Assembly: GCA_019119685.1 (NCBI GenBank)
Contig: DWWN01000015.1
Coordinates: 1 to 50,561 of the forward strand
Reading direction: 5' to 3'
DNA length: 50,561 bases
From: Candidatus Faecalibacterium faecigallinarum
GTDB lineage: Bacteria > Bacillota > Clostridia > Oscillospirales > Ruminococcaceae
In this document: positions 1-50,561 of the stretch, piece by piece
How positions within the stretch are numbered: position 1 is the stretch's first letter
Layout: every line of letters starts with the position of its first letter
The notes under the pieces: model-generated
The model's database searches: none
Seen by the model: the letters and a program-made list of their open reading frames with translations, nothing else
What the model was told of the DNA's origin: nothing
Position numbers and translations under genes: made by a program

Positions 1-648
1 ATCGTGTACACAGGCATGACCGAGAGCGAAGAAGCCCTGCTCTTTGCCCAGCAGACCGGCGAATCTGCCAGGCTGACACCCGGCGATAAAATGCGCGCCA
101 TGATCTACGGCGGCGACCCGGAATGTATGGCTTTCCTGAAGGCCACGGAATCGGTGGGGTTGAAGCTGGACTACGGCCAGCGCCGTGGAAAGTATCGCCT
201 TGGCTGCATCGGCACTGCATTCGAGGAGTTCAAGCGGGTGGGAGCCGACCTCTACAAGGAAGCCCTATCTATGATCGTGGCCGCCTGGCAGCTGAGCCGA
301 CCGCATCCGGTGGATGAAACAGGGAGGCGAAGCTGGCGCAGCGCTCCGGTTTTTGCAAGCGGGTGCCATCCCGCGCCGCAAAAAACGGCTAAGCGCAAGA
401 GGAATGGCGATCCCGAGTCCCTGCGGGCCGAAACGGTCCAGGGTGTGGTCCGCTTTGTAGAGCTGTACCATGGCGAGTACGACTCCCGCCGTCTTATCAC
501 CCGCCTGCACAAGACCGACCCGTTGACCATCTACCGGGAAGGGCGGGCCATGGGCGTCAACATGGCCGGGTACAAGAAGTACCTCTATCAGGTCTACTGC
601 ATCTACAACGGGAGCAGCAAAAAGAAAGTGCTGCCCATGAAGTTCTAA
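1..648 (+). CDS. ParB-like / DUF6551-type mobile-element protein, C-terminal part, carrying an in-frame palindromic insert
   Basis: The frame is open at the left edge, so the N-terminus is probably missing. The tail (residues about 140-214) reads LRAETVQGVVRFVELYHGEY and ends in KKVLPMKF. I associate this with ParB-nuclease-like DUF6551 proteins carried on integrative elements of gut Firmicutes; that recognition is from memory and only moderately sure. Residues about 97-135 (bases about 290-405) do not look like the rest of the protein. They are basic and Ser/Pro-rich, and their DNA is a copy of a palindromic repeat also found between genes at 47109-47213. Removing the insert would join an ordinary helix (SMIVAAW) to NGDPESLRAE. 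The gene lies with a toxin, a small protein and a serine recombinase on the same strand, which supports a mobile-element origin. Confidence 0.55.
   Translation: MVYTGMTESEEALLFAQQTGESARLTPGDKMRAMIYGGDPECMAFLKATESVGLKLDYGQRRGKYRLGCIGTAFEEFKRVGADLYKEALSMIVAAWQLSRPHPVDETGRRSWRSAPVFASGCHPAPQKTAKRKRNGDPESLRAETVQGVVRFVELYHGEYDSRRLITRLHKTDPLTIYREGRAMGVNMAGYKKYLYQVYCIYNGSSKKKVLPMKF
298..402 (+). repeat. palindromic element P, copy 1 (inside a coding region)
   Basis: This 105-bp segment aligns without gaps to 47109-47213. Its centre is a hairpin. The outer arms are CCGGTTTTTGC and GCAAAAAACGG, and the inner stem GCGGG/CCCGC encloses a 6-base loop. A further short stem, GCGCT/AGCGC, lies outside. It adds 35 codons with no stop to the host gene. 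Confidence 0.8.
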
Positions 649-731
649 CTTCTTGCTTTTACCCTTTGAGGGGACGCCGCCCCAGACTGCGGGCGGTGTC
701 TTACATAAAATATACAAAGGGGGTACATTGC

Positions 732-1091
732 ATGATTCCCAAAAACTGGAAATACAGCCGGGGTGACATCTACTATGCCAACATGGAACCCCATGTTGGC
801 TCTGAGCAGGGTGGGGAACGGCCAGTGGTGGTTCTGCAGAATGATACAGGCAACAAGCATTCACCCACACTTATCATTGCTACCCTTACATCCAGAGTGG
901 ACAAGAAGCTAAGTCTGCCGACCCACGTTTTGCTTGACCAAAACCCCGGGCTGAGAGTCCCATCTATCGTACAATTAGAACAGATTTTCACTCTCGACAA
1001 ACAACGTATGCAGCGATTTGTTGGTCAGGCCAGCAGCGAGGAAATAGACCGGATCGAAGCGGCTCTGAAAATCAGCCTGGGAATGAATTGA
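732..1091 (+). CDS. MazF/PemK-family toxin (endoribonuclease-type)
   Basis: The 119-residue product matches the PemK/MazF fold in length and order. It has RGDIYYANMEP with a GSEQGGERPVVVLQND loop near the N-terminus, then IIATLTSR, and LDQNPGLRVPSIVQLEQIFTLDK in the second half. Family members cut mRNA at short sequences as the toxin half of type II toxin-antitoxin pairs. I chose ATG 732 because a purine-rich AAAGGGGG lies 8-9 bases upstream; the frame stays open further upstream without a ribosome-binding site. No ribbon-helix-helix or AbrB-like antitoxin gene is visible next to it. In recombinase-linked elements such solo PemK proteins are common, so the role could be element maintenance or something other than classical toxin-antitoxin. 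Confidence 0.85.
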   Translation: MIPKNWKYSRGDIYYANMEPHVGSEQGGERPVVVLQNDTGNKHSPTLIIATLTSRVDKKLSLPTHVLLDQNPGLRVPSIVQLEQIFTLDKQRMQRFVGQASSEEIDRIEAALKISLGMN

Positions 1092-1110
1092 GAGGAGGAA
1101 TGCAGAGAAA

Positions 1111-1323
1111 ATGTCTGGAAGGACTCTTTCTTTTCGTGTGGATGGTTACGAAGTATCGGCTTCCTTTGCCGGAACGCCTAATAGGACGATCACCCATCAT
1201 CTGAAGCAGATCCTGATGGCATCCTTTGTGAACAACACATCCAGTTCTGCCTCTGGCGACATCCTTGCAGCAGTCCCAAAACGGCGATACAATCAAGACG
1301 GTGATCATCACTGTGCACCTTGA
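1111..1323 (+). CDS. small recombinase-associated protein
   Basis: This 70-residue protein starts MSGRTLSFRVDGYEVSASF, contains HHLKQILMASF and ends near RRYNQDGDHH. It has a strong ribosome-binding site (GAGGAGG at 1092-1098, 12 bases before ATG). It sits 19 bases after the toxin and 69 bases before the recombinase, so the three look co-transcribed. Small proteins of this style precede large serine recombinases in many clostridial elements. Their function is not established and I assign none. It contains no catalytic motif or membrane segment. Confidence 0.6.
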   Translation: MSGRTLSFRVDGYEVSASFAGTPNRTITHHLKQILMASFVNNTSSSASGDILAAVPKRRYNQDGDHHCAP

Positions 1324-1392
1324 AAACTGCATAGAGTTCGTATGGATGCATCTTCCTTTTGACTGTATAAACCAATGAAAGGGAGAAAGATC

Positions 1393-2997
1393 ATGAAAAA
1401 CAGGGTTTGCACATTGTATCGCGTTTCCACCGACAAACAGGTGGACCACAACGACAAAAACCAGGCCGACATCCCCATGCAGCGGAAAGCCTGCCGCGCC
1501 TTCTGTGACAAAATGGGCTGGACCATTGTCCATGAGGAACAGGAGGAAGGTGTTTCCGGCCACAAAGTCCGAGCAGAGAATCGTGACAAGCTGCAAATCA
1601 TCAAGAATCTGGCCAGGCAGAAAAAGTTCGACATCCTGCTGGTGTTCATGTTTGACCGCATCGGGCGCATTGCAGATGAAACGCCCTTTGTGGTGGAATG
1701 GTTCGTCAAGCAGGGGATCGAGGTATGGAGCACCCAGGAAGGCCAGCAGCGTTTTGACAGCCACACCGACAAGCTCACCAATTACATCCGTTTCTGGCAG
1801 GCCGACGGAGAGAGCGAAAAGACTTCCATCCGTACCAAGACCGCCTTGGGGCAGCTCGTTGAGGCAGGCGGCTTCAAGGGCGGGCTTGCCCCGTATGGCT
1901 ATGATCTGGTCAAAAGCGGGCGCTTCAACAAGCGCAAGCATGAGCTCTACAAACTGGTTGTCAATGAAGCGGAAGCCGCCGTAGTTCGGACCATCTTTGA
2001 GAAGTACGTCCACGAGGGCTACGGCGCGCAGCGGATCGCTACTTACCTGAACCGGCAGGGCTACCGGGCCAGAACAGGGAAGATGTGGCACCACGCCACC
2101 ATCCGCGGCATCGTCTGTAACCTGACCTATACGGGCATCCTGCGGTGCGGCGAGAGCCGCTCCCAGGAGCTGCCCCATCTGCAGATTATTGAACCGGAGC
2201 TGTTCGAGGCAGCCCAGTGCATCCGCACCGCCCGTGCTGGCAGCGCCGTGCAGGAACGCCATGTCCCCATGAACACGAGGGGCAAGTCCCTTCTGTCCGG
2301 GAACGTGTACTGCGGTCACTGCGGCGCGCGTCTGGCCCTAACCACCAACGGGAAGTCGTATCCCTGCAAGGAGGACCCGCACCGGGTGGTCAAGCGGGTG
2401 CGGTACATCTGCTACGGCAAGACCCGCAAGCAGACCGACTGCAACGGTCAGACCGGTTATACCGCTCACATTCTGGATGGCATCATCGACAAGCTGGTGC
2501 GCCGCATCTTCGAGCGGATGAAGGCCATCCCCAAGAGCGACATCGTCAATCTCCGCTATCAGGAAAAGATGGAGGAACGGAAATGCCTGCTCCAGAGCGT
2601 CCGGGCTGACTATACAAAAGCAGCCCATGAACTGGATATGTTGAAAGTAGAGGTGATCAAAGCCCTGCGCGGAGAGAGTTCCTTCCCCAAAAATCTGCTG
2701 GGCGCAATGGTGACAGAGGCTGAAACCAAGTGCCGGGAACTGCAGGAGAGCATGGAGGCGGCACAGACTGCCTACGATGAAGGAAAAAACGTACTGGCCA
2801 GCCTGAACGCTCAATACGACGAGATCATCTCGTGGTCGGAGCTGTACGACACCGCCAGCATCGAGGCAAAAAAGATGATCGTCAGCTCCCTCATCCGCAG
2901 GGTAGACGTTTACCGCGGCTACAAGCTGCACATCGAGTTCACCATCGACTTTGAGCAGTTCTGCCGGGGCCTGGATTTTGAAGCGGTCGCAGCGTAA
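1393..2997 (+). CDS. large serine recombinase of an integrative element
   Basis: The 534-residue product has the architecture of large serine integrases. The resolvase domain (residues 1-150) has catalytic Ser12 in YRVSTDKQ, a catalytic Arg region with FDRIGR, and the long helix ESEKTSIRTKTALG. The recombinase domain covers about 160-290. A zinc ribbon with YCGHCG lies near residue 305 and a second Cys pair further on. A charged coiled-coil (about 395-480) and a short C-terminal domain follow. It would cut and join DNA at att sites through a Ser-DNA link. ATG 1393 is preferred over ATG 1375 because GGGAGAAAG lies just upstream of the second. The gene ends 65 bp before a tRNA-Ala gene, so one end of the element should lie near here. 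Confidence 0.95.
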   Translation: MKNRVCTLYRVSTDKQVDHNDKNQADIPMQRKACRAFCDKMGWTIVHEEQEEGVSGHKVRAENRDKLQIIKNLARQKKFDILLVFMFDRIGRIADETPFVVEWFVKQGIEVWSTQEGQQRFDSHTDKLTNYIRFWQADGESEKTSIRTKTALGQLVEAGGFKGGLAPYGYDLVKSGRFNKRKHELYKLVVNEAEAAVVRTIFEKYVHEGYGAQRIATYLNRQGYRARTGKMWHHATIRGIVCNLTYTGILRCGESRSQELPHLQIIEPELFEAAQCIRTARAGSAVQERHVPMNTRGKSLLSGNVYCGHCGARLALTTNGKSYPCKEDPHRVVKRVRYICYGKTRKQTDCNGQTGYTAHILDGIIDKLVRRIFERMKAIPKSDIVNLRYQEKMEERKCLLQSVRADYTKAAHELDMLKVEVIKALRGESSFPKNLLGAMVTEAETKCRELQESMEAAQTAYDEGKNVLASLNAQYDEIISWSELYDTASIEAKKMIVSSLIRRVDVYRGYKLHIEFTIDFEQFCRGLDFEAVAA

Positions 2998-2999
2998 AC

Positions 3000-3029
3000 A
3001 AAAAGACCCGCCTTGCGATAAGGCGAGTC
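3000..3029 (-). terminator. rho-independent terminator of the tRNA-Ala transcript
   Basis: On the minus strand GACTCGCCTT pairs with AAGGCGGGTC across a 5-base loop, followed by a T-run (CTTTTTG). It closes the tRNA transcript and lies directly behind the recombinase stop codon. Confidence 0.85.
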
Positions 3030-3043
3030 GTATATCTAAGAAT

Positions 3044-3156
<113 letters not shown>

Positions 3157-3209
3157 GTTTCTTATTCGATTGTAAAGTGCGTTGTTCACTCGAACAACAT
3201 TTTGGAAAG

Positions 3210-3271
3210 TGAAGAACCCGAGGGGTATGTAACCGTTTGAACCGGGCTCCCAGCTGAGCTATACCCCCATA
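3210..3271 (-). pseudogene. degenerate tRNA copy without an anticodon arm
   Basis: On the minus strand it begins with the acceptor 5' strand and D-arm of tRNA-Ala. A 24-bp block (3247-3270) is identical to 3116-3139. It then jumps to a T-arm-like CGGTTCAAACGG and ends with TACCCCT, which can still pair with the acceptor 5' strand GGGGGTA. The anticodon arm is absent, so it cannot decode. It lies between the promoter and the intact tRNA-Ala and would be transcribed first. A small hairpin (GTTGTTC/GAACAAC, 3180-3197) separates the two. Confidence 0.65.
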
Positions 3272-3322
3272 TTCGGTTTTGTTTTGTTTGGTTCGCCGTT
3301 GTCTTGACCGGCGACGTCAGTT

Positions 3323-3351
3323 ATTATAGCAGAGGCGGGGGCAAATGTCAA
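3323..3351 (-). promoter_or_regulatory. consensus sigma-A promoter for the tRNA transcript
   Basis: On the minus strand TTGACA (3351-3346) and TATAAT (3328-3323) are separated by exactly 17 bp. Both boxes are perfect, as expected for a stable-RNA gene. The only targets downstream are the tRNA remnant and tRNA-Ala. Confidence 0.9.
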
Positions 3352-3389
3352 CAGGTATTTTCAAAAAATTTTCCAGGCCGCCCCATTGA

Positions 3390-3418
3390 TTGACGCCGCC
3401 CGGCCGGGATGCTATACT
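3390..3418 (+). promoter_or_regulatory. sigma-A promoter of the small membrane protein gene
   Basis: TTGACG (3390-3395), 17 bp, TATACT (3413-3418), about 50 bp before the start codon. It is back to back with the tRNA promoter. Confidence 0.8.
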
Positions 3419-3470
3419 GATACCAAACAGCGGCCGTGCAGGGCCGCCGAAACGAAAGGCGGGTACAGGA

Positions 3471-4016
3471 ATGAAACAGAAAAACCGGAATATTCTGATC
3501 GGAGCCATTTTGATGATCTCGGGCGCGGGGCTGGCGCTCATTTTGACGTTTATCTACGGCAGCGTTCTGGATAGCTCCCTGGCGGAGCAGGTGACGGCGA
3601 TGACCCAGCAGGACGCGGCCTTTGCCGCCGAGCTGGAAGCCTCGGGGATGACCCTGGACGCGCTGATCGAGGGGATGCAGGGGACGCTCAGCATCCTGCT
3701 GGGGCTGGGCGCGGCGCTCAACGTGGTCAAGATCGTGGTGGGGGTGCTGGGCATCCGCAAGGCGGCCGAGCCCGCGACTTTCTTTGTGGTCTGGGGCGTG
3801 GTGTTCCTGCTGCTGGGCGTGCTGGGAATGATGTTCAGCGGCGTGGCGTCCGTGTTTGGTTTGTGCGATCTGGCGGGGGGCGTGTTCGGCCCGGGGCTCT
3901 TCCTCTGGGGCGGCATCCAGAACAAGCGCGCTTTCCAGCAGATGCTGAAAGAAGAACGGGCGGCCGAGGAACAGGCGGCCGAATCCGCTTCGGCCTGGCC
4001 GCCGGTGCGCAAGTAA
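3471..4016 (+). CDS. small polytopic membrane protein of unknown function
   Basis: The 181-residue product has four likely membrane segments: residues about 8-28, a segment near 70-90, then two close together from about 105 to 150. A short extracytoplasmic stretch rich in acidic and small residues lies between the first two. The C-terminus is a charged tail rich in Glu and Ala. I do not recognise the family; the layout resembles uncharacterised four-helix proteins of Firmicutes. ATG 3471 follows AAGGCGGG, and the gene has its own promoter and terminator, so it is monocistronic. Confidence 0.75.
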   Translation: MKQKNRNILIGAILMISGAGLALILTFIYGSVLDSSLAEQVTAMTQQDAAFAAELEASGMTLDALIEGMQGTLSILLGLGAALNVVKIVVGVLGIRKAAEPATFFVVWGVVFLLLGVLGMMFSGVASVFGLCDLAGGVFGPGLFLWGGIQNKRAFQQMLKEERAAEEQAAESASAWPPVRK

Positions 4017-4028
4017 AGAAACAACAAG

Positions 4029-4060
4029 AGCCGGAAGGGGCGGACCCTCCCGGCTTTTTT
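4029..4060 (+). terminator. rho-independent terminator
   Basis: AGCCGG...CCGGCT stem with a G/C-rich interior, followed by six T residues. It closes the membrane-protein gene and separates it from the convergent AIM24 gene. Confidence 0.85.
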
Positions 4061-4070
4061 CTTTGGACTG

Positions 4071-4844
4071 TCAGATGTTGGGCATTTTGGCGGTGGGCAT
4101 CATCAGCACCTTGCCGGTGCCGCGGTAGACGTTGACCAGCCCCTCGCCGGAGGCGGCCGAGCCGATCAGGCTCTTGCCCGAGCGCTCCACGGTAAAGTTG
4201 AGGCTCTTGCTCCATGCAATGGCGTAGTTGCCGTCGATCTTGAGCACGTCGTCCTGCAAGGTGATCTCAATAAGCTCCTCTTTGGGGCAGTCGGATTCGA
4301 CGCAGAACACCCCGCGGCCATTCAGGCTCAGGTTGAACAGCCCCTCGCCGCCGGCGACCGCCGAGGAAAAGTTGGAGCGCATCACGGCCTTGTGCTGCAG
4401 GCTGGACTCGCAGGCCAGAAACAGCCCGTCGTCCAGCACCACGCCGCCGCCCCATTCGGCTGCGTCCAGCAGGATGAGGTATTTATAGGTGGGCTCCAAA
4501 ACCAGGAGGCCGCTGCCGGTATATTCGGGTTTGATGGCAGACTCGCCGGTGGCTTTGCCGCGGACCGCTTTGCCCAGCAGGTCCCCGACGCCCTTGATGC
4601 CGGTGGTGGCGTTGACGTCGCCCAGCATCCACTGCATACTGCCGGCCTGGACGGTCACGGGCGAGCGGTCGAGATGACAGACCAGCTGGCGCTTTTTGAC
4701 GTTCATCTGGGCGCTGTAGTAGGCCGTGATGGCGGAATTCGGGGTGACGCTGAGGTCCCGCTGGTATTCGACGACCTGGAATGCCCCCAGCTGCGCGATA
4801 ATCTTGACGTCGTCGTTGTCGGTGAAATTGGTGATCTGATACAT
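4071..4844 (-). CDS. AIM24-family protein
   Basis: The 257-residue protein has the TRAP-like/AIM24 beta fold pattern. It has repeated Gly-rich turns such as LTVQ/VQAGSMQWMLG near residues 60-75, GSGLLVLEP near 115, GGEGLFNLSLNGRG near 175, and GSAASGEGLVNVYRGTG near the end. Bacterial members are uncharacterised cytosolic proteins that may self-assemble; no enzyme activity is known. The start is set by AAGGAGG seven bases before ATG 4844. It is a single-gene unit; a TTGTGT-17-TACAAT promoter on the minus strand around 4887-4915 is plausible. Confidence 0.88.
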   Translation of the reverse strand: MYQITNFTDNDDVKIIAQLGAFQVVEYQRDLSVTPNSAITAYYSAQMNVKKRQLVCHLDRSPVTVQAGSMQWMLGDVNATTGIKGVGDLLGKAVRGKATGESAIKPEYTGSGLLVLEPTYKYLILLDAAEWGGGVVLDDGLFLACESSLQHKAVMRSNFSSAVAGGEGLFNLSLNGRGVFCVESDCPKEELIEITLQDDVLKIDGNYAIAWSKSLNFTVERSGKSLIGSAASGEGLVNVYRGTGKVLMMPTAKMPNI

Positions 4845-4969
4845 GGCTTGCCTCCTTGCTGCGGTCGAAATGATGGGACTGCCTTTATTGTAGCAGAGCG
4901 CGGCCCCAAACACAAGCAGAAACAAAAAGACCGGGAGCGTTCGGGGCTCTCGGTCTTTTAAGAAGAAAA

Positions 4970-7285
4970 TCAGGCGTTTTGTTCCAGCGAGAGGGCAATC
5001 TGCTCGGGGGTGATGGGAAGCTCCCGGTGCCACACGCCGGTGGCGCGATAGATGGCGTGGGTCAGGGCCGGGGCGGGGGTGTTGATGACGATCTCGCCGA
5101 TGGACTTGGCCCCAAAGGGACCGGTGGGCTCGTAACTGTCCTCAAATTCCACCCGCAGGCGGCCCATGTCCAGACGGGTGGGCAGCCGGTACTGCAGGAA
5201 GGACGACTCGATGGGCCGGCCGGTGTGGTCGTACTGGACGTTCTCGGTCAGGGTGTGGCCGATGCCCTGGACGATGCCGCCCTCGGCCTGGATGCGGGCC
5301 AGGGCCGGATTGATGGCGATGCCGCAGTCCACCACGGCCATGTAGTCCAGCACGGTGACAAGACCGGTCTCCTTGTCCAGCTCAATCTCCACCATGCCCA
5401 CCATGTAGGGCGGGGGAGAGACCGGCGAGGAGTGGCTGGCCGTCGCCTCGGCGGCGATGCAGTTGGATACCTGGCTCTTGTAGCCGATCTGCTCGAGGGT
5501 CAGCGTCTCGCCGGTGGAGGCGCGGCGGACCTGCCGCCCCTCAAAGACGATCTCGCCGGCGCTGCAGTGCAGCATTTCGGCGGCGATGGCCCGAATCTTG
5601 TCCTTCAGCTCGGCGCAGGCGCGCTCGACCGCTTTGCCGGTGATGTAGGTGGTGGAAGAAGCGTAGGAGCCTGAGTCGTAGGGGGAAGCGTCGGTGTCCG
5701 CGCCAAAGACGGCCACGTCCTCTACATCGCAGTCGAGGCACTCGGCGGCCATCTGGGCCAGGATGGTGTCGCAGCCGGTGCCCATGTCGGCCGCGCCGAT
5801 GATCAGGTTATAGGTGCCGTCCTCGCTCAGCTTGACGGTGGCCGAACCGACGTCCACGTTGGAAATGCAGGAGCCCTGCATGGCCATGGCGACGCCGGCG
5901 GCCCGGACCTTGCCGTTGCCCATATCCCGCACGGGGTACTTTTCGTCCCAGTGGAAGAGCTGGCGGCAGTGCTCCATGCAGCGGTCGAGGGCGCAGGCGT
6001 TGGCCATCTCGTTGTAATAGGAGGTCATCTGCATCCCTTCCCGCACCATGTTGCGGTCCCGCAGGCGGGTGGGGTCGATGTGCAGCCGCTCAGCCAGCTC
6101 GTTGACGATGGTTTCCAAGGCGTAGATGCCCTGGGTCGCGCCGTAGCCGCGGTAAGCGCCGGCGGCCTGGTGGTTGGTGTAGACCACGTCGTAGCCGAAG
6201 CGGTAGGCTTCCAGATTGCCGGTGTAGAGGGGGATGGCCTTGTGGCCCGACAGGCCCACCGTGGTGGGGCCGTGCTCGCTGTAAGCGCCGGTGTTGGACA
6301 GGGTGTACAGGTCGATGGCCCGGATGCGGCCGTCGTTGTCGGCGCCCAGCCGGATGTGCACCTCCATCTCATGGCGGGGGCTGCCCGCGATCTGGGCTTC
6401 CTCCCGGGTGTAGATCAGTTTGGCGGGGCGGCCTGTCTGCAACGTGACAAAGGCGGGGTAGACCTCGCAGACCGCGGTCTGCTTGGCCCCGAAGCCGCCG
6501 CCGATGCGGGGCTTTTCCACCCGGATGCGGCTCTTGGGGATGCCCAGCGCCCGCGACAGGATGCGCCGCACATGGAACACGATCTGGGTGGAGGAAATGA
6601 CGTGGAGCCGCCCGTAGCGGTCCAGCTCGGTGTAGGTGCGGAAAGTCTCCATCATGGCCTGGTTGAAGGCTTTGGTGTGGTAGGTGCGGTCCAGCACGAT
6701 GTCACAGCTGGCCAGGACGGCGTCCACATCGCCGGAGCCGCTGGTGTCGCTGGCCACCAGGTTGCGGCGGTTGTCGCCGCCCACCGGGCAGGGCGGGTAC
6801 CAGTCCTCTTCCGGGTGGACGAGGACGGGGTTGTCCTTGGCGGTGTGCATATCCAGCACAGCCTCCAGCACTTTGTATTGGACTTTGATGACCTTCATGG
6901 CCCGCAGGGCGGCCTTCTCGTTTTCGGCGGCGATGATGGCCACCGCGTCTCCCGAAAAGCGGACGTGCCGGTCCAGGATCAGGCGGTCGTAGGGGGAGGG
7001 CTCGGGGTAGGTCTGGCCCGCAATGGTAAAGCGGGTCTGGGGCACGTCTTGCCAGGTGTAGACCGCCGCTACGCCGGGAATTTTAAGGGCCGCGGCGGTG
7101 TCGATCTCTTCAACGATGGCGTTGGCGTGAGGGGAGCGCAGGATCTTGACCACGAGGGCGTCTTTGGGGACGACGTCGTCGGTGTAGACCGGCTTGCCCA
7201 GCAAAAGCTGCATGGAGTCCTTTTTGGGGACGGCCCGGTTGACGGTGTGCAGGCCGGCCCGCTCTTGTCTCTGGTTCTCAGTCAT
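4970..7285 (-). CDS. xanthine dehydrogenase-family molybdopterin-binding catalytic subunit
   Basis: The 771-residue protein covers both the N-terminal aldehyde-oxidase a/b-hammerhead domain and the Mo-binding domain. Visible motifs include IGGGFGAKQ (Mo/pterin loop), AYRGYGATQG (substrate-side Arg), MQGS/GAADMGTG and FGAKSIGEI, which holds the catalytic Glu. The family hydroxylates purines or other N-heterocycles using water, passing electrons through two 2Fe-2S clusters to FAD. The purine permease downstream of the divergent operon favours xanthine or hypoxanthine, but the substrate is not proven by sequence. The start (ATG 7285) overlaps the stop of the iron-sulfur subunit by 8 bases, so translation is coupled. 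Confidence 0.93.
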   Translation of the reverse strand: MTENQRQERAGLHTVNRAVPKKDSMQLLLGKPVYTDDVVPKDALVVKILRSPHANAIVEEIDTAAALKIPGVAAVYTWQDVPQTRFTIAGQTYPEPSPYDRLILDRHVRFSGDAVAIIAAENEKAALRAMKVIKVQYKVLEAVLDMHTAKDNPVLVHPEEDWYPPCPVGGDNRRNLVASDTSGSGDVDAVLASCDIVLDRTYHTKAFNQAMMETFRTYTELDRYGRLHVISSTQIVFHVRRILSRALGIPKSRIRVEKPRIGGGFGAKQTAVCEVYPAFVTLQTGRPAKLIYTREEAQIAGSPRHEMEVHIRLGADNDGRIRAIDLYTLSNTGAYSEHGPTTVGLSGHKAIPLYTGNLEAYRFGYDVVYTNHQAAGAYRGYGATQGIYALETIVNELAERLHIDPTRLRDRNMVREGMQMTSYYNEMANACALDRCMEHCRQLFHWDEKYPVRDMGNGKVRAAGVAMAMQGSCISNVDVGSATVKLSEDGTYNLIIGAADMGTGCDTILAQMAAECLDCDVEDVAVFGADTDASPYDSGSYASSTTYITGKAVERACAELKDKIRAIAAEMLHCSAGEIVFEGRQVRRASTGETLTLEQIGYKSQVSNCIAAEATASHSSPVSPPPYMVGMVEIELDKETGLVTVLDYMAVVDCGIAINPALARIQAEGGIVQGIGHTLTENVQYDHTGRPIESSFLQYRLPTRLDMGRLRVEFEDSYEPTGPFGAKSIGEIVINTPAPALTHAIYRATGVWHRELPITPEQIALSLEQNA

Positions 7286-7754
7286 GGGGCTGGCCTCCTT
7301 CCTTGCGGCTGTCCAGATAGGCGCGGATGCCCCGCAGCTGCCCGTCATAGCCCGAGCAGCGGCAGAGGTTGCCGGCGAGGTACGCGCGGATCTCGTCGTC
7401 GGTGGGGTCGGGGTTCTCCCGCAGCAGGGCGATGGTGTTCATCACAAGGCCGGGGTTGCAAAAGCCGCACTGGTCGGCGCCCTGCCGGGCGATGAAGCCC
7501 ACAAAACCGGCGGCTTCGGCCTGCAGGCCCTCCAACGTCTGGACCGCATGGCCCGCGGCCCGCGCCGCCAGCATGGAGCAGGAGAGGACCGGCTTGCCGT
7601 CCACCAGGACGGTGCACAGGCCGCAGCCCGAAGTCTCGCACCCGCGCTTGACGCTGGGGCACCCGTGGGCGCGCAGAAAGTCGATCAGCAGGCAGTCCGG
7701 CTCGATCTGGGCGGTCAGGGGCCTGCCGTTCAAAGTCAGTTTGATTTCCATCAT
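7278..7754 (-). CDS. xanthine dehydrogenase-family 2Fe-2S subunit
   Basis: The 158-residue protein has the plant-type ferredoxin motif GCETSGCGLCTVLVDGKPV...SC in residues about 40-70. The second cluster motif CGFCNPG...CRCSGY lies in residues about 95-140. It relays electrons from the Mo centre to FAD. ATG 7754 overlaps the stop of the FAD subunit in an ATGA arrangement, with GGGAGG nine bases upstream. An immediately following ATG is an alternative start. The length is usual for the family. Confidence 0.95.
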   Translation of the reverse strand: MMEIKLTLNGRPLTAQIEPDCLLIDFLRAHGCPSVKRGCETSGCGLCTVLVDGKPVLSCSMLAARAAGHAVQTLEGLQAEAAGFVGFIARQGADQCGFCNPGLVMNTIALLRENPDPTDDEIRAYLAGNLCRCSGYDGQLRGIRAYLDSRKEGGQPHD

Positions 7755-8545
7755 CCGGTGATACCTCCCACTTCTTCCAGCGCCCGGCGGACCAGCACCT
7801 TGACAAGGTGGGTGCGGTAGGCGGCGCTGCCCCGGCTGTTGGAGCCGGTGGGGACCTGCCCGGCCGCCCATGCGGCGAACGCCTGGGCGCTTTCCGGGGT
7901 GACGCCCCCGGCCAGCAGGCCGGTTTCATCCCGCAGGACCACGGCCTTGCCGGGGCGGGCGCCCACCACGGCGCGGTAAGTCCCGTCCAGGACCGAGACG
8001 GCGCAGTTCAGCACCGGGATGTCGGTGCGCTGGTTGCGCATGGCCTGGTAGGCAAAGCGGCCCGGCGTCTTGCGGACGATGACCCGGACCAGCAGGTCCC
8101 GGTCGTAGGGCATGGCGGCGAACTGTTCCAGCGGGATAAGCCCGCCCTTGTACAGCTCGACCCAGCTGTCCATCGAGAGCATCCAGGTCAACAGGTCGGA
8201 AAAGCCGAACCGGCTCCACAGGCTGCCCCCCAGGGTGGCCATGTTGCGGAACTGCACCCCCACGATGTCCTGCACCGCCCGGGCGGCGGCCCCCTGGGTG
8301 TAGGCGGCAAGGCCGGCGTGCTGCTCGATCTGACGCAGCGTGACCATGGCCCCCAGGGTGAACTGCTGGTCCGTCTCCTCGATGGCGTCGAGGCCGAGGC
8401 GGCACAGGTCGATGGCGGTGGAGACGTTGAGGTTCTCCATCTTGAGCCAGAGCATCCCGCCCAGGATGCGGGCGCTGCGCTTCTGGTTCAGCTGCCAGGC
8501 TTCCTCGAGGGTCTGGGCCTGGACATAGGTTTGGATCTTGATCAT
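7751..8545 (-). CDS. xanthine dehydrogenase-family FAD-binding subunit
   Basis: The 264-residue subunit resembles the FAD_binding_5 plus CO_deh_flav_C arrangement. It has ARILGGMLWLKM near residue 28 (family counterpart of GGTDL) and VQFRNMATLGGSLWSRFG near residue 110 (counterpart of IRNxATxGGN). The C-terminal helical domain ends in KVLVRRALEEVGG. It would hand electrons to NAD or another acceptor. ATG 8545 follows AAAGGAA. It is first in the three-gene operon (FAD, Fe-S, Mo subunits) transcribed away from the ABC importer. A weak minus-strand promoter with TATAAT lies at about 8606-8611. Confidence 0.9.
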   Translation of the reverse strand: MIKIQTYVQAQTLEEAWQLNQKRSARILGGMLWLKMENLNVSTAIDLCRLGLDAIEETDQQFTLGAMVTLRQIEQHAGLAAYTQGAAARAVQDIVGVQFRNMATLGGSLWSRFGFSDLLTWMLSMDSWVELYKGGLIPLEQFAAMPYDRDLLVRVIVRKTPGRFAYQAMRNQRTDIPVLNCAVSVLDGTYRAVVGARPGKAVVLRDETGLLAGGVTPESAQAFAAWAAGQVPTGSNSRGSAAYRTHLVKVLVRRALEEVGGITG

Positions 8546-8621
8546 AGACGTTCCTTTTCTTTTTCTCTTTTCCGCAGGCACGCGGCAAAATGTCCATACT
8601 TTTTTATTATAACAGCCCCCC

Positions 8622-8674
8622 TTGCTTTTGGGAAGGGAAATTGTTATAATTGCGTTGTTGTTTGTAAACTACAA
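8622..8674 (+). promoter_or_regulatory. promoter with operator-like palindrome before the ABC importer
   Basis: TTGCTT (8622-8627), 17 bp, TATAAT (8645-8650) with an extended TG before the -10. Just downstream, at 8662-8674, lies the perfect dyad TTGTA-AAC-TACAA inside a longer imperfect one. Its position over the early transcribed region suggests a repressor site. The protein that binds is unknown; the ModE-type protein of the same operon is one candidate. Confidence 0.65.
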
Positions 8675-8691
8675 CGAGAAGGAGAACCATC

Positions 8692-9777
8692 ATGAGATTA
8701 AACCGAATCGTATCCCTGGCGCTGGCCGGGGCCATGGCCCTGAGCCTTGCCGCCTGCGGCGGACAGGCGGACACGGCGTCCAGCGCTGTGTCCAGCGCGG
8801 CGGCTTCCAGCGAAGCTGCGGCATCCAGTGAAGCGGCAGCTTCCAGCGAGACGGCTGCGACCGTCTATCCCGTCACCCTGACCGACCAGGCCGGGCGGGA
8901 AGTGACCATCGAGGCCCAGCCCGAAAAGCTGGTCAGCGGCTATTACATCTCCACCAGCCTGCTCATCGCCCTGGGCCTGGAGGACGACCTGGTGGGCATC
9001 GAGGCCAAGGCGGACAGCCGGCCCATCTACGCCCGCAGCGCCCCCGAGCTGCTGGACCTGCCCAATGTGGGCACCGCCAAGGAGTTCGACCTGGAGGGGT
9101 GCCTGGCTTTGGAGCCGGACCTGGTCATCCTGCCCCTGAAACTGCAGGACAGCGCCGACACTCTGGCCGAAATGGGCGTCCCGGCCCTGGTGGTCAACCC
9201 GGAGGACCAGGAGCTGCTGAACGAGGCCGTCACCCTGATCGGCGAGGCCACCAACACCGGTGAGCGGGCCGGCGCCCTGCTGGACTTTGCCGACGAGCAG
9301 GAAGCCCGTCTGGCCGGGGCGCTGGAGGGCGTGGAAACGCCCAGCGTCTACCTGGCCGGCAACTCGGACTTTTTGTCCACCGCGGGCGACGCCATGTACC
9401 AGGCCGACATGATCCGCATGGCCGGGGGCGTCAACGCGGCGGCCGAGATTACCGATACCTATTGGGCCAACGTCAGCTATGAGCAGATCCTGGCCTGGGA
9501 CCCCGACTACATCGTCCTGGCGTCAGACGCCTCCTACACGGTGGACGACGTCCTGAACGACCCCAGCCTCGCGGGCTGCAAGGCTGTGGAGAACGGTCAT
9601 GTCGTCCAGATCCCCGGCGACGCCGAGGCCTGGGACAGCCCGGTGCCCAGCGGCATCCTGGGTTCAGTCTGGCTGGCGTCGGTCCTGCACCCTGAGCAGT
9701 GCCCGGCCGGCGAGGCCGCAGCCGTCATCAACGAGTTCTATGAGACGTTCTATGGTTTCACCTACAGCGAGAACTAA
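8692..9777 (+). CDS. ABC transporter substrate-binding lipoprotein, BtuF/FepB/MolA type
   Basis: The 361-residue lipoprotein has a signal peptide with lipobox LSLAAC (Cys22). A 30-residue Ser/Ala/Glu linker anchors the domain away from the membrane. Then comes a two-lobe helical-backbone binding protein (Peripla_BP_2) from about residue 60, with [13 protein letters not shown] at its start. This class carries cobalamin, iron chelates or, in Haemophilus MolA, molybdate/tungstate. The neighbours (Mo enzyme, ModE-type regulator, MocA domain) favour an oxyanion or Mo-related ligand; that is inference. It is the first gene of a four- or five-gene operon. Confidence 0.85.
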
Positions 9778-10732
9778 AGTTTTGTGCGCAGCCGGGGCGG
9801 TTTTGCTTGCCGCCCTGGCTGCTGCCAGTTTATTCATCGGGAAATATCCCCTCACCCTGTCCGGCCTGCTGGCAGGGGAGGAGATGCAGCTGCGGGTGTT
9901 CTGGACCCTGCGGGCCAGCCGGACGGCGGTAGGCGCAGCCGGCGGCTTTGCGCTGGGGGCGGCGGGCTTTGTGTATCAGACGGTGTTCCGCAACCCGCTG
10001 GCCTCGCCCGATGTGATCGGCGTGTCGTCCGGGGCCAGCGCCGGGGCGGCCGCCGGCATCCTGTTTTTGTCCGGGGCGGCCGCGGTGACAGCGGCTTCCT
10101 TTGCGGGGGCGCTGGCGGCGGTGGGGCTGGCGTTGGCCCTGTCCTCGCTGGACCGGGCCGGCCGGCACAGCACCATCGTGCTGGCGGGCATTGCGGTCCA
10201 CTCCCTGGCCCAGACCGCCCTCATGTGCCTCAAACTGACGGCCGACCCCGAGCGGGAGCTTGCCAGCATCGAATACTGGATCATGGGCAGCCTGAACGGC
10301 GTCAGCGGCTATGCCATCGGCGGCAACCTCGCCCTCTGCGCAGTCTGCGTGGGCGCGCTGTTTTTGCTGCACCGCCAGATCATCCTCCTTTCCGCCGAGG
10401 AAGGGGAAGCCCGGATGCTGGGCGTGGCGGTGGGCCGGCTGCGGGTGGCAGTCCTGCTGACGGCCACGCTGGCCGTCTCCTGCGTGGTCAGCCTGTCGGG
10501 CCTCATCAGCTTTGTGGGGCTGCTGGCCCCCCACGGTGCCCGGCTGCTCACCCGGCGCAGCGGCCCCGGGACCATGCTGCTGGGCGGGCTGCTGGGGGGC
10601 ATCCTGCTGACCGGCGCGGACATCCTGGCCCGCAGCGTGGCCGCCGCCGAGCTGCCGGTGAGCATCTTCACCAGTCTGCTGGGCGCGCCCTTCCTGCTCT
10701 TTCTGATCGTGAAAGGGAGGCGGGAGGCATGA
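9740..10732 (+). CDS. ABC transporter permease, FecCD/BtuC type
   Basis: The 330-residue protein has about nine to ten hydrophobic segments. It shows the FecCD signatures [19 protein letters not shown] (residues about 83-101) and [17 protein letters not shown] (about 255), the latter lying by the ATPase-contact loop. It is the membrane channel for the importer. The start overlaps the binding-protein gene by 38 bases; ATG 9740 or ATG 9752 are both possible because neither has a clear ribosome-binding site, which suggests coupled translation. It ends in an ATGA overlap with the ATPase gene. Confidence 0.93.
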
Positions 10733-11532
10733 GCTTTTTGCAAGTCGAAGCCCTGGCGGCGGGGTATGGCGGCCGGCAGGTTTTGCGGGGCGTTTCCCTG
10801 CAGGCCGAAGCCGGGCAGATAGTGGGGGTGCTGGGGGCCAACGGCAGCGGCAAGACCACCTTGCTCAAAGCCGTCTGCGGCATCCTGCCCCACACCGGCA
10901 GCTGCACCCTGGACGGCTTGCCGCTGGAAGGGCTGAGCCCCCGGCAGCTGGCCCGGCGGTGCAGCTACATCCCCCAGCGCAGCGGCATTTCGGTGGACCT
11001 GTCGGCGCTGGAAGTGGTGCTGATGGGCTTCAACCCCCAGCTCGGGCTGCTGGAACGGCCCACCCTCGCCATGCGGGACAAGGCGCGGGCCGCCCTGGCC
11101 CAGGTGGGGCTGGCCGGCCGGGAGGAGGAAAACTACCTCCATCTCAGCGAGGGGCAAAAGCAGCTGTGTATCCTGGCCCGGACCCTGGCGGCCGGCGGGC
11201 AGCTGCTGCTGTTGGACGAGCCCGAAAGCGCCCTCGATTTCCGCTACCGCTACCGGATGCTGGAGCTGCTGCGCAGCTGGGTGCGGCAGGCGCGCCGGGC
11301 GGCCCTTGTCACCCTCCATGACCCGGCCCTGGCCCTGAACTGCTGCGACCGGCTGGTGGTGCTGGCGCAGGGGCGGGCGCAGGCGGTGCTGGCCCCGGCG
11401 GCCGATCCGCTGGAAGAAATGGAGCGCCAGCTGGCGGCGGTGTACGGGGCGGTCAGCCTCTGCCGGTGCCGGGACCGGGCCGGCCGCGCCCAGCTGGTCA
11501 TGCTGAAAGAACCGGAGAGGGAAACAGAATGA
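10729..11532 (+). CDS. ABC transporter ATP-binding protein, BtuD/MolC type
   Basis: The 267-residue ATPase has Walker A GANGSGKT (36-43), Q-loop YIPQRS (about 80-85), signature LSEGQKQ (about 139) and Walker B LLLLDEPESALD (about 160-171). The H-loop is TLHDPALAL. The signature has Glu in place of the more usual Gly. It pairs with the FecCD-type permease. The gene overlaps both neighbours by four bases (ATGA), so permease, ATPase and the ModE-type gene are translated as a coupled set. Confidence 0.95.
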   Translation: MSFLQVEALAAGYGGRQVLRGVSLQAEAGQIVGVLGANGSGKTTLLKAVCGILPHTGSCTLDGLPLEGLSPRQLARRCSYIPQRSGISVDLSALEVVLMGFNPQLGLLERPTLAMRDKARAALAQVGLAGREEENYLHLSEGQKQLCILARTLAAGGQLLLLDEPESALDFRYRYRMLELLRSWVRQARRAALVTLHDPALALNCCDRLVVLAQGRAQAVLAPAADPLEEMERQLAAVYGAVSLCRCRDRAGRAQLVMLKEPERETE

Positions 11533-11870
11533 AAGCAGTGACGAGAGTGCTTTTTTTGGACGAAGCGGGGGAAAAGTTTTTCGGGGAAGGCCCCTGCCGC
11601 CTGCTGCACGCGGTGGAAAAGACCGGTTCGCTGCGGGCGGCGGCCCAGTCCATGGGGATGGCCTACACCAAGGCCCTGAAACTGGTCCGCCATGCGGAGG
11701 CGGCGCTGGGGTTTGCCCTGACCACCCGCACCGCCGGCGGCAGAGACGGCGGGGGCAGCAGCCTGACCCCGGAAGGAAAGGAGTGGCTCCAGCGCTATGA
11801 AGCCTATCGGGACGCCTGTGCCGAGGCCGGACGCCGGCTGTATCTGGACTTCTTTCCAGAGCAGCGGTAA
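11529..11870 (+). CDS. ModE-type winged-helix regulator (DNA-binding domain only)
   Basis: This 113-residue protein resembles the N-terminal LysR-like HTH domain of ModE: CRLLHAVEKTGSLRAAAQSMGMAYTKALKLV, then TRTAGGRDGGGSSLTPEG. No molybdate-binding (MOP) domain follows, so it cannot sense the oxyanion in the known ModE manner and may need a partner. Stand-alone versions occur beside molybdate transport genes in anaerobes. It overlaps the ATPase gene (ATGA) and the following fusion gene. It likely controls this operon and perhaps the divergent dehydrogenase operon. Confidence 0.88.
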   Translation: MKAVTRVLFLDEAGEKFFGEGPCRLLHAVEKTGSLRAAAQSMGMAYTKALKLVRHAEAALGFALTTRTAGGRDGGGSSLTPEGKEWLQRYEAYRDACAEAGRRLYLDFFPEQR

Positions 11871-12921
11871 GCGGCACCTGCTGCTGACCGGCGGCCGCGG
11901 CCGCGGCAAGACCACATTGCGGAACGCTCTGGCCGCCCTGCTGGCGGAAGGGCCTCTGCCCGGCGTGACCACCTGGGCCGAGCCGGGGCGGGAAGTCCGC
12001 CTGCAGGAGAACGGCTCGGGCGCCTGGGCGGCGGTGGGGGTGTTCGACCCCGGCCTGCCCGGCCCGGAAAACCGGATGCGCCCGGTGGAAAAAGCCTTCC
12101 GCGCCTTGGGCGTGCCGGCGCTGGCCCGGGCCGGGGCCGCGGCAGGGGAGTGGGCCTCGGTGGACGAGGTGGGCTATCTGGAAACGACCTGCCCCGACTA
12201 CTGCGCCGCCCTGCTGGCTCTGATGGAGCGCAGGCGGCTGCTGGCGGCGGTCCGAAAGCAGGACCTGCCTTTCCTGCAGGCGCTCTGCCAGAGGCCGGAC
12301 GTGTTCTGCGTGGACCTGGACGCCCCTTACGGGCGGCTGGGGTGCGTCATCATGGCGTCGGGGCTGGGGCGGCGGTTCGGGGGCGGCAAGCTGCTGGCCC
12401 GGCTGCACGGCAAACCCCTGCTTCAGTACGCGCTGGACGCCACCGGCGGCCTGTTTGCCCGCCGGGTGGTGGTCACACGGGACCCGGCCGCCGCGGCTCT
12501 GTGCCGGGCGCAGGGGGTCGAGACGGTCCTGCACAGCCAGCCCAGCCGCAGCGACACCGTCCGGCTGGGGCTCGAAGCTCTGGCCGGGCATGGCGCGCCG
12601 CCGCTGGACGGGTGCCTGTTCTGTCCCGCCGACCAGCCTTTGCTCCGGCGGGAGACGGTGGCCTGCCTGGCCCTCTGCGCCGCCTGCGCGCCGGGGCCCA
12701 TCTGGCGGCCCGCATGGCAGGGCCAGCCGGGCGCGCCGGTCCTTTTTCCGGCGTGGGCCTTTGCGGAGCTGGCCAGCCTGCCCGAGGGGCAGGGGGGCGG
12801 CGCGGTGGTCCGGCGCTGGCCCGAGCGGGTCCGCTGCGTCCCGGCCGCCGGCCCGGACGAACTGCGGGACGTCGACCGCCGGGAGGATCTGGTCTTGCTT
12901 GAAAGTAAGTATTACACATAA
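11797..12921 (+). CDS. fusion of a P-loop NTPase domain and a MocA/MobA-like nucleotidyltransferase
   Basis: The 374-residue product has two domains. The first (about 25-175) has Walker A GGRGRGKT and a Walker B-like VDEVGYLE, like THEP1-type nucleoside triphosphatases. The second (about 180-374) starts CVIMASGLGRRFGGGKLL, the MobA/MocA nucleotide-binding signature, and includes FCPADQPLL. MocA adds CMP to molybdopterin to make the dinucleotide cofactor used by xanthine dehydrogenase-family enzymes, so it fits this cluster. The start is uncertain: ATG 11797 lies 74 bases inside the ModE-type gene, and no better start is visible before the P-loop. Confidence 0.85.
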   Translation: MKPIGTPVPRPDAGCIWTSFQSSGKRHLLLTGGRGRGKTTLRNALAALLAEGPLPGVTTWAEPGREVRLQENGSGAWAAVGVFDPGLPGPENRMRPVEKAFRALGVPALARAGAAAGEWASVDEVGYLETTCPDYCAALLALMERRRLLAAVRKQDLPFLQALCQRPDVFCVDLDAPYGRLGCVIMASGLGRRFGGGKLLARLHGKPLLQYALDATGGLFARRVVVTRDPAAAALCRAQGVETVLHSQPSRSDTVRLGLEALAGHGAPPLDGCLFCPADQPLLRRETVACLALCAACAPGPIWRPAWQGQPGAPVLFPAWAFAELASLPEGQGGGAVVRRWPERVRCVPAAGPDELRDVDRREDLVLLESKYYT

Positions 12922-12939
12922 GTATGACTTATTTTGACC

Positions 12940-12968
12940 TTGCTTTCTGTCGCTTTTTGGGATATACT
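12940..12968 (+). promoter_or_regulatory. sigma-A promoter of the purine permease
   Basis: TTGCTT (12940-12945), 17 bp, TATACT (12963-12968), about 48 bp before the start codon. The short leader leaves no room for a purine riboswitch and I see none. Confidence 0.75.
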
Positions 12969-13016
12969 GTCCACTGTTGGCATTTTTGAAGCAACCTTGG
13001 AAAGTGAGGCTAATTC

Positions 13017-14345
13017 ATGAGCAATCTGACCAAAAACAACGCCGAATTGCTGAAATTCGACGGCAAGCCCTCCTGGGGCGCGGCATTCCCCCAGGCGATG
13101 CAGCATGTGCTGGCCATGCTGATCGGCAACATCACCCCGCCCATGCTGATCGCGGGCACCTGCGGCCTGTCTGCGGAGGAGAAGATCATGCTGACCCAGG
13201 CGGCCATGATCATCGGCGGCATCACCACTTTGCTGCAGTTGTTCCCGGTGTTCGGCTTCGGCATGAAGATGCCCAACGTCATGGGCGTGGCCTTCGCCTA
13301 TATGCCCATCCTGACCATCATCGGCCAGCAGTACGGCATTGCGGCCATCTTCGGCTCCCAGCTGGTGGCGGGCTTTGTATCTATCTTTGTGGGTATGTTC
13401 ATCGGCAAGATCCGCAAATTCTTCCCGCCCATCGTCAGCGGCACGGTGGTCATGAGCATCGGCCTGTCCCTGTACAAGACGGCCATCGGCTACATCGGCG
13501 GCGGTTCGGCGGCCCAGGCCGACGGCACCTTCGGTTCCGGCAAGTTCTGGTTCCTGGCCATCCTGACGCTGATCGTCACCCTGGCCTGCAACTTCTTCGG
13601 CAAGGGGCTGATCAAGGCGTCCGGTATGCTGATCGGCATCGTGGTGGGCTATGTGGCCGCCCTGCTGATGGGCGGTGTGGTCAGCTTCGCCGACTTTGAG
13701 ACGGCCTCCTGGTTCGCCCTGCCCCGGCCCTTCTACTTCGGGCTGGAGTTCCATCTGGACGCCATCGTCATGATGATCCTGATGTACATGGTCCAGGCCG
13801 TGCAGACCATCGGCGACGTGTCCTCCACGGCCATGGGCGGCTTCGGCCGTCAGGCCACCGACCAGGAGCTGGGCGGAGCCATCAAGGGCCAGGCCATCTG
13901 CGGCATGATCGGCTCGGTGATCGGCGGCCTGCCCACCGATCCCTACAGCCAGAACGTGGGCCTGATCTGCACCACTAAGGTGGTGGCGCGCCGGGTGTTC
14001 AGCATGGTGGGCGTCATCATGCTGCTGGCCGGCATCTTCCCCAAGTTCAGCGGCCTGATGGCCACCATTCCCCAGCCGGTGCTGGGCGGCGCGACGGTCA
14101 CCGTCTTTGCGGCCATCACCATGTCGGGCATCCAGCTGCTGAACGAGCAGCCCCTGAACTACCGCAACCGGATGATCGTGGGCATCGCTCTGGCCATCGG
14201 CCTGGGCATCGACGCATCCCCCGAGATCCTGCAGTTTGTGCCCCAGCTGCTGCGCAACATCTTCGGCAGCAGCCTGGTGGTCTCCTTCCTCATCGTCTTT
14301 GTGCTGAACCTCATCATCCCCAAGGACGACACCCCCGAGGACTAA
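13017..14345 (+). CDS. NCS2-family purine (xanthine/urate-type) permease
   Basis: The 442-residue membrane protein has about 12-14 hydrophobic segments and NCS2 landmarks. These are FPQAMQHVLAML at the start, FPPIVSGTVVMSIGLSLY (about 140-157), and the motif with TIGDVSSTA (about 265) that carries the conserved acidic residue region. QNVGLICTTKVVARRV (about 315) follows. Such proteins import xanthine, urate or uracil with a proton or sodium ion. Its position behind a xanthine dehydrogenase cluster favours xanthine-type purines. RBS AAAGTGAGG lies seven bases before ATG. It has its own promoter and terminator. Confidence 0.92.
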   Translation: MSNLTKNNAELLKFDGKPSWGAAFPQAMQHVLAMLIGNITPPMLIAGTCGLSAEEKIMLTQAAMIIGGITTLLQLFPVFGFGMKMPNVMGVAFAYMPILTIIGQQYGIAAIFGSQLVAGFVSIFVGMFIGKIRKFFPPIVSGTVVMSIGLSLYKTAIGYIGGGSAAQADGTFGSGKFWFLAILTLIVTLACNFFGKGLIKASGMLIGIVVGYVAALLMGGVVSFADFETASWFALPRPFYFGLEFHLDAIVMMILMYMVQAVQTIGDVSSTAMGGFGRQATDQELGGAIKGQAICGMIGSVIGGLPTDPYSQNVGLICTTKVVARRVFSMVGVIMLLAGIFPKFSGLMATIPQPVLGGATVTVFAAITMSGIQLLNEQPLNYRNRMIVGIALAIGLGIDASPEILQFVPQLLRNIFGSSLVVSFLIVFVLNLIIPKDDTPED

Positions 14346-14374
14346 CCCAAGAACGAAAATCGAACACGCTGCGA

Positions 14375-14400
14375 GCCGGGCCCTGTGGGCCCGGCTTTTT
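14375..14400 (+). terminator. rho-independent terminator
   Basis: Perfect 9-bp stem GCCGGGCCC/GGGCCCGGC with a 3-base loop and five T residues, 30 bases after the permease stop codon. Confidence 0.95.
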
Positions 14401-14543
14401 CTGTGCAGTGCGGGGAAATGCTGCATTCTATTACATATGCTATGCAAAATATTACATCCATGATGCAATGAAGGTCGGAAATTGTTATAATTTGACTATA
14501 CATTTTTTCTGGATGAAGCATGTGAGACGAGGTGACATACACT

Positions 14544-15578
14544 ATGAGAAGGAAATTTGCGGTAGGGCTTTGTTGTGTGTGTGCGGCGGTGCTGGCGTCG
14601 CCGGTCTGTGCGGCTCAGGCGGCCGAGGGCGGGCCCGTCTCCGCCGCGGCCCAGCCGGCCGGGGAAGAAAACTGCATCGACACCCTGCTGGCCTTTTGGG
14701 ACAGCCTGGGCGCGCCCCGGACCGGGTTCGTCACCGTGGACGGGCAGCTGCACTATTGCTCCCGGCCGGGGGTCTACGACCAGTTTGCGCCGGGCTTTGT
14801 GACGGTGGAGGGCAAACTCTACCATGTGGAGCCGGACGGCGTCACCTTTACCCAGGTGCCCGTGGGGTTCTCGGTAGTGGGCTCGTCCCTCTGTTACAGC
14901 TCGGACGGGCAGAGCATCGACACCTTCCAGCCCGGTTTTGTGACCATCGAGGGCAGGCTCTACCACGTCCTGCCCGATGGCTACAGTTTTGAATGCCACA
15001 CTGCCGGTACCTATATCTATGGCAGCGAGCTGTACTGCGTCCCTGCCGATGGAGCGGAATTTCTGACCAGCGGCGTCTGGAAAGGGCTGGAGTTCGGCCC
15101 TGACGGCCGCTACACCTCGGGCAACGCCCAGCTGGACGGCTATGTCAAGCAGGTGCTGGCCCAGTGCACCAACGATTCCATGAGCCAGGAACAGCGGCTC
15201 CGGGCCGCTTACCTCTACGTCCGGGACCACGGCCGCTATCTGGCCCGCAGCCACCGGGCGCGTGGCAGCGTGGACTGGGCCATGGAGGAGGCGCAGTTCT
15301 TCTTTGAAAACAACCGGGGCAACTGCTACAGCTTTGCCGGGGCGTTCCTGTACCTGGCCCGGCAGCTGGGGTACGAGGCTTACCCGGTCTCGGGCGGCGT
15401 GGGCTACGACAACAAGGACCACGCCTGGGTCATCATGCCCTGGGCGGACGGCCAGACCTACCTCTTTGACGTGGAGCTGGAATACGCCTACCGGTACCGC
15501 TACGCCAACAAGCGGGACCTGGACCTGTTCAAGATGACCACCGCGTCCGCGCCGTTCGTCTATACCTTCCCCCAGTGA
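14544..15578 (+). CDS. secreted transglutaminase-like protein with wall-binding-like repeats
   Basis: The 344-residue protein has a signal peptide (residues 1-30, ending in AQA). Next come three copies of a short motif (TGFVTVDGQLHY, PGFVTVEGKLYHV, PGFVTIEGRLYHV) spaced about 35-50 residues apart, reminiscent of cell-wall-binding repeats. The C-terminal half is a transglutaminase-like domain with catalytic Cys in NRGNCYSFA (about 260), His in DHAWVIM (about 292) and Asp in YLFDVELE. Members act as proteases or cross-linkers at the cell surface. RBS GAGGTGA precedes ATG 14544. Upstream is an extended -10 promoter (TG-T-TATAAT near 14483-14491) without a clear -35 box. It leads a same-strand envelope cluster. 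Confidence 0.85.
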   Translation: MRRKFAVGLCCVCAAVLASPVCAAQAAEGGPVSAAAQPAGEENCIDTLLAFWDSLGAPRTGFVTVDGQLHYCSRPGVYDQFAPGFVTVEGKLYHVEPDGVTFTQVPVGFSVVGSSLCYSSDGQSIDTFQPGFVTIEGRLYHVLPDGYSFECHTAGTYIYGSELYCVPADGAEFLTSGVWKGLEFGPDGRYTSGNAQLDGYVKQVLAQCTNDSMSQEQRLRAAYLYVRDHGRYLARSHRARGSVDWAMEEAQFFFENNRGNCYSFAGAFLYLARQLGYEAYPVSGGVGYDNKDHAWVIMPWADGQTYLFDVELEYAYRYRYANKRDLDLFKMTTASAPFVYTFPQ

Positions 15579-15602
15579 GCACGGAAGGGGGACCGCTGAC
15601 CC

Positions 15603-17006
15603 ATGGCATTTAGTTCTGTCATTTTTGTCTGCGTTTTTCTGCCCGCCGTCTGCATCCTGAACTGGGCGATCCCGGGGGTGCGCGGCAGGAACATTCTGCT
15701 GGCGGCGGCAAGTTTGCTGTTTTACGCCTTTGGGGACCCCGCGCACCTGCTGCTGTTGCTGGGGTCTGTGCTGTTCAACTACGCTGCGGGCCTGCTGGCG
15801 GCCCGCCCTTGGCGCTGGAGCCGGCTTGTGTTGTGGGCGGCTGTGGCGGGCAACCTCGGGGTCCTGGCCTTTTACAAGTATCTGGGCTTTCTGGCGGAGA
15901 ATCTCAGCCTGCTGCTGGGCGTGTCCCTGCCGGTCCCGGCGGTGGCTCTGCCCCTCGGCATCTCCTTTTTCACCTTTCAGGGGCTGTCCTACGTCATCGA
16001 CGTCTACCGGGATAAGTCCCTTGCGACCCGCAGCTTCTTCGACCTGCTTTTGTACATCTGCCTGTTCCCAAGGCTGGTGGCCGGGCCCATTCTGAAATAC
16101 CAGGATGTGGCCGGGGAGCTGCACTGCCGCGCCGTCACCCTGGACGGGACGGCCCGCGGGGTGCGGCGGTTCATCCTAGGGCTGACCAAAAAGCTGCTGC
16201 TCTCGGACACGGCCGCCGGGATGGTGAACGCCGTCTTTGCGCTGGAAGCCGGCCAGCTGGATTTCCGCCTGGCCTGGCTGGGGGCGGTGGGCTATGCGCT
16301 GCAGATCTACTTTGATTTCAGCGGCTACAGCGACATGGCCATCGGCCTGGGGTGGATCTTCGGCTTCCACTTCAAGGAGAACTTCCGCTATCCCTACGCC
16401 GCCGCCTCGGTCAAGGAGTTCTGGCGGCGCTGGCACATCTCCCTGTCCACCTGGTTCCGGGATTACCTGTATATCCCGCTGGGCGGCAACCGGAAGGGGA
16501 AAGCGCGCACCTACTGCAACAAGCTGATCGTCTTTTTCTGCACCGGCCTGTGGCACGGGGCCAGCTGGACCTATGTGGTCTGGGGGCTGTGGCACGGGGT
16601 TTTCCTGGTGGCGGAGGACCGGCTCCGTCCGGCGGGACGGCACGGCAGGCCAGCGCGGTGGCTGGGCCATCTGTACACCCTGCTGGTGGCGGTGGTGGGC
16701 TTCGTCTTTTTCCGGGCGGCCACCCTGGGCCAGGCGGCGGAGATCATCCGCAGTATGTTCACCGGCTTTGCGGTGACGGCGGAGAGTGCCGCCGCGCTGG
16801 CATCTTTGGCCAGCCCCCTCCACCTGTGGGTGCTGGCGGCAGGGTGCATCGGCTGCCTGCCCTGGCTGGACCGCGTCAAGCAGTGGGCGGCAAAACACCC
16901 CATTCTGGAAGCTGCCTCTTACCCGGCGGCGCTGGCGCTGTTCGGGCTGGATCTTGTCCACCTGTCGGCGGCCAGCTTTGTACCGTTCATCTATTTCCAG
17001 TTTTAA
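15603..17006 (+). CDS. MBOAT-family O-acyltransferase (AlgI/DltB type)
   Basis: The 467-residue polytopic protein has the MBOAT landmarks FDFSGYSDMAIG (about 238-249), FWRRWHISLSTWFRDYLYIPLGGN (about 275-298) and LWHGASW with the catalytic His near 318. Family members move acyl groups across the membrane onto extracellular polysaccharides. The next gene encodes the DHHW/AlgJ-like partner, so the pair probably O-acetylates a surface or secreted polymer. The start follows GGAAGGGGG. The gene is 24 bases after the transglutaminase gene and 12 bases before its partner. Confidence 0.94.
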   Translation: MAFSSVIFVCVFLPAVCILNWAIPGVRGRNILLAAASLLFYAFGDPAHLLLLLGSVLFNYAAGLLAARPWRWSRLVLWAAVAGNLGVLAFYKYLGFLAENLSLLLGVSLPVPAVALPLGISFFTFQGLSYVIDVYRDKSLATRSFFDLLLYICLFPRLVAGPILKYQDVAGELHCRAVTLDGTARGVRRFILGLTKKLLLSDTAAGMVNAVFALEAGQLDFRLAWLGAVGYALQIYFDFSGYSDMAIGLGWIFGFHFKENFRYPYAAASVKEFWRRWHISLSTWFRDYLYIPLGGNRKGKARTYCNKLIVFFCTGLWHGASWTYVVWGLWHGVFLVAEDRLRPAGRHGRPARWLGHLYTLLVAVVGFVFFRAATLGQAAEIIRSMFTGFAVTAESAAALASLASPLHLWVLAAGCIGCLPWLDRVKQWAAKHPILEAASYPAALALFGLDLVHLSAASFVPFIYFQF

Positions 17007-17018
17007 GGAGGCGGGCAG

Positions 17019-18410
17019 ATGAAAAAACTTGCGCGATGGGGCCTTGCGGCCTTTGTGGGGCTGTTCCTCTGCCTGTGCCTGCTGCCCAGCGCCGGGATGC
17101 TGGCAGCCCCGGCCGAGGAGGCGGTGGGCAACGAGCATCTGACGGCCATGCCCGCCCTCCAAAACGCCGACGGCAGCTGGAACAAGAGCTATTTCAGCGA
17201 GCTTTCCAGCTGGCTGTCCGATCACATTGCGTTCCGGCATGAACTTATCACTCTCCATGCGCGGCTGTGCGGGGCCCTGTTCGGCACCCTGCCCAGCGAG
17301 GACGTGGTCCTCGGGGCGGACGGCTGGCTCTACTATGCCGATACCCTGCCGGATTACCAGGGCGCCGGCCTGATGACCGAGCGGGAATGCTGGGCCGCGG
17401 CCCGCGTCCTGGCCCTGATGCAGGAATACTGCCAGGAGCGTGGGGCGCAGTTCCTGTTCACGGTGGCACCCAATAAAAACAGCCTTTACCCCGAGGCCAT
17501 GCCCGCCCGCTACCAGCGCTCGGGCGCGGCGGGCAACGCCCAGCGCATCGCCGGCCGGCTGGAGGAAATGGGCGTGCCCTATCTTGACCTGTTCGCCCTG
17601 CTGGGCGGGCAGGAGCAGACCCTCTATTTCCGCACCGACAGCCATTGGAACACCCTGGGGGCCGCCCTGGCCGGGGACGCCATCAGCAGCGCGCTGGGCA
17701 AACCGGAGGACCCCTTCTGGGGCCAGCCCTATCAGACCGCCCCCACTCATAAGGGGGACCTGTACGAGATGGTCTACCCGGCGGGCGATCTGCTCGAGGA
17801 CGACGCCGTCTTTGACCGGGCGTTCCGCTTTACCTATCCCAATGGCCTGCGCTCGGCGGAGGACATCACCATCCGCACCCAAAACGAGGGGGAGACGGGC
17901 AGCCTGCTGATGTTCCGGGATTCCTTCGGGAACGCCCTCTATCCCTTCCTGGCCGAGCGGTACGGCGCGGCCTGCTTCTCCCAGGCTATGCCCTATAACC
18001 TGACCTATCTGGAACGGGAACAGGCCGGCACCCTGGTGGTGGAGATCGTAGAGCGGAACCTGCGCTGGCTGGTCCAGCGGCCCGCCGTCATGCCCGCGCC
18101 CCAGCGGGAGGACGCTTCCGCCGGCTGGCAGGCCGATGGCGCGGTAGAGGCCGCCGCCGCCGCCCCCAGCAGCGAACTGGAGGGGTATGTGGAGGTCAGC
18201 GGCGTCATCCGGTGCCCGGCGATGGATGTGGATTCCCCCATTTACCTGCGGGCCGGCGGCCAGGTCTACGAGGCCTTGCCGGCAGGGGAGGGGGAGTGCC
18301 CCTTCACCGCCTACCTGCCCGCCGCGGCGGCAGGCCAGCCGCTGGAACTGGCGGTGTCCTGCCAGGGCGTGTGGCAGTCCTGCACGGTCGCGCTGGAAGC
18401 GGCGGAATAA
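17019..18410 (+). CDS. DHHW-family SGNH-type acetyltransferase partner of MBOAT
   Basis: The 463-residue protein has an N-terminal signal/anchor (residues 3-28). An SGNH-like AlgJ/AlgX/DHHW domain follows, with RTDSHWNTLG (about 206-215) holding the Asp-His pair and LLMFRDSFGNALYPF (about 297) holding the catalytic Ser. An extra C-terminal beta domain from about residue 380 follows an Ala-rich linker. It would receive the acyl group delivered by the MBOAT protein outside the membrane and place it on a glycan. AGGAGG precedes ATG. A T-less hairpin (about 18421-18441) follows the gene and may tune expression of the next one. Confidence 0.88.
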   Translation: MKKLARWGLAAFVGLFLCLCLLPSAGMLAAPAEEAVGNEHLTAMPALQNADGSWNKSYFSELSSWLSDHIAFRHELITLHARLCGALFGTLPSEDVVLGADGWLYYADTLPDYQGAGLMTERECWAAARVLALMQEYCQERGAQFLFTVAPNKNSLYPEAMPARYQRSGAAGNAQRIAGRLEEMGVPYLDLFALLGGQEQTLYFRTDSHWNTLGAALAGDAISSALGKPEDPFWGQPYQTAPTHKGDLYEMVYPAGDLLEDDAVFDRAFRFTYPNGLRSAEDITIRTQNEGETGSLLMFRDSFGNALYPFLAERYGAACFSQAMPYNLTYLEREQAGTLVVEIVERNLRWLVQRPAVMPAPQREDASAGWQADGAVEAAAAAPSSELEGYVEVSGVIRCPAMDVDSPIYLRAGGQVYEALPAGEGECPFTAYLPAAAAGQPLELAVSCQGVWQSCTVALEAAE

Positions 18411-18475
18411 ATGTTGCCAGCCAGGGGCCGTTTCGGCCCTGCTGAATGTTGCCTGAGAAGAAAGGATTTGACAGT

Positions 18476-19105
18476 ATGAAACGATTCTTTGTACAGTGCA
18501 CGGCTTTTGTCCTCTGCGCGGCGTGCGCCCTGATGAGCACGGCCTGCAGCCAGACCACGGCCAGCGCCGAAGCGCCGGCTTCCTCGGTGCAGGCGGCAGC
18601 ATCCGCCGCCCCCAGCGAGGCCGGGAGCACTTCCGCTTCGAGCGAAGCGGCCGCCTCCGCCGCGTCTTCCAAGGCAGAGGCAGAGCCGGAGGAAGCCGCA
18701 TCCGAGCCGGAGGCGGCCAGCGAGGCCGAGGCCCCGGCGTCCTCTGCGCCGGCTGAGAACAGCAGCCCTGCCCCGGCGGCGGAACCCGCGCCCGCGGCAC
18801 AGGCGGCGTCCGTCTCCAGCCAGGAGCAGCCCGCCGCCCAGCCGGAACCGGCCCCTGCGGCCAGCGAAGCACCGGCGGCAGAGCCTGCCGCGCCTGAGGC
18901 GCAGGGCTCCCCGAAGGAGATCGCCCTGAGCTATGTGGGCCGCAGCGCCGCCGAGCTGGCGGCAGCCATCGGGCAGCCCACCTCCACCGAGTACGCCACC
19001 AGCTGCATCGGGGACGGGGAGGACGGCATCTGGTATTATGACGGCTTCACCGTCTACACCTTCCGCGGTACCGACGGATCTGAACGTGTGGAGGATGTGT
19101 TCTGA
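18476..19105 (+). CDS. lipoprotein with a long Ala/Ser/Glu/Pro-rich stalk
   Basis: The 209-residue protein has a lipobox LMSTAC (Cys24). About 120 residues of low-complexity Ala/Ser/Glu/Pro sequence follow, then a small C-terminal domain (about 145-209) with SYVGRSAAELAAAIGQP and WYYDGFTVYTFRG. The tail resembles small domains of uncharacterised Firmicute lipoproteins that test a short peptide or sugar, but I do not recognise a named family. The stalk would let the domain reach through the wall. It lies between the acyltransferase pair and a peptidase gene on the same strand, so an envelope role is likely. Confidence 0.75.
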   Translation: MKRFFVQCTAFVLCAACALMSTACSQTTASAEAPASSVQAAASAAPSEAGSTSASSEAAASAASSKAEAEPEEAASEPEAASEAEAPASSAPAENSSPAPAAEPAPAAQAASVSSQEQPAAQPEPAPAASEAPAAEPAAPEAQGSPKEIALSYVGRSAAELAAAIGQPTSTEYATSCIGDGEDGIWYYDGFTVYTFRGTDGSERVEDVF

Positions 19106-19113
19106 AAAGGCGT

Positions 19114-21282
19114 ATGCTGAACAAGACAAAGGGCAAAGCCCGCCCTCTGAGCGCCCTGCAGAAGGCTGCGCTGGGGCTTGCGGCGGCCGCTGCTGTGGCG
19201 GCGCTGGCTGCCGGCGGGCTGTATCTCTTTCACGGCAGCCTCCGGTTTGCCAAAGGGGCCGAACTGATCCTGACCCGCCAGACGGACGGGAGCCTGCTGG
19301 CCTCCTGGCCGGAGGTGGAGAGCGCCGGCTCCTATTGGGTGCGGGCTGAGTGTGCGGGCCAGACCGTCTATGAGGGAGAGACGGCGGAGCCCGGCTGCCA
19401 GCTGCCTGCCGCAGAGGCGGGCAGCCTGACGGTGCGGGTCCAGCCCGCCCGCACCGGCCGCCGCGGCGCGGCCCACACCTGGCAGGTGGAGGACCTGGCC
19501 GCCGTGAACTGGCCCGTTCTGGACGCCTTTGACGCCCAGGTGGACCGCTCCAAAAATCTGCGTTTCAGCTGGAAGGGGACCGGCGGGGATGTCTATCTCC
19601 TCTATCGGATCGGGGAGGGCGGTGCGGCCCGCCTGACCGCCCGGCCGGACGCCTCTGTGTACAGTCTGCCGGTGGGCGGCGAGGGGGAACTTCCTATGCC
19701 CGCCTACGGCGAGACCCTCCAGTTTGTGGGGGGATACGGCTGCCGGGAGGGGGACGTGGTGTTTTGCGGCCCCCTCTCGGAGCCCGTATCGTTCCAGCGC
19801 AGCGACTTTCTGGACCATGTGATCCATGTCAGCGCCGAGCCGCGGGGGGACAATTTCTACCGCTTTACCTGGAACGAGGCCCAGGGGGACTACTATCTTC
19901 TGCAATACTGCTCGGAGGATGTGCCCGCCTGGCAGGACCTGTGCCGGGTAGAGTGCAGCGAGAGCCCCGGCTGTGACGTCCGGTTGGGGGCAGGCACCGC
20001 GTACCGCCTGCGGGTCGTTTCCCGCAAAGCGGGGGCGGAAGGGGCCCCTTCGCAGTCCGGCGAGCTGGCTTTGACTACGGGGCTCTCCGCTCTTTACGCC
20101 ACAGTATGGCCCATCCAGGACCTGGAACTGTACCGGGATGCCAGCCGCCGGGAGGTGCTGGGCACGGTCTCCGCCGTGTCGGCCTGCTGTGTGCTGGACG
20201 AGGCGGAGGGCCTCTTTTATGTCCTCACCCGGGACGGCGTCCGCGGCTACATCGACAGCCGTTACTGCCTCATCAACCTGCCCGACTATATGGGCGAGCT
20301 GTGCGCCTATGACATCACCAACAGCTACAGCTCGCTTTATATGGTCCATGGATACGAGATCCCCACCGTCACCGGCACGGTGGTCACCGGTTATGAGCAC
20401 GTCCGGCTGGAGGAGGGGGAGTACCTGGTGCCCCTGCTCTATCCCTGCGCCCAAAAGCTGGCCGCGGCGGCACAGGCCGCCCGCGCGGACGGCTACCGGC
20501 TGAAGATCTACGACGCCTACCGCCCGCGGGAGGCCAGCACCGAGATCTACCGGGTGGCGGAGCAGCACCTGAACGACCCCATCCCCGACGAGACCTTTAC
20601 CGGCAAGCCGGTGGACGATCTGCCGGATATCCCTCTGCTGTCCGAGCTGCTGGCCCGGCAGGAAGCCGCAGCCCCCGCAGAGGGCGGACAGGACGCGGCG
20701 CAGCCGACCCCGGCGGAAAACAGCTGGCTCTTTGGGACGCAGGAAAGCCCGGCGGAGGAAGCTGTATCCGAAGTGACGGCGCCGCCGGCGGCGTCCAGCT
20801 CCCCGCAGGCCCCCGCGGCCGAAACGCCCCTGCCGGAGGAAGCGCCCCCGGCAGAGCAGGAGCCGCAGCAGTACCTGACCTACTACCTGCTGATGACAGG
20901 GGGCCGTTACCGGTTGGGCAGCTTTCTGGCGCAGTATGGCTCCACCCACAACCTGGGCATCGCCATGGACCTGACCCTTGAGCGGCTGGACACCCGGGAG
21001 GAACTGCAAATGCAGACCGCCATGCACGACCTGAGCCACTACGCGGTCCTGACCCGCAACAACGACAGCGCCGATTTGCTGGCGGACTATATGCTGGAGG
21101 CGGGCTTCGACCCGCTGACCAGCGAGTGGTGGCACTTCCAGGACGACGCCACGCGGGACGCGCTGGGCCTTTCGGTCTACCAGGAAAAGGGCGTCTCGCC
21201 GGAGGGCTGGCGCTGGGATGCAGAGGGCTGGTATTACCGCCAGGCCGACGGCACAGCCGTCCGAAAGACGCCGGAAGGCTGA
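19114..21282 (+). CDS. membrane-anchored M15 peptidase (VanX/VanY-like D-Ala-D-Ala peptidase)
   Basis: The 722-residue protein has one N-terminal membrane segment (about 18-42). Two or three fibronectin-like beta domains (about 45-325) and an SH3-like domain (about 330-390) follow, then an M15D peptidase domain. The zinc site is visible as STHNLGIAMD (His612, Asp619) and SEWWHF (Glu671, His674), with KIYDAYRP near 464-471. Such enzymes trim D-Ala from peptidoglycan stems or split D-Ala-D-Ala. A disordered Ala/Pro/Glu stretch (about 515-590) splits the catalytic domain between YDAYRP and the zinc motif. The gene starts nine bases after the lipoprotein stop. Confidence 0.88.
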   Translation: MLNKTKGKARPLSALQKAALGLAAAAAVAALAAGGLYLFHGSLRFAKGAELILTRQTDGSLLASWPEVESAGSYWVRAECAGQTVYEGETAEPGCQLPAAEAGSLTVRVQPARTGRRGAAHTWQVEDLAAVNWPVLDAFDAQVDRSKNLRFSWKGTGGDVYLLYRIGEGGAARLTARPDASVYSLPVGGEGELPMPAYGETLQFVGGYGCREGDVVFCGPLSEPVSFQRSDFLDHVIHVSAEPRGDNFYRFTWNEAQGDYYLLQYCSEDVPAWQDLCRVECSESPGCDVRLGAGTAYRLRVVSRKAGAEGAPSQSGELALTTGLSALYATVWPIQDLELYRDASRREVLGTVSAVSACCVLDEAEGLFYVLTRDGVRGYIDSRYCLINLPDYMGELCAYDITNSYSSLYMVHGYEIPTVTGTVVTGYEHVRLEEGEYLVPLLYPCAQKLAAAAQAARADGYRLKIYDAYRPREASTEIYRVAEQHLNDPIPDETFTGKPVDDLPDIPLLSELLARQEAAAPAEGGQDAAQPTPAENSWLFGTQESPAEEAVSEVTAPPAASSSPQAPAAETPLPEEAPPAEQEPQQYLTYYLLMTGGRYRLGSFLAQYGSTHNLGIAMDLTLERLDTREELQMQTAMHDLSHYAVLTRNNDSADLLADYMLEAGFDPLTSEWWHFQDDATRDALGLSVYQEKGVSPEGWRWDAEGWYYRQADGTAVRKTPEG

Positions 21283-21315
21283 CCGGGGGGCTGTGCCCGG
21301 CAAGAAAAAAGCAAA

Positions 21316-21348
21316 GCGGCAGGCTGGATACACCGGCCTGCCGCTTTT
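21316..21348 (+). terminator. rho-independent terminator of the envelope cluster
   Basis: 9-bp perfect stem GCGGCAGGC/GCCTGCCGC followed by TTTT. On the other strand an A-rich flank (AAAAAAGC) gives a T-run too, so it may act both ways. Confidence 0.85.
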
Positions 21349-21414
21349 GTTTGCATTTTTAATAAAGCACGATGGAACGATTTGAATAGCTGTATAGTAT
21401 AAATGCTTTACAGC

Positions 21415-21438
21415 TAAAAGAGGCCCCTGAAAGAGCCT
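21415..21438 (-). terminator. weak terminator of the thiamine operon
   Basis: On the minus strand AGGCTC pairs with GGGGCCT across a short loop, followed by CTTTT, directly behind the thiC stop. Confidence 0.5.
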
Positions 21439-21445
21439 GCGGGCG

Positions 21446-22756
21446 TCACAGAATGTCGATGTGCTCGCCGTTGAGGGCCTTGTTCATGCTGCGCACCGCG
21501 CAGAACTTGCCGCACATGGAACAGGTGTCGTCGTGCTCGGGGGAGCGGTCGGCCCGGATGGCCTTGGCCGTCTCGGGGTCGAGGGCGCAGGCCCACTGGG
21601 CCTCCCAGTCCAGGGCGCGGCGGGCGTCGCCCATCCGGTCGTCGATCTCCCGGGCCCCGCGCACCCCCTTGGCGATGTCGGCGGCGTGGGCGGCGATGCG
21701 GCTGGCGATGATGCCCTGCTTGACGTCCTCCAGGTTGGGCAGAGCCAGATGCTCGGCGGGGGTGACGTAGCACAGGAAAGCCGCGCCGTTCATGGCGGCG
21801 ATGGCCCCGCCAATGGCCGCGGTGATGTGGTCGTAGCCGGGGGCGATGTCGGTGACCAGGGGGCCCAGCACATAGAAGGGCGCGCCCTTGCAGATGGTCT
21901 GCTGCACCTGCATATTGGCGGCGATCTGGTCCATGGGGACATGGCCGGGGCCTTCCACCAGGACCTGCACGTCCTTTTCCCAGGCGCGGCGGGTCAGTTC
22001 GCCCAGCCGGACCAGCTCGTTGATCTGGCAGACGTCGGTGGCGTCGGCCAGGCAGCCGGGCCGGCAGGCGTCCCCCAGCGAGATGGTCACATCGTATTCC
22101 CGGCAGATGTCCAAAATTTCGTCGTAGTATTCGTAGAAGGGGTTCTCCTGGCCGGTCATGCACATCCAGGCGAACACCAGCGACCCGCCGCGGGAGACGA
22201 TGTTCATCTTCCGCTTGTGGTGGCGGATCTGGTCGATGGTCTCGCGGGTGATGCCGCAGTGGAGGGTGACGAAGTCCACGCCGTCCTCCGCGTGGAGGCG
22301 GATCACGTCGATGAAGTCATTCGCGGTGAGGGTGTCGAGGTCGCGCTGGTAGTGGATGACGCTGTCGTACACCGGCACGGTGCCGATCATCACCGGGCAC
22401 TCGTGGGTCAGCTTCCGGCGGAAAGGCTGGGTGTTGCCGTGGCTGGACAGGTCCATGATGGCGTCGCCGCCCATCTTGACCGCCGAGAGCACCTTCTGCA
22501 TCTCGACGTCGTAGTCCTTGCAGTCCCGCGAGACGCCCAGGTTGACGTTGATCTTGGTCCGCAGCATCGAGCCGATGCCCTCGGGGTCCAGGCAGGTGTG
22601 CAGCCGGTTGGCGGGGATGACCACCTTGCCGCTTGCCACCAGGGGCAGCAGTTCCTCCGCCGTCATCCGCTCCTTGCGGGCCACCGTCTCCAGTTCCGGG
22701 GTGACGATGCCCCGGCGGGCGGCGTCCATCTGGGTCGCGTAGTTCCGTTCGCTCAT
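21446..22756 (-). CDS. thiC: phosphomethylpyrimidine synthase
   Basis: The 436-residue protein is a radical-SAM enzyme that turns aminoimidazole ribotide into hydroxymethylpyrimidine phosphate. It shows [12 protein letters not shown]-type N-terminal sequence and [16 protein letters not shown] (about 270). The C-terminal cluster motif CSMCGKFCA (CX2CX4C, near residue 410) binds the 4Fe-4S cluster. The length is that of the short clostridial form. It is the last gene of the operon, 21 bases after thiD, and has its own AAAGGAG ribosome-binding site. Confidence 0.97.
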
Positions 22757-22777
22757 GTTGTTTCTCCTTTTTGTGAT

Positions 22778-23584
22778 TCAATCCGCCTGCTGGGCAAAAT
22801 CGCCCTGCAGGGTCCAGGCGTGGTTCATGGGGCCGCTGCCCTGGCCCAGGTCCAGCATGGCGGCCAGCGCCCCGGTCAGGTAGGCTTTGGCCCGCTCCAC
22901 CGACGCGGCCAGGTCAAACCCTTTGGCCAGGTTGGCGGCAATGGCGCTGGACAGGGTGCAGCCGGTGCCGTGGGTGTTGGGGTTGGCGATCCGCCTGCCC
23001 TCAAACCAGTGCAGCCGATCTCCGGCGTACAGCAGGTCGTTGGCGTCCTGCACGCTGTGGCCGCCCTTGAGCAGCACCGCGCAGCCGTACCACTTGCCGA
23101 TCCGGCGGGCAGCCTCCTCCATGGCGGGCCGGCCGTCGATGGTCATGCCCGACAAAAGCTCGGCCTCGTGGATGTTGGGGGTGGCTACCAGGGCCGTGGG
23201 CAGCAGGACGCGCTCGAGGGTCTCCACCGCTTCGGGCTGGATCAGCCGGGCCCCGCTGGTGGCCACCATCACAGGGTCCAGCACGATGTTCTGCGCCCCG
23301 TAAAAGCGCAGCCGCTCCCCGATCGTCTCGATCAGCGCGGGGGAGGAGACCATCCCGATCTTGACCGCGTCGGGGCGGATGTCGGTAAAGACGGCGTCCA
23401 GCTGCTGGGCCAGAAAGGCGGGGGGCACTTCCAGAATGCCCTGCACGCCGGTGGTGTTCTGGGCGGTCAGCGCGGTGATGGCCGACATACCGAACACGCC
23501 GTTCATGGTCATGGTCTTGAGGTCGGCCTGGATGCCGGCGCCGCCGCTGGAATCGCTGCCGGCAATGGTGAGTGCTGTGTTCAT
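22778..23584 (-). CDS. thiD: hydroxymethylpyrimidine (phosphate) kinase
   Basis: The 268-residue PfkB-fold kinase has [18 protein letters not shown] (residues 6-23), [13 protein letters not shown] (about 125), [11 protein letters not shown] (about 155) and the anion-hole motif [17 protein letters not shown] (about 210). It phosphorylates HMP and HMP-P for thiamine. ATG 23584 overlaps the thiE stop (ATGA), so the two are coupled. Confidence 0.97.
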
Positions 23585-24249
23585 AAGTGCTCCTTTCGGC
23601 AGGGCGGGCCGCCCTGCACCATAGTGTCCGCCAGGGCCCGCAGCTCCCGGCAGGCGGCGGTGATGTCCGGCGCGCCGAAAATGCCTGAGACGACAGCCGC
23701 CCCGGCCGCGCCGCTGCCCTGCAGCTGCAGGATGTTCCGGGCGTTCACGCCGCCGATGGCCACCACCGGGATATGCACCGCCGCGCAGACGGCCTGCAGC
23801 CCGGCAGGGGTGAGCAGGGAGGCGTCCGTCTTGGTGGCGGAGCCAAAGACCGCCCCCGCGCCAAGGTAATCCGCACCGGCGGCCTCGGCCAGGCGGGCTT
23901 CCTCCGGCGTGTGGGCCGAGACCCCGACGATCAGCCGGCGGCCCGCCCGGCGGCGGACTTCGGCGGCGGGCATATCGTCCTGCCCCACATGGATGCCGGC
24001 CGCGCCGCAGGCCAGGGCGACGTCCAAATCGTCGTTGACGATGAAGGGCACGCCGTACCGGCGGCAGAGGGCGCAGATCTGTTTGGCTTCGGCCAGGAAG
24101 GCGTCCCGGCCCAGATGCTTTTCCCGCAGCTGGACGCAGGTGACGCCCCCCTGCAGGGCGGCTTCCACCTGCTGGCACAGGGTCTGCCGGCCCACCCAGG
24201 CGCGGTCGGTGACGGCGTAAAGCCGCAGGCTGTGTTTATCGAAGTTCAT
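23581..24249 (-). CDS. thiE: thiamine phosphate synthase
   Basis: The 222-residue TIM-barrel protein shows LYAVTDRAW at strand 1, CVQLREKHL (about 38), [25 protein letters not shown] (about 68-92) and [12 protein letters not shown] (about 165). It joins HMP-PP and thiazole phosphate to form thiamine phosphate. The start overlaps the end of thiM by 14 bases. Confidence 0.97.
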
Positions 24250-25051
24250 AGCGCGCTCCTTCCTCCAGCTGGGCGGGGGTCAGCCGGTAAACTGCGTCCA
24301 GGATCTTGTCCCGGTAGGCGGCGTTGCCGTCGGCGGGGGAGAGGCGCGCATAGGCGGTCTCCCCGCACAGCCCCATGGCGCAGACGGCGGCCGCGGCGGC
24401 CTGCAAAGGCTGGCCGGGGCTGGCGGCCACAAAGGCAGCTGTCAGGCAGGAGAGCTGGCACCCCGTGCCGGTGACGCTGCGCATCATGGGGTGTCCGTTG
24501 TGGATGCAGTAAGCCGTCTCGCCGTCGGTGACAAGGTCGGTCTCGCCGGTGACGGCCACCACAGCGCCGGTGCGGCGGGACAGCTGCCCGGCCAGTTCCA
24601 GGCAGGCGTCCAGGGTCTGCGGGGTCAGGCTGTCCCCGGCGTCCACCCCGCAGGCGTGGCTGCCGGCGTCGGCCAGAGCCCGTATCTCGGACAGGTTGCC
24701 CCGGATGACGGCAAACTGCACTGCTTCCAGCAGCTGCCGGGCAGCCCCGGCCCGGAAGGCGGACACCCCCGCGCCCACCGGGTCGAGCACAGCCGGGATG
24801 CCGCTTGCATTGGCCTGCCGGCCTGAGGCCAGCATGGCCGGGATGCGTTCGGCGTGGAGGGTGCCCAGGTTGAGGGTCAGCCCCTGGCTGCGGGCGGTGA
24901 CCGCGGCGGCCTCCTCCGGGGCGTCGGCCATGATGGGGGAGGCCCCCGCCGCCAGCAGGATGTTGGCGCAGTCGTTGATGGTGACGTAGTTGGTGATGCA
25001 GTGGATCAGGGGGTGCGTCTGCCGCACCGCCTGCAGCAGGGAGCCCAGCAT
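24236..25051 (-). CDS. thiM: hydroxyethylthiazole kinase
   Basis: The 271-residue ThiM has PLIHCITNYVTINDCAN (about 13-30), ILLAAGASPIMADAPEE, LDPVGAGVSAFR (about 92) and SVTGTGCQLSCLTAAF (about 190) with the catalytic Cys/anion hole. It phosphorylates salvaged thiazole alcohol. The operon has no thiG, thiS or thiF in this window, so the thiazole part may come from salvage. ATG 25051 follows GAGGGG and lies 11 bases after thiW. Confidence 0.96.
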   Translation of the reverse strand: MLGSLLQAVRQTHPLIHCITNYVTINDCANILLAAGASPIMADAPEEAAAVTARSQGLTLNLGTLHAERIPAMLASGRQANASGIPAVLDPVGAGVSAFRAGAARQLLEAVQFAVIRGNLSEIRALADAGSHACGVDAGDSLTPQTLDACLELAGQLSRRTGAVVAVTGETDLVTDGETAYCIHNGHPMMRSVTGTGCQLSCLTAAFVAASPGQPLQAAAAAVCAMGLCGETAYARLSPADGNAAYRDKILDAVYRLTPAQLEEGARYELR

Positions 25052-25062
25052 GGCCGCGCCCC

Positions 25063-25581
25063 TCACTGCGAGAGCTTGTGCTGCATCCGGCCCAGCGCGC
25101 CGGTGTTCTGCAGCGCGCAGACCAGCACGCCCGAAATGACCGAGCCGGCCGCCGTGGACACCAGGAAGGGCACGATGTAGGCGTAGAAGGCGATCTCGCC
25201 GGCGCTGTTGCCCATCAGCAGGATGGAGACGGGGTAGGCGCACAGGCCGCCCAGCACCGCGGTGCCGAACACTTCGCCCAGCAGGGTCAGCAGCAGGTTA
25301 TGGGTCTTGTGGTAGACAAGGCCGCACAGCAGCGCGCCCACCATGCTGCCGGGAAAGGCCATCAGGCTGCCCAGCCCGGTCAGGTTGCGGATCAGGCTGG
25401 CCCCGAAGGCCACCCCGACGCCGTAGTACGGCCCCAGCAGGACCGCGCACAGGACGTTGATCATGTGCTGGATGGGGGCGCACTTGCTGCCGAACATGGG
25501 GAAGGAGAACATACTGCCCACCACAGCGATGGCGCAGAACAGGCCGGCAAGGGTCAGCTTTTGGATGCGGGTGTGTTTCAT
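25063..25581 (-). CDS. thiW: ThiW-type thiazole transporter S component (ECF)
   Basis: The 172-residue membrane protein has about five hydrophobic segments, with LAGLFCAIAVVGSMFSFPMFGSKCAP near the start and LCAVLLGPYYGVGVAFGASLIRNL in the middle. ThiW proteins sit directly under TPP riboswitches beside thiM and are predicted to import hydroxyethylthiazole through an ECF module. ATG 25581 is preceded by AAAGGAG. It is the first gene of the operon and follows the riboswitch terminator by about 55 bases. Confidence 0.92.
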   Translation of the reverse strand: MKHTRIQKLTLAGLFCAIAVVGSMFSFPMFGSKCAPIQHMINVLCAVLLGPYYGVGVAFGASLIRNLTGLGSLMAFPGSMVGALLCGLVYHKTHNLLLTLLGEVFGTAVLGGLCAYPVSILLMGNSAGEIAFYAYIVPFLVSTAAGSVISGVLVCALQNTGALGRMQHKLSQ

Positions 25582-25636
25582 GGTGACAACTCCTTTGTTG
25601 AAAAAGATCGGCCCGGCAGGGCGGCGGGCCCGGCGC

Positions 25637-25672
25637 AAAAAAACGGGAGACGCCCTGAAACGGCGTCTCCCG
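25637..25672 (-). terminator. terminator of the TPP riboswitch
   Basis: On the minus strand CGGGAGACGCC pairs perfectly with GGCGTCTCCCG (11 bp), followed by seven T residues. It lies between the aptamer and thiW and is the expression platform. Confidence 0.92.
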
Positions 25673-25692
25673 GTCAAAAGTGCAACTACCAC

Positions 25693-25786
25693 AGCTTCCT
25701 ACGGCGGCATTATCCGCATCAGGTTATGGGTCGAAGGTGATTCCTTCCTCTCAGCCTGTCCACACAAGCTCCCCAGGGGTCTTCAG
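25693..25786 (-). ncRNA. TPP riboswitch (THI element)
   Basis: The minus strand carries the invariant core CTGAGAGGA, ACCTTCGACCC and ACCTGATGCGGATAATGCCG, and then GTAGGAAG. These are the pyrimidine- and pyrophosphate-sensing parts of the TPP aptamer. Bound TPP should favour the downstream terminator and turn off thiWMEDC. Confidence 0.97.
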
Positions 25787-25799
25787 TTTTTCCGGCTCT

Positions 25800-25828
25800 A
25801 TTATAATCCCGCCGCCGCGCGGCGTCAA
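25800..25828 (-). promoter_or_regulatory. sigma-A promoter of the thiamine operon
   Basis: On the minus strand TTGACG (25828-25823), 17 bp, TATAAT (25805-25800). The -35 box overlaps the stop codon of the upstream MFS gene. Confidence 0.85.
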
Positions 25829-27063
25829 GAGGCGGGCGGGGCATCCATCCGGCGGAAGAACCCCGCCGAGAACAGCCCCACCGCACACAGCAGCAGCCCG
25901 CTGGGCAGCAGGACCCACTGGGGCGCCAGCCGGTCAAAGAGGGCGCCGTAGAGCACCTGTCCCAGCGGCTGGGCGCACATCGCCAGGGTGAAAACGCAGG
26001 ACATCACCTTGCCCATCAGGGCGGCAGGGGTGCGGCTTTGGATCAGGGTGGCAGCGTAGATGGAAAAGACGCTGCACCCCAGCTGGCAGCCGCAGAACAA
26101 AACCAGCAGGACCCAATAGCGGGCCAGCGCTCCCAGCGGCAGCAAAAAGGCCGCGCCCGCGGGCAGCAGGCAGAGCCCCACCAGTACGAACACGGGGGCG
26201 AGGTGGCGGGGGCGCAGCCGCCCTGCCAGCAGGGTGACGAGCGCCCCGCCCAGGATGGCGGCCACCCCCATGGCGCTCTCGGCCGCGCCGTAGTGGCGGG
26301 CCGAAAGCCCCAGCACCGTCCGCACCAGATAGGGGAAGCCCACCACCAGCGCCCCGGCGATGAGCATACTGGCAAGGGCTGAAAGGCCCAGCAGCCCCAG
26401 AATAGCCGGCTGCTCCCGGCGCAGAAAGCGGAGGGTGACGGCAAAGTCCTGCCGGAGAAGGGCGGCCAGGCCGGTCCGGGGCGCGGACGCAGGCCGCGGC
26501 AGGCGGAGAAAGCACTCCAGCAGAGCGGTGAGGAAAAAGCAGGCCACCGCCCCATAAAAGACCGGGCGCAGCCCAAAGGCCGTGTAAAACAGGCTGCCCA
26601 GGAAGGGCGTGACCAGGGAGGCCGCCGCCTGCATCTGGCTGACCATGGCGTTGCCCCGCAGGACGTTTTGCCCGGCGAGCATCTGGGGCACGCAGGCCTA
26701 CACGGTGGGGGACTCGAAGGCGGCCAGCACCGACAGGACGATCATCAGCGCGGCAATGACCGCGAGGTCCGGCCCGTGCGGCAGAGCCAGCGCAGCCAGC
26801 AGGACCGCGAGGCCCGACAGGCTGTCCAGCCCCACCATGACGGCACGCCGGTCGGCGCGGTCGGCCAGGATGCCGCCGAAAGGGGACAGCAGGATGGTGG
26901 GCAGCATGGACGCCGCCAGCAGCCCCGCAAAGAGGGAGGCGGAGCCGGTCTGTTCCAAAACATACATCGAGAGGGCGAACCGGAGGGTCAGGTTGCCCAG
27001 CAGGGAACTGACCTGCCCCAGGATCAAAAGGGTGAAGTTGCGGTTCAACAGTTTTTCCTGCAT
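25825..27063 (-). pseudogene. MFS transporter interrupted by an in-frame TAG
   Basis: The frame runs from ATG 27063 to TGA 25825 (413 codons including the stop), the normal size of a 12-helix major facilitator. One amber codon at 26700-26698 splits it into 121 residues and a downstream part. Upstream of the stop is FESPTV and downstream ACVPQMLAG, which together match the usual MFS motif with Gln at the stop position; CAG to TAG is a single change. The N-terminal GGILADRADRR loop and both six-helix halves are otherwise intact. It belongs to the TetR-controlled operon, two bases after the small membrane protein gene. Loss is likely recent, unless TAG is suppressed or the base is a sequence error. 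Confidence 0.85.
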
Positions 27064-27065
27064 GG

Positions 27066-27392
27066 TCAGTTCCCCCGAAGCAAAGCGATGCGCAGCAGGG
27101 TGGCGGCGAGAACGGCCGCGCCCGTCCCGGCACAGCAGAAGCAGGCGATGCGCTGTCCGGCGCTTGCAAAGTATTTGGCGGCGGCCAGCAGCCCCGCCCC
27201 GGCCAGCAGCTGCGCGCCGCAGACGCTCCAGCGGAACAGGCTGCTGCCGTCCCAGGCGGCGGTCAGGCTCCGGTCCAGGTGGTTGGCTCCGGCCTCCATC
27301 GCGCGCTCGAACTGCCCGGCAGCGTGCTCAACGGCCCGCTCGAAGCGGCCTGCGGCCTGGTCGATCATGCGGTCAAATTCGTGTTCGGTCAT
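27066..27392 (-). CDS. small two-helix membrane protein co-transcribed with the MFS gene
   Basis: The 108-residue protein has an amphipathic N-terminal half with a heptad-like pattern (FDRMIDQAAGRFERAVEHAA, then a related stretch). Two hydrophobic segments follow (about 50-68 and 75-98). I do not recognise a family. ATG 27392 has GGAGG eight bases upstream. Its stop lies two bases before the MFS start, so it may be an accessory protein of that transporter. Confidence 0.75.
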   Translation of the reverse strand: MTEHEFDRMIDQAAGRFERAVEHAAGQFERAMEAGANHLDRSLTAAWDGSSLFRWSVCGAQLLAGAGLLAAAKYFASAGQRIACFCCAGTGAAVLAATLLRIALLRGN

Positions 27393-27430
27393 GGCGTTTA
27401 CCTCCAATCGTCATGGGTGGGTGTATATAA

Positions 27431-27451
27431 ATACATTCAGAAGGTATGTAT
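27431..27451. promoter_or_regulatory. TetR-type operator O1
   Basis: 21-bp dyad starting ATACATTC and ending TATGTAT, 39 bp upstream of the small membrane protein start. It matches O2 and O3. Confidence 0.75.
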
Positions 27452-27457
27452 AATGCC

Positions 27458-27483
27458 AAAAGAAAAACGGCAGCAGCTGCCGT
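27458..27483 (-). terminator. leader terminator/attenuator between operators O2 and O1
   Basis: On the minus strand ACGGCAGC and GCTGCCGT pair around one base and are followed by TTTTTCTTTT. It lies inside the leader of the MFS operon, downstream of O2, and is itself enclosed by the 11-bp inverted repeat TGTATAATGCC / GGCATTATACA (27447-27457 and 27486-27496). Confidence 0.65.
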
Positions 27484-27491
27484 GGGGCATT

Positions 27492-27512
27492 ATACATTCC
27501 GAAAGAATGTAT
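27492..27512. promoter_or_regulatory. TetR-type operator O2
   Basis: Perfect dyad ATACATTC-N5-GAATGTAT. It overlaps a TATAAT-like -10 on the minus strand (near 27495-27489), so binding would block the MFS operon promoter. Confidence 0.8.
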
Positions 27513-27520
27513 CGTACCTG

Positions 27521-27542
27521 AAAAAATGCCTCGCGCAGAGGC
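27521..27542 (-). terminator. terminator of the tetR gene
   Basis: On the minus strand GCCTC-TGCGC-GAGGC followed by six T residues, 20 bases after the regulator stop codon. Confidence 0.8.
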
Positions 27543-27562
27543 AGGGAAAACGACGGCGCACC

Positions 27563-28234
27563 TCACAGGCCGGCGGGCTCGTCCGCGTAGACGCCGTCGG
27601 GGATGCGCGCAAAAAATTCGTCGATGAGGCGGCGGGTCTCATCGTCCACCAGGGGCACCCCCATCCGGGCCAGCATATCGGCCAGAAAGTCGAACTTGCG
27701 CCGGGCCTGGGCCTTGGTGGCGGGGAACACCGACGGCAGCAGCCACAGGCTGGTCAGCAGGGGGATCAGCTCGGCCAACTCGCGGGGGTAATCGGTATGG
27801 AGGGAGCCGTCCCGGTTGCCCTCCTCGAGCAGCTCGAGGTAATAGGGGGTCAGGATACGGCGGTTGGACTCGATCATCTCCACCAGGATGCGGGGGTTGC
27901 GGGTGATGGGGATGGACTGCACCGTCACGCTGGCGGCGGCGCTGTCCGCCTGGTTGAGGCGGATGGCCTCCCGCAGCTTTTGCAGGCCGTTCAGGTCGGT
28001 GCGGCGGCGGACGGCTTCAAAGGGGTTGTTTTGCAGGAACATCCGGTCGCCCACCGCGTCCAAAATTTCCTCCTTGGACTTGAAGTGGTGGTAGACTGCG
28101 CCCTTGGTCAGGCCGCCCAGCTGGTCCACGATGTCCTGGATGGTGGTCTGGTCGTAGCCTTTTTCCAGAAAGAGGCGCTGGGCCGCGTCCAGAATGCGCG
28201 CCACCGTCTCCTCGGGGTACTTGTTGCGGGCCAT
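27563..28234 (-). CDS. TetR-family transcriptional repressor
   Basis: The 223-residue protein has an N-terminal HTH: ARILDAAQRLFLEKGYDQTTIQDIVDQ followed by TKGAVYHHFKSKEEIL (residues about 12-55). The all-helical ligand domain is unrecognised. GGGAGG precedes ATG 28234. Three near-identical 21-bp dyads, one before its own gene and two before the transporter operon it reads toward, indicate that it represses itself and the small-protein/MFS operon. The ligand may be a toxic compound that the transporter exported. Confidence 0.93.
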   Translation of the reverse strand: MARNKYPEETVARILDAAQRLFLEKGYDQTTIQDIVDQLGGLTKGAVYHHFKSKEEILDAVGDRMFLQNNPFEAVRRRTDLNGLQKLREAIRLNQADSAAASVTVQSIPITRNPRILVEMIESNRRILTPYYLELLEEGNRDGSLHTDYPRELAELIPLLTSLWLLPSVFPATKAQARRKFDFLADMLARMGVPLVDDETRRLIDEFFARIPDGVYADEPAGL

Positions 28235-28250
28235 GGCCGCGCCTCCCTTC

Positions 28251-28271
28251 AAACATTCTGCTGGTATGTAT
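28251..28271. promoter_or_regulatory. TetR-type operator O3 (autoregulation)
   Basis: 21-bp site starting AAACATTC and ending TATGTAT, 16 bp upstream of the tetR start codon. It shares the half-sites of O1 and O2. A TATACT-like -10 lies next to it on the minus strand (near 28274-28279). Confidence 0.75.
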
Positions 28272-28298
28272 TCAGTATAACAGAACGGCTGCGAGCTG

Positions 28299-28748
28299 TC
28301 AAGGCGTATCCGCCTCCCGCCGCATGATATACCGGGTGGTGCTGGGCTGCGCGGCGACGCAAAAGCCCAGGCGGCGGTAGAGGGCGACGGCCCGGGTGTT
28401 TCGGACGAACACATAGAGGACCACCGGCCGCCCGGCCGCCGCACGGCAGCAGGCCCGGATGATCTCTGTCCCTATGCCGCGCCCGCGGAAGGCGGGGAAA
28501 AGGTAGAGGTCGTCCAGCTCCATGACCTCCCCGTCCGAGGGATAAAAATGGAAATAACCCGCTTTCTGCCCATCCGCCCAGATGCAGGTGTATTCGGAGA
28601 GGTGCCGTTCCAGTTTGCGGCGCACCCAGGCCAGGACCCGGCCGCGGTCGATCTGGGTCTTGTCCTCGTAGGCGTCGATTAGTTCCCGGTTGAAGGCAAA
28701 GAGAGGCTCCAGGTCCTCAGGCTGGGCCGGGCGGAAGTCCAGTTTCAT
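28299..28748 (-). CDS. GNAT-family N-acetyltransferase
   Basis: The 149-residue protein has the GNAT core: an acyl-CoA loop FPAFRGRGIGTEII (about 85-99) and NTRAVALYRRLGFCV (about 118-133), with DDLYLFP before the loop. The substrate is unknown. ATG 28748 overlaps the HxlR stop (ATGA), so the regulator and enzyme are translated together. The 3' end lies 27 bp from operator O3. Confidence 0.9.
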   Translation of the reverse strand: MKLDFRPAQPEDLEPLFAFNRELIDAYEDKTQIDRGRVLAWVRRKLERHLSEYTCIWADGQKAGYFHFYPSDGEVMELDDLYLFPAFRGRGIGTEIIRACCRAAAGRPVVLYVFVRNTRAVALYRRLGFCVAAQPSTTRYIMRREADTP

Positions 28749-29092
28749 ACGCCGGCCTCCGGCGGGGCGTTCTGGGCCTTGTAGTTTTCGCCCCAGCTCC
28801 GCATGGCGTCCAGGATGGGCTTGAGGCTGCGGCCCAGCTCGGTCAGGCTGTACTCCACCCGGGGCGGCACTTCGGCGTAGACCTTGCGGCTCACCAGGCC
28901 GCTGGCCTCCATGTCCCGCAGCTGGGCGGTGAGCACCTTCTGGGAGACGTGGCCGATGGATTTTTTCAGCTCCCCAAAGCGCCTGGTGCCGGGCATCAGG
29001 TCCCGGAGGATCAGCACTTTCCATTTGTCCCCGATCAGCATGAGGGTGGTCTCCACCGGGCAGGCCGGCAGGGCGCGGGTTTCTTCTGTCAT
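28745..29092 (-). CDS. HxlR-family transcriptional regulator
   Basis: The 115-residue winged-helix protein has CPVETTLMLIGDKWKVLILRDL (about 11-32) with the family Cys near the N-terminus. GTRRFGELKKSIGHVSQKVLTAQLRDME and PPRVEYSLTELGRSL follow. Many members sense redox or quinone stress through that Cys. It diverges from a flavin-binding reductase-like gene across a 192-bp region that contains repeated TATC/GATA and AGTATAC motifs, so it probably controls both sides. AGGAG precedes ATG 29092. Confidence 0.93.
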   Translation of the reverse strand: MTEETRALPACPVETTLMLIGDKWKVLILRDLMPGTRRFGELKKSIGHVSQKVLTAQLRDMEASGLVSRKVYAEVPPRVEYSLTELGRSLKPILDAMRSWGENYKAQNAPPEAGV

Positions 29093-29194
29093 ATGCAGCG
29101 CTCCTTTTGTAGTATTCTGGCTTTCAGTATACTCTTTTCAGCGCAGAAACGCAAGAGTATCCAAAAGGTATCTACAGCACAAAAAAGTGCTTAC

Positions 29195-29223
29195 TTTACA
29201 AAAAAGCTGCGTGGGTTTATGAT
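29195..29223 (+). promoter_or_regulatory. sigma-A promoter of the PNPOx-like gene
   Basis: TTTACA (29195-29200), 17 bp, TATGAT (29218-29223). Upstream, TATCC-AAAA-GGTATC (about 29157-29172) is a dyad suited to the divergent HxlR protein. Confidence 0.7.
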
Positions 29224-29284
29224 AGAGCCACCGGGAGGAAAACAAGCCGCCTCCCCCCACAACAAGCTATGGAGGTCAAGAAAA

Positions 29285-29686
29285 ATGAACGAAGTCGTAA
29301 AGTTTTTGCAGGAGAACCCTGTGCAGTATCTCGCCACTGTGGGCCGTGACGGCAAGGCCAAGTGCCGCCCGTTCATGTTTGCCGGCGAGCTGGATGGCAA
29401 GCTGTGGTTCTGCACCAACAACACGAAGGATGTCTACAAAGATATGCAGGCCAACCCCAACATCGAGGTGTCCGTTTCCAGCCCGTCCTATGCGTGGATC
29501 CGCCTGCACGGCGAAGCCGTGTTTGAAAACAACATGGCCGCCAAGGAAATGTGCATCCAGAACCCCATCGTCAAGGGGCAGTACGGCGAGGCGTCGAACC
29601 CCATCTTCGAGGTGTTCTATCTGAAAAACGCCCACGCGGTGATCGCCGACTTCTCCGGCAACCCGCCCAGGGAGTACGACCTGTAA
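29285..29686 (+). CDS. pyridoxamine 5'-phosphate oxidase-family flavin-binding protein
   Basis: The 133-residue split-barrel protein has NPVQYLATVGRDGKAKCRPF (about 11-30), KLWFCTNNTKDVYKDMQ (about 39-55) and SPSYAWIRLHGEAVF (about 64-78). Small clostridial members bind FMN or F420-like cofactors and are annotated as pyridoxamine oxidase-like; the substrate is unknown. GGAGG precedes ATG 29285. It is divergent from the HxlR regulator and likely its target. Confidence 0.9.
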   Translation: MNEVVKFLQENPVQYLATVGRDGKAKCRPFMFAGELDGKLWFCTNNTKDVYKDMQANPNIEVSVSSPSYAWIRLHGEAVFENNMAAKEMCIQNPIVKGQYGEASNPIFEVFYLKNAHAVIADFSGNPPREYDL

Positions 29687-29708
29687 GCCGGACGCCGCAA
29701 TAACAAAA

Positions 29709-29745
29709 AGCCCAGCTCCGCGGGAGTCCCTGCGGGGCTTGGGCT
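29709..29745. terminator. stem-loop after the PNPOx-like gene
   Basis: AGCCCA/TGGGCT outer stem and CCGCGGG/CCCTGCGG inner stem. A T-run exists only on the minus strand (AAAAAG on plus), so plus-strand termination is uncertain. Confidence 0.45.
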
Positions 29746-29764
29746 GATGAAGGAGCGTGAGCTT

Positions 29765-30538
29765 ATGACGCAGGACCAGCGGCTGGAATATCTGATCCAT
29801 TACCTGCTGGCTGAGCGGGAGGAATACCGGGACGTCGCCCTGCCGGCGGGCCCGGCGGAAAAGCGCCGGCTGCTGCGGGCGCTGGTGAACGTCCGGCCTC
29901 CCGAACCGCTGGACCAGACGTTTTACCAGGTGCAGGACGCCTATTTGCAGGAGGAACTGCGCCGCAAAGGGGTGACGCGCCTGTCCGATCTCGAGCCGGT
30001 GCGGCCAGGGCTGTATCTGTGGCAGGGGGACATCACCACCCTGGCCGTGGACGCCATCGTCAACGCGGCCAACAGCGCCATGCTGGGCTGCTTTGTGCCC
30101 TGCCACGGCTGCATCGACAACGCCATCCACACGGCGGCGGGCTTCCAGCTGCGGCGGGAGTGCGCCCGGATGATGGCCCTGCGCCCCGGCGAGGAGCCGC
30201 CCGGCCGGGCCGAGATCACAAACGCCTATAACCTGCCCTGCCGGTATGTGCTGCACACGGTGGGGCCCATCGTCCACGGGGCGGTGACGGACGGGGACCG
30301 GGCCCTGTTGGCCTCCTGCTACCGGTCGTGTCTGGAGCTGGCCGCGGCTCACAGGTGCCGCAGCGTGGCGTTCTGCTGCATCTCCACCGGAGAGTTCCAC
30401 TTCCCCCACGAGGAGGCGGCGCGGATCGCCGTCCAGACGGTGGAGGACTACCAGGCCCGCTGCCCGGATACCATCGAGGTGATCTTCAATGTTTTCAAGG
30501 ACATCGACAAGCAGATCTACCAGCGCCTGCTCGGGTGA
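29765..30538 (+). CDS. zinc-type macrodomain protein, protein-ADP-ribose hydrolase
   Basis: The 257-residue protein has a helical N-terminal part and a macrodomain from about residue 75. It shows DITTLAVDAIVNAANSAMLG (about 88-107), the zinc-type insert CFVPCHGCIDNAIH (about 108-121), YNLPCRYVLHTVGPIV and CISTGEFHFP. Such proteins remove ADP-ribose from target proteins. In Firmicutes they are paired with a SirTM sirtuin that adds ADP-ribose to a lipoylated GcvH-like carrier. The start of exactly such a sirtuin follows, but it is broken. ATG 29765 has AAGGAG upstream. Confidence 0.93.
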   Translation: MTQDQRLEYLIHYLLAEREEYRDVALPAGPAEKRRLLRALVNVRPPEPLDQTFYQVQDAYLQEELRRKGVTRLSDLEPVRPGLYLWQGDITTLAVDAIVNAANSAMLGCFVPCHGCIDNAIHTAAGFQLRRECARMMALRPGEEPPGRAEITNAYNLPCRYVLHTVGPIVHGAVTDGDRALLASCYRSCLELAAAHRCRSVAFCCISTGEFHFPHEEAARIAVQTVEDYQARCPDTIEVIFNVFKDIDKQIYQRLLG

Positions 30539-30808
30539 GCTGGACGCGCTGCGCCAAAAGCTGGCCGAAGCGGACGCCGTCCTCATCGGGGCGGGAGCGG
30601 GGCTGTCCGCTTCCGCCGGGTTCGCGTACAGCGGGGAGCGGTTCCGGCGGTATTTCGGCGATTTTGCCGCGCAATACCACTTCGCGGATATGTACGCCGG
30701 GCCTTCTACGCCTGCGTCAACCTGGACGAGGCGTATTGTCCGCCCGAGCTTGCGGCGCGCTCGGCCTGCATCAAAGGGGACATCGGGGCCGTTTTGGAAC
30801 AGTTATAA
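30537..30808 (+). pseudogene. SirTM-type sirtuin, internal deletion (both ends remain)
   Basis: Right after the macrodomain stop, one frame reads LDALRQKLAEADAVLIGAG then AGLSASAGFAYSGERF and YHFADMYAG, the N-terminal NAD-binding part of SirTM. From about base 30697 another frame reads FYACVNLDEAYCPPE followed by CIKGDIGAVLEQL and TAA at 30806, the C-terminal end of the same family. The centre, about 200 residues, is missing and the join shifts the frame. The catalytic His region is gone, so no ADP-ribosyltransferase is made. TTCTAC could occur at both original borders and so explain the deletion. Confidence 0.8.
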
Positions 30809-30811
30809 ATA

Positions 30812-30850
30812 CAAAAACCGCCGGGGGCTGGGAGCCTTGCCGGCGGTTTT
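30812..30850. terminator. bidirectional terminator between two decayed genes
   Basis: 9-bp stem AACCGCCGG/CCGGCGGTT with T-runs on both strands (AAAAACC left, GGTTTT right). Confidence 0.85.
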
Positions 30851-30856
30851 GCTGTG

Positions 30857-30976
30857 TTATGCGTTTGTTTTGGCTGCTGCTTGGGGCGCGGTGCGCCAGA
30901 GGTATTCCGGCTGGGTGTGCCAGCGCTGCCGGGCAAAGCGCAGCACTTCCCCGCGCAGGGAGACGTCCGCGCTCAT
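30857..30976 (-). pseudogene. truncated MmcQ/YjbR-like gene
   Basis: A 39-codon frame starts at ATG 30976 in an ATGA overlap with the amidohydrolase stop. It contains LRFARQRWHTQPEYLW, which resembles the first 30 residues of MmcQ/YjbR proteins (about 110-120 residues). It ends abruptly after an Ala/Lys/Thr-rich tail just before the terminator. Only the first third is present, so I regard it as a remnant, though a short coupled peptide could still be made. Confidence 0.6.
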
Positions 30977-32601
30977 GGCTGCGCCTCCCCGGCCTGAAAG
31001 ACCGGGCGTCCGCCGATATAAGCGGCCTGCACCGGGATGCTGTGCAGCGCCTCGGGCGGGACGGCGAAGGGGTCCTGCCCGAGGACCACGAAGTCGGCCA
31101 GGTAGCCGGGGGCGATGCGGCCCTTGCAGTGTTCCTCAAAGCTGGCGCGGGCCCCGGCGATGGTGTAGCTGTCCAGGGCCTGCCGCACCGTGAACGCCTG
31201 GCCGGGCAGGTAGGGGCCGCGTCCGCCGAGGGTGCGGCGGGTGACGGCGCACTGGATGCCGGACAGGACGCTGGGGGTCTCCACCGGGCAGTCCGAGCCG
31301 TTGCTGACGGTGACGCCCCGGTCCAGCAGGGTCTTCCAGCTGTAGCTGGAGGCGGCCAGCTCAGGGCCCACCCGGGCCTCGACGATTTGGATGTCGTAGT
31401 CGAGGAAGATGCTCTGGGCGTAGACGTGGAGGCCCAGCCGGGCGATGCGGTCCAGCTGGCCGGGCCGGGTGATCTGGCAGTGGACGATGCCGTGGCGGCA
31501 GTCGGGACGAGGATGGGCGGTTTGGGCCTGTTCCAGCGCGTCCAGCACCCAGTCCAGGCACTGGTCCCCGATGGCGTGGACGGCGGTCTGCAGCCCGTGG
31601 GCATGGGCATAGGCGATCAGGGCGGTCAGTTCCTCCCGGCTGTAAAGGGGCAGGCCGGCGGCGCCGGGGTCGTCGGCGTAGGGGCGGCTGAGCAGGGCGG
31701 TGCGGGCCCCCAGCGCCCCGTCCCCGATGATCTTGACCGGCCCGGTGCGGAACAGTTCGTCCCCCTTGCCGGTACAGCCGCCCGCCTCCACATAGGCGCG
31801 CAGCGCATCGAGAGAGGCAAAGTTCGTCTGCTCGTTGACCCGGACGGTGAGCCGGCCCTCGGCGGCCAGTTCCCGGTAGGCCTCGTCCATCACAGAGGGC
31901 GGCACGGCCCGGAAGGTGCTGTAGTCGTCGGTCTGGCTGCTGGTGATGCCCTGGGCGTTCAGGGCCCGGCAGGCGGCGAGGATCATCTCTTTCAGGGCCT
32001 CCTTGCCGGGGGCGGGGATGGCGGCGTAGACCGGGTCCATGGCGTTGTCGAAAAAGCGGCCGTCGGGCTGGCCGTCCTGCATCCCGATCCGGCCCCCGGC
32101 GGGCTGGGGCGTATCGGCCGTGACCCCCAACAGCTGTAGGGCGCGGCTGTTCACCACCAGGCAGTGGCCGCAGGCCCGCACCGCGCAGACCGGTATCTCG
32201 CGCGAGACGCGGTCCAGGTCGTGCCGGTCGGGCATCCGGTGGACGTCGGCAAACAGGTCCTCGTTCCAGCCGCGGCCTATGAGCCAGGCGTCTCCCCGGC
32301 GGGGGTGTGCGGCCAGGAAATCCCGCATACAGTCGAGCATACCGGCCAGGCTGCCGGTGTGCTTTGCAAGCTGGGGCATCCCCAGCAGATAGCCGTATTC
32401 CACCAGGTGCATATGGCTGTCGTTGAAGCCGCTGCAGACGAACTGCCCGCCCAGGTCGGCGAGGGCGTCGCCGGGCCGGCGCAAAGCCAGGGCCTGGGCG
32501 TCCGTCCCGGCAAAGACAAAGCGCCCGTCCTCCACGACGAAAGCCTGGGCCAGGTCCGGCCCGCCGGTGTAGACCGTGCCGTGATAATAGATCGTTCTCA
32601 T
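30973..32601 (-). CDS. amidohydrolase-3 family metal-dependent hydrolase (YtcJ-like)
   Basis: The 542-residue protein has the HxH metal motif DSHMHLVEYG (His63, His65). It also shows GRGWNEDLF (about 110), KIIGDGALGARTA (about 290, family Lys/Gly region), VHAIGDQC (about 335) and SNGSDCPVE (about 430) with the metal Asp. YtcJ-like enzymes are zinc hydrolases of unclear substrate, possibly N-acyl or formamide compounds. GGAGG lies six bases before ATG 32601. It follows a membrane-anchored protein gene by 17 bases on the same strand. Confidence 0.92.
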   Translation of the reverse strand: MRTIYYHGTVYTGGPDLAQAFVVEDGRFVFAGTDAQALALRRPGDALADLGGQFVCSGFNDSHMHLVEYGYLLGMPQLAKHTGSLAGMLDCMRDFLAAHPRRGDAWLIGRGWNEDLFADVHRMPDRHDLDRVSREIPVCAVRACGHCLVVNSRALQLLGVTADTPQPAGGRIGMQDGQPDGRFFDNAMDPVYAAIPAPGKEALKEMILAACRALNAQGITSSQTDDYSTFRAVPPSVMDEAYRELAAEGRLTVRVNEQTNFASLDALRAYVEAGGCTGKGDELFRTGPVKIIGDGALGARTALLSRPYADDPGAAGLPLYSREELTALIAYAHAHGLQTAVHAIGDQCLDWVLDALEQAQTAHPRPDCRHGIVHCQITRPGQLDRIARLGLHVYAQSIFLDYDIQIVEARVGPELAASSYSWKTLLDRGVTVSNGSDCPVETPSVLSGIQCAVTRRTLGGRGPYLPGQAFTVRQALDSYTIAGARASFEEHCKGRIAPGYLADFVVLGQDPFAVPPEALHSIPVQAAYIGGRPVFQAGEAQP

Positions 32602-32618
32602 GGCGCACCTCCTGCCGG

Positions 32619-33497
32619 TCACTGGGCCGCGCCGGACAGCTGCCGGACAAAGGCCAGAATGGAACGCACCGCGTCAAAGATGGCGGCCAGGGCGTCGATG
32701 TCCCCGTCCTGCATGACCGAGGCGGGGGCTTCGATGTCGTAATCGCCGGGCAGGGCGCGGCCGGTCAGCTCAAAGTGGAGGCCCTGACCGGGCAGGTCCA
32801 CCAGGACATGGCAGGTGAAAAACTCGGCAAAGAGGCTGCGTGGCGGGAAGCCGATGACGATTTCGGCGCTGCCGGTATCCTGGGGGGCAAAGTAGAGGTA
32901 GCCATCCAGCGCGCCCTCGGGCCGGACCCGCTGCATTTGGCCGGGGGCAAAGGCCGCCGCCGAATATTGCTCCATCTCCGCGACGGCGGGTTCGGCGCCC
33001 AGCAGCCGGGCCAGCTGGGTCTGGGTGATATAGTCCCCCAGGCCCCAGTCGGGGATGAGGGAGGAGATGACCGGGTACTGGGCCGACAGCCCGGACAAAA
33101 GGGTGCGGTAGATCTGCCGGACGTTCAGGTAGACCAGGCCGTCCTTGACGTACAGGTCGGTGAAAGCCTGGTCGGGCCCCGGGGCCTGGTCAGACTGGAA
33201 GGCGGCAGAGCCGACGTTGTACCAGGCCAGGTAGAGGCTGTCGCCGCTGCTCTGGCCCGTCACCGAGCCGGTGAGGGCGTCCAGTGCGTCCAGGACGGCG
33301 TAGGCCGTCGAGGGCTCGGGGGAAGTGGAGGTGACGGTGTAATCAAAGGTAAAGGCCGCGCCAGCCTGCAAAGCGCCGGCTTTGGCCCGGATGAAGGCGT
33401 ACAGCCCCAGCAGCGCCAGGGCGGCGGCCGCCAGCAGGGCCAGCACCGCCAGGAGAACGGTGCGGCTGCGGCGGGAAGAAGAACGGGATGCGCTCAT
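32619..33497 (-). CDS. membrane-anchored extracytoplasmic protein of unknown function
   Basis: The 292-residue protein begins with a basic Ser/Arg cluster and one membrane segment (about 14-38). A soluble beta-rich domain follows, with LYLAWYNVGSA, DLYVKDGLVYLNV and DGYLYFAPQDTGSAEIVIGF. The pattern recalls lipoprotein-like domains that bind lipid or cell-wall material, but I do not recognise a family. AAGGAGG precedes ATG 33497 by six bases. It is probably co-transcribed with the amidohydrolase. Confidence 0.75.
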   Translation of the reverse strand: MSASRSSSRRSRTVLLAVLALLAAAALALLGLYAFIRAKAGALQAGAAFTFDYTVTSTSPEPSTAYAVLDALDALTGSVTGQSSGDSLYLAWYNVGSAAFQSDQAPGPDQAFTDLYVKDGLVYLNVRQIYRTLLSGLSAQYPVISSLIPDWGLGDYITQTQLARLLGAEPAVAEMEQYSAAAFAPGQMQRVRPEGALDGYLYFAPQDTGSAEIVIGFPPRSLFAEFFTCHVLVDLPGQGLHFELTGRALPGDYDIEAPASVMQDGDIDALAAIFDAVRSILAFVRQLSGAAQ

Positions 33498-33558
33498 AAA
33501 AAGCCTCCTTTGGATGGGGCCCGGCGGTGACGATTCTGTGCAGGACGCCGGGTTTCCC

Positions 33559-33587
33559 TTGTTTGCGGCGGAAAAATATGGTAAAAT
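33559..33587 (+). promoter_or_regulatory. sigma-A promoter of the lipoprotein gene
   Basis: TTGTTT (33559-33564), 17 bp, TAAAAT (33582-33587), 38 bp before the start codon. Confidence 0.7.
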
Positions 33588-33624
33588 GGGCCCGTTATAT
33601 TCCAGACGAAAAGGAGCGGCCCCC

Positions 33625-34437
33625 ATGAAAGAACGTGTGTTATCTCTGGCCCTGTGCGGGCTTTTACTGCTGACTGGCTGTCAAAACGAGACGGTGCAGG
33701 AGGAGATCTGGGAGCTGGAAGCGGAGGACGCGGCCGTCTTTGCGGACGGGGAAGCGGTGGACCGCTGGCGGGGCTACCAGAACGGCCTGCGGGAGCCGTG
33801 GGTCCTGTACGAGCTTTCGGACGGGACGGTGCTGCTGCAGGAAAACGACACCGGCGGGCCGGAGGGCAGCGCGGCCTATGCCGCCCTGAGCGAGGACGTG
33901 CAGGCCGCCGTCTCGGCCTGGTACCAGGGGGAGGGGGCGCGGTACGACCTGACCGCCCTGCTGCAGGCCTGCTACGACCGCTATCAGGCGGTGGGGAGCG
34001 AGGCGTTCGAGCCGGGGCTGGTGGCCCAGACTGCCGCCGCCACCGCCGCCAGCGAAAAGGCGGTCTATCTGGTGACGACGGTGGAGCAGGCCGTAGACCC
34101 GGCTGCCGGCGAAATGCTGCGCTACGGCACGGCCTTTGACCGGGCCACCGGCCAGCGGCTGGAAGTGTGGAGCCTGTTCACAAAGCCGGAGGCGGAAGCA
34201 CGGCTGGCCCTGGCCGCCGCCGCAGGGGACGACCCCGACATCCAGGCGCGGCTGGCCGAGGCCATCGACCCCCAGCACATCCTCTTTTATGAGGACCATT
34301 TGGAAATAGACTTCCCGGCGGGGGCCTTTGAAGGGCTGGACACCGGCTATATCCTGTCGGTGGACTATGCCCGTCTGGACGGCGTGCTGGACCCCTCGGC
34401 GCTGCCGGGCGCGGGCGGAGCCGGTCAGGATGGCTGA
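33625..34437 (+). CDS. lipoprotein with a DUF3298/RsiV-like domain
   Basis: The 270-residue protein has a signal peptide with lipobox LLLTGC (Cys20). The C-terminal half has YGTAFDRATGQRLEVWSLFT (about 170-189) and AIDPQHILFYEDHLEIDF (about 213-230). This resembles the DUF3298 region in anti-sigma factor RsiV and related surface proteins; the match is by eye and modest. AAAAGGAG precedes ATG 33625. The last 13 bases overlap the convergent HAD gene. Confidence 0.75.
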   Translation: MKERVLSLALCGLLLLTGCQNETVQEEIWELEAEDAAVFADGEAVDRWRGYQNGLREPWVLYELSDGTVLLQENDTGGPEGSAAYAALSEDVQAAVSAWYQGEGARYDLTALLQACYDRYQAVGSEAFEPGLVAQTAAATAASEKAVYLVTTVEQAVDPAAGEMLRYGTAFDRATGQRLEVWSLFTKPEAEARLALAAAAGDDPDIQARLAEAIDPQHILFYEDHLEIDFPAGAFEGLDTGYILSVDYARLDGVLDPSALPGAGGAGQDG

Positions 34438-35183
34438 ACTTCCCCGGCCAGGATGGCCCCCATGCGGGGGATGTCCATTTCGGGCAGGACGAAGGTGGCC
34501 TCGGGCAGCGGGTCGGCGGGGGAGAGGTTCGAGTGGACGTAGAGCACATCCAGGCCGGCGTCCCTGGCTCCGGCGGCGTCGCAGACGGGGTCGTTGCCCA
34601 CCATGATGCTGCGGGCGGGGTCCAGGCGCTGCTCGTCCAGCAGCAGGCGGAAAAAGCGCCGGTCCGGCTTTTTGCAGCCGCAGTCCGACGAGAGGTAGAC
34701 CGCGTCGAAGGCGTCCGCAAGGCCCAGCGCCCGCATCTCGTGGGCGGTGAAGATGGCCTGCGCGTTGCTCAAAAGATAGAGCCGGCCGCCTTTGGCCCGC
34801 AGCATGGCCAGCATTTCGGGCACCCCGTCGTAAAGGCGGAGATAGCCGGTGGTCATGGCGCGGAAAAACTGCCCGGCATGGACGGCCAGGGTCTTGTCCG
34901 CCGGGGCGCCTTTGGCCTGGAACAGCGCCTGGAACACGCCCGCCAGCTCGATCTCGGGGTGGGCCTCGTGGCTGTCGCGGCGCAGGCCCTCGCGGCCCGC
35001 CGTCTGCCGGCCCACCTCGGCCAGGTAGGCCGCGCGCAGCTCGTCGGGGGCGTAGCGGGCCCCGTAGTAGCTGTAAAAGCGGGCCAGCGCCGCCCAGGCG
35101 GCGGGCTGGTCCTCGTCGGTATGGATATCGACAAGCGTGCCGTATAGATCAAAGATGTAGTTCTGATAGGGCAGCGTGTGCAT
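34425..35183 (-). CDS. HAD-superfamily hydrolase (YjjG/PhoG-like)
   Basis: The 252-residue protein has motif I FDLYGTLVD (about 12-20), motif II LLSNAQ (about 135), motif III Lys in CGCKKPDRRFF (about 165) and motif IV MVGNDPVCDAAG (about 190). The cap is C1-type. Tyr after the nucleophile Asp is typical of the nucleotidase/phosphatase subgroup. Metabolite phosphatase activity is likely; the substrate is unknown. GGAGG precedes ATG 35183. A minus-strand promoter TTGACA-18-TACCAT lies at 35244-35215. Confidence 0.9.
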   Translation of the reverse strand: MHTLPYQNYIFDLYGTLVDIHTDEDQPAAWAALARFYSYYGARYAPDELRAAYLAEVGRQTAGREGLRRDSHEAHPEIELAGVFQALFQAKGAPADKTLAVHAGQFFRAMTTGYLRLYDGVPEMLAMLRAKGGRLYLLSNAQAIFTAHEMRALGLADAFDAVYLSSDCGCKKPDRRFFRLLLDEQRLDPARSIMVGNDPVCDAAGARDAGLDVLYVHSNLSPADPLPEATFVLPEMDIPRMGAILAGEVQPS

Positions 35184-35214
35184 ACAAAAAACCTCCTGCG
35201 TATGAGATACCGCC

Positions 35215-35244
35215 ATGGTACCATAGGGCAGGAGGTTTTGTCAA
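35215..35244 (-). promoter_or_regulatory. promoter of the HAD hydrolase gene
   Basis: On the minus strand TTGACA (35244-35239), 18 bp, TACCAT (35220-35215). It starts right at the end of the small ORF at 35245-35325. Confidence 0.6.
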
Positions 35245-35325
35245 TCAATCGTCCGGTTCGCCGTCCGGGCGGGGGCCGGGGTTGCCTTCGGGGTCCAGGG
35301 CAGGCAGGAGAATGGATTCAGGCAT
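35245..35325 (-). CDS. candidate 26-residue small protein with a strong ribosome-binding site
   Basis: ATG 35325 has a perfect AAGGAGG with seven-base spacing. Upstream on the minus strand is an extended -10 (TG-C-TATACT, near 35368-35360). The peptide is Pro/Asp/Glu/Gly-rich (begins MPESILLPALDPEG, ends DGEPDD), acidic and without a membrane segment. It ends just before the HAD gene promoter. It has no recognisable family. The regulatory signals are better than chance, but translation is unproven. Confidence 0.5.
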   Translation of the reverse strand: MPESILLPALDPEGNPGPRPDGEPDD

Positions 35326-35528
35326 GGTGGTACCTCCTTTTTGGGCGGGATCGGTCTGCCCCCAGTATAGCATACACAAGCGCCCGGCGGGAGGGGGAAT
35401 TGCACTTTTTGTGGCAAAAACTGCGAAATTTGCACTTTGTTTGCCCTGTGGGGGTGACAAGCCCCGGCGGGGCGTGGTATGCTGGAACGTGCAAGAGCTT
35501 TTCACCTGCGCAAAAGGAGGCAGACAAG

Positions 35529-35846
35529 ATGGAACACATGGCATGGAAGGGCCGCGTCAAGCCCGGCTGCAAGGCGGAGTACCAGCGCCGGCACAACGAG
35601 ATCTGGCCCGAGATGGTGGCCGTTTTGAAAGAGGCGGGCATCTGCAACTACAGCATCTTTTATGTAAACGACGAGCTGTTCGGCTATTACGAGTGCGAAA
35701 AGGGGGTGGCCTGGGCCGAAAAGGTGCAGGCCGAAAGCCCGGTGGTGGCCCGCTGGAACGAGTATATGGCCGACATCCTGGAATTGGAGATGGACCCCGT
35801 CACCGGGGCCCAGCCCAAGCTGGAACAGGTGTTCCGGTTAGACTGA
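35529..35846 (+). CDS. rhaM: L-rhamnose mutarotase
   Basis: The 105-residue protein matches RhaM in size. It has WKGRVKPGCKAEYQRRHNEIWPEM (about 6-29), with the His/Tyr active-site region, and NYSIFYVNDELFGYYECE (about 40-57). It interconverts alpha and beta L-rhamnose before isomerisation. AAAGGAGG lies eight bases before ATG. It opens the rhamnose region and converges on the AraC gene with a 9-base overlap. Confidence 0.93.
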   Translation: MEHMAWKGRVKPGCKAEYQRRHNEIWPEMVAVLKEAGICNYSIFYVNDELFGYYECEKGVAWAEKVQAESPVVARWNEYMADILELEMDPVTGAQPKLEQVFRLD

Positions 35847-36806
35847 TTCCCGGCGCCGGTATTCGGCAGGGGAGCAGCCGTACCGCTCGCGGAAGCGGCG
35901 GTAAAAGTAGCTGCTGTTCTCGTAGCCGATGTTTTCCAGCACCGTTTCCACCGGCAGGGGTGTGTGGGTGAGCAGGTAGGCCGCCTGCTGCAATTTGCGC
36001 TGCTGCAGCAGCTGGCGGAAGTTCTGGCCGGTGTGCTTTGTCAGCAGCCGGCTGACCGCATAGGCAGGCTGATGCAGCCGGGCGGCCGCATCCGCAAGAG
36101 TACCGTCTTTGTAGTGCGCCTCAATGTACTGGAGCACCGCAAAGACGGTATTTTCGTCGTGGCGGTCGGGGCCGGAGCGGTTGATGTCGGGGGCGAACAG
36201 GGACAGGTTGAGCAGCAAAAGGCCCATGGTGGTCTCGTTCAGGTCGTTGACGCCGGATTTGTCCTCCAGCAGCGTCCAGATCATGTTTTCGAGCAGGTTG
36301 TGTACCGGCAGGATATCCTGGGCGCGGATGTGCAGCCAGCCCGCAAAGGCCGAGCTGCCCGCCAGGGTGGAGACCAGGAAGTCCCGCAGGACGTTTTCCC
36401 GCTCCAGCATGGCAAAGCTGCGGTCGAAAAACTGGGGCAGGATGATAAAGTTGACCGCCACATCGTCGAGCGCGGCGGGCAGGATCTCGTGGTAGACCGC
36501 CTGGTTCAGGAACAAAAGGTCGCCGGTCTCGAGGGTGACGGTGTCGGCCCCGTTGACGATGTGGGTGGTGGAGCCGCTGCACATATAGATCAGCTCTACA
36601 TAGTTGTGGCGGTGGCGGGGGAAGTGGACGAACCGGGTGTGGGGCCGCACCTCGATCAGCTTGCCCTTTTCCAGCAGCTTTGCGCTGTCCACGACGAACT
36701 CCCGCCGGGAGGTATAGCGGGCCCGCTCGACGGTGCCGTCCCCGGCGAGGAGGGCCTGTTCCTCCTCCGTGACCTGGCGCAGGCGCTCCAACAGTTTTGC
36801 GTTCAT
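35838..36806 (-). CDS. AraC-family regulator of the rhamnose genes
   Basis: The 322-residue protein has an N-terminal cupin-like sensor (HFPRHRHNYVELIYMCSGSTTHIV, about 68-91) and a C-terminal double HTH. The HTH has TLADAAARLHQPAYAVSRLLTKHTG (about 240) and ENIGYENSSYFYRRFRERYGCSPAEYR near the end. Such proteins activate sugar operons when the sugar is bound. It diverges from rhaB; the rhaB promoter has a good -10 but a poor -35, as expected for an activated promoter. AAAGGA precedes ATG 36806. Confidence 0.92.
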   Translation of the reverse strand: MNAKLLERLRQVTEEEQALLAGDGTVERARYTSRREFVVDSAKLLEKGKLIEVRPHTRFVHFPRHRHNYVELIYMCSGSTTHIVNGADTVTLETGDLLFLNQAVYHEILPAALDDVAVNFIILPQFFDRSFAMLERENVLRDFLVSTLAGSSAFAGWLHIRAQDILPVHNLLENMIWTLLEDKSGVNDLNETTMGLLLLNLSLFAPDINRSGPDRHDENTVFAVLQYIEAHYKDGTLADAAARLHQPAYAVSRLLTKHTGQNFRQLLQQRKLQQAAYLLTHTPLPVETVLENIGYENSSYFYRRFRERYGCSPAEYRRRESV

Positions 36807-36833
36807 GGTGAGTGATCCTTTCTTTAAGGGCAC

Positions 36834-37060
36834 CCCTCTCAGTCTCGCCGCCCTGACGGGCGTCTCGCCAGCTCCCCCGCGGGGGGAGCCAAGTGTACGT
36901 GCGTCAATTATGGTAAACTGCACTGTAAGGCAAAGCTGTGAGCAAGTTTGCCTTACCACCTCTTGGCCGCCACCCACGGGCGTGCACTTGCCTCGCCCGG
37001 TGGGAGAGGTGGCACAGGACGCGCAAGCGGACTGTGACGGAGAGGGCAACCGGCAGGCGA
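36834..37060. repeat. fold-back element R1, in the AraC-rhaB intergenic region
   Basis: It is bounded by CCCTCTC (36834-36840) and GAGAGGG (37040-37046), with a shared extension to 37060. Internal hairpins include CTCCCCC/GGGGGGAG and GTAAGGCAAA/TTTGCCTTAC (36925-36956). It is nearly identical to R4 in opposite orientation. No gene is present here. Confidence 0.9.
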
Positions 37061-37237
37061 GACGCAGAGGAAAGCCTCCGGGCGGCTTTGGTGGGGTTGG
37101 CAACAGCATACCACACCGGGACGCAAATTGCAAGAAAGGTCCGTGTTTTGTCCCGCTGGCGTCCTTACGGCGGCGGGGCGGGCGGGGGTATACTTGTAGC
37201 AGAAAAACCAAAGAACCAAGGAGGCGGTTCATACTTT
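37061..37237 (+). promoter_or_regulatory. rhaB promoter region
   Basis: TATACT at 37189-37194 is a good -10, but the matching -35 (TTACGG) is weak. AAGGAGG at 37218-37224 is the ribosome-binding site, with an unusually long 13-base gap to ATG. AraC-type direct repeats were not obvious by eye. Confidence 0.55.
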
Positions 37238-38551
37238 ATGGAGAAAGTTACCCTGGCCATTGACATCGGCGCGTCCAGCGGGCGGCATATCGTGGGCTGG
37301 ACCGAGGGGGACTGGCTGTGCACAGAAGAAGTGTACCGCTTCCCCAACGGCCCCCAGCGGCAGGACGGCCACCTGGTGTGGGACATCGACGGCATCCTGG
37401 CCCATGTCAAGGCGGGCATCCGTGAGGCGTTCCGGCGGTATCCGTCCATCCGCAGCCTTTCCATCGACACCTGGGCGGTGGATTACGTCCTGCTGGACCG
37501 GGACGGCGCGCCCATCTATCCCTGCTACGCCTACCGGGACGGCCGCACCGCGGCGGCAGTGGAGGCGGTGCACCGGACCATCCCCTTTGCGGAGCTGTAC
37601 GGGCGGACGGGCATCCAGTTCCAGCCCTTCAACACGGTGTACCAGCTGTACGCCGACAAGCTGGCCGGGCGGCTGGACCAGGCGGAGGACTTTTTGATGC
37701 TGCCCGAGTATCTTTTGTGGAAGCTGTGCGGCGTCAGGGCGCGGGAGTACACCAACGCCACCTCCACCGGCCTGGTCAACGCCGAAACCAAACAGTACGA
37801 CACGGCCATCCTGGCGGCGCTGGGGCTGCCGCAGCGGCTGTTCCCCAGTCTGACGGTGCCCGGCGCGGTGCTGGGCCCCCTGACCGACGCGGTGGCCGCC
37901 GAAGTGGGCGGGCAGACCGCCGTGGTGCTGTGCGCCACCCACGACACCGCCAGCGCGGTGGAGGGCATCCCCATGGAGGAAGGGGAGGGGCTGTTCCTCT
38001 CCTCCGGCACATGGAGCCTGCTGGGGGCAAAGCTGCCCGCGCCCATCACCAGCGACGCGAGCTGCAAGGCAAACTTTACCAATGAGGGCGGCGTGGGGTA
38101 CATCCGCTACCTGAAAAACATCATGGGGCTGTGGATCGTCCAGTGCCTGCAAAAGCAGCTGGGCATCTCCTTTGGGGAGATGGTGGACCTGGCCCGCACC
38201 AGCCGCTACGAGGGCACGTTTGACGTGAACGAGGCGCGCTTCTCGGCCCCGGCCGACATGAAGGCCGAGATCGCCGCGGCCCTGGCGGAGCAGGGCACGC
38301 CCCCCGCCGGCGACGCCGACCTGATCCTGAGCGTCTACCGCTCGCTGGCCGCGAGCTACGGCCAGGCGGTGCGCCAGCTGGAAGAGCTCACCGGCCGCCG
38401 GTGGGATACGCTCTACATTGCCGGGGGCGGGGCCAAAAACGAGCTGCTGAACCAGCTCACCGCCCAGGCCACCGGCAAACGGGTGATCGCCCTGCCCATC
38501 GAGGCGACCGCCATCGGCAACCTGAAACTACAGATGCAGCAGGAGGTATAA
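37238..38551 (+). CDS. rhaB: rhamnulokinase
   Basis: The 437-residue FGGY-family kinase has AIDIGASSGRHIVG (residues 7-20), SIDTWAVDYVLLD (about 75-87), EYTNATSTGLVN (about 170), ATHDTASAVEGIP (about 230) and YIAGGGAKNELLNQLTA (about 393). It phosphorylates L-rhamnulose. The isomerase gene follows after four bases, so they form an operon. Confidence 0.96.
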   Translation: MEKVTLAIDIGASSGRHIVGWTEGDWLCTEEVYRFPNGPQRQDGHLVWDIDGILAHVKAGIREAFRRYPSIRSLSIDTWAVDYVLLDRDGAPIYPCYAYRDGRTAAAVEAVHRTIPFAELYGRTGIQFQPFNTVYQLYADKLAGRLDQAEDFLMLPEYLLWKLCGVRAREYTNATSTGLVNAETKQYDTAILAALGLPQRLFPSLTVPGAVLGPLTDAVAAEVGGQTAVVLCATHDTASAVEGIPMEEGEGLFLSSGTWSLLGAKLPAPITSDASCKANFTNEGGVGYIRYLKNIMGLWIVQCLQKQLGISFGEMVDLARTSRYEGTFDVNEARFSAPADMKAEIAAALAEQGTPPAGDADLILSVYRSLAASYGQAVRQLEELTGRRWDTLYIAGGGAKNELLNQLTAQATGKRVIALPIEATAIGNLKLQMQQEV

Positions 38552-38555
38552 CGCT

Positions 38556-39974
38556 ATGCTGATCGACACCAAAGCACGCGTGGGCGTCTTTGCCGTCGCC
38601 CTGGGAGCGTACCTGCCCCAGTTCCCCAGCCTGGTGCCCGAGTTCGAGGCACAGTACGCCGCGTTCCGGCAGACTCTGCCCGCCACCGTGGAAGCGATCG
38701 ACGGGGGCATCATCACCACCAAGGAGCTGGCCAGCGCCGCGGGGGACAAGTTCCGCGCCGCAGACGTGGACCTGGTCATCGTCCAGCTTTTGACCTACGC
38801 CACCTCGTACAACGTTCTGCCCGCCGTGCGGGACCTGAACGTGCCGGTGGTGCTGGTGAACGTGCAGAAAAAGCGGGCCCCCGACTACGCCCACACCGAC
38901 ACCCCCACCTGGCTGGGCGAGCTGTACGCCTGCGGCGCGGTGGGCGAGATGGTGGCCGACCTGGAGCGGGCGGGCAAGCGCCACGCCGTCATCACCGGAG
39001 TGGTGGAAGGGGGCGACCCCGCCGTCCAGGCCGAGATCGAGGACTGGTGCCGGGCGGCCCAGGTCCGCCGCCGCTTCCGGGACCTGAACCTGGCCCAGAT
39101 CGGCCGGCCCTACCCCGGCATGATGGATTTGTACATCGACGAGACCAACCTCTACAACCGGATGTTCCTGTACACCAAGCAGTTCGACTGGGAAAAGATG
39201 TGGGCCATCGCCGACGATGTGACCGACGAGGCCGCCATCCGCGCCAAGGCCGGGGAGATCCTGGACACCTTCGAGATCGAGGGCGGCGGCACGGTGGACA
39301 CCGTGTGGGAAATGGCCCGCTATGTGGTGGCCTTTGAGGCGTGGGTCAAAGAGGAAAAGCTGGGCTTCGTGGCCAGCCACTACGACGGCTTTGCCAAGGG
39401 CAAGGCGGGCGTGCTGGACAGTATGCTCATCCCCGCGTTCTCGATGCTCATCAAGCAGGGGGTGGCCTGCGCCGTTGAGGGCGACATCAAGGTGGCCATG
39501 GCCATGTCCATCCTCAAGACCATTGCGGGCACCGGCCAGCTGAGCGAGATGTACTCCATCGACTTTGACAAGGACATCTGCATCATTGGACATTCCGGCT
39601 CGGGCGACGCGGCCATCTCGGCCAAAAAGCCCACCATGAAGATCGTGCCGGTGTTCCACGGCAAGACCGGCGGCGGCTACCTGACCCAGTTCTACCCCCA
39701 CCTGGGCCCCGTCACCTACCTGGGCATCACCCAGGATATGGACGGCCACTTCAAGTTCGTTGTGGCCGAGGGCGTCAACGAGGACGGCCCCATCTTCACC
39801 TTCGGCGACACCAATATGCGCACCCGCTTTGCCTGCGGCGCGCGGGAGTTCGTCAACCGGTGGAGCGAGGCCGGCCCCACCCACCACATGGCCGCAGCCT
39901 CCGGCCGGCACATCGACACCATCCTCAAGGTGGCCAAGATCATGAACGTGCCGGTGGATGTTATTACGAGGTGA
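38556..39974 (+). CDS. L-fucose/L-arabinose isomerase-family sugar isomerase
   Basis: The 472-residue protein resembles the AraA/FucI superfamily: VQLLTYATSYNVLPAVRDLN (about 72), NRMFLYTKQFDWEKMW (about 200) and a C-terminal region with TNMRTRFACGAREFVNRW. It does not look like the canonical TIM-barrel RhaA. Its place between rhaB and rhaD argues that it performs the L-rhamnose to L-rhamnulose step. The ATG lies four bases after the rhaB stop and has AGGAGG inside the rhaB end. The substrate is inferred from context. Confidence 0.8.
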   Translation: MLIDTKARVGVFAVALGAYLPQFPSLVPEFEAQYAAFRQTLPATVEAIDGGIITTKELASAAGDKFRAADVDLVIVQLLTYATSYNVLPAVRDLNVPVVLVNVQKKRAPDYAHTDTPTWLGELYACGAVGEMVADLERAGKRHAVITGVVEGGDPAVQAEIEDWCRAAQVRRRFRDLNLAQIGRPYPGMMDLYIDETNLYNRMFLYTKQFDWEKMWAIADDVTDEAAIRAKAGEILDTFEIEGGGTVDTVWEMARYVVAFEAWVKEEKLGFVASHYDGFAKGKAGVLDSMLIPAFSMLIKQGVACAVEGDIKVAMAMSILKTIAGTGQLSEMYSIDFDKDICIIGHSGSGDAAISAKKPTMKIVPVFHGKTGGGYLTQFYPHLGPVTYLGITQDMDGHFKFVVAEGVNEDGPIFTFGDTNMRTRFACGAREFVNRWSEAGPTHHMAAASGRHIDTILKVAKIMNVPVDVITR

Positions 39975-39979
39975 ATGGG

Positions 39980-40234
39980 CAGGCTTGCCTGCCGGTTGCC
40001 CTCTCCGTCACAGTCCGCTTGCGCGTCCTGTGCCACCTCCCCCACCGGGGGAGGCAAGAGCACGCCCGTGGGTGGCGGCTAAGAAGTGGTAAGGCGAGCC
40101 TGTTTGCTGCTTTGCCTTACCGCTCCGTTTGCCCTGATTGACGTACGTACACTTGGCTCCCCCTGCGGGGGAGCTGGCGCGAAGCGCCTGAGAGGGGAGC
40201 ATGGGCGCCCGTCCGCCGCGCCTGAGAGGGCAAC
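39980..40234. repeat. fold-back element R2, between the isomerase gene and rhaD
   Basis: CCCTCTC (39999-40005) to GAGAGGG (40190-40196), with an additional terminal piece ending CGCCTGAGAGGGCAAC (to 40234). The central hairpin GTGGTAAGGC...GCCTTACCGC differs from R1 but keeps pairing. It follows the isomerase stop by a few bases. Confidence 0.88.
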
Positions 40235-40260
40235 AAAGAAAGCAAAGAGCAGCCTGGCGC

Positions 40261-40290
40261 TTGCGCCGCTGACCCGATCTATGTTATTAT
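40261..40290 (+). promoter_or_regulatory. promoter of rhaD downstream of R2
   Basis: TTGCGC (40261-40266), 18 bp, TATTAT (40285-40290), 17 bp before the start codon. It would make rhaD independent of read-through across the repeat. Confidence 0.5.
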
Positions 40291-40306
40291 AAGAGAGGTA
40301 TACAAA

Positions 40307-41134
40307 ATGGGCGTTTTGGATGTTGAGATCGTCAAGGGTTATATCCGTATGTGCACCGACGGCTGGCTGCAGGGCTGGCACGAGCGCAACGGCGGCAACC
40401 TGACCTATCGCATGAAGGACGAGGAGGTGGCGGCCTGCCGCCCCTTCTTCAACGCAGTTCCCGGCCCCTGGGTACAGATGGGCGTGCAGGCGGAAAACCT
40501 GGCCGGGGAATACTTCATCACCACCGGCTCGGGCAAGTATTTCCGCAACGTGGAGCTTGACCCCGAGCACAGCATCGGCATCGTGGAGATCAACGCGGCG
40601 GGCGACAGCTGGCGCATCGTCTGGGGCCTGGCGGGCGGCGCAAAGCCCACCAGCGAGTTCCCCAGCCACTTTATGAACCACAGCGTCCGCAAGGCGGCCA
40701 CCGGCGGGGCCAACCGGGTCATCTACCACTGTCACGCCACCAACGTCATTGCCCTGACCTATATCCTGCCCCTGACCGACCGGGACTTCTCCCGCGCGCT
40801 GTGGCAGAGCGCTACCGAGTGCCCGGTGGTGTTCCCCGAAGGGGTGGGCGTCTGCCCCTGGATGGTGCCGGGCGGGGCCGGCATCGCCATGGCCACCAGC
40901 GAGAAGATGAAGCACTACCAGGCGGCCATCTGGGCCCAGCACGGGCTGTTCGTCTCGGGCCCCGACTTTGACACCGCCTTCGGCCTGGCCCACACCATCG
41001 AAAAGAGCGCCGAGATCTACGTCAAGGTGCTGTCGATGGGCGGCGGGCTGATCCGCCAGACCATCACCGACGATGACCTGCGCGCCATCGCCCGGGACTT
41101 CGGCGTCGTCCTGAACGAGGACTTCTTGGACTGA
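40307..41134 (+). CDS. rhaD: L-rhamnulose-1-phosphate aldolase
   Basis: The 275-residue class II aldolase has GWHERNGGNLTYR (about 24-36) and TTGSGKYFRNVEL (about 71). Zn ligands are seen in VIYHCHATNV (about 139-148) and WAQHGLFV (about 208-215). TSEFPSHF carries the catalytic Glu. It splits rhamnulose-1-phosphate into DHAP and L-lactaldehyde. AGAGAGG lies eight bases before ATG. Confidence 0.96.
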   Translation: MGVLDVEIVKGYIRMCTDGWLQGWHERNGGNLTYRMKDEEVAACRPFFNAVPGPWVQMGVQAENLAGEYFITTGSGKYFRNVELDPEHSIGIVEINAAGDSWRIVWGLAGGAKPTSEFPSHFMNHSVRKAATGGANRVIYHCHATNVIALTYILPLTDRDFSRALWQSATECPVVFPEGVGVCPWMVPGGAGIAMATSEKMKHYQAAIWAQHGLFVSGPDFDTAFGLAHTIEKSAEIYVKVLSMGGGLIRQTITDDDLRAIARDFGVVLNEDFLD

Positions 41135-41149
41135 GCGCCCCGCGCCTGT

Positions 41150-41408
41150 GAAACGTTTGGAACGACAGGAACGTTTGGAACGTTTTTGCGATGGGGAACG
41201 ATGGGAACGAAACGCCGTTCGTTCCTACCGTTCCTATCGTTTCCATCGTTTCTTTCGTTCCAATCGTTTCTACCGTTAGAAACGTTCCTATCGTTCTTTT
41301 CGTTCCTACCGTTCCTGCCGTTAGAATCGTTCCAATCGTTCCTAACGTTCCTTTCGTTCCATACCGGAAAAACGTTCCCGTCGTTCCTGTCGTTTCAGGC
41401 GTTCCTGA
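41150..41408. repeat. 9-bp-unit array 1 (left of fucO)
   Basis: About seven units of GGAACGNNN run up to the centre (41211-41222). The orientation then flips to about 21 units of CGTTCCNNN with exact 9-bp phase. CGTT is nearly invariant, the next two bases are mostly CC or TC, and the last three vary. It starts 15 bases after the rhaD stop and joins R3. Confidence 0.9.
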
Positions 41409-41414
41409 GAGCAC

Positions 41415-41650
41415 CCCTCTCAGTCTCGCCGCCCTGACGGGCGTCTCGCCAGCTCTCCCGCGGGGAGAGCCAAGTGTACGTGCGTCAATCAAGGCAAAAC
41501 GGAGTGGTAAGGCGAGGCTGTGAGCAAGTGTGCCTTACCACTCCTTGGCCGCCACCCACGGGCGTGCTCTTGCCTCCCCCGTGGGGGAGGTGGCGCGGCG
41601 CTTCAGCGCCGTGACGGAGAGGGCACCCGTCCGCCGCGCCTGAGAGGGAA
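41415..41650. repeat. fold-back element R3 (left of fucO)
   Basis: CCCTCTC (41415-41421) to GAGAGGG (41617-41623), with a terminal extension ending TGAGAGGG (41641-41648). Internal hairpins include GTGGTAAGGC/GCCTTACCAC and GCGGCGCTTCAGCGCCG. Its junction with array 1 is the same as the junction of R4 with array 2. Confidence 0.9.
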
Positions 41651-41663
41651 TAGACCCCGCACC

Positions 41664-41684
41664 AAAGGGCCGGTTGGTCCTTTT
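41664..41684 (+). terminator. terminator-like hairpin directly before fucO
   Basis: AAAGGGCC-GGTT-GGTCCTTT stem (one G-U) ending in TTTT, 30 bases upstream of the fucO start. It could end rhaD transcripts or act as a leader element; no clear fucO promoter lies after it. Confidence 0.6.
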
Positions 41685-41713
41685 AGATTGCATAAAGCAA
41701 AGGAGACACTACT

Positions 41714-42862
41714 ATGGCTGACCGCATTGTACTGAACACCATCTCTTACCACGGCCACGGCGCGATCGAGAACATCGTGCCCGAGCTGACCGCGCGGGGC
41801 TACCAGAAGGCTTTTGTCTGCTCGGACCCTGACCTGATCCGCTTCGGCGTGACCGGCAAGGTCACTGCCCTGCTGGACGCCGCGGGCTTTGCCTACGCTG
41901 TGTACAGCGAGATCAAGCCCAACCCCACCATCCAGAACGTCCAGGACGGCGTGGCGGCCTTCCAGGCTGCCGGGGCCGACTGCATCGTGGCCATCGGCGG
42001 CGGCTCGGCCATGGACACCGCCAAGGCCATCGGCATCATCATCAATAACCCCGAGTTTGCCGATGTGCGCTCGCTGGAGGGCGTCGCCCCCACCAAGAAG
42101 CACGCGGTGTTCACCATTGCTGTGCCCACCACCGCAGGCACCGCCGCCGAGGTGACCATCAACTACGTCATCACCGACGTGGAGAAGAAGCGCAAGTTCG
42201 TCTGCGTGGACACCAACGACATCCCCGAGATCGCCGTGGTGGACCCCGACATGATGGCCTCCATGCCCAAGGGCCTGACCGCCGCCACCGGCATGGACGC
42301 CCTGACCCATGCCATTGAGGGCTACATCACCAAGGGCCACTGCACCATCAGCGATATGTTCCACCTGGAGGCCATCCGGCTCATCAGCCGCAGCCTGCGC
42401 GGCGCTGTCCAGAACACCCCCGAAGGCCGCGAGGGCATGGCCCTGGGCCAGTACATCGCAGGCATGGGCTTCTCCAATGTGGGCCTGGGCATCGTGCACA
42501 GCATGGCCCACGGCCTGTCGGCCCTGTACGACACCCCCCACGGCGTGGCCTGCGCCATCCTGCTGCCGGTGGGCCTGGAGTACAATAAGGGCGTCGCGGG
42601 CCAGCGCTACCGCGCCATCGGCGAGGCCATGGGCGTGATGGACATCGCCCGCATGACCGACGCCGAGGCCGCCGACGCCACCATCGCCGCCGTCAAGCAG
42701 CTGTCGGCCGACGTGGGCATCCCCGCTAACCTCGCGGGCATCCTCAAGGAGGAGGACATCCCCTTCCTGGCCGAAAGCGCTTACGCCGACGCCTGCCGTC
42801 CCGGCAACCCCCGCGACACCAGCGTGGAGGAGATCGTCGAGCTGTACCGCAGCCAGCTGTAA
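41714..42862 (+). CDS. fucO: lactaldehyde reductase / 1,2-propanediol dehydrogenase (iron alcohol dehydrogenase)
   Basis: The 382-residue group III alcohol dehydrogenase has IGGGSAMDTAKAIGII (about 95-110) and PTTAGTAAEVTINYV (about 139). Metal ligands lie in GMDALTHAIEGY (Asp, His about 194-205) and SMAHGLSALYDTPHG (His about 262 and 276). It reduces L-lactaldehyde from the RhaD reaction to propanediol, restoring NAD. AAAGGAG precedes ATG. The gene is enclosed by a large inverted repeat (R3/array 1 and R4/array 2). Confidence 0.95.
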   Translation: MADRIVLNTISYHGHGAIENIVPELTARGYQKAFVCSDPDLIRFGVTGKVTALLDAAGFAYAVYSEIKPNPTIQNVQDGVAAFQAAGADCIVAIGGGSAMDTAKAIGIIINNPEFADVRSLEGVAPTKKHAVFTIAVPTTAGTAAEVTINYVITDVEKKRKFVCVDTNDIPEIAVVDPDMMASMPKGLTAATGMDALTHAIEGYITKGHCTISDMFHLEAIRLISRSLRGAVQNTPEGREGMALGQYIAGMGFSNVGLGIVHSMAHGLSALYDTPHGVACAILLPVGLEYNKGVAGQRYRAIGEAMGVMDIARMTDAEAADATIAAVKQLSADVGIPANLAGILKEEDIPFLAESAYADACRPGNPRDTSVEEIVELYRSQL

Positions 42863-42903
42863 CCCTGCCCGCTGCGCCTGCGCAGCCCTGATGCAAACCC
42901 TGA

Positions 42904-42931
42904 GCCCCCGTCCAGAAGGATGGGGGCTTTT
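42904..42931 (+). terminator. terminator after fucO
   Basis: 10-bp stem GCCCCCGTCC/GGATGGGGGC with loop AGAA, followed by TTTT. Confidence 0.92.
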
Positions 42932-42939
42932 GGCATTCC

Positions 42940-43174
42940 TGTCAGGCACGCCTGCCGGTTGCCCTCTCCGTCACAGTCCGCTCGCGCGTCCTGTGCCACC
43001 TCCCCCACCGGGGGAGGCAAGAGCACGCCCGTGGGTGGCGGCCAAGAGGTGGTAAGGCAAACTTGCTCACAGCTTTGCCTTACAGTGCAGTTTACCATAA
43101 TTGACGCACGTACACTTGGCTCCCCCCGCGGGGGAGCTGTCGAGACGCCCGTCAGGGCGGCGAGACTGAGAGGG
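42940..43174. repeat. fold-back element R4 (right of fucO)
   Basis: CCCTCTC (42962-42968) to GAGAGGG (43168-43174), in inverted orientation relative to R3. Its interior is almost the reverse complement of R1. It passes directly into array 2. Confidence 0.92.
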
Positions 43175-43184
43175 GTGCTCTCAG

Positions 43185-43404
43185 GCACGCCTGAAACGAA
43201 AGGAACGAAAGGAACGTTAGGAACGATTGGAACGATTCTAACGGCAGGAACGAAAAGAACGAAAGGAACGTTTCTAACGATAGAAACGATTGGAACGAAA
43301 AGAACGAAAGGAACGTTTCTAACGGTAGGAACGAACGGCGTTTCGTTCCCATCGTTCCCCATCGCAAAAACGTTCCAAACGTTCCTGCCGTTCCAAACGT
43401 TCCG
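43185..43404. repeat. 9-bp-unit array 2 (right of fucO), inverted relative to array 1
   Basis: About 16 units of GGAACGNNN in 9-bp phase run up to a flip at about 43332-43343, then about seven units of CGTTCCNNN. It is homologous to the reverse complement of array 1, with fewer units and many single-base differences. The flip region is nearly identical in both. Confidence 0.9.
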
Positions 43405-43435
43405 GGGGCAGGGGCCCCGGCCGGACGGGTGGGTG

Positions 43436-43464
43436 TTGACAAACCGGACGAAACCTGCTATCTT
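43436..43464 (+). promoter_or_regulatory. sigma-A promoter of the T-box/valS transcript
   Basis: TTGACA (43436-43441), 17 bp, TATCTT (43459-43464). The first T-box stem begins about 15-20 bases after the expected start site. It lies 32 bp after array 2. Confidence 0.85.
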
Positions 43465-43483
43465 TAATCTGTCTCAAATGCGA

Positions 43484-43746
43484 TGAGGGAGAGTGCGCGC
43501 CGCTGCGGGCCCTTGCAGAGAGCCGGGCCGGGTGAAAGCCGGCAGGGCCTCGCGGCGTGCTGTCGCTCCAGAGCAGGGCAGGTGAGGGGTCAGGGCCGCA
43601 GGCGCTGGCCGGGCAGCCTGCCCCGGATGGCCCCACGTTACCGGGGCGTCAAGGGGCGCCCGCCAGGACGGAGGGCGCAATATGGGTGGTACCGCGGCTT
43701 TTGGATCATGACAGCCGTCCCATGGTGGTTCCGTGGGGCGGCTTTT
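43484..43746 (+). ncRNA. T-box leader of valS
   Basis: The conserved T-box TGGGTGGTACCGCGG lies at 43683-43697. It is followed by a terminator whose stem GCCGTCCCA/TGGGGCGGC (43714-43742) ends in TTTT. Stem I starts near GATGAGGGAGAGTGC. GTC at 43562-43564 lies in the expected specifier bulge, opposite GCGCCGC/GCGGCGT, and matches valine. Uncharged tRNA-Val should stabilise the antiterminator and switch on valS. Confidence 0.92.
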
Positions 43747-43776
43747 CCTGTCCCCACCAGATTCAGGAGGTATTCA

Positions 43777-46479
43777 ATGAAAGAACTTGCTAAACAGTAC
43801 GACCCCAGCCAGGTGGAGGACCGTATCTACCAGTTCTGGCTGGACGGCGGCTATTTCCACGCCAAAGCCGACCCGGACAAAAAGCCCTACACCATCGTCA
43901 TGCCGCCCCCGAACGTCACCGGGCAGCTGCACATGGGCCACGCCGTGGACAACACCATGCAGGATATCCTCATCCGCCACAAGCGGATGCAGGGCTACGC
44001 GGCGCTGTGGGTGCCCGGCACCGACCACGCATCCATCGCCACCGAGGCCAAGGTGGTGGAGGCCATGGCCAAAGAGGGCCTGACCAAGGAGATGGTGGGC
44101 CGGGACGGTTTCCTCGAGCGCGCCTGGGACTGGAAGAACCGCTTTGGCAGCCGCATCGTCAGCCAGCTGAAAAAGCTGGGCAGCAGCTGCGACTGGGAGC
44201 GGGAGCGCTTTACCATGGACGAGGGCTGCTCGGACGCCGTGCGGGAAGTGTTCGTCCGCCTGTACGACCAGGGCCTGATCTACCGGGGCAACCGGATGGT
44301 CAACTGGTGCCCCCACTGCAACACCTCCATCTCGGACGCCGAGGTCGAGTACGCCGAGCAGGACGGCCACTTCTGGCACCTGCTGTACCCGGTCAAGGAG
44401 ACCGGCGAGATGCTGGAGCTGGCCACCACCCGCCCCGAGACCATGCTGGGCGACACCGCCGTGGCCATCAACCCCGACGACCCCCGCTACGCCCACCTGC
44501 ACGGCTGCCATGTCATCCTGCCGCTGCTGAACAAGGAGATCCCCATCGTCTGCGACGAGCACGCCGACATGACCAAGGGCACCGGCGTGGTCAAGATCAC
44601 CCCCGCCCACGACCCCAACGACTTTGAGGTGGGCCTGCGGCACGACCTGCCCATCGTGCGGGTGTTCACCTACGACGGCCACATGACCGGCAAGGCGGAC
44701 AAGGAAGCCGCCGACGCCCTGTTCGCCGCGGGCAAGAACACCGTCAACGAGCCCCATGTGCTGGACTGCGGCAAGTACGCCGGCATGACCACCATGGAAG
44801 CCCGCAAGGCCATCGTGGCCGACCTCGAGGCGGGCGGCTACCTCAAATCGGTCGAGCCCCTCAAGCACGAGGTGGGCAGCTGCTACCGCTGCCACACCAC
44901 CATCGAGCCCATGGTCTCGAAACAGTGGTTCGTCAAGATGGAGCCCCTGGCCAAGCCTGCCATCGAGGCGGTGGAACAGGGCCGCATCCGCTTTGTGCCC
45001 GAGCGCTTCACCAAAAACTATATGAACTGGATGAAGAACACCCGGGACTGGTGCATCAGCCGCCAGCTGTGGTGGGGCCACCAGATCCCCGCCTGGTACT
45101 GCGATGAATGCGGCGAGACGGTGGTGGCCAAAGAGGCCCCCGCCGCCTGCCCCAAGTGCGGCTGCACCCACCTCACCCGCGACCCCGACACCCTGGACAC
45201 CTGGTTCTCGTCGGCGCTGTGGCCCTTCAGCACCCTGGGCTGGCCCAACCAGACCGAGGACCTCAGCTATTTCTACCCCACCGACACCCTCGTCACCGGC
45301 TACGACATCATCGGCTTCTGGGTCAGCCGGATGATCTTCTCGGGCCTGGCCTACACCGGCAAAGCGCCCTTCCACACCGTGTGCATCCACGGCATCGTGC
45401 GGGACAGCCAGGGCCGCAAGATGTCCAAATCCCTGGGCAACGGCATCGACCCGCTGGAGGTCATCGCCCAGTACGGCGCCGACGCGCTGCGCTTCATGCT
45501 GGTGGACGGCTCCACCCCGGGCAACGATATGCGCTACAGCGAAAAGAAGGTGGAGGCCGCCCGCAACTTTGCCAACAAGCTGTGGAACGCCACCCGCTTT
45601 GTGCTGATGAACCTGCCCGAGGACTTTGTCCCCGGCCTGCCCGGCGCCGCCGCGCTGGACATGAGCGACAAGTGGGTGCTGACCAAGCTCGGCCAGACCG
45701 CCGCCGCCATGACCGACAACCTCGACCACTACGAGCTGGGCCTGGCCGCCGCCAAGATCAACGCCTTTATCTGGGACGTGTACTGCGACTGGTTCATCGA
45801 GATCGCCAAGCCCCGCCTGAACTCGGGCGACGCGGTCCAGGCCGACACCGCCCGCCGGGTGCTGGTGTATGTGCTGAGCGAGGCGCTCAAGCTGCTGCAT
45901 CCCTTCATGCCCTTCATCACCGAGGAGCTGTACCAGGCGCTGCCCGGCAGCGGCGAGACCATCATGACCGCCGCCTGGCCCACCGCCGACCCCGCCCGCA
46001 GCTGGCCCGAGGAGGAAGAAGCCTTTGAAAAGGTGATGGACTACATCAAGGCCGTGCGCACCATGCGCACCGAGATGAACGTCCATCCGGCCAAGCGCAC
46101 CAGCATGGTCATCGAGACGGCCGACCCCGCCCCCTTCCAGAAGGCGCAGGTGTATCTGGCCAAGTTCGCCTTTGCCACCGACGTGTCCTTCACCGCCTGC
46201 TACGAGGGCAGCACCGAGGGCATGGTCCAGGTGTCCACCCACGCGGCCCGGGGCTTCATCCCCATGATGGAGCTGATCGACCGCGACAAGGAGCTGGCCC
46301 GCCTCGAAAAGGAGAAGGCCAAGGCCGAAAAGGAGCTGGCCATGTTCCAAAAGCAGCTGGCCAACCCCAAGTTCGTCGAAAAGGCCCCCGCCGCCCTGGT
46401 GGAGGAGACCCGCGCCAAGGCCGCCCGCAGCCAGGATAAGCTGGCCAACATCGAGCAGAGCATCCGCGCCCTGGGCTAA
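43777..46479 (+). CDS. valS: valyl-tRNA synthetase
   Basis: The 900-residue class I synthetase has the HIGH-type motif HMGH (52-55) after PPPNVTGQL, an editing domain with TTRPETMLGDTAVA and CDEHADMTKGTGVVKITPAHDPND, and KMSKS near 548. The C-terminal coiled-coil (about 830-900) is typical of ValRS. AGGAGG lies six bases before ATG 43777. The frame remains open back through the T-box leader, but that part is RNA structure, not protein. Confidence 0.98.
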   Translation: MKELAKQYDPSQVEDRIYQFWLDGGYFHAKADPDKKPYTIVMPPPNVTGQLHMGHAVDNTMQDILIRHKRMQGYAALWVPGTDHASIATEAKVVEAMAKEGLTKEMVGRDGFLERAWDWKNRFGSRIVSQLKKLGSSCDWERERFTMDEGCSDAVREVFVRLYDQGLIYRGNRMVNWCPHCNTSISDAEVEYAEQDGHFWHLLYPVKETGEMLELATTRPETMLGDTAVAINPDDPRYAHLHGCHVILPLLNKEIPIVCDEHADMTKGTGVVKITPAHDPNDFEVGLRHDLPIVRVFTYDGHMTGKADKEAADALFAAGKNTVNEPHVLDCGKYAGMTTMEARKAIVADLEAGGYLKSVEPLKHEVGSCYRCHTTIEPMVSKQWFVKMEPLAKPAIEAVEQGRIRFVPERFTKNYMNWMKNTRDWCISRQLWWGHQIPAWYCDECGETVVAKEAPAACPKCGCTHLTRDPDTLDTWFSSALWPFSTLGWPNQTEDLSYFYPTDTLVTGYDIIGFWVSRMIFSGLAYTGKAPFHTVCIHGIVRDSQGRKMSKSLGNGIDPLEVIAQYGADALRFMLVDGSTPGNDMRYSEKKVEAARNFANKLWNATRFVLMNLPEDFVPGLPGAAALDMSDKWVLTKLGQTAAAMTDNLDHYELGLAAAKINAFIWDVYCDWFIEIAKPRLNSGDAVQADTARRVLVYVLSEALKLLHPFMPFITEELYQALPGSGETIMTAAWPTADPARSWPEEEEAFEKVMDYIKAVRTMRTEMNVHPAKRTSMVIETADPAPFQKAQVYLAKFAFATDVSFTACYEGSTEGMVQVSTHAARGFIPMMELIDRDKELARLEKEKAKAEKELAMFQKQLANPKFVEKAPAALVEETRAKAARSQDKLANIEQSIRALG

Positions 46480-46488
46480 AAAGGGGAG

Positions 46489-47001
46489 GTGGACAGCATC
46501 AACCGCAATTACCGTATCTATTCCGTTTTGCAGTTCGTCCTGGCGGTGGCTATTTTTGGGACGGTCTGCTTCATCTTCTCCAACTCGATGCAGACGGGGA
46601 TGGATTCTTCCATCGCCAGCCAGGCCGTGCAGGACTTTTTGCAGGGCCTGCTGCGGCGGCTGGGCCACCCGGGGGCGGCCGCCCGCCTGACCGAGCACAT
46701 GGTGCGCAAGGCGGCCCACTTCTGCGAGTATATGCTGGAAGGCTTCCTTCTGCTGCTGGGGGTCCGGCTGTTCAGCCCCAGGCTGCGCTATCTCAGCTGG
46801 CCGGCCCTGCTGGGCCTGCTCACCGCCCTGTGCGACGAGACCATCCAGCTGTTCTACGCCGGCCGGGGCAGCAGCGTCACCGACGTGTGGATCGACTTTG
46901 CCGGCGTCGTCACCGGCATGGCCGCCGCCCTGGCGGTGTCGGCCGTGCTGGGGGCCCTGTTCCGCCCCCGCCGCCGCGAGGAATCCCGCGGGAGGCACTA
47001 G
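46489..47001 (+). CDS. VanZ-family membrane protein
   Basis: The 170-residue protein has four hydrophobic segments, with FIFSNSMQTG near 30, MVRKAAHFCEYMLEGFLLLL (about 71-90) and the VanZ signature DETIQLFYAGRGSSVTDVWIDFAGV (about 116-140). The role is unknown; VanZ itself gives low-level teicoplanin resistance. The assigned start GTG 46489 sits inside the GGGGAGG sequence, so the true start may be a nearby rare codon; the first possible TTG is codon 15. The stop codon directly abuts R5. Confidence 0.85.
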   Translation: MDSINRNYRIYSVLQFVLAVAIFGTVCFIFSNSMQTGMDSSIASQAVQDFLQGLLRRLGHPGAAARLTEHMVRKAAHFCEYMLEGFLLLLGVRLFSPRLRYLSWPALLGLLTALCDETIQLFYAGRGSSVTDVWIDFAGVVTGMAAALAVSAVLGALFRPRRREESRGRH

Positions 47002-47327
47002 CCCTCTCCGTCACGGCGCTGAAGCGCCGCGCCACCTCCCCCGTAAACGTGGGAGGCAGTAGCCTACAGGTTACGTTTAGGCTCTCCCGCGTGCGGGGGC
47101 ACGAACAGCGACCGCGTCCAGTGGACGAAACAGGGAGCTGTGAGTGGCGCAGCGCTCCGGTTTTTGCAAGCGCCCACTGCGGCGCGCCGCAAAAATCGGC
47201 TAAGCGCAAGAGGGGCTGTCGAGACGCCCGTCAGGGCGGCGAGACTGAGAGGGCCAGAGGGCCGCGCAAACGCATCCTGCGGAGAGAGGGCGACCGCCCG
47301 CACCTGCACCCCCAGAAAGGAGCAACT
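47002..47327. repeat. fold-back element R5 with a nested palindromic element; rest of the gap empty
   Basis: CCCTCTC (47002-47008) to GAGAGGG (47247-47253) bound a 252-bp element with terminal hairpins GCGCTGAAGCGC and GACGCCCGTCAGGGCGGCGAG. Its middle is replaced by palindromic element P (47109-47213). The remaining 70 bases up to the next start hold only its ribosome-binding site. No gene is visible. Confidence 0.9.
47109..47213 (+). repeat. palindromic element P, copy 2 (nested in R5)
   Basis: It aligns without gaps to 298-402. The hairpin arms are CCGGTTTTTGC and GCAAAAATCGG; the inner stem is GCGCC/GGCGC instead of GCGGG/CCCGC, so both sides changed together. Confidence 0.85.
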
Positions 47328-48614
47328 ATGCCCATCCAAACCATCCTGGAGGCGGACGAGTTTTTCGCCTCTCTGCCGGACGGCCCCGACCCCATTGCGG
47401 ACTTTGCCGCCGCGCTGCCGCCGGCCGGGACCGTGGAATACATCCCGGTGGCCGGCACGGCGGGCAAGACGGCGACAGCCAGCCTGACCGCCGGCATCCT
47501 CACCGCCGCGGGCTTTTGCACCGGGCTGTATAAGGCCGGGGCCGGGCCGCTGTCCGACCGCATCCTGGTGGACGGTGCGCCCCTTGCGCCGGGCTCTGCC
47601 GCCGCCGGGGCCTACCTGGACGCCGCCGGCAACATCCTGGAAAACACCCTGCTCAACCGCCCCGCCGCCGAGCTGGCGGCCGCCTGCGCCTGCTTTGAGG
47701 CGGCGGGCTGCCGCTTCGCCGTAGTGGAAACGGGGGACGGGGCGCTGGCTTCGGCCCTGCCCGCCGTGCCCGCCTGCGCCGTCACCCACATCGGGCCGGA
47801 CGGCTCGGGCCGCAGCATCGAGCGGCTGGCCCACGACGCGGCCGCCGTCATGCGGCAGGGCACTGTCTGCGTCACTGCGCCCGGCCAGCCCAAAGCGGCC
47901 CTGACCGAGATCATCGTGGCCGCCGGCAAGGCGGACTGCGAGCTGGTGGTCCCCGAGGAAGAGGACATCACCTTCCCCGAAGAAGGGGAGGACGCCAGGG
48001 TGGATTACGGCGGCTACGAGGTGCCCCCGGCCTTCCCGGGCTACCACGCCGCCTGCAACGCCGCCATCGCGGTGGAGCTGGCCCTGGCCCTCTGGCGCAA
48101 GGGCTTCGACATCCCCGACGAAGCCATCCTGTCGGCGCTGGCTGCCGCCCAGAACCTTTCCAGCATCCGCATCCTGTCCCAGCAGCCGCTGGTCGTTCTG
48201 GATGCCTGCCGCACCCCCCAGCAGGCTGCGGCGCTGCTGCGCGTGCTGCAAAACGCGCAGGTGCGCGGCCTGTCCGCCGTGGTGGGCCTGGAAACGGTGC
48301 AGGGCGCAGAGGCTTTCTTCTCCACCCTGGAGAGCGGCCAGCCGCCCGAACCTTCCCCCAAAGACCGCTCCGAGATGCCCGGCATGGGGGAGGGAGGCCC
48401 CATCGAACGGCTGTTCGTCACCGTGCCGCCGGGAGCGGACCCCGCCCTGGCCCAGACCCTGGCGGATGCCGCCCGTTTCCACTTTGAGGTGGAGGTCTGT
48501 CCCAGCCTGCCCGAAGCGCTGGACGCTGCCCGCGCCGCGAGCAGCCGCGGCCTGCTGGTCTGCGGCAGCGAGGCGCTGGCCCTGGCCGCCGGCCGCCTGC
48601 TGGCAGAAGGCTGA
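47328..48614 (+). CDS. FolC-like Mur-ligase-fold protein with degenerate ATP and catalytic motifs
   Basis: The 428-residue protein follows valS, the usual place of folC in Firmicutes, and has the same domain order. Its P-loop reads GTAGKTAT (about 43-50) where FolC has GTNGKGS. The stretch after it (SLTAGILTAAGFCTGLYKAG) parallels the FolC helix, but the SPHL substrate motif is missing. THIGPDGSGRSIERLAHDAA replaces the NIGLDH...EKAGI region, losing the metal/carbamylated Lys positions. It may have lost folylpolyglutamate synthase activity or taken another role. AAAGGAG precedes ATG 47328. Confidence 0.7.
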   Translation: MPIQTILEADEFFASLPDGPDPIADFAAALPPAGTVEYIPVAGTAGKTATASLTAGILTAAGFCTGLYKAGAGPLSDRILVDGAPLAPGSAAAGAYLDAAGNILENTLLNRPAAELAAACACFEAAGCRFAVVETGDGALASALPAVPACAVTHIGPDGSGRSIERLAHDAAAVMRQGTVCVTAPGQPKAALTEIIVAAGKADCELVVPEEEDITFPEEGEDARVDYGGYEVPPAFPGYHAACNAAIAVELALALWRKGFDIPDEAILSALAAAQNLSSIRILSQQPLVVLDACRTPQQAAALLRVLQNAQVRGLSAVVGLETVQGAEAFFSTLESGQPPEPSPKDRSEMPGMGEGGPIERLFVTVPPGADPALAQTLADAARFHFEVEVCPSLPEALDAARAASSRGLLVCGSEALALAAGRLLAEG

Positions 48615-48650
48615 GGGCTTCGACACCCTTTTCTAAAAATTCACAGGCTT

Positions 48651-48692
48651 GTCCCGTATACTCTTTCTTAGTTAGAGTGTACGGGACTTTTT
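48651..48692 (+). terminator. strong terminator between the folC-like gene and spoIIAA
   Basis: 14-bp stem GTCCCGTATACTCT/AGAGTGTACGGGAC (one G-U), 9-base loop, then TTTTTG. It ends only 30 bases before spoIIAA. It contains TATACT in its left arm, so a promoter overlapping it is possible. Confidence 0.85.
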
Positions 48693-48721
48693 GTTTGTCG
48701 CAGGCAAAGGAGCGTGAAAGG

Positions 48722-49042
48722 ATGGCAAACGTGAGTTTCAGCGCGGCAGGGGACACCCTCTACGCCTATCTGAGCGGGGAGATCGACCACGACGCGGCCC
48801 AGGACCTCCGCCTGGCTTTGGACGACGCCCTGGTCAGCCGCAGCCCCCGCACCCTGGTGCTGGATTTTGCCGGGGTGGGGTTTATGGATTCGTCGGGGGT
48901 GGGGCTCATCCTGGGCCGCCAGCGGCGGGCGCAGGCGTTGGGGGGCAGCGTCCGGGTCCAGCACGCCCCCCGCCAGCTGCGCCGGGTGCTGGACCTGGCC
49001 CGAATCCCCTGTACGGCCCAAGAAGGAGGTAACCAGCCGTGA
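48722..49042 (+). CDS. spoIIAA: anti-anti-sigma factor SpoIIAA
   Basis: The 106-residue STAS-domain protein has FMDSSGVGLILGRQ, with Ser57/Ser58 at the position phosphorylated by SpoIIAB in Bacillus. In the forespore, unphosphorylated SpoIIAA frees SigF from SpoIIAB. AAAGGAG and AAAGG lie upstream of ATG 48722. It is the first gene of the operon; I could not identify a clear sigma-H promoter in the short gap behind the terminator. Confidence 0.95.
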   Translation: MANVSFSAAGDTLYAYLSGEIDHDAAQDLRLALDDALVSRSPRTLVLDFAGVGFMDSSGVGLILGRQRRAQALGGSVRVQHAPRQLRRVLDLARIPCTAQEGGNQP

Positions 49043-49482
49043 AAGCAGAAAACACCACCCGCATCCAGTTCGATTCCCTCAGCGTCAACGAGGGCTTTGC
49101 CCGGGGGGCGGTCGCGGCCTTCCTGGCCCGCTACGACCCCACTGTCCCCCAGATGGCCGACATCAAGACCGCCGTCTCGGAGGCCGTCACCAACTGCATC
49201 GTCCACGCCTACCCCGACCGGGTGGGGCAGATCACCCTCACCGTCTCGGTCTACCCCGGCCGCCTGGTCCGCATCACAGTGGCCGACAAGGGGGTGGGCA
49301 TCCCCGACGTGGCCCAGGCCATGGAGCCGCTTTACACCACCGGCAACCCCGAGGAACGCTCGGGCCTGGGCTTTGCGGTGATGCAGAGCTTTATGGACGG
49401 GGTGCGGGTGTCCTCCGCACCGGCCCGCGGCACCCGCGTCACCCTGACCAAGCGCCTGGCCGCCAAAGGGGAGGCTACATAA
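49039..49482 (+). CDS. spoIIAB: anti-sigma F factor / kinase SpoIIAB
   Basis: The 147-residue GHKL kinase has the N-box DIKTAVSEAVTNCIVHAYP (about 41-59) and the G1 box DKGVGIPD (about 83-90). RSGLGFAVMQSFMDG (about 107) forms the ATP lid. It binds SigF and phosphorylates SpoIIAA. The start is GTG 49039, overlapping the spoIIAA stop (GTGA), with GGAGG upstream, so the two are coupled. Confidence 0.96.
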   Translation: MKAENTTRIQFDSLSVNEGFARGAVAAFLARYDPTVPQMADIKTAVSEAVTNCIVHAYPDRVGQITLTVSVYPGRLVRITVADKGVGIPDVAQAMEPLYTTGNPEERSGLGFAVMQSFMDGVRVSSAPARGTRVTLTKRLAAKGEAT

Positions 49483-49497
49483 TACAGAAAGGCGGTC

Positions 49498-50181
49498 ATG
49501 GCAATGGTATCGGACAAGACCCGGCGCAGCGCATTCATTGAACAGAATCTGGGGCTGGTGCACGCCTGTGCAGGCCGGTTCCGTGGCAGGGGCATCGAGT
49601 ACGACGACCTGTACAGCGCCGGCTGCATGGGGCTGGTCAAGGCCTGCGACGGCTTCGACGAGAGCCGCGGGGTCTGTTTTTCCACCTACGCGGTGCCGGT
49701 CATCCTGGGGGAGATCAAAAAGCTGTTCCGGGATGGCGGCACGGTCAAGGTCAGCCGCTCGGTCAAGGAGCTGGGGCTGAAGGTGAGCGCCGCCCGCGAG
49801 CGCCACCTCAAACTGTACGGCACCGAGATAACGGTGGGCCAGCTGGCCGCCGAGCTGGGAGAGAGTCCCGAGGCGGTCGCCCTGGCCATCCGCGCCGCCA
49901 TGCCCGCCATGAGCCTGACCCCCGGCGCCGAGGACGGGGACGACCGTCAGCTGGACATCCCGGTGGCCTCCCCCGAGGAAGAATTGTCCGACCGCATCAG
50001 TCTGGAAGAAGTGCTGGCCAGCCTTCCCGCCGCCGACCAGGAATTGATCCGGCTGCGCTTTTACGCCGGCCGCACCCAGAGCGATACGGCCAGGCTGCTG
50101 CACACCACCCAGGTGCAGATCTCCCGCAGGGAACGGAAGATCCTCCAGCAGATGCGCGCCAAGCTCCTGGAAAGTTCTTAG
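49498..50181 (+). CDS. sigF: forespore RNA polymerase sigma factor SigF
   Basis: The 227-residue sigma-70 family protein has region 2 IEYDDLYSAGCMGLVKACDGFDESRGVCFSTYAVPVI-like sequence (about 34-70), region 3 with TVGQLAAELGES (about 117), and region 4 LPAADQELIRLRFYAGRTQSDTARLLHTTQVQISRRERKIL-like sequence (about 175-217). It directs early forespore genes. GAAAGGCGG precedes ATG 49498. The intact three-gene operon indicates a spore-forming lineage. Confidence 0.97.
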   Translation: MAMVSDKTRRSAFIEQNLGLVHACAGRFRGRGIEYDDLYSAGCMGLVKACDGFDESRGVCFSTYAVPVILGEIKKLFRDGGTVKVSRSVKELGLKVSAARERHLKLYGTEITVGQLAAELGESPEAVALAIRAAMPAMSLTPGAEDGDDRQLDIPVASPEEELSDRISLEEVLASLPAADQELIRLRFYAGRTQSDTARLLHTTQVQISRRERKILQQMRAKLLESS

Positions 50182-50201
50182 CACATTTTGTAAAAAGGGG
50201 G

Positions 50202-50230
50202 TTGCAATCCGGGTCAAGTTGTGGTAAAAT
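50202..50230 (+). promoter_or_regulatory. rrn promoter P1
   Basis: TTGCAA (50202-50207), 17 bp, TAAAAT (50225-50230), 20 bp after the sigF stop. Confidence 0.75.
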
Positions 50231-50309
50231 GTAATTCCACAGCGGGGAACGCTGCGGACCGGCTGAAAAGCTCGAGAGAGATTTGAAAAAAGAAATTCAA
50301 AAAAACCTC

Positions 50310-50338
50310 TTGACAAATCAAAGCGAAGCTGGTAAAAT
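50310..50338 (+). promoter_or_regulatory. rrn promoter P2
   Basis: TTGACA (50310-50315), 17 bp, TAAAAT (50333-50338), with an A/T-rich UP-like stretch upstream (50284-50305). Both rrn promoters share GGTAAAAT at the -10. Confidence 0.88.
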
Positions 50339-50344
50339 AAACGA

Positions 50345-50526
50345 GTCGCCGGTCAGCCGGCTGACGAACACAGGACCTTGAAAATTGAACAATATCGAAT
50401 ACTTGTAACGGAACCTTTAACGTGTATTTGGACACTTAAAAATTCCAAAAAGTAATTCACAGGACGCAAGCGATTGCGTGTTGAGTGAACAAGATTTAAC
50501 ACTTTTCAAAGTGATAAATATCATTT
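50345..50526 (+). other. rRNA operon leader
   Basis: The transcribed leader has a short hairpin (GCCGG-TCA-GCCGGC type, about 50349-50363) and an AT-rich stretch up to the 16S gene. No ORF is supported. Confidence 0.7.
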
Positions 50527-50561
50527 TCTAAAGAGTTTGATCCTGGCTCAGGACGAACGCT
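50527..50561 (+). rRNA. 16S rRNA, first bases only
   Basis: AGAGTTTGATCCTGGCTCAG followed by GACGAACGCT is the universal 16S 5' end (27F primer region). The gene continues past the window; the exact 5' end is uncertain by a few bases. Confidence 0.97.

Follow-up and report, generated by a model that had tools for sequence, protein, structure and literature searches.

The window, the whole 50,561-nucleotide stretch of the Candidatus Faecalibacterium faecigallinarum contig that we analyzed, opens with a DUF6551 gene that is interrupted in frame by one of two copies of a folded repeat. The original prediction had placed a 105-bp unit at both sites. A repeat was indeed present at each of them, but aligning the copies gave a folded unit of 114 bp in both, starting 9 bases earlier, and the 9 missed bases proved to be the 5' strand of an extra stem, P1. 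Alignment with further copies set the unit boundaries at the C right after GG and at the end of GCGCAAGAGG; main-type copies end in CGCAAGAGG, and the preceding bases are mostly GG. The inner-stem difference noticed between the two copies (GCGGG/CCCGC versus GCGCC/GGCGC) is real, as read from the sequence. The following features were assigned.

1 to 648, plus strand: host gene DUF6551 (PF20188), truncated at its 5' end where the contig begins
287 to 288, plus strand: GG immediately 5' of copy 1; a second GG (401 to 402) is the element end
289 to 402, plus strand: copy 1 of the element (114 bp), inserted in frame into DUF6551 and encoding QLSRPHPVDETGRRSWRSAPVFASGCHPAPQKTAKRKR; 132.3 bits with the family model
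290 to 298, plus strand: P1 5' strand, partner of 326 to 334 around mismatched steps; hypervariable, covarying
304 to 316, plus strand: P2 hairpin CATCC-GGT-GGATG, enclosed by P1
326 to 334, plus strand: P1 3' strand
341 to 396, plus strand: P3 hairpin domain, 341 to 354 with 380 to 388 and 392 to 396, enclosing P4
359 to 363 with 370 to 374, plus strand: P4, the stem pointed out in the original prediction
397 to 402, plus strand: 3' tail AAGAGG, conserved right end
47100 to 47213, plus strand: copy 2 of the element (114 bp), lying between genes and flanked by hairpins of a different repeat family; 135.5 bits

A search of the window with the family model found no copies beyond these two; two further matches were weak (13.6 and 11.1 bits, E values of 0.22 and 0.75). 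BLAST with copy 1 returned 37 matches in the genome at E ≤ 0.001, and copy 2 was recovered at E = 2.7e-24. Downstream of the interrupted gene, at positions 732 to 1091, lies a PemK/MazF-like gene, a neighbor that suggests an accessory region.

The insert in the DUF6551 protein corresponds to residues 97 to 134, and its 38 codons contain no stop, in agreement with the predicted stop-free, in-frame insertion inside the first coding region. The segment was missing from all 24 DUF6551 homologues (L031 to L054, from Faecalibacterium and other Clostridia) with which we aligned the protein, the one or two residues that homologues hold in the 38 insert columns being an alignment edge; two of the homologues, L048 and L054, have internal stops. 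The nearest homologue, L031, showed 98% identity across the joined flanks, which, together with the absence of the insert from the complete set of homologues, indicates that the insertion is young. The insertion ends fit TGG/AAT as in L032, while most of the relatives shown have a different base after TGG, and thus the right joint is placed only approximately. The in-frame outcome would be an accident, made possible by the usual element length of 114 (3 × 38) and the lack of a stop in that frame.

The insertion had also been likened to the Rickettsia palindromic elements (RPEs), which, according to a passage in PMC10969869, are unusually frequent in genes, a single genome having 44 genic integrations. 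The likeness lies in a short palindromic repeat that sits in frame in a protein and is missing from homologues, and both the length of 114 bp, against an RPE size range of about 100 to 150 bp, and the 24/24 homologous proteins without the insert fit this comparison. A general habit of residing in proteins was not borne out by a codon-use screen of 108 distinct Faecalibacterium copies, in which 75 open frames crossed a copy with 30 codons on each side and just the window copy (1/108) had a coding score on both sides; no further in-frame insertion passed this screen, which is weak, its codon model having been built from 26 window ORFs. Even the correct frame of DUF6551 reached no more than 0.034 and 0.142, less than the antisense frame of the gene. 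The screen also leaves out any copy whose open frame extends less than 30 codons to one side, and therefore read-through may occur at gene ends. A rough gene caller placed 8 of the 108 copies within a predicted gene, with the window copy on the wrong strand, and when these eight were rechecked only the window copy was coding on both sides over at least 30 codons. Among 92 copies that were measured, 57 were 114 bp long and 65 had a length that was a multiple of three; 60 were stop-free in the frame of the window copy, and minus-strand frames were as open (77 and 73), so that nothing suggests adaptation to translation. Unlike RPEs, the element is spread across an order and is associated with tRNA genes.

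Fold and covariation of the element

From alignment A1, which contains 51 diverse copies thinned from the 108 distinct Faecalibacterium copies, RNAalifold predicted a pair of hairpin domains, one with P2 nested in P1 and the other with P4 nested in P3. The conserved stem of the hairpin described originally was thus recovered, but its extent had been underestimated: the fold is larger, with P1 and P2 forming a second domain. The 34 pairs in A1 had 96.4% of cells paired, with a double change in 21 pairs and 221 doubly changed cells in total. None of 500 shuffles equaled the real alignment on any of five measures, and slid-partner controls reached at most 44% paired. Modeling the covariance of further copies therefore upheld the idea of a palindromic element with paired changes that preserve its fold, and the covariation was strong. 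Alignment A2 (71 matches, 41 Faecalibacterium rows and 30 from outside the genus) had been fitted to the structure, and in it 94.2% of cells were paired and 565 were doubly changed; here, the number of pair types, one of the five measures, was as high in 35 of 500 shuffles as in the real alignment.

The sequence of P1 varied widely among copies with pairing mostly kept (89.2% of cells in A1 and 88.9% in A2). At the P1-P2 junction, GA stood opposite GA in 38/51 copies, the layout of tandem G.A pairs, a geometry that we infer. G-T cells outnumbered A-C cells (39 versus 8, or 19 versus 6 without one column), which points to the plus strand as the folded strand, and six copies folded as single sequences better than shuffles, with z values of -2.7 to -4.4. 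The two ends of aligned copies were not complementary; that is, MITE-like terminal inverted repeats were absent.

Distribution, joints, and tRNA association

Matches to the covariance model R1 were counted at E ≤ 0.01, the E values of the model being rough. By this measure 30 of 31 Faecalibacterium genomes had from 1 to 100 matches each, with 53 in the genome of the window (G000), 90 in G021, and 100 in the sister species G023; by BLAST, 24/31 had at least one copy. The family sample had matches in 54/297 genomes and 29/126 genera, with scoring limited to 12 per genome, and the order sample in 110/394 genomes and 56/168 genera, with a limit of nine. Two further types were sorted by eye: type B, with the tail AACC and compensating P3 bases GCGGT/ACCGC, and type C, with the tail AACTCG. 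Rfam had one chance match overlapping the element in window positions 1 to 1000 (16.7 bits, versus a gathering score of 49.4) and no family on the element at E ≤ 0.05 in 20 loci. Among the papers listed by literature searches, titles and the openings of abstracts contained no description of such a repeat in Faecalibacterium or its relatives. A survey of 3161 candidate structured RNAs of the human microbiome (PMC8040213) makes no mention of Faecalibacterium in its main text, and the motif could be among the entries of its supplement. The element was present in 4 of 18 IMG/VR contigs examined, gave no match in a plasmid collection, and had two weak matches in a phage collection, both in unannotated fecal contigs. 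In one viral contig (L272, 9452 to 9574), a copy follows the apparent first codons of a gene, the start of which recurs, with differences, just downstream of the copy.

GG stood directly 5' of the element in 38 of the 51 A1 copies, compared with a GG frequency of 11.5% in the window, and in 26/30 matches outside Faecalibacterium, 21/30 of which had the 3' end GCAAGAGG. Among the 41 Faecalibacterium rows of A2, which are for the most part diverged copies of types B and C, it was less common, with 16 GG and 12 TG. When empty sites were compared for a short target-site duplication of the MITE kind, the GG on both sides fit either the target or the element, and some of these sites had unclean right joints. 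Insertion into hairpin loops had been suggested by eye (for example, CGCC-TGG/AAT-GGCG in the host gene) and was rejected: joined flanks folded across the joint no more than nearby GG[AT] sites did (58 and 38 sites; Mann-Whitney p values of 0.97 and 0.89), in a test made noisy by element starts that in some cases were placed inside P1.

Copies at least 96% alike formed 48 pairs, and in 12 of these both flanks were no more alike than shuffled sequence by local alignment (13 by ungapped comparison); one of the 12 pairs was identical within the element, and two (L060/L094 and L100/L130) may share repeat pieces, judged by eye. The element was not tied to gene direction in Faecalibacterium. With rough gene calls for 64 copies, both neighboring genes ran with the element in 17 cases and against it in 23, while 16 pairs were divergent and 8 convergent, with no clear bias. 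A contig ended within 50 nt after a copy in at least 9 of 60 stretches examined; assemblies with high copy numbers thus break at copies.

Copies were also seen inside other repeats, for two of which uninterrupted versions were found. Those at window positions 47000 to 47300 and in L003, L005, L011, and L012 lie within another abundant two-hairpin repeat of the genome, GGCTCCCCC...GGGGGAG.TGGC...GAGAGGG, of which an uninterrupted copy was recognized by eye in the left flank of L011. The repeat AATTTTGTCCCC...AGGGGGAAGGAATTTCTG... bears elements of type A or of type B, inserted at roughly one position (L007, L010, L014 to L017, L024, and L030). In L009, L104, and L132, an element copy sits midway in a larger, MITE-looking repeat, and copies may thus also spread as passengers. 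Some of the spread is passive, the element being carried along within larger repeats.

Outside Faecalibacterium, we analyzed the 48 best-scoring loci, 26 from the family search and 22 from the order search; they were picked by score, with several from one genus, and so are not independent. A tRNA gene lay within 300 nt of the element in 29/48 loci versus 89/667 control positions of the same loci, controls that include genic DNA and are already nearer to tRNA genes than random positions, and in 25 of the 29 the nearest tRNA gene was on the strand of the element. In 22/48 loci, which carry tRNA fragments, an intact tRNA of the locus had a 12-mer in common with sequence located outside it, and 13/48 lacked both a tRNA within 300 nt and a flanking T-arm motif. 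The 5' part of a tRNA ran into the element in L202, L208, L222, L243, L249, L252, L253, and the Faecalibacterium locus L186, and an intact copy of the matching tRNA adjoined each of these chimeras. As placed by eye, the element followed the D-loop GG of a tRNA-Pro 5' part in L202 and L186, the anticodon loop of tRNA-Pro in L208, the D-loop GG of tRNA-Ser in L243, L249, and L252, and the variable arm in L222. The 3' end of a tRNA recurred 3' of the element in L216, L219, and L226.

Several loci showed other arrangements. Copies were in tandem in L225, L227, and L253; the repeated unit of L225 and L253 includes the leader and the tRNA 5' part, and in L253 the intact tRNA comes next. In L212, L214, L226, L255, and L259, the bases just 5' of the element were antisense to part of the neighboring tRNA (12-mer), and a similar picture was read by eye in L219, L241, and L242, where the sequence folds back tightly, such as template switching might leave. 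At five loci (L196, L197, L200, L205, and L221), an apparent ABC-transporter permease gene has the element at its extreme end, and P1 carries GGC-TAA, which includes the stop, with the partner strand altered to match (both by eye).

Proposed mobilization and relation to known repeats

The element is repetitive, paired changes keep its fold, near-identical copies lie between unrelated flanks, and the window copy is a young insertion. On balance, it is more likely than not to be a short (about 114 nt) non-autonomous mobile element of a bacterial order, the folded strand of which is mobilized in trans. An enzyme supplied in trans would recognize the folded plus strand, as single-stranded DNA or possibly RNA, and would join the element ends next to a target GG. 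We searched for candidate enzymes in the 31 Faecalibacterium genomes, of which 14 were copy-rich (at least 23 model hits), and, for Y1, in 25 of the 50 carriers from other genera found in the family sample. No candidate (Y1, reverse transcriptase, IS607, IS110, or TnpB) was consistently present with the element. The IS110 transposase (PF01548) was undetected in 8/14 copy-rich genomes, and PF01797, PF00078, and PF01548 were all undetected in 6/14, but five of these six assemblies are less than 90% complete, so that absence is not proven. TnpB (PF07282) was over the cut-off in 0/31 genus genomes. Weak PF07282 matches were confined to five copy-rich genomes, and this lead was dropped: two loci that were opened held apparent acetyl-CoA-carboxylase proteins with a zinc ribbon (by eye), and none of three loci examined contained the element.

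Movement as single-stranded DNA appears more likely than movement as RNA because reverse transcriptase (RVT_1, PF00078) was undetected in 10 of the 14 copy-rich genomes; the sense orientation at tRNAs keeps the RNA route alive, and it suggests that transcription may play a part, which a model of single-stranded DNA alone does not require. An RNA-mediated spread resembling that of SINEs, in which the element would pass through a transcript, at some loci a tRNA-element chimera driven by a tRNA promoter, before returning to DNA, is fairly unlikely, even though the tRNA genes near 29/48 loci, 25 of them on the same strand, the shared 12-mers in 22/48, and the eight loci where a tRNA 5' part continues into the element beside an intact tRNA (with loop positions read by eye) all speak for it, and the G-T excess and the GA/GA steps suit RNA. 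As in eukaryotic tRNA-derived SINEs, a tRNA 5' part is joined to an unrelated structured body at several loci; unlike in SINEs, the tRNAs and joints differ by locus. The chimeras may also stem from tandem duplication of tRNA loci, and the scarcity of RVT_1 weighs against this reading as well. A bolder form of it, which we consider unlikely, would make the element the equivalent, across a bacterial order, of SINEs headed by a tRNA. In it, a folded RNA inserted in or joined to tRNA sequences in the sense orientation, and transcribed from tRNA promoters beside an intact tRNA, would have escaped the tRNA niche and multiplied in Faecalibacterium with machinery not yet described.

A further rival reading is an element of the REP/REPIN type moved by an IS200/IS605-like Y1 transposase (RAYT). 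The element, like REP/REPIN, is interspersed, folded into a conserved hairpin, strand-specific, and largely intergenic, and its imperfect hairpins and short fixed motif beside the joint resemble that group. Y1 genes occurred in 14/25 other-genus carriers and 4/14 copy-rich genomes. This identification is nevertheless quite unlikely, since PF01797 (Y1) was undetected in 10/14 copy-rich genomes, including G000, G021, and G023, from assemblies that are partly incomplete, and in 11/25 other-genus carriers, and since the element differs in its two domains with conserved internal loops and its GG joint. That it is a miniature relative of an IS607-type serine-recombinase transposon is highly improbable. 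Passages of PMC6188088 describe insertion of IS607 at (G)GG, GG at the ends, and no target duplication, and GG flanks both ends of main-type copies; however, 0/31 genus genomes had an IS607 transposase over the cut-off (sub-cut-off matches occurred in 27/31, most of those listed in open frames of about 500 amino acids), and the element has conserved base pairing, which a double-strand recombinase does not explain, instead of direct-repeat motifs. A functional noncoding RNA or cis-acting element with mobility as a secondary trait is very unlikely, although detection across the order with 1 to 3 matches in many genomes, a recurring position about 75 nt after tRNA-Ser(gct) in L240, L241, L258, and L259, and the TAA that P1 supplies to the apparent permease gene at five loci would fit it. 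Copy numbers that range from 1 to 100 across 30/31 Faecalibacterium genomes, the unbiased orientation relative to genes in that genus, and the 284/394 order-sample genomes in which strict filters detected no element argue against such a function. In size and copy number the element is like the ERIC, BOX, and RUP-type bacterial repeats and MITEs, from which it is set apart by the lack of terminal inverted repeats, the 21 doubly changed pairs, and the order-level range.

Many bacteria carry short interspersed repeats. What is unusual here is a fold so elaborate, covariation so strong, and a range over a whole order of gut bacteria. The habit of lying within tRNA fragments and the lack of a known mobilizer in several of the copy-richest genomes make the movement of this repeat testable in culturable Faecalibacterium. 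They also carry a warning that tRNA and gene annotation in the order may contain hidden chimeras.
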